16,289 nucleotides of DNA from Thermoguttaceae bacterium (GTDB taxonomy: Bacteria > Planctomycetota > Planctomycetia > Pirellulales > Thermoguttaceae): assembly GCA_017454585.1 (NCBI GenBank), contig JAFTCU010000190.1, positions 1-16,289 on the forward strand. Reading direction: 5' to 3'. Positions 1 to 16,289 of the stretch are shown in pieces. The translations under genes and the position numbers were made by a program. The notes below the pieces were generated by a model. It was not told where the DNA came from and did no database searches. It saw only the letters and a list, made by a program, of their open reading frames with translations. The stretch's first letter is position 1, and every line of letters starts with the position of its first letter.

Positions 1-1608
1 ATCCGCCGCTGGCTCAATGGCGGTCGTGCCCGACAGATGCGGCTTGCACAGATTTTGACGGTCTGCTTTATCGGGATGGTAACTTTGACGCTCGTTTCTT
101 TCCTCATGGGAGAAACCATTTACCGCGCCATGCTTGATTTGACGTTCCGCACGACGGCTCCCCATGCAGTTTACTCGAACCTGGCAAGTGATCTTGAAAA
201 AGAATCCAAAGGGTTGGATGTCCGTATTCAAAAAGAAGTAAAGGACCTCAAATCCGCTCGCGGTAACTGGCAGAAAATGGCGGTTAAAAAGATCAGCGAT
301 TCCAGCAAGTTTGTAGGAGCCTGGCAAAGCTGGCGGAACAGCGTGGAGGAAATCGTCGTTCAAAGCCTTCTCCTTCAGGAAATTAACGGCAAAATCAACG
401 AAGACAGCAAAAAACTCCTTGAAATCGACCGGGAAATGGCTGCCCTGACTGGTGACACGCTTTTCTTCCTCCGGGTCAAACACCTTGTGCGCTTTATGCT
501 GGGCAGTATGTTGGCCATCGTGACGTTCCTCGGAATTGCCGTTTTTTGGAGTGAGGTACATGCTCGCCTGCGCAGGACGCAAAACACCTGCCCACACTGT
601 CTTTCCGTCAACACCCTGGAACCGTGCGACGAAAACGGCCTCCAGATGCCGAGCAATTCCATCAAATCGAAAAACGTCCTGTGTACGAAAGTGGTTCAGG
701 AAAATCCTTACGAAATCTGTGGCTACCGATTCCCCCGTGAGCTTGCTTCACTCACGAAACTATCCTTCCCGACCCTGGGAATTCCGCAGGTTGGCAAAAC
801 ACACTGGCTCACGATGCTTTACTGGGAAATCGCGAACCGGTATTACCCCAAACTCGGTTTTTCATGTGTAACGTCGAGTGTCACGGAGGAAATGGACCGC
901 CGTGTGGATGAAATCATGAACTACCGAATCGGAACCGCGGCGACCCAGCGTGACAATATTCCGCTTCCACTCGTTCTGCGGTACAAAGACAAAGATCCGC
1001 TTGGCAGAACAGAGATCCTGGCCGACATTTTCGACTATTCCGGCGAAATTACAACCGATGCGCCAAGCGACGACTACCGCCGGGAGCGTGCGCTGAAGAG
1101 CGAAGGCTTTCTTTTCTTCCTGGATCCAACGTACCCATGGGTTCCGCAGGCTGAGGCGCTAAAACGATTCCGTAAGGACCTGAAATCCATAAAAGGCTTG
1201 CGCAAAAACGAGTCGCTTCGTCTTCCCATCGCGGTCTGTATGACCAAAATCGACCTTTTGCCGCTCGTGAAGTCCTTGGGTGCGGATGCGGAAAAAGAAG
1301 CGATCCACTTTTACGAAGAACTTGGGAAAATCGACCCGACGGGGATCGCGATGAACAAAGACGTGATCAACCGGCGAAGCGAACTGACCGACGAATTGCG
1401 CAAAAAGATTTGGCCCGATTGGGATATGGAATCTCAAATCAATGACCTGTTCGGCGGCCGATATAAATTTTTCCCGCTGACCCCGGTCGGGCTGGACGGC
1501 GTTGGCGAGGCGGACCTTCGTTTGCGTACCATCGCCCCGTTCGGTTTGGTCGAACCCCTCGCGTGGCTGCTCGAAATGAGCGGTTACCCGACACTCGACG
1601 CAAAATAA
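1..1608 (+). CDS. Membrane-anchored double-GTPase-2-like (DO-GTPase2) protein, 5' partial
   Basis: P-loop GTPase of TRAFAC character, tethered to the membrane. The frame is open to the left edge and no Shine-Dalgarno site precedes the ATG at 37, so the gene probably begins outside the window. Numbering from that ATG: hydrophobic segment 6-26; a charged, probably helical loop 30-148; second hydrophobic segment 150-171; a cysteine cluster (CPHC 185-188, then C197, C216, C228) resembling a zinc ribbon; then the GTPase domain. G1 is GIPQVGKT (248-255), G3 is DYSGE (333-337), G4 is TKID (403-406), and LTPVG near 481-485 may be G5. Arg-rich residues before segment 1 suggest the N-terminus and the GTPase are cytoplasmic and the loop external. 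Double-GTPase proteins of this type are known to occur with GAP1 proteins, and a GAP1-like gene lies two genes downstream. The GTPase call is firm; the DO-GTPase2 subfamily rests on context and recall of the family, not a search. Confidence 0.75.
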   Translation: MRRWLNGGRARQMRLAQILTVCFIGMVTLTLVSFLMGETIYRAMLDLTFRTTAPHAVYSNLASDLEKESKGLDVRIQKEVKDLKSARGNWQKMAVKKISDSSKFVGAWQSWRNSVEEIVVQSLLLQEINGKINEDSKKLLEIDREMAALTGDTLFFLRVKHLVRFMLGSMLAIVTFLGIAVFWSEVHARLRRTQNTCPHCLSVNTLEPCDENGLQMPSNSIKSKNVLCTKVVQENPYEICGYRFPRELASLTKLSFPTLGIPQVGKTHWLTMLYWEIANRYYPKLGFSCVTSSVTEEMDRRVDEIMNYRIGTAATQRDNIPLPLVLRYKDKDPLGRTEILADIFDYSGEITTDAPSDDYRRERALKSEGFLFFLDPTYPWVPQAEALKRFRKDLKSIKGLRKNESLRLPIAVCMTKIDLLPLVKSLGADAEKEAIHFYEELGKIDPTGIAMNKDVINRRSELTDELRKKIWPDWDMESQINDLFGGRYKFFPLTPVGLDGVGEADLRLRTIAPFGLVEPLAWLLEMSGYPTLDAK

Positions 1609-1615
1609 ATTTACG

Positions 1616-1724
1616 AATTATGAATTACGAATCATGAATTATGAATTTTAGAAACTCTTCAGGTTTCACGTCATAATTCACAATCAAGCCGTAATTCATA
1701 ATTCTTAATTCATAATTCATAATT
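1616..1724. repeat. AT-rich imperfect inverted repeat between the GTPase and kinase genes
   Basis: Arms 1616-1647 and 1693-1724 (32 nt each) are reverse complements at 29 of 32 positions, with a 45-nt centre. Each arm is made of repeated AATTATGAATT-type units. This fills nearly all of the 129-bp gap between the GTPase stop (1608) and the kinase start (1738). It could fold in RNA as a long weak hairpin that attenuates or separates expression, or be an intergenic mobile-repeat remnant. The sequence does not decide between these. Confidence 0.8.
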
Positions 1725-1731
1725 AGAAGGA
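1725..1731 (+). promoter_or_regulatory. Shine-Dalgarno site of the kinase-like gene
   Basis: AGAAGGA lies 6 nt before the ATG at 1738, directly after the right arm of the AT-rich inverted repeat. It fixes the start of the kinase-like gene. If the repeat folds, the site sits at the foot of the stem, so ribosome access could be affected; that effect is inference. Confidence 0.75.
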
Positions 1732-1737
1732 TAATTT

Positions 1738-4062
1738 ATGGCTTGGCCGCTTTCCTCCCATTTTAGTACCATGCTTCAAACGCCTCGTGTGGCGTTTAAG
1801 GACCCGGTTTTTAAAAACGCCCAGATTTTGCGGAACGCGCAAGGGCAGCCGAAACCGTGGGCGGGAGCTTTTGCGGTCGTTTATAAAGCAACGCTCGAAA
1901 ATGGGGAAAATCGGGCAGTACGTGTTTTTTCGTCCGAGTCCTCTGAACGCCGCGAGCGGTATGAAATCATAAGCCAGTATTTGCAGGATCACCCTGTCAA
2001 ATGCCTCGTCAATTTTGAGTACCGGGATAATGCCATACGTTCTACAGATGGAAGGTGGTATCCGCTCGTCATTATGGATTGGGTGGAAGGGCACACTCTC
2101 TTCCAGTGGGTCGATGGTCAGGCCCGAGCCGGAAACGCCAAAGCGATCCGCCTCGCAGCCGATGTCTGGGCGAAAATCGTTGCGGAGATGGAAGATGCCC
2201 AGATTGCTCATGGCGATTACCAGCAGGCAAATATCCTGGTTACGGCTGAAGGCCAGATGAAATTGGTCGATTACGACTGCATGTGTGTCCCGGCTCTGGT
2301 CGGAAGGCGAAATCTGGAAATTGGAGTGGAGCCATACCAGCATCCGGACCGGAACGGCGACACGCCTCTTTCACTGACACTGGACCGCTTTTCAGCCCTA
2401 ATGATCTACCTCTCGCTGCGCGCGTTGGCGGCAGATGTTTCGCTCTGGCAGAAATACGTCATTCAAACGTCCTACGACAAAATGATGTTCCGCAAGGAAG
2501 ATATTATGGCCTCGCAGGACAGCGAGTTGATCGCTGATTTGCGTCAGTCGCCGGACGAGGATGTTCGTGAACTGACAGAAATTTTGCTTCGTCAGGCCTT
2601 GGGCCCCATGGACGAAGTTCCCTCTCTGGCATTACTCATCAGCCCGATCCGCCGCGCGATGCCCTACCTTCAGTCAGAGCAATGGGCGGAGGCTGTTGAT
2701 GTCCTGAAAAAGCTGCAACTGAACGAAATCCCGACCGAAGTGAAATCCCTCGTGGAGAAGGCGTACGAGGAAGCGTGGAAAGCCAAATCTCTTGAGGATT
2801 TCCAAAACATACACTGGGAAGTCAACGAAAAGTGTGACCGTATGATCGCACGTGTTTGCAATGACAAATTCCTCAAGACGTTTCCAATGCCACCGGACAC
2901 TCAGGAAAAGGTACTCGCTGCACGAGAACGAATCCTTACAGTGGACCGGCTCTACAGGATGATGCGTCTGGCAAAGCAGAATTTGGCCCTTTCAGGCGAA
3001 CGCTCCATCGCGGCTCAAGGCGCTCTTTTACCGCCGGATTACGAGTACGCTGGCCGTGCACGGGTCCTTCAGGCTCAGAAAGTTATGGCGATCGTGGACC
3101 CCTTCCTGGAAAAACTCAACCAGCCGCACCAGAACGAAATCGAAATCGCGGAAGCGTGGGGAAATGTCCGTAAAAATAAACTTCAGGGCCTTCTGAAAGA
3201 CGAACAGCGAATTCGCGCGGAACTGGCGGTTATGCGCGCTCCAAGAATTAAAATCCTCGAGAGTTTCCGCAAAAACACTCCACTGGACCAGTTGGACCAG
3301 AAGATACTTTCCCTTTGGGATGTTAAACTTTTTGAAGGCTGCGAGCAGGTCCGAAAGTACGAGCGTTTATACAACATCGCGCTCCGCCGTCGGGTCAAAC
3401 TGGAAATGCTCACGGAAGCATTGGAAGCCAACCTGCCTGAAGAGGTTGCGGCCATTTTAAAGGACCCGCTTTTGGCTCACTACCCACTTCCGGGACCTTT
3501 GGCGACGAAAGTAAAAATTCGTCAGGAGCAGTGGACACACTCCGAAGGGATGATCGGCGCAATGGACGCCAATGATGCGAAACTCTTCATTGAGGCTTTC
3601 GACGCAAACGCACTCATAAAGGACCCGGAAATTTACCAGGAGATCTTCCCTCAGATGATCCCGTGGATCGAAGGGCAGATCCTGCCGCTCGAAACTAACG
3701 GTCTGCGACCCGTTTTCGGGCGCGCAAGTATCCTGAATGAAGAAGATGGAACCGTTTCGATCCGTTGGACCTGGATGCATCCCCGTTTTGGGAACGCGTG
3801 CGTTCTGGGCGTTTCCGGCGGTAAGATTTTAGACACGGACCGGCCAGAAGACGTCTCGCTCGTTTTCAACGCGGAGATCACGCGTTCCCAATGGGAAAAA
3901 AGCGGTAGTTTCTTCACGCTGACTCCTGACCCGGCCTGGAATGGCATGAAAGTCATCGTTTGGGGTGTGATCGAGACTGGATTCCAGCGTTTTTATACCC
4001 AACCGCTGATTCTCGGTAACCTGGACATTAAAAAGAAATCGTGGTTTAAGTGGAAGAAATGA
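1738..4062 (+). CDS. Protein-kinase-fold protein with Lys-to-Arg change, long helical region and C-terminal beta-sandwich
   Basis: 774 residues with no signal peptide or membrane span, so probably cytoplasmic. Residues about 25-240 carry a Ser/Thr-kinase-like fold: glycine-loop-like AGAFAVVYKA (42-51); AVRVF (60-64), in which the usual ATP-binding Lys is Arg62; hinge VIMDWVEG (111-118); catalytic HGD (158-160) with N164; DYD (178-180) in place of DFG; an APE-like GVEP (196-199); and the subdomain IX Asp in LDRFSAL (D216). Catalytic-loop Asp/Asn and metal-binding Asp are kept, so activity is possible but atypical. Residues about 270-640 are predominantly helical, charged and repeat-like. Residues about 655-760 look like beta strands (RWTWMHPRFGNACV, VIVWGVIE) and may be an Ig/FN3-like sandwich. 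The start is backed by AGAAGGA 6 nt upstream. The stop overlaps the next start as ATGA, pointing to coupled synthesis with the GAP1-like protein. The kinase fold is firm; catalytic competence is uncertain. Confidence 0.85.
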   Translation: MAWPLSSHFSTMLQTPRVAFKDPVFKNAQILRNAQGQPKPWAGAFAVVYKATLENGENRAVRVFSSESSERRERYEIISQYLQDHPVKCLVNFEYRDNAIRSTDGRWYPLVIMDWVEGHTLFQWVDGQARAGNAKAIRLAADVWAKIVAEMEDAQIAHGDYQQANILVTAEGQMKLVDYDCMCVPALVGRRNLEIGVEPYQHPDRNGDTPLSLTLDRFSALMIYLSLRALAADVSLWQKYVIQTSYDKMMFRKEDIMASQDSELIADLRQSPDEDVRELTEILLRQALGPMDEVPSLALLISPIRRAMPYLQSEQWAEAVDVLKKLQLNEIPTEVKSLVEKAYEEAWKAKSLEDFQNIHWEVNEKCDRMIARVCNDKFLKTFPMPPDTQEKVLAARERILTVDRLYRMMRLAKQNLALSGERSIAAQGALLPPDYEYAGRARVLQAQKVMAIVDPFLEKLNQPHQNEIEIAEAWGNVRKNKLQGLLKDEQRIRAELAVMRAPRIKILESFRKNTPLDQLDQKILSLWDVKLFEGCEQVRKYERLYNIALRRRVKLEMLTEALEANLPEEVAAILKDPLLAHYPLPGPLATKVKIRQEQWTHSEGMIGAMDANDAKLFIEAFDANALIKDPEIYQEIFPQMIPWIEGQILPLETNGLRPVFGRASILNEEDGTVSIRWTWMHPRFGNACVLGVSGGKILDTDRPEDVSLVFNAEITRSQWEKSGSFFTLTPDPAWNGMKVIVWGVIETGFQRFYTQPLILGNLDIKKKSWFKWKK
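4059..4062 (+). other. ATGA start/stop overlap (translational coupling)
   Basis: The kinase stop TGA (4060-4062) shares bases with the ATG of the GAP1-like gene (4059-4061). A GGAAG (4052-4056) lies only 2 nt before this ATG, which suggests re-initiation by terminating ribosomes and a fixed ratio of the two proteins. Confidence 0.8.
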
Positions 4063-7000
4063 TTCACCAGTTTTACTTTACGCACTGCACGTACGCTTCC
4101 TCCGCGCTGGAACGGAAATCAGGCGAAGTGGGACCGCATCCGCTTGGCTACAGCGTTCGAGCCGCCTCGGTTCAGGGACCGGCTCTGCGAGAGATTTTCC
4201 GCCGTCTGGAACATTACGTTTACTACTACCTTCCGACCGATACACCGGCCCAGGAAAAAGAATCCTGTACGGACGTAAATTCCCCCAAACGCCTCGTTTT
4301 TCTCCCGGAAACGGATTTCGGACCAGTCCTGATGCGGCTTGCGTATCGTTCTAAAGACACTGCAGGACGAATTGGTTCCTACTTCTGTCACGTACTGGCT
4401 GGTGATGATAAAAAGCTGGAGAAATTCACCTCCTCAGTAACCAAATCCGGAACCGCTCCGATTCCGCCCACACCGCCCGTATCCTCCGCACCATCCCTTC
4501 CTCCGATTCAGCCTTCCACACCTGCGCAGCAGACCACACCTTCCACGTTAACAGCCCACACAGCCCTCCAGCTCTGGGACGCGCCAGAATGGGTAAGCAA
4601 GGACGAGGAATGGTTTCCGCACGACATTCACCCCTTTGACTCTCTTCAGGATGTTCTGCGGAACAGCTCGCCGGCCATCGATGATCGCGTTTTGGCCTCT
4701 TTCCTGACCACGGAGTCAGGTGGGACTTTCTATGACCCGAAAAACGTCATTCCGGAACGCTGGCGTAAAATGCTCCTCACGGAACGTCAGCAGATATTTA
4801 AAACCATCCTTTACGGCTTCCTTTTGACGCGTGACAAACCGGGGGAAAACCTCTTGCTCGTCGTGGAACCTTCCATGGCCGCTCTCCTTTTTTACGGGAT
4901 CGGCCAGTTCTTCCCGCCTGCACTTTCACGTACACAAAGTTTTTCAACCTACGAGCCGCTTCCGGATCGCTTGATCACGAAACTCGCCGCTACAACATTT
5001 CGCACTCCGGAACAGAGCGACCTGAATGACGCTTTGTACCAGGGTCGCTCCTTTGTACTGAATACGTGGAACGGTCGAACCTCCAATTTTGACGCGGCAG
5101 GACTGACGACTTCGTACATTTCACACATCTGGAAGCAGTTCCTGGCGGGGAGCCTGACTCAGGTCAAAACCTTCTGTTCGACGTTCAATTCCGTCGGGAT
5201 CACGACGATGAACGATCTGAAGGCCCTGATGGACGTGGAAAATATTTACCACCAAATCATGCTGGACGACGAATCGTCCATTACGCGCAGGAAGCCGGTT
5301 CCGGAGAAACTTTCCAGTCTTCCGCTCTCGTCAAGCCGTACGGCCGTAACGCTCCTGAAGCGACGTATTGCGGACGGTCTGACCAAAATCATGGCTCAGC
5401 CGCTCCCCGAGGCGGAAAAAGCCCTGAAAAACATCGTCGGGACCCCCGGTCAACTCCTTTTGCTCGAGCTTCTGGGAACAGGCGGGAATATTCCGAATGT
5501 CCAGAATGCAGTTCAATTCCTGACGGACAGTCTGCCGATGGAATTCCTCGCCAAGTGGCTCAAATCTTCACAGGCCAGCGACGAGTATAAAGGAAAACTC
5601 CTCGAAAAGTGGTTCCTTCAGCTCCGTACCATGCCAAAGGACTGTGAGTTTCTCTGGAAAATTTCGGTCGAATCGCTAAGAAACCAGAGCGTTCCTGGCC
5701 AAAAGCCGCCAATCCCGAACGCGAACATTCTGCCGGAAACGCTCATTCGGCTTCCGCATGATGTTCTTTGGGACGCATTCAACAGCGCTCCAGTCGTGCC
5801 GTTCCAGAAAGAAATGGTCATGGCCTACACTTTGGGTGTTTCCCGGCTGGTCGAACGTGAAGGGGCGCTCAGTGAGTCTGTAATGGCCATCCGAAAAAGG
5901 TTGGACCATTTCATTCAAAATGTCCCGGAATCCCTTTTCGGCCAGATTTACCGTGAGTTTGGGAACTGGTTTTTCCTGAACTACCCCGGCGACTCACTTT
6001 TCCTGGGTGAAAAATTCGCGAAACTGGAAGAAACCATTTTCCTTAAACCTGCTGAAATCTGCGGGAAACTCGACATTTTATTCGACATCCAAGACATTTT
6101 GCCCGAAAGAGTACTTCCGCGAATCAAACGCTGGCGTACCCTGCAGAAATCCGCTCAGGCAGTCGTAAATTTTCAGGCTCAGCCCGGCAAAAAGTTCCAG
6201 TTTCGTGTTCTGGATCAAGCGTGTGAGGCACTGGCTCAGGCGACGTACGAGGTTTTCGACGACGTGCGTTTCCTGGCGGCTTGTGGGGGGCCTGCAGCCG
6301 ATAAATTCGCTAAAATCTCCGGAATTAATAACGCTCAGCGCAATCGGCTCGTCGAGCAGGAACTCGCTATTTTACCGCAGTTGTTCCGCCAGTGGTACAA
6401 CGTGGAATTCCTTCCTCCCAGGAACAAATCCCACGAACTGCTTCAGAAAAAACTGAAATTTTACCTTCAGACGAAAGAGTGGAAATCCGGCGGTATTTCC
6501 GTTTTGGGAGGTAAAATCTGGATACTGGCGATTGTTGCCGGAGCCGCCATTGGCCTTTTGGCCGCGCTGCTCTTCTTCACTCTGTTTTCTGGTAAATCAG
6601 CGGGGCCGTCAATAAACGACACGCCATTGACACAAGTCACATCGGATGAAAATGATGATCCGAATACTGAAAACACCAAAACTTCCACTGCTCCAAAAGA
6701 GAAAAAAAAGAAAACCTCAACGGTCAGTTCGTCTAAAGTAAAGAACGGACCAGCCGACGAAAAAACGGAAACCGAACCTCAGGAAACTGTTTACCTGCCG
6801 GAAACCGACGACGAAACGGCCCAGCTTGCCGGTGCCGAGGATCCCGGAGTGGGTACAAATCCTGAAGATAATACGGAGTCCGAAGAAAACGATTCCTATG
6901 ATCTGGAAGCGCTGGAAAAGCCAAATTCCGGAAAATCGTTCCAGCCGACAGACGTGGCGGAACTCGAAAAATGGGACAAAAAGCTGAATGAAGACGGTTT

Positions 7001-8597
7001 TTGCCGTTTCACAAAACTGGAACTTGCATCGTTCCAATCGTCCAAAATGAACCCTGATTACACGGCTCTTAAAACCCGCGAGCCAATAAATCGCTGGTTT
7101 ATCAATGAGCCGCAAGTTTCCGGGCTGAAACTGGAACGCGGTTACATCCTTTTCGAGGGGACCGCGTACCCGTTTGGTGAAGCCAACTGTGTCACCGCCC
7201 CGGTCCCGATGGAAATGGAACCCGCCGCCGATTCCGAAACCAAATCTGAGCAGTTGGTCACTCCGCCGAAGGCCGGGAAAAACGTTTTGACCGCAGAAAA
7301 GGCTGCCATGACTCACTCGGACGATGAGCCTGGGTTACGTTACAGTGTACCGGACCTCGCAGAAGCGCTGGGAGTGAAGAGGGCTTACGTCGAGCTGGAA
7401 GACGGGCAGCTGACCATTCACATTCAAAAGAAAGAGCAGACGGATGACGAGATCGACGCGCTCACAGAAGAAGTCAACTCCTTAAAGGCCCAATATTCCC
7501 AGCTATCCCAATTGATCGAAAGCTGCAAAAAAAGCAGTCCCCGAAGCGCCCAACGCAAATCACAATTCAATAGTTTGGCCACTTTAGTTGGAAAAGCCAC
7601 ATTCAAAGACCAGCCTGAAAAGCAGGACGACCTTTTAACCATCGCCTATCAGAAAAAGGAACGGCTTGGCAAACTTTTGGCACTAAAAAGAAGGAACCTT
7701 CCCGGCAAAGAAAGCGTTTGGACTCCAAACGAGGAAGAAATCATCCGCCGTCTTCAGGGACGTAAATCGAACGATTTCCTCAAACCGGCGGAACGCCCGG
7801 AACCAGTCGAAGTCGCAGCCGTTTTTTCGGGGAATTTTTTCTACAACCTGCCGCTTCCGCAGGGAATTCAGAATTTCCTGAACCAAAACGCAGCAAAAAC
7901 AAAACCCTCAGGAGCCGAGGAAAACCTGGATTCCCTTTCAAATCCATCATTGATCCAGGAGGGTACGGAAGAAAAAACCGACGAGATATTTGATTCCGGA
8001 GAAAGTACTGAGGAATTGGCAGATCAGGTTTACAACCGTCTGAAAGAAGGATTCCAGAAATCCTCAAACACACAGGAAAACGATCGGCTTTATGTCCTGG
8101 TTCCTGCTGATACGGAAAAAAACCTGAAAGAGGGTGGAGACATTTTTATCAAAAAATCCCTCTCCAAACTCAAGCAGACTCAAAATTCCATCCATTTCCG
8201 AATCGACGGTCAAAATCTGCCAGCGAACCTGAACATCACCGCGAGAATTCGTGAGATAGTTCCCGGCAGTCTCGAAACCAAAGACCGCGAAATGGGCCCA
8301 ATTTCCTCCCAGACGGAACCGATCGTCCTTTCGGATGAATCGGCCTACGTGCTGATTTCCCTCCGGTTTCAAAATGCCTCGGCTGATTTAACTCAGGAAA
8401 AAACCTTCGTCACTCCGTACTATTTGATCCAATTGAACCAGGGTGAAAACAGTACACCGGCAGGGCACGTCCTTTCGGTTCAGTTCGGGCGGAAATTCCT
8501 TGGGAAATTCGCATCCGAAACTTCGGCTTCCAGGGCTCCTTCTTTGCAGGACCGGCTTCCCACTCCACAGAGAAGCCGAAACCGTAATTCCAGATAA
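4059..8597 (+). CDS. GAP1-like protein (type-2 N-terminus and middle domain) with mid-protein membrane span and large C-terminal tail
   Basis: 1512 residues from the ATG at 4059, whose ATGA overlaps the kinase stop; an in-frame GTG at 4050 would add three residues but lacks a Shine-Dalgarno site. Residues 1-115 match the GAP1 N-terminal type-2 pattern: HQFYFTHCTYAS at the start, GYSVRAAS (30-37), then LAYRSKDTAGRIGSYFCHVL (94-113). A Pro/Thr/Ser-rich linker (about 130-168) leads to a middle-domain-like stretch (about 170-390) with RTQSFSTYEP (291-300), followed by a long helical region to about 805. One strong hydrophobic segment (about 820-844) follows basic residues, so the front half should be cytoplasmic and the last 665 residues on the other side. 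The tail begins with an acidic, Lys/Thr-rich low-complexity linker (about 850-955), includes a probable coiled coil (about 1155-1190), and is otherwise unrecognised. GAP1 proteins are known partners of double-GTPases, agreeing with the GTPase gene upstream. The gap to the next gene is 47 bp. Confidence 0.78.
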   Translation: MIHQFYFTHCTYASSALERKSGEVGPHPLGYSVRAASVQGPALREIFRRLEHYVYYYLPTDTPAQEKESCTDVNSPKRLVFLPETDFGPVLMRLAYRSKDTAGRIGSYFCHVLAGDDKKLEKFTSSVTKSGTAPIPPTPPVSSAPSLPPIQPSTPAQQTTPSTLTAHTALQLWDAPEWVSKDEEWFPHDIHPFDSLQDVLRNSSPAIDDRVLASFLTTESGGTFYDPKNVIPERWRKMLLTERQQIFKTILYGFLLTRDKPGENLLLVVEPSMAALLFYGIGQFFPPALSRTQSFSTYEPLPDRLITKLAATTFRTPEQSDLNDALYQGRSFVLNTWNGRTSNFDAAGLTTSYISHIWKQFLAGSLTQVKTFCSTFNSVGITTMNDLKALMDVENIYHQIMLDDESSITRRKPVPEKLSSLPLSSSRTAVTLLKRRIADGLTKIMAQPLPEAEKALKNIVGTPGQLLLLELLGTGGNIPNVQNAVQFLTDSLPMEFLAKWLKSSQASDEYKGKLLEKWFLQLRTMPKDCEFLWKISVESLRNQSVPGQKPPIPNANILPETLIRLPHDVLWDAFNSAPVVPFQKEMVMAYTLGVSRLVEREGALSESVMAIRKRLDHFIQNVPESLFGQIYREFGNWFFLNYPGDSLFLGEKFAKLEETIFLKPAEICGKLDILFDIQDILPERVLPRIKRWRTLQKSAQAVVNFQAQPGKKFQFRVLDQACEALAQATYEVFDDVRFLAACGGPAADKFAKISGINNAQRNRLVEQELAILPQLFRQWYNVEFLPPRNKSHELLQKKLKFYLQTKEWKSGGISVLGGKIWILAIVAGAAIGLLAALLFFTLFSGKSAGPSINDTPLTQVTSDENDDPNTENTKTSTAPKEKKKKTSTVSSSKVKNGPADEKTETEPQETVYLPETDDETAQLAGAEDPGVGTNPEDNTESEENDSYDLEALEKPNSGKSFQPTDVAELEKWDKKLNEDGFCRFTKLELASFQSSKMNPDYTALKTREPINRWFINEPQVSGLKLERGYILFEGTAYPFGEANCVTAPVPMEMEPAADSETKSEQLVTPPKAGKNVLTAEKAAMTHSDDEPGLRYSVPDLAEALGVKRAYVELEDGQLTIHIQKKEQTDDEIDALTEEVNSLKAQYSQLSQLIESCKKSSPRSAQRKSQFNSLATLVGKATFKDQPEKQDDLLTIAYQKKERLGKLLALKRRNLPGKESVWTPNEEEIIRRLQGRKSNDFLKPAERPEPVEVAAVFSGNFFYNLPLPQGIQNFLNQNAAKTKPSGAEENLDSLSNPSLIQEGTEEKTDEIFDSGESTEELADQVYNRLKEGFQKSSNTQENDRLYVLVPADTEKNLKEGGDIFIKKSLSKLKQTQNSIHFRIDGQNLPANLNITARIREIVPGSLETKDREMGPISSQTEPIVLSDESAYVLISLRFQNASADLTQEKTFVTPYYLIQLNQGENSTPAGHVLSVQFGRKFLGKFASETSASRAPSLQDRLPTPQRSRNRNSR

Positions 8598-8644
8598 ACA
8601 GGACAATTTTTCACCATAAATCATCAGATTTATTCATATAAGCC

Positions 8645-10267
8645 ATGAAAAATCGCACGCTTATTTTGCTTCTCCTCGCACTGCTCCCGCTTGTAATACT
8701 AACGGGTGCGTCCCTTTGGGATTTTTTCTCCGTTCCTCCCCGCTCGGCGCCTAACGACCAGGAACTGATTGCTGAAGTTGACAGAGGCAAGCTGGATCGC
8801 CTCAATGGGATCAAAGTCGCAAAAGCCCTCGAGGTTGGTCTTGAGGACGTACAGTTGATCCTCCCGCTCGACCCGCAAAAATCCCAATTCCTCAATCACA
8901 TGGGGCACTACGGCGAATACCGTGGAGGTCTGGCTTACGTCCAGCGCTGGAACTCCGTCCTGAGCAGCTTTCTGGAGACATTGCGTCCCTTGCGTAAAAT
9001 CACATCAGAGGCTCTTTCAGATGCCGAGGAAATGAACGAGGAAAACGAGGAAATCTCCACAGGCGCGTTTGAAAGCATCCGTAAAGCCATGGGGCGATTG
9101 AACGGTGCGTTCCGGGAGTTTAATTTCTCCCTTGAAGAATTTTCCAAGGCGTTTCCGGAGGTTCCTCTCGCCAAAGATTCCAACGAAATCTCTGCCGACC
9201 TGAAGGAAATGGTCGATTTGGCTTCGGAACGGGTCAAGCGCGCGCGGGAAATGCACCAGCTCAAAGCATCCTTTATGGAAGCACAAAAACACTATGAGGC
9301 GGGTGAACTCCTCAAATGTAATCAGCTCTGTGCCAAAATTCTGACCAGTGAACTGGCAGATGACGCATTTCTGGAAAAAGTCCAGAAAGTTCACTACAAA
9401 GCCCGCGCCAAGCGTGCGATTAACGAAATCGACGAGATTGAAAAATCAGAAAGTATGCCTCAGCGTCGGCTCGACCGGCTGGAAGAACTGTCCGAAAAAG
9501 TCCGCGACGCGGGTAAACGGCTGGACGCGGAAACCAAAGAATCCCTCGGAAAGGAATTCCTGACAAAAATGAACGACGTGGTCATCGCCAGCGTCGAGGA
9601 ACTTTACTCGGACGAAATTATCCAAGCGATTTCGGCGCTGGAAAAGAATCCGCCTCAAAGTTTCGCGGATGGGCTTTATGAAGTTGGGAAAATCGCCGAG
9701 AATATCCAAAAAATGAACTCCCAACTCAAGAAAAGCATGGGGACCACCGAAACTCTTCCAAGTGTGACAGCATTTCGGGAGAGGCTTCAGGTCTTTCTCG
9801 AAACGTTGTTGAAAGACAGGCTCCCCGCAGATATTTCGGCTGATGAAAACATCCAGGAAGCTGTTCTGACGGGTCGAAAAACCGTCACTGGCTACTTTAA
9901 ACCAGTAATGGAAGACGGCAAGAAAGTCGGCTACAAAATTTACGACTCTTACGAAGATTTCAAGAATCCAACCGGTTCGAAAGGAGTAACTCCGATCAAG
10001 GATTTCCTCGCCGAACCCGGTCCATCTCTGGAATCGCGCTGTGTCAAGGAGTATCTGCTTGCACGCGAAGAGCTTCTGAAGAGTTTCGAGAATAAAATTT
10101 TCTGGACCCGTTTCCTTGAAAAATGCGAGGAACTTCAGAAAGAATTGAGGGACTGGGAAAGCAGAACCGGTCTGAAGGTTTCCTTCTCACTCAAGGAACA
10201 AATTGCCATAGCCAAAAGGACGCTCCAGGACGAGAACTGGAACATCATCAGGAAAATATTCAAGTAA
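8645..10267 (+). CDS. Membrane-anchored coiled-coil protein of unknown function
   Basis: 540 residues, no recognised family. Residues 1-5 are basic and 6-26 form one hydrophobic stretch (TLILLLLALLPLVILTGASLW region), which reads as an uncleaved signal anchor. The rest would then lie outside the cytoplasm. Most of it is charged and helical, with probable coiled coils at about 110-215 and 240-330, and a TPR-like pair of helices (EAQKHYEAGELLKCNQLCAKIL region, 212-233). A short strand-rich insert (about 415-445, GYFKPVMEDGKKVGYKIYDS region) breaks the helices, followed by helices to the end. The start is fixed: an in-frame TAA (8639-8641) ends one codon before the ATG. No strong Shine-Dalgarno site is visible, and the gene starts 47 bp after the GAP1-like gene. 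Its anchoring and helical nature suggest a partner for the external tail of the GAP1-like protein; that is inference. Confidence 0.7.
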   Translation: MKNRTLILLLLALLPLVILTGASLWDFFSVPPRSAPNDQELIAEVDRGKLDRLNGIKVAKALEVGLEDVQLILPLDPQKSQFLNHMGHYGEYRGGLAYVQRWNSVLSSFLETLRPLRKITSEALSDAEEMNEENEEISTGAFESIRKAMGRLNGAFREFNFSLEEFSKAFPEVPLAKDSNEISADLKEMVDLASERVKRAREMHQLKASFMEAQKHYEAGELLKCNQLCAKILTSELADDAFLEKVQKVHYKARAKRAINEIDEIEKSESMPQRRLDRLEELSEKVRDAGKRLDAETKESLGKEFLTKMNDVVIASVEELYSDEIIQAISALEKNPPQSFADGLYEVGKIAENIQKMNSQLKKSMGTTETLPSVTAFRERLQVFLETLLKDRLPADISADENIQEAVLTGRKTVTGYFKPVMEDGKKVGYKIYDSYEDFKNPTGSKGVTPIKDFLAEPGPSLESRCVKEYLLAREELLKSFENKIFWTRFLEKCEELQKELRDWESRTGLKVSFSLKEQIAIAKRTLQDENWNIIRKIFK

Positions 10268-10297
10268 ACCCGAATTTCATTCATAAACTTTTTTCAC

Positions 10298-10302
10298 AAG
10301 GA
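10298..10302 (+). promoter_or_regulatory. Shine-Dalgarno site of the first vWA gene
   Basis: AAGGA lies 7 nt before the ATG at 10310, the clearest ribosome binding site in the second half of the operon. It supports the MYSQEIS start. Confidence 0.7.
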
Positions 10303-10309
10303 TTTTGTA

Positions 10310-11164
10310 ATGTACTCACAGGAAATCAGTCGTCATAACAAAGCATGTTTCCTTTTCCTTTTGGACCAGTCGTACTCCATGGAAGAGCCTCTTGGAGCCT
10401 CCCAGAACCGCAAATGCGACGAGCTTGCCGCGGCCATTAACGCCTGGCTTCAGAATATGGCGATCCGCGCCAGTGGTGACTCGGGGATTAAGGACTGGAT
10501 GGACATTGGTGTCTTTGGCTATCGTACTGACCCAGTGGGAAATCCAATCATTGAGTCGGCGCTTCGCGGACCGTTTACCGGTCGTTCGATCGTTTCGATT
10601 ACCGATCTTGGAATGAATCCTATCCGAATCGATCAGCGTATGCAGGTCATTCCCGATGAAGAAACGGGCGAAGTTTTCCAGATCCCCTGCGAAGTCCCGA
10701 TTTGGGTGGACCCGGTCGCGGAAGGGGGAACGCCGATGTGCCACATGTTCTACCACGCCCACGAACTTCTTTCCGCCTGGATTTCAGAGCACCCCTACAG
10801 TTTCCCGCCGATTGTGGTTCATATTACAGACGGCGAGTCCCAGGACGGTGACCCGGTTCCGTTTGCTCGCGCTTTAACAAGTCTGGCAACAAACGACGGA
10901 AACGTCCTCCTTTTCAACTGCCACCTTTCGATGGCCGCGAATGATTCCTTTATGTTCCCGGCCACTCCCTCGGGGCTTCCTGACCAGCTGGCCTATAATC
11001 TTTTTGAAATGTCGAGCATTTTGCCCGACACTTTTTACCAGCACGCCATCATGGAAGGATTTCCACTTCAGCCGGGAGCGCGCGGAATGGCCTTCAATGC
11101 CGATATGGTTTGCCTGATTCAGTTCCTGAACATGGGGACCCAGGCCGCGCCGGGATTACGGTGA
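10310..11164 (+). CDS. vWA-domain protein with intact MIDAS
   Basis: 284 residues, no signal peptide or membrane segment, so probably cytoplasmic. The whole protein is one von Willebrand factor A fold. Its metal-ion-dependent adhesion site is complete: DQSYS (D19, S21, S23) after the first strand, T141 in GGTPM, and D174 in HITDG. Such a site binds a divalent cation and uses it to contact a partner protein's acidic residue. Length is close to a bare vWA domain, with an insert around 85-135 (GMNPIRIDQR region) that is shared with the next gene and marks them as paralogues. Bacterial vWA proteins of the TerY type are known to work with kinases and phosphatases; a kinase-like gene is in this operon but no PP2C phosphatase is seen. 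The vWA fold is firm; its partner is not known. Confidence 0.88.
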   Translation: MYSQEISRHNKACFLFLLDQSYSMEEPLGASQNRKCDELAAAINAWLQNMAIRASGDSGIKDWMDIGVFGYRTDPVGNPIIESALRGPFTGRSIVSITDLGMNPIRIDQRMQVIPDEETGEVFQIPCEVPIWVDPVAEGGTPMCHMFYHAHELLSAWISEHPYSFPPIVVHITDGESQDGDPVPFARALTSLATNDGNVLLFNCHLSMAANDSFMFPATPSGLPDQLAYNLFEMSSILPDTFYQHAIMEGFPLQPGARGMAFNADMVCLIQFLNMGTQAAPGLR

Positions 11165-11248
11165 TTTTCTATTAAAAATTCCCAGGGCTGAGCCAGATAT
11201 GACTATCCCTGTATAAAGAAACACTGACAAATCAACCATTGAAAGAAA

Positions 11249-13456
11249 ATGAATACAGCGTGTGCAGTTTTTTTGATTGAAGAATCCCCTTCGATGAAAA
11301 CGCGAATCGCAGAAGGAACGCATTCCCGACTGGAAAGTATTGCCACGGCGGTTAATTCCGCGATTCGGCAAATGGAGGGAATGCCGTCCATTGATGTTGC
11401 GATTATCGGGTATCATCGCGACGCGGAGGGCAATCCAGTCATAGGGAGTCGTTGGGGCGGCCCTTATGAGGGGAAAATATGGGTTTCTTCGGACGTTCTG
11501 GCAGTTAATCCTATCCGAATCGAGACTCGGGCCAAACACATGGTGAACCCGGTTACGCGGGCAGTGACTCAAATGACCGTTGAGTTCCCCGTCTGGTTCG
11601 ACCTGATCCCCGGCGCAGGCAGGCTGCAGTATAAAACCGTTTATGAGTATTTGGCCCAAATGCTCAACGATTGGATCCAGCAAACGGAACCCGCAATTCC
11701 GCCGCTGGTTTTCAGCTTTCTCTCGGACCTTCAGCCCAACGATTCTATCGCTGACGCGGTCATTCCTCTGGGAAAGGTTTCGACGCAGCAGGGTTTTCCA
11801 ATGCTCCTCCAGTTCCACGTTGGATCCTACACCAACGTCCCGGCCATCAAGTACCCTAGTGTCGCCCAGTTCCTTCCTTATGGGCCGGTCCAGGAGCTTT
11901 TTTACGCATGCAGCCCTCTGACCGATTTTATGTTCACGGCCTTGCGCCAGAATCAGGAATTTCCCACTGCCGGGGCCAAGGCGCTGGTTTACAATGGCCG
12001 TATGATCGACATTGTGCGGATGCTCGGTTGCGTAAAGGTTTTCCAATCCATGCGCCCGGCACACGCTTCAGGGACCCAATTAAAAGCTGGTCCTGAATTT
12101 AACGTTTCTGTCCCGGAATCCAGCCCTCAAATTCCCGATTTTAAACCTCAAAATACGGCAATCAAGCCGCCAATTCCCGCGTTTGCCGCACAGCCGCCTC
12201 AAACTTCGCCGATTGCTCCGCCGAACCAGGAAAGCGCGCATCAACAGCCCCCGTTGATGGCAGAGCCACCTCAGTTTCGGGCGCAGAATCCCCCAATGGC
12301 TGCACCGAATCAGGAGAACAAGCCACTGACACCACCGTTGATGGCTCAGCCTCCAGAAATCAAACCTGCTCATCTCGCGATGCCGCCGGAACAGCCAGCG
12401 TCATCTCCGATTCCGTCCATTACGCCTTGTCCTCCCATCCAGTCCAAAACCCGCAATTCGTTCCAAATGCCGGGCGTGATCCCAATGTCGAAATCCTCAG
12501 ACGCCTTATTTGAAGATTTCGACCATGAGTCGGACGAGGACGATTCTCTTTCCGATATTCCATCGGTAGAAAATCTTCCTGAAGTGAAAGCGGATATCAT
12601 ACCGGACGGTTTTGAGTACCGGTGCCAGCCGTTTGCAACGAACAAATCCGTACCGGAACCTCCGAACCTTCCGCCGCGGCTGGCCCTGGTGATCCTCATG
12701 ATGGACCGTTCCGTCTCCAGCCTGATGTACAAACCAGCCCTTGAAACGTGGGAGAAACGAAAGGACAAGATCCGCTTTATGCTCGGTGAATTTGCCCGCC
12801 GCGGACGTGGCCGTTACGACGTTGGAATCGTATCCTACGGCAAAGAACGGGATGGCAAAATGTCCGTGTACCGAGGTTCCCTGGGAAGAACTTTCCTTTC
12901 GGATAATTGCCTGACGGAAACGGCCGGCAAGGTCGAACTGACGATGATCCAGATCCCCAACGGAATCGGCGGCCTGATTTCTCTTCCACGCAAGAAGCTT
13001 TACTTCACGGACTGCACGCCGACCTATTCCGGCGATCCCGTGATGGGGATCCAGAGCGCGATCGAGATCATTCGCGAGTGGGAACAAACCCGCCAGAATA
13101 AAGTGCTTTCGCCTGTCATCGTCCATTTAACGTCAGGTTATTTCCGCACGGAACGGCTGGATGAGGCGTTGAACCTTTTGGCCGACCCAACACTTCCGCA
13201 GGTTTCATTCCTTCAGTGGGTTTTCACCGAGCGTCCTCACATCGGAGTTTGCTGTCCGGCAGATACCACTTTCACGCATGACGAAACACTTCAAATGCTT
13301 TGGGAACGGACCGACCCGCTCCCCGCTCGAGAATTTCTGGCGGGGCTGCGTCCCGGCATTCACGAGGAATCACGCGGAATGATGGTCAATATGGATTTCG
13401 ACGTCCTTTTCGAGGCACTCGACACATTGGCCAAGAAGAAGAGCGAGAAGCCGTAA
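11249..13456 (+). CDS. Tandem vWA protein with degenerate MIDAS sites and Pro/Gln-rich linker
   Basis: 735 residues, probably cytoplasmic. Domain 1 (about 3-265) is a paralogue of the preceding protein: IEESPSM replaces LDQSYSM (Asp to Glu11), GYHRDAEGNPVIGS and VNPIRIE align with GYRTDPVGNPIIES and MNPIRID, the MIDAS Thr is Arg125, and the last Asp is kept (D160 in FLSD). A Pro/Gln/Ala-rich linker (about 290-400) holds two imperfect copies of a unit built on PNQE and PPLMA, followed by an acidic patch (421-433, FEDFDHESDEDDS). Domain 2 (about 475-735) keeps DRSVS (D486, S488, S490) and a T590 or T592 in DCTPT, but has HLTSG where HITDG is expected (S629 for Asp). The start is fixed by an in-frame TGA three codons upstream; the Shine-Dalgarno signal is weak. 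It is the last gene of the operon, 84 bp after the first vWA gene. A scaffold or regulatory role is inference. Confidence 0.85.
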   Translation: MNTACAVFLIEESPSMKTRIAEGTHSRLESIATAVNSAIRQMEGMPSIDVAIIGYHRDAEGNPVIGSRWGGPYEGKIWVSSDVLAVNPIRIETRAKHMVNPVTRAVTQMTVEFPVWFDLIPGAGRLQYKTVYEYLAQMLNDWIQQTEPAIPPLVFSFLSDLQPNDSIADAVIPLGKVSTQQGFPMLLQFHVGSYTNVPAIKYPSVAQFLPYGPVQELFYACSPLTDFMFTALRQNQEFPTAGAKALVYNGRMIDIVRMLGCVKVFQSMRPAHASGTQLKAGPEFNVSVPESSPQIPDFKPQNTAIKPPIPAFAAQPPQTSPIAPPNQESAHQQPPLMAEPPQFRAQNPPMAAPNQENKPLTPPLMAQPPEIKPAHLAMPPEQPASSPIPSITPCPPIQSKTRNSFQMPGVIPMSKSSDALFEDFDHESDEDDSLSDIPSVENLPEVKADIIPDGFEYRCQPFATNKSVPEPPNLPPRLALVILMMDRSVSSLMYKPALETWEKRKDKIRFMLGEFARRGRGRYDVGIVSYGKERDGKMSVYRGSLGRTFLSDNCLTETAGKVELTMIQIPNGIGGLISLPRKKLYFTDCTPTYSGDPVMGIQSAIEIIREWEQTRQNKVLSPVIVHLTSGYFRTERLDEALNLLADPTLPQVSFLQWVFTERPHIGVCCPADTTFTHDETLQMLWERTDPLPAREFLAGLRPGIHEESRGMMVNMDFDVLFEALDTLAKKKSEKP
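12212..12355 (+). repeat. Imperfect repeat units encoding the Pro/Gln-rich linker
   Basis: Two units of the form PNQE, a few residues, PPLMA, PP occur at residues 322-341 and 352-369 of the tandem-vWA protein, with PPMAA between them. The DNA copies have diverged in sequence, so this is old duplication or selection for composition, not a fresh tandem repeat. Confidence 0.5.
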
Positions 13457-13468
13457 AATCAGCTGAGT

Positions 13469-13500
13469 TGCGACTTGCGTTTTGAGAACTGCGAGTCGCA
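13469..13500 (+). terminator. Hairpin just after the operon
   Basis: TGCGACTTGCG (13469-13479) pairs with the segment 13490-13500 (ending AGTCGCA) over 11 positions including two G-U pairs, around a 10-nt loop. It begins 12 nt after the last vWA stop. No U-run follows, so it may protect the 3' end of the message or act with the next hairpin, and is not a textbook terminator by itself. Confidence 0.55.
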
Positions 13501-13532
13501 CAAAGCGTGACGTAGAATAAAAACTTGACTCG

Positions 13533-13566
13533 AAAAGAGGGTGGCCGCAATGACCACCCCTTTCTG
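13533..13566. terminator. Probable bidirectional terminator between convergent genes
   Basis: GGGTGG (13539-13544) pairs with CCACCC (13554-13559) around a 9-nt loop. The stem is preceded by AAAAGA and followed by CTTTCT, giving U-rich tracts on both strands. It lies between the + strand operon and the - strand RraA-family gene, which end facing each other, so it can serve both. Confidence 0.6.
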
Positions 13567-13572
13567 AAAATT

Positions 13573-14307
13573 TTAGAAGTACCCGCCGCGGGCGTGGACT
13601 TCTTCCGGCGAAAGACCCGCCTGGATCCAGTCTTTGAATTCGTCTTCGTTCCGCACGATCGACTCGGCCCGTTCCAGAACCGCGACGCAGATCTTGCGGG
13701 GAACGACCACCGCCCCGTCAATGTCGGCGAAAATCAGGTCGCCCGGCTTGATCAGGGCCGTTCCGCAAACGACCGGGACCTGGAATCCCGTCATTTTCGC
13801 GCGAGAGAGCGACCCGTTGGAAGTGCGGTAGCGGCACCAAATGCGGAATTTCTGGGACAAAATGTCGCCCGTGTCACGGATCCCGCCGTCGATGATCGCA
13901 CCGCGGACGCCCTTCGCCATGGACATTTTGGTCATGACGCCACCCCAGTGGGATGCGTGATCGACGCCGTTCGCGTTCCAGACGCACACCATGTTCGGCT
14001 TGAGCTGGTCGAGCATTTTCACGCGGAGTTCCAGCTCGCCCGAAACGGTCGGATCGGCGTTCGAGCGGATCGTGAAGGCGAAGCCGGCCAACACCATGTC
14101 GTCGCGCAGCGGGGCGATCTCTTCCGGAAGCGCCTGGTTCGTGAGGCACATTTCGCGCATCACGTCGTTCACGCAGCCGGTGTAGAGCTTTTCGTACCGC
14201 GCGATGATCTCTTCTTCCGGGATCGGCAGCTCGCACATCTCGACGTCGTCGCGAATGTGGCGCAGATTCTCAATATTCATCTTGGATTTTGGTTTGTTCT
14301 CTTCCAT
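13573..14307 (-). CDS. RraA-family protein (4-hydroxy-4-methyl-2-oxoglutarate aldolase-like)
   Basis: 244 residues, cytoplasmic. The core matches the RraA / HMG-CHA aldolase family: GGVMTKMSMAKGVRGAIIDG (122-141) with the following GIRDTGD (R144, D145), where family members bind pyruvate or oxaloacetate and a divalent metal, and DLIFADIDGAVVVP (190-203). Family members cleave 4-hydroxy-4-methyl-2-oxoglutarate or decarboxylate oxaloacetate, while the E. coli namesake inhibits RNase E. The retained Arg-Asp pair favours an enzyme. The ATG ending at 14307 is preceded by AAAGGG 8 nt upstream; the later Met10 lacks such a site. Slightly longer than the usual 160-220 residues because of an N-terminal extension of about 25. 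It has its own promoter, converges on the operon and is probably metabolic. Substrate cannot be told from the sequence. Confidence 0.85.
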   Translation of the reverse strand: MEENKPKSKMNIENLRHIRDDVEMCELPIPEEEIIARYEKLYTGCVNDVMREMCLTNQALPEEIAPLRDDMVLAGFAFTIRSNADPTVSGELELRVKMLDQLKPNMVCVWNANGVDHASHWGGVMTKMSMAKGVRGAIIDGGIRDTGDILSQKFRIWCRYRTSNGSLSRAKMTGFQVPVVCGTALIKPGDLIFADIDGAVVVPRKICVAVLERAESIVRNEDEFKDWIQAGLSPEEVHARGGYF

Positions 14308-14357
14308 TACAGAAACCCTTTTGTGTGTGAGACGGTCTGAAAAATGAATCTTTCCGA

Positions 14358-14386
14358 ATTATACCACTTTTAAAATTTTTTGCCAG
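14358..14386 (-). promoter_or_regulatory. sigma70-type promoter of the RraA-family gene
   Basis: On the - strand, CTGGCA (14381-14386) and a perfect TATAAT (14358-14363) are separated by 17 nt. The -35 matches TTGACA at 4 of 6. The spacer is A/T-rich. The start codon lies about 50 nt downstream. Confidence 0.65.
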
Positions 14387-14424
14387 TGGGGGGCAGGACT
14401 CCAAGTCCAACTTGCGAACGGAGC

Positions 14425-14893
14425 AAATGGTGAAAATGGGAACGTCCCGGAGTTCACCTCCAGCCCACTTCCCACTCCAGCGATTATAGGCCCCGCGGAT
14501 TGGGCGGATTTGATTAAAAGAGTTTTTAAACTGCAAACCAGTTTCCAAAGTGCGCGACTCACCCACTTCAGCCCCTGATTTAAACACGGATTTTCACGGA
14601 TTAAAAGGATTTTCACGGATTATTTAAAGGAAATTTTGCGTCTTCTTCCTGGTTTTGAATCAATGAAAACGAAATCCTTTTAATCCCTCGAATCCGTGGA
14701 AATCCGTGTTTAAATGAAAGGTTGGAAGTGAAACTGGCTTGAGTCTTGGAAAGGGAATTTTTGGGGGGAATCCCTTAAAATTTTTTAAATCCAATCCGCC
14801 TTAATCCGCCTGATCCGCCCAATCCGCGGGGCCTATAATCGCTGGACTTTGAGGCGAGCTGGTGAACTTTGGGTCAGACTCATTCGACCATTT
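14425..14893. repeat. Nested inverted-repeat element in the intergenic region
   Basis: Most of the 713-bp gene-free stretch between the RraA-family and DUF4838 genes. Outer arms 14476-14509 and 14813-14846 are perfect reverse complements over 34 nt, with the shared core GATTATAGGCCCCGCGG. Weaker pairs extend outward: AGTTCACC (14451-14458) with 14861-14868, and AAATGGT (14425-14431) with 14887-14893. An inner pair, 14578-14602 and 14691-14715, matches at 24 of 25. A 15-nt direct repeat (14588-14602 and 14607-14621) and about four ATCCGCC units spaced about 10 nt apart (14793-14827) are also present. No open frame with family features is seen inside, so it resembles a non-autonomous palindromic or MITE-like element. 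Confidence 0.75.
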
Positions 14894-14926
14894 CGCCCGG
14901 TTTTTTGTCAAAATCAAGGGGGGCAC

Positions 14927-14955
14927 TTGACAGACGATTCCCGTGGTGCTATAAT
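14927..14955 (+). promoter_or_regulatory. Consensus sigma70 promoter of the DUF4838 gene
   Basis: TTGACA (14927-14932) and TATAAT (14950-14955) match consensus at 12 of 12 with an optimal 17-nt spacer. A transcript would begin near 14962, leaving a leader of about 60 nt before the ATG at 15021. GAGGTG (15012-15017) just before the ATG is the likely ribosome binding site. Confidence 0.85.
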
Positions 14956-15020
14956 GATTTCGTACCGGAAAGTCTTTCGGATAATTTCCTTCCCCCACCC
15001 TTTTACCCCCTGAGGTGCTT

Positions 15021-16289
15021 ATGCGTACGTTCTTCACTTTCCTGACCCTTTTGCTTGCGGTCACTCTTGCACAGGCCGGCTCACTTCGGCTTGCTGAAAA
15101 CGGCCAAACCGGCTGGAAAATCGCCCTCCCGGCTGAACCTACGGACGTGGAAAAGACCGCCGCCCGTGAACTGGCCGAACATCTGAATCTCATCACCGGC
15201 GCCGAGTTCCCGACGGTTTCCGAGGCGGACCTCCCCGCTGACGCGCAGAACGTGCTGTTCGTCGGAAACGGTTCCGCGATGGCGGCCGAATACGCCAAAG
15301 CCGGAAAAACCGGCGAGAAACCGTTCAAGTTCGACGAGATATTCATCCGCGCGGACGGTTCGAACCTCTACCTCGGAGGTCACGAGCGGCGCGGTGCGCT
15401 CTACGCGGTTTACTCGTTCCTTCAGGACACGCTAGGGGTACGCTGGTGGACGGCCGAAAGCTCTTTCATCCCGAAAAAGCCAACGCTTGAAGTCGCCGAC
15501 GACCTGAGCGTTTCGTACGCCCCGCAGCTCATTTCCCGCGAGATGTACCACCGCCTCGCGCAGAAGCCGATTTTCTCCGCGCGCATGAAAGGGAACGGCT
15601 CAATTCCGGCCGAGTACGGCGGACGGGTCAGCATCATTTACTTCGTTCACTCGTTCTTCCGCGTTCTGCCGCCGGAAAAGTACTTTGACGAGCATCCCGA
15701 ATGGTACTCGGAAATCGACGGGAAACGCAAAGGGGAACACACGCAGCTGTGCCTCTCGAACGAAGAAATGCGTAAAGAGTACGTCCGGGTCATTCTTGAG
15801 GAACTTCGCAAAGCGAAGGATCCCCGCTTCATCGACGTGAGCCAGAACGACTGGGGCGGCTGGTGCCAGTGCGAGAAATGCAAAGCCCTGGCCGAACAGG
15901 AAGGCAGTCAGGCCGGGCCGCTGATCACGTTCCTGAATAAAGTGGCCGAAGACATTGAAAAAGAATTTCCGGACGTGCTCGTCGAGACGCTCGCGTACCA
16001 GCAGTCCCGCAAGCCGCCGAAGACGGTCCGCCCGCGCGACAACGTGCTGGTGCGTCTCTGCTCGATCGAATGTTCCTTCAGCCAGCCCCTTGAATCGGAG
16101 CAGAACGAAAAATTCGCCTCCGATATTGACGGGTGGAGCAAGATCGCAAAGCACCTCTTCATCTGGGACTACGTGACGAACTACCGCGCCTACGTCGAAC
16201 CGTTCCCGAACCTGAAGGTCCTCGCGCCGAACCTCCGTTTCTTCCTGAAACACGGCGCGGTCGGCCTCTTCTGCGAAGGGGAAGGCGAC
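15021..16289 (+). CDS. Secreted DUF4838 protein (glycoside-hydrolase-like), 3' partial
   Basis: 423 codons are open to the right edge with no stop. Residues 1-19 are a signal peptide (MRTFFTFLTLLLAVTLAQA, probable cleavage after A19). Residues about 25-165 resemble the N-terminal beta-alpha domain of alpha-glucuronidases: TAARELAEHLNLITG (46-60), a VFVGNG-like LFVGNGS (79-85), and GGHERRGALYAVYSFLQDTL (119-138). The DUF4838 core follows: EHPEWYSEIDG (224-234), QLCLSN (242-247), SQNDWGGWCQCEKC (274-287) with its paired cysteines, and AYQQSRKPP (325-333). Members are common in PVC bacteria that degrade glycans; the exact reaction is not established. Codons are visibly more G/C-ending than in the upstream operon. 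The gene has its own consensus promoter and reads away from the RraA-family gene, so it is a separate unit. The family call is firm from motifs; substrate is unknown. Confidence 0.85.
   Translation, partial: MRTFFTFLTLLLAVTLAQAGSLRLAENGQTGWKIALPAEPTDVEKTAARELAEHLNLITGAEFPTVSEADLPADAQNVLFVGNGSAMAAEYAKAGKTGEKPFKFDEIFIRADGSNLYLGGHERRGALYAVYSFLQDTLGVRWWTAESSFIPKKPTLEVADDLSVSYAPQLISREMYHRLAQKPIFSARMKGNGSIPAEYGGRVSIIYFVHSFFRVLPPEKYFDEHPEWYSEIDGKRKGEHTQLCLSNEEMRKEYVRVILEELRKAKDPRFIDVSQNDWGGWCQCEKCKALAEQEGSQAGPLITFLNKVAEDIEKEFPDVLVETLAYQQSRKPPKTVRPRDNVLVRLCSIECSFSQPLESEQNEKFASDIDGWSKIAKHLFIWDYVTNYRAYVEPFPNLKVLAPNLRFFLKHGAVGLFCEGEGD

What the first reader, a model, noticed from the sequence alone, without database searches (positions are those of the whole stretch)
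1..13456. Candidate membrane-spanning GTPase / kinase / GAP1 / vWA system
Six co-directional genes join a membrane GTPase, an atypical kinase-like protein, a giant GAP1-like protein, an anchored coiled-coil protein and three vWA domains. GAP1 and double-GTPase proteins are described as partners in NTP-dependent conflict systems. Here both carry membrane spans and large segments predicted outside the cytoplasm, with no recognisable effector. That points to transmembrane signalling or envelope remodelling more than a simple abortive-infection module.
Basis: partly seen in the sequence, partly recalled or inferred. Interest (0 to 1): 0.8.

Follow-up and report, generated by a model that had tools for sequence, protein, structure and literature searches.

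The report
Membrane GTPase–GAP1 system with TerY-P kinase
A planctomycete related to rumen bacteria carries a conserved gene cluster that joins a membrane GTPase switch and its GAP1 partner to a TerY-P-type kinase, vWA and (in relatives) phosphatase module; it looks more like an inherited signalling apparatus facing the cell envelope than a roaming defence cassette, though no function has been tested.

Summary
Six co-directional genes encode a membrane DO-GTPase2 (cut by the window start), an atypical kinase, GAP1-N2 with one membrane span and a ~664-aa outer tail, an anchored helical protein, and three TerY-type vWA domains (1+2). In 16 held genomes of the same planctomycete family the first three genes are neighbours in this order.

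(1) Kinase and vWA match PADLOC's TerY-P models, and the third TerY-P partner, a PP2C with its acidic residues intact, lies beside a vWA gene in 12 of 15 of those genomes that could be checked. It is absent next to the operon in the window and in nearest relative G001, which keeps it alone on another contig. (2) Kaur et al. 2020 describe this combination, as restricted to actinobacteria.

The kinase tree matches the RpoB tree at 13 of 13 splits in 16 genomes. The kinase is present in 27 of 101 family genomes, all-or-none within the five multi-sampled genera that have it. No viral copies and only distant plasmid kinases were found. Selection is purifying. This favours an inherited transenvelope signalling switch over mobile defence; ligand, substrate and output are unknown. 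New variant of a known kind.

The parts
1..1608 (+). g1: membrane DO-GTPase2, 5' end outside the window (window starts at residue 262 of the 796-aa G001 ortholog). In that ortholog hydropathy suggests an N-terminal hydrophobic segment, an outer N-terminal region, three spans with an outer loop, then a 4-Cys zinc ribbon and cytoplasmic GTPase (GIPQVGKT, DYSGE, TKID).
1738..4062 (+). g2: STK_OB-type kinase (about 1-307), helical middle, beta-strand-rich C-terminal domain (about 665-761). beta3 Lys replaced by Arg; HGD, N and DYD kept.
4050..8597 (+). g3: GAP1 with GAP1-N2 domain (4-123), cytoplasmic part to about 813, one span (814-851), C-terminal outer tail of about 664 residues, polar and acidic
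8645..10267 (+). g4: protein with an N-terminal anchor, a long helical region and a small beta-hairpin insert (404-433); no family recognised in Pfam, NCBIfam or PADLOC
10310..11164 (+). g5: TerY vWA with complete MIDAS motif; the most conserved of the six genes (98% to G001)
11249..13456 (+). g6: two TerY-like vWA domains with degenerate MIDAS, joined by a fast-evolving Pro-rich linker
13457..13572 (.). place where many relatives have the PP2C gene; none here, and an RraA-like gene follows on the - strand

Best explanation
This is a planctomycete form of the GAP1-N2/DO-GTPase system in which the switch (g1, g3) and an anchored helical partner (g4) are built together with a TerY-P phosphorylation triad (kinase g2, vWA g5, PP2C encoded next door in most relatives and, in G001 and G306, elsewhere), plus a double vWA protein (g6). 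Proposed working: the outer parts of g1, g3 and g4 read a state or ligand in the envelope; GAP1 passes this to the membrane GTPase, whose GTP or GDP state recruits or releases the cytoplasmic triad; the kinase phosphorylates a target docked on the MIDAS-intact vWA g5, the degenerate vWAs of g6 act as scaffold, and PP2C resets it. It is a vertically inherited signalling apparatus of the lineage, not a mobile killing module. Shown by sequence: the families, the motifs, operon conservation, PP2C as the partner in relatives, kinase descent congruent with RpoB. Inferred: topology, direction of signal, who phosphorylates what, envelope input, and the presence of PP2C elsewhere in the window's own genome.
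For: Families. GTPase: GKT, the DYSG/DFSG/DYAG motif and KID in 18 of 18 rows, Walker B Glu in 17 of 18, four Cys in 18 of 18. Kinase: HGD and N in 41 of 41 sequences, DYD in 37 and DLD in 4. TerY MIDAS complete in 17 of 18. PP2C: eight conserved positions kept in 19 of 19 (all). Of the 16 genomes with g1-g2-g3, PP2C lies beside a vWA gene in 12, is solo in G001 and G306, was not found in G354 and was not searched in G338. Kinase and RpoB trees share 13 of 13 splits in 16 genomes, three of them triad-only. Kinase present in all 19 sampled genomes of the five multi-sampled genera that have it: 8, 4, 3, 2, 2. No relative of g2 or g1 confirmed in viral contigs; plasmids: two distant kinase hits (<33% identity, ~35% of the query) and none for the GTPase domain. 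Purifying selection, fastest in the outer GAP1 tail and the g6 linker. No PADLOC hit in 10 selected flanking proteins.
Against: TerY-P triads protect Pseudomonas aeruginosa from phage (PMC10889362, passages), and defence genes can be inherited vertically. Across the family the kinase is patchy (27 of 101 genomes, 13 of 40 genera). The tree test covers the kinase only, not g1, g3 or g4. PP2C is not beside the operon in the window, G001 or G306, and one PP2C row (L106) has no Pfam match at E<=0.01. Nine genomes keep the kinase with no g1 or g3 found. Topology is from hydropathy only; in two GAP1 rows (L100, L107) the flanking charges point the other way and the tail is short. No ligand-binding domain was recognised in the outer parts.
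Confidence: 0.5

Rival explanations
1. Anti-phage or anti-invader defence: the GTPase/GAP1 pair senses infection at the membrane and the TerY-P triad carries out or regulates the response.
For: Kaur et al. 2020 class GAP1 systems as conflict systems (sections read); TerY-P is protective in PAO1 (passages); all three triad proteins match PADLOC TerY-P models; patchy across the family's genera (13 of 40).
Against: Kinase and RpoB trees identical at 13 of 13 splits; uniform presence within five genera; no PADLOC hit among 10 selected flanking proteins; none confirmed in viral contigs, only distant kinase hits on plasmids; no nuclease, pore or NADase effector recognised by Pfam or PADLOC in the six proteins.
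Confidence: 0.3
2. Two independent modules that merely share an operon: a TerY-P triad (metal or nucleic-acid stress signalling) and a GTPase/GAP1/g4 membrane complex with a separate job.
For: Kinase present with no g1 or g3 found in nine genomes, a vWA and/or PP2C gene beside it in six of them (G304, G323, G335, G319, G328, G305; not in G350, G364, G310); PP2C unlinked in G001 and G306, and g1-g4 and g5-g6-PP2C on separate contigs in G366.
Against: g2 sits between g1 and g3 in all 16 contiguous loci; Kaur's actinobacterial theme pairs the same parts.
Confidence: 0.15
3. Chance neighbourhood of unrelated genes.
For: None beyond the weak single-sequence score for g1.
Against: Order conserved in 16 genomes at 38-90% kinase identity (G374, G342 and G338 are not rows).
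Confidence: 0.01

Closest known systems
GAP1-N2-type GTPase-centric system, third theme (protein kinase + PP2C + vWA), Kaur et al. 2020, PMC7159879
   Same: GAP1-N2 protein, DO-GTPase with zinc ribbon and TM segments, GAP1 with C-terminal TM, kinase fused to a beta-strand-rich domain, PP2C, standalone vWA (sections 27 and 29).
   Different: The paper calls this theme restricted to actinobacteria; this is in Planctomycetota. One GTPase, long outer GAP1 tail in most rows, an anchored helical protein (g4), a double degenerate vWA (g6), PP2C sometimes unlinked, no FNIII protein recognised by Pfam. No actinobacterial third-theme locus was obtained for direct comparison.
TerY-P triad (TerY vWA, PP2C, S/T kinase with zinc ribbon or OB fold; composition as given in PMC11090510, passages)
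   Same: All three PADLOC models match: STK_OB 192.7 bits, TerY 242 bits, PP2C in 13 of 13 rows of A7.
   Different: The STK_OB match ends at residue 301; the C-terminal part is helical plus an unassigned beta domain. In the full operon the kinase lies between GTPase and GAP1.
Type II/III-A CoCoNuT operons with TerY-P (PMC11090510)
   Same: TerY-P attached to a GTPase-containing system, with duplicated vWAs of which one has an intact and the other an incomplete MIDAS (passages).
   Different: No McrB GTPase, helicase or HEPN nuclease recognised in the six proteins.
Other GAP1-N2 loci of the phylum (L169-L176) and the second GAP1-N2 locus of G001 (L090)
   Same: GAP1-N2 in the same phylum, 22 of 294 genomes.
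   Different: No kinase, vWA or PP2C of these families in the stretches fetched around the loci of 8 of those genomes, nor in L090.

Membership tests
GAP1-N2 GTPase-centric system | GAP1-N2 domain in the GAP1 protein | tested here: met
   PF20013 29.2 bits > 24; 17 of 17 rows match
GAP1-N2 GTPase-centric system | GAP1-M middle domain | tested here: inconclusive
   8 of 17 rows match PF20014 at E<=0.01; the window's own protein does not
GAP1-N2 GTPase-centric system | GAP1-C domain | not tested
   no model of it was used
GAP1-N2 GTPase-centric system | DO-GTPase with conserved Walker B glutamate and zinc ribbon | tested here: met
   PF19993 in 17 of 18 rows (window below the curated cut-off); Glu in 17 of 18, four Cys in 18 of 18
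GAP1-N2 GTPase-centric system | FNIII-repeat protein | tested here: inconclusive
   no fn3 Pfam match in the six proteins; the beta-rich C-terminus of the kinase was not assigned a fold
GAP1-N2 third theme (kinase + PP2C + vWA) | catalytically active kinase | tested here: inconclusive
   HGD and N kept in 41 of 41, but beta3 Lys is Arg in 38 of 41; activity not testable
GAP1-N2 third theme (kinase + PP2C + vWA) | adjacent PP2C and vWA | tested here: inconclusive
   vWA adjacent in the window; PP2C beside a vWA gene in 12 of 15 genomes checked but not in the window, G001 or G306
GAP1-N2 third theme (kinase + PP2C + vWA) | restricted to actinobacteria, as stated in 2020 | tested here: not met
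   the named loci that carry g1 or g3 are all Planctomycetota records
TerY-P triad | TerY vWA, STK and PP2C together | tested here: met
   PADLOC PDLC02222, PDLC02223, PDLC02224; met at system level through relatives, PP2C not in the window itself
TerY-P triad | kinase C-terminal OB fold or zinc ribbon | tested here: inconclusive
   C-terminus helical plus beta domain; fold not searched on its own
Mobile conflict system | mobile gene neighbourhood | tested here: not met
   kinase shares 13 of 13 splits with RpoB; no viral relatives confirmed; g1 and g3 trees not tested
Mobile conflict system | variable effector component | tested here: inconclusive
   no effector recognised by Pfam or PADLOC; outer tail of GAP1 is the fastest-evolving large part
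Anti-phage defence | protection against phage | not testable with these tools
   needs experiment

The most novel reading that the evidence does not exclude
A branch of the GAP1/DO-GTPase systems, so far catalogued as immune-type conflict systems, is in planctomycetes a core, vertically inherited transenvelope signalling apparatus in which a GTPase switch gates a TerY-P kinase/phosphatase relay; TerY-P defence triads and GAP1 systems would then be redeployments of one ancient signalling design.
Probability: 0.35. Interest if true: 0.7.

Novelty: new variant of a known kind. Interest (0 to 1): 0.5.

Why it matters
It extends a theme reported as actinobacterial to another phylum, ties two separately catalogued systems (GAP1/DO-GTPase and TerY-P) into one conserved operon with its phosphatase identified, and gives evidence that part of such a system can be inherited like a housekeeping gene. 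That makes the question whether these systems are immunity or envelope signalling testable in a defined lineage.

Tried and rejected

Corrected on the way: an ORF caller that kept the longest ORF hid the kinase of G374 and the g5 of G309 and others; they are seen. The first PP2C profile held two wrong rows (L100, L139); it was rebuilt as A7 for later searches, so the PP2C adjacency in G342 (L082/L115) and in the triad-only locus of G305 rests. The first RpoB tree used a wrong frame for G309 and G304; one search replaces it. Rows dropped before the tree: 20 of the 27 kinase-positive genomes were searched for RpoB; G374, G338 and G300 were left out for broken RpoB and G342 for its split kinase frame, leaving 16; the other 7 were not searched.

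Led nowhere: a sample of 149 genomes from the phylum of a Frankia locus gave one with GAP1-N2, whose neighbourhood showed none of the other genes; one Frankia genome had GAP1-N2 with a g1-like gene but no kinase or vWA of these families beside it. So no direct comparison with the actinobacterial theme. A single-sequence search with g3 found only G001 among 294 phylum genomes; the family model found 22 of 294.
Full report
WHAT IS THERE. The window holds six + strand genes up to 13456, tightly packed, with g2 and g3 overlapping by 13 bases. The first is cut by the window start: the ortholog in the nearest held genome, G001, has 796 residues and the window begins at residue 262. After g6 come an RraA-like gene on the - strand and a DUF4838 protein. 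G001's contig has the length of the record 'Thermoguttaceae bacterium isolate RGIG3279, Goat_Reticulum'. The 50 named loci of the kinase scan include distant kinases from other phyla, but those that carry g1 or g3 are all Planctomycetota records. Of 32 g1 relatives in the protein search, seven carry a taxon name: six Planctomycetia or Thermoguttaceae, one 'bacterium'. The window's own assembly is not held.

NEIGHBOURHOOD. 27 of 101 sampled genomes of the family, in 13 of 40 genera, have a strong kinase match (E <= 1e-80). In 16, g1-g2-g3 are contiguous in this order; in G317 they are on separate contigs; in nine no g1 or g3 was found (68-95% complete genomes); G300 has no g1 and a distant GAP1. 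g4 follows in all 13 whose contigs reach it, g5 in 12 of 13. Beyond the family, L120 (g1-g2-g3), L121 (g2-g3-g4, no g1 found), L122 (g1-g2-g3-g3), L123 (g1-g2-g5) and L124 (g2-g3) keep parts of the order, with 40-48% identity in the best kinase segment.

THE MISSING PARTNER. Many relatives have a PP2C phosphatase next to the vWA genes. It matches the PADLOC PP2C model of the TerY-P set in 13 of 13 rows; Pfam PP2C_2 is above its cut-off in some, below in others and absent in L106. Eight conserved positions are kept in 19 of 19. Of the 16 genomes with g1-g2-g3 it is contiguous with the operon in nine (G382, G339, G311, G309, G315, G368, G342, G356, G332), beside g6 on a second contig in G378, G374 and G366, solo in G001 and G306, not found in G354 (88% complete), and not searched in G338. 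No PP2C was found in the window or in the G001 operon locus. The window and G001 share the downstream neighbour RraA, so the break after g6 looks shared; that PP2C persists elsewhere in the window's genome is inference.

HOW IT EVOLVES. Kinase and RpoB trees of 16 genomes, three of them triad-only, share all 13 splits (Mantel Spearman 0.72, permutation p 0.0005). In the five sampled genera with two or more members that carry the kinase, all 19 sampled genomes have it (8, 4, 3, 2, 2); in two of these genera (5 genomes) no g1 was found. Between window and G001 dN/dS is 0.014 (g5), 0.059 (g2), 0.065 (g1, part), 0.10 (g4), 0.11 (g6) and 0.17 (g3), with 0.25 in the outer GAP1 tail. No relative of g1 or g2 was confirmed in viral contigs (short patterns, so limited sensitivity); plasmids gave two kinase-domain hits under 33% identity and none for the GTPase. 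Ten selected flanking proteins gave no PADLOC hit. In the kinase-domain tree the GAP1-linked kinases fall in a planctomycete group with triad-only ones nested and more distant TerY-P triads outside; several nodes are weak, so gain of GTPase/GAP1 followed by loss is only suggested.

READING. The system works like, and by family tests belongs with, GAP1-N2/DO-GTPase systems and TerY-P triads together. Kaur et al. 2020 (PMC7159879; outline, sections 27-29, part 1 of section 35 and passages seen) describe this combination as a third theme restricted to actinobacteria. A CoCoNuT paper (PMC11090510, passages) describes TerY-P and vWA duplications with an incomplete MIDAS; PMC10889362 (passages) shows TerY-P protecting PAO1; PMC11237479 (one passage) notes a DO-GTPase near psp operons, predicted to act in membrane stress. 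Gao 2020 and Anantharaman 2012 are known to me only through these papers. In the held library 'DO-GTPase' occurs in Kaur and the psp paper only, 'GAP1-N2' in Kaur only, and a combined search with planctomycetes gave Kaur only; supplements could not be read, so planctomycete members may already be listed there.

I favour an inherited, envelope-facing GTPase-gated phosphorylation switch (0.5), with defence as the main rival (0.3).

Noticed in passing
L090 (G001:C16:34001-54000), 9048-16807 -: G001 holds a second GAP1-N2 locus (short GAP1 of 472 aa, next to a protein that starts with a CxxC motif, and further co-directional genes) without kinase or vWA of these families.
   Followed up: partly
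L162 4600-5262 +, L156 8637-9302 -, L159 3660-4517 +: A small gene with a similar start (M.I.PN.P) follows PP2C in three genomes of the genus and may be a further member of the system.
   Followed up: no
L115 (G342) 5266-7528 +: The kinase gene is read in two overlapping frames, a frameshift or an assembly error; left as is.
   Followed up: no
L157 and L095 (G366): g1-g4 and g5-g6-PP2C lie on separate contigs with other genes following g4, so the operon looks truly split in this genome.
   Followed up: partly
L159 1-1299 +: The linker of g6 in G374 contains tandem Pro/Ser/Ala-rich repeats.
   Followed up: no
L086 (G308) 1036-6513 -: A distant kinase of this family in a 1289-aa protein, with PP2C and TerY genes adjacent.
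   Followed up: no
L116-L119, L125: A clade of related kinases in planctomycete MAGs has none of g1, g3, g4, g5 or PP2C in the fetched flanks.
   Followed up: no
L110: A 43% identical kinase sits on a contig labelled Candidatus Nealsonbacteria, possibly a binning error.
   Followed up: no
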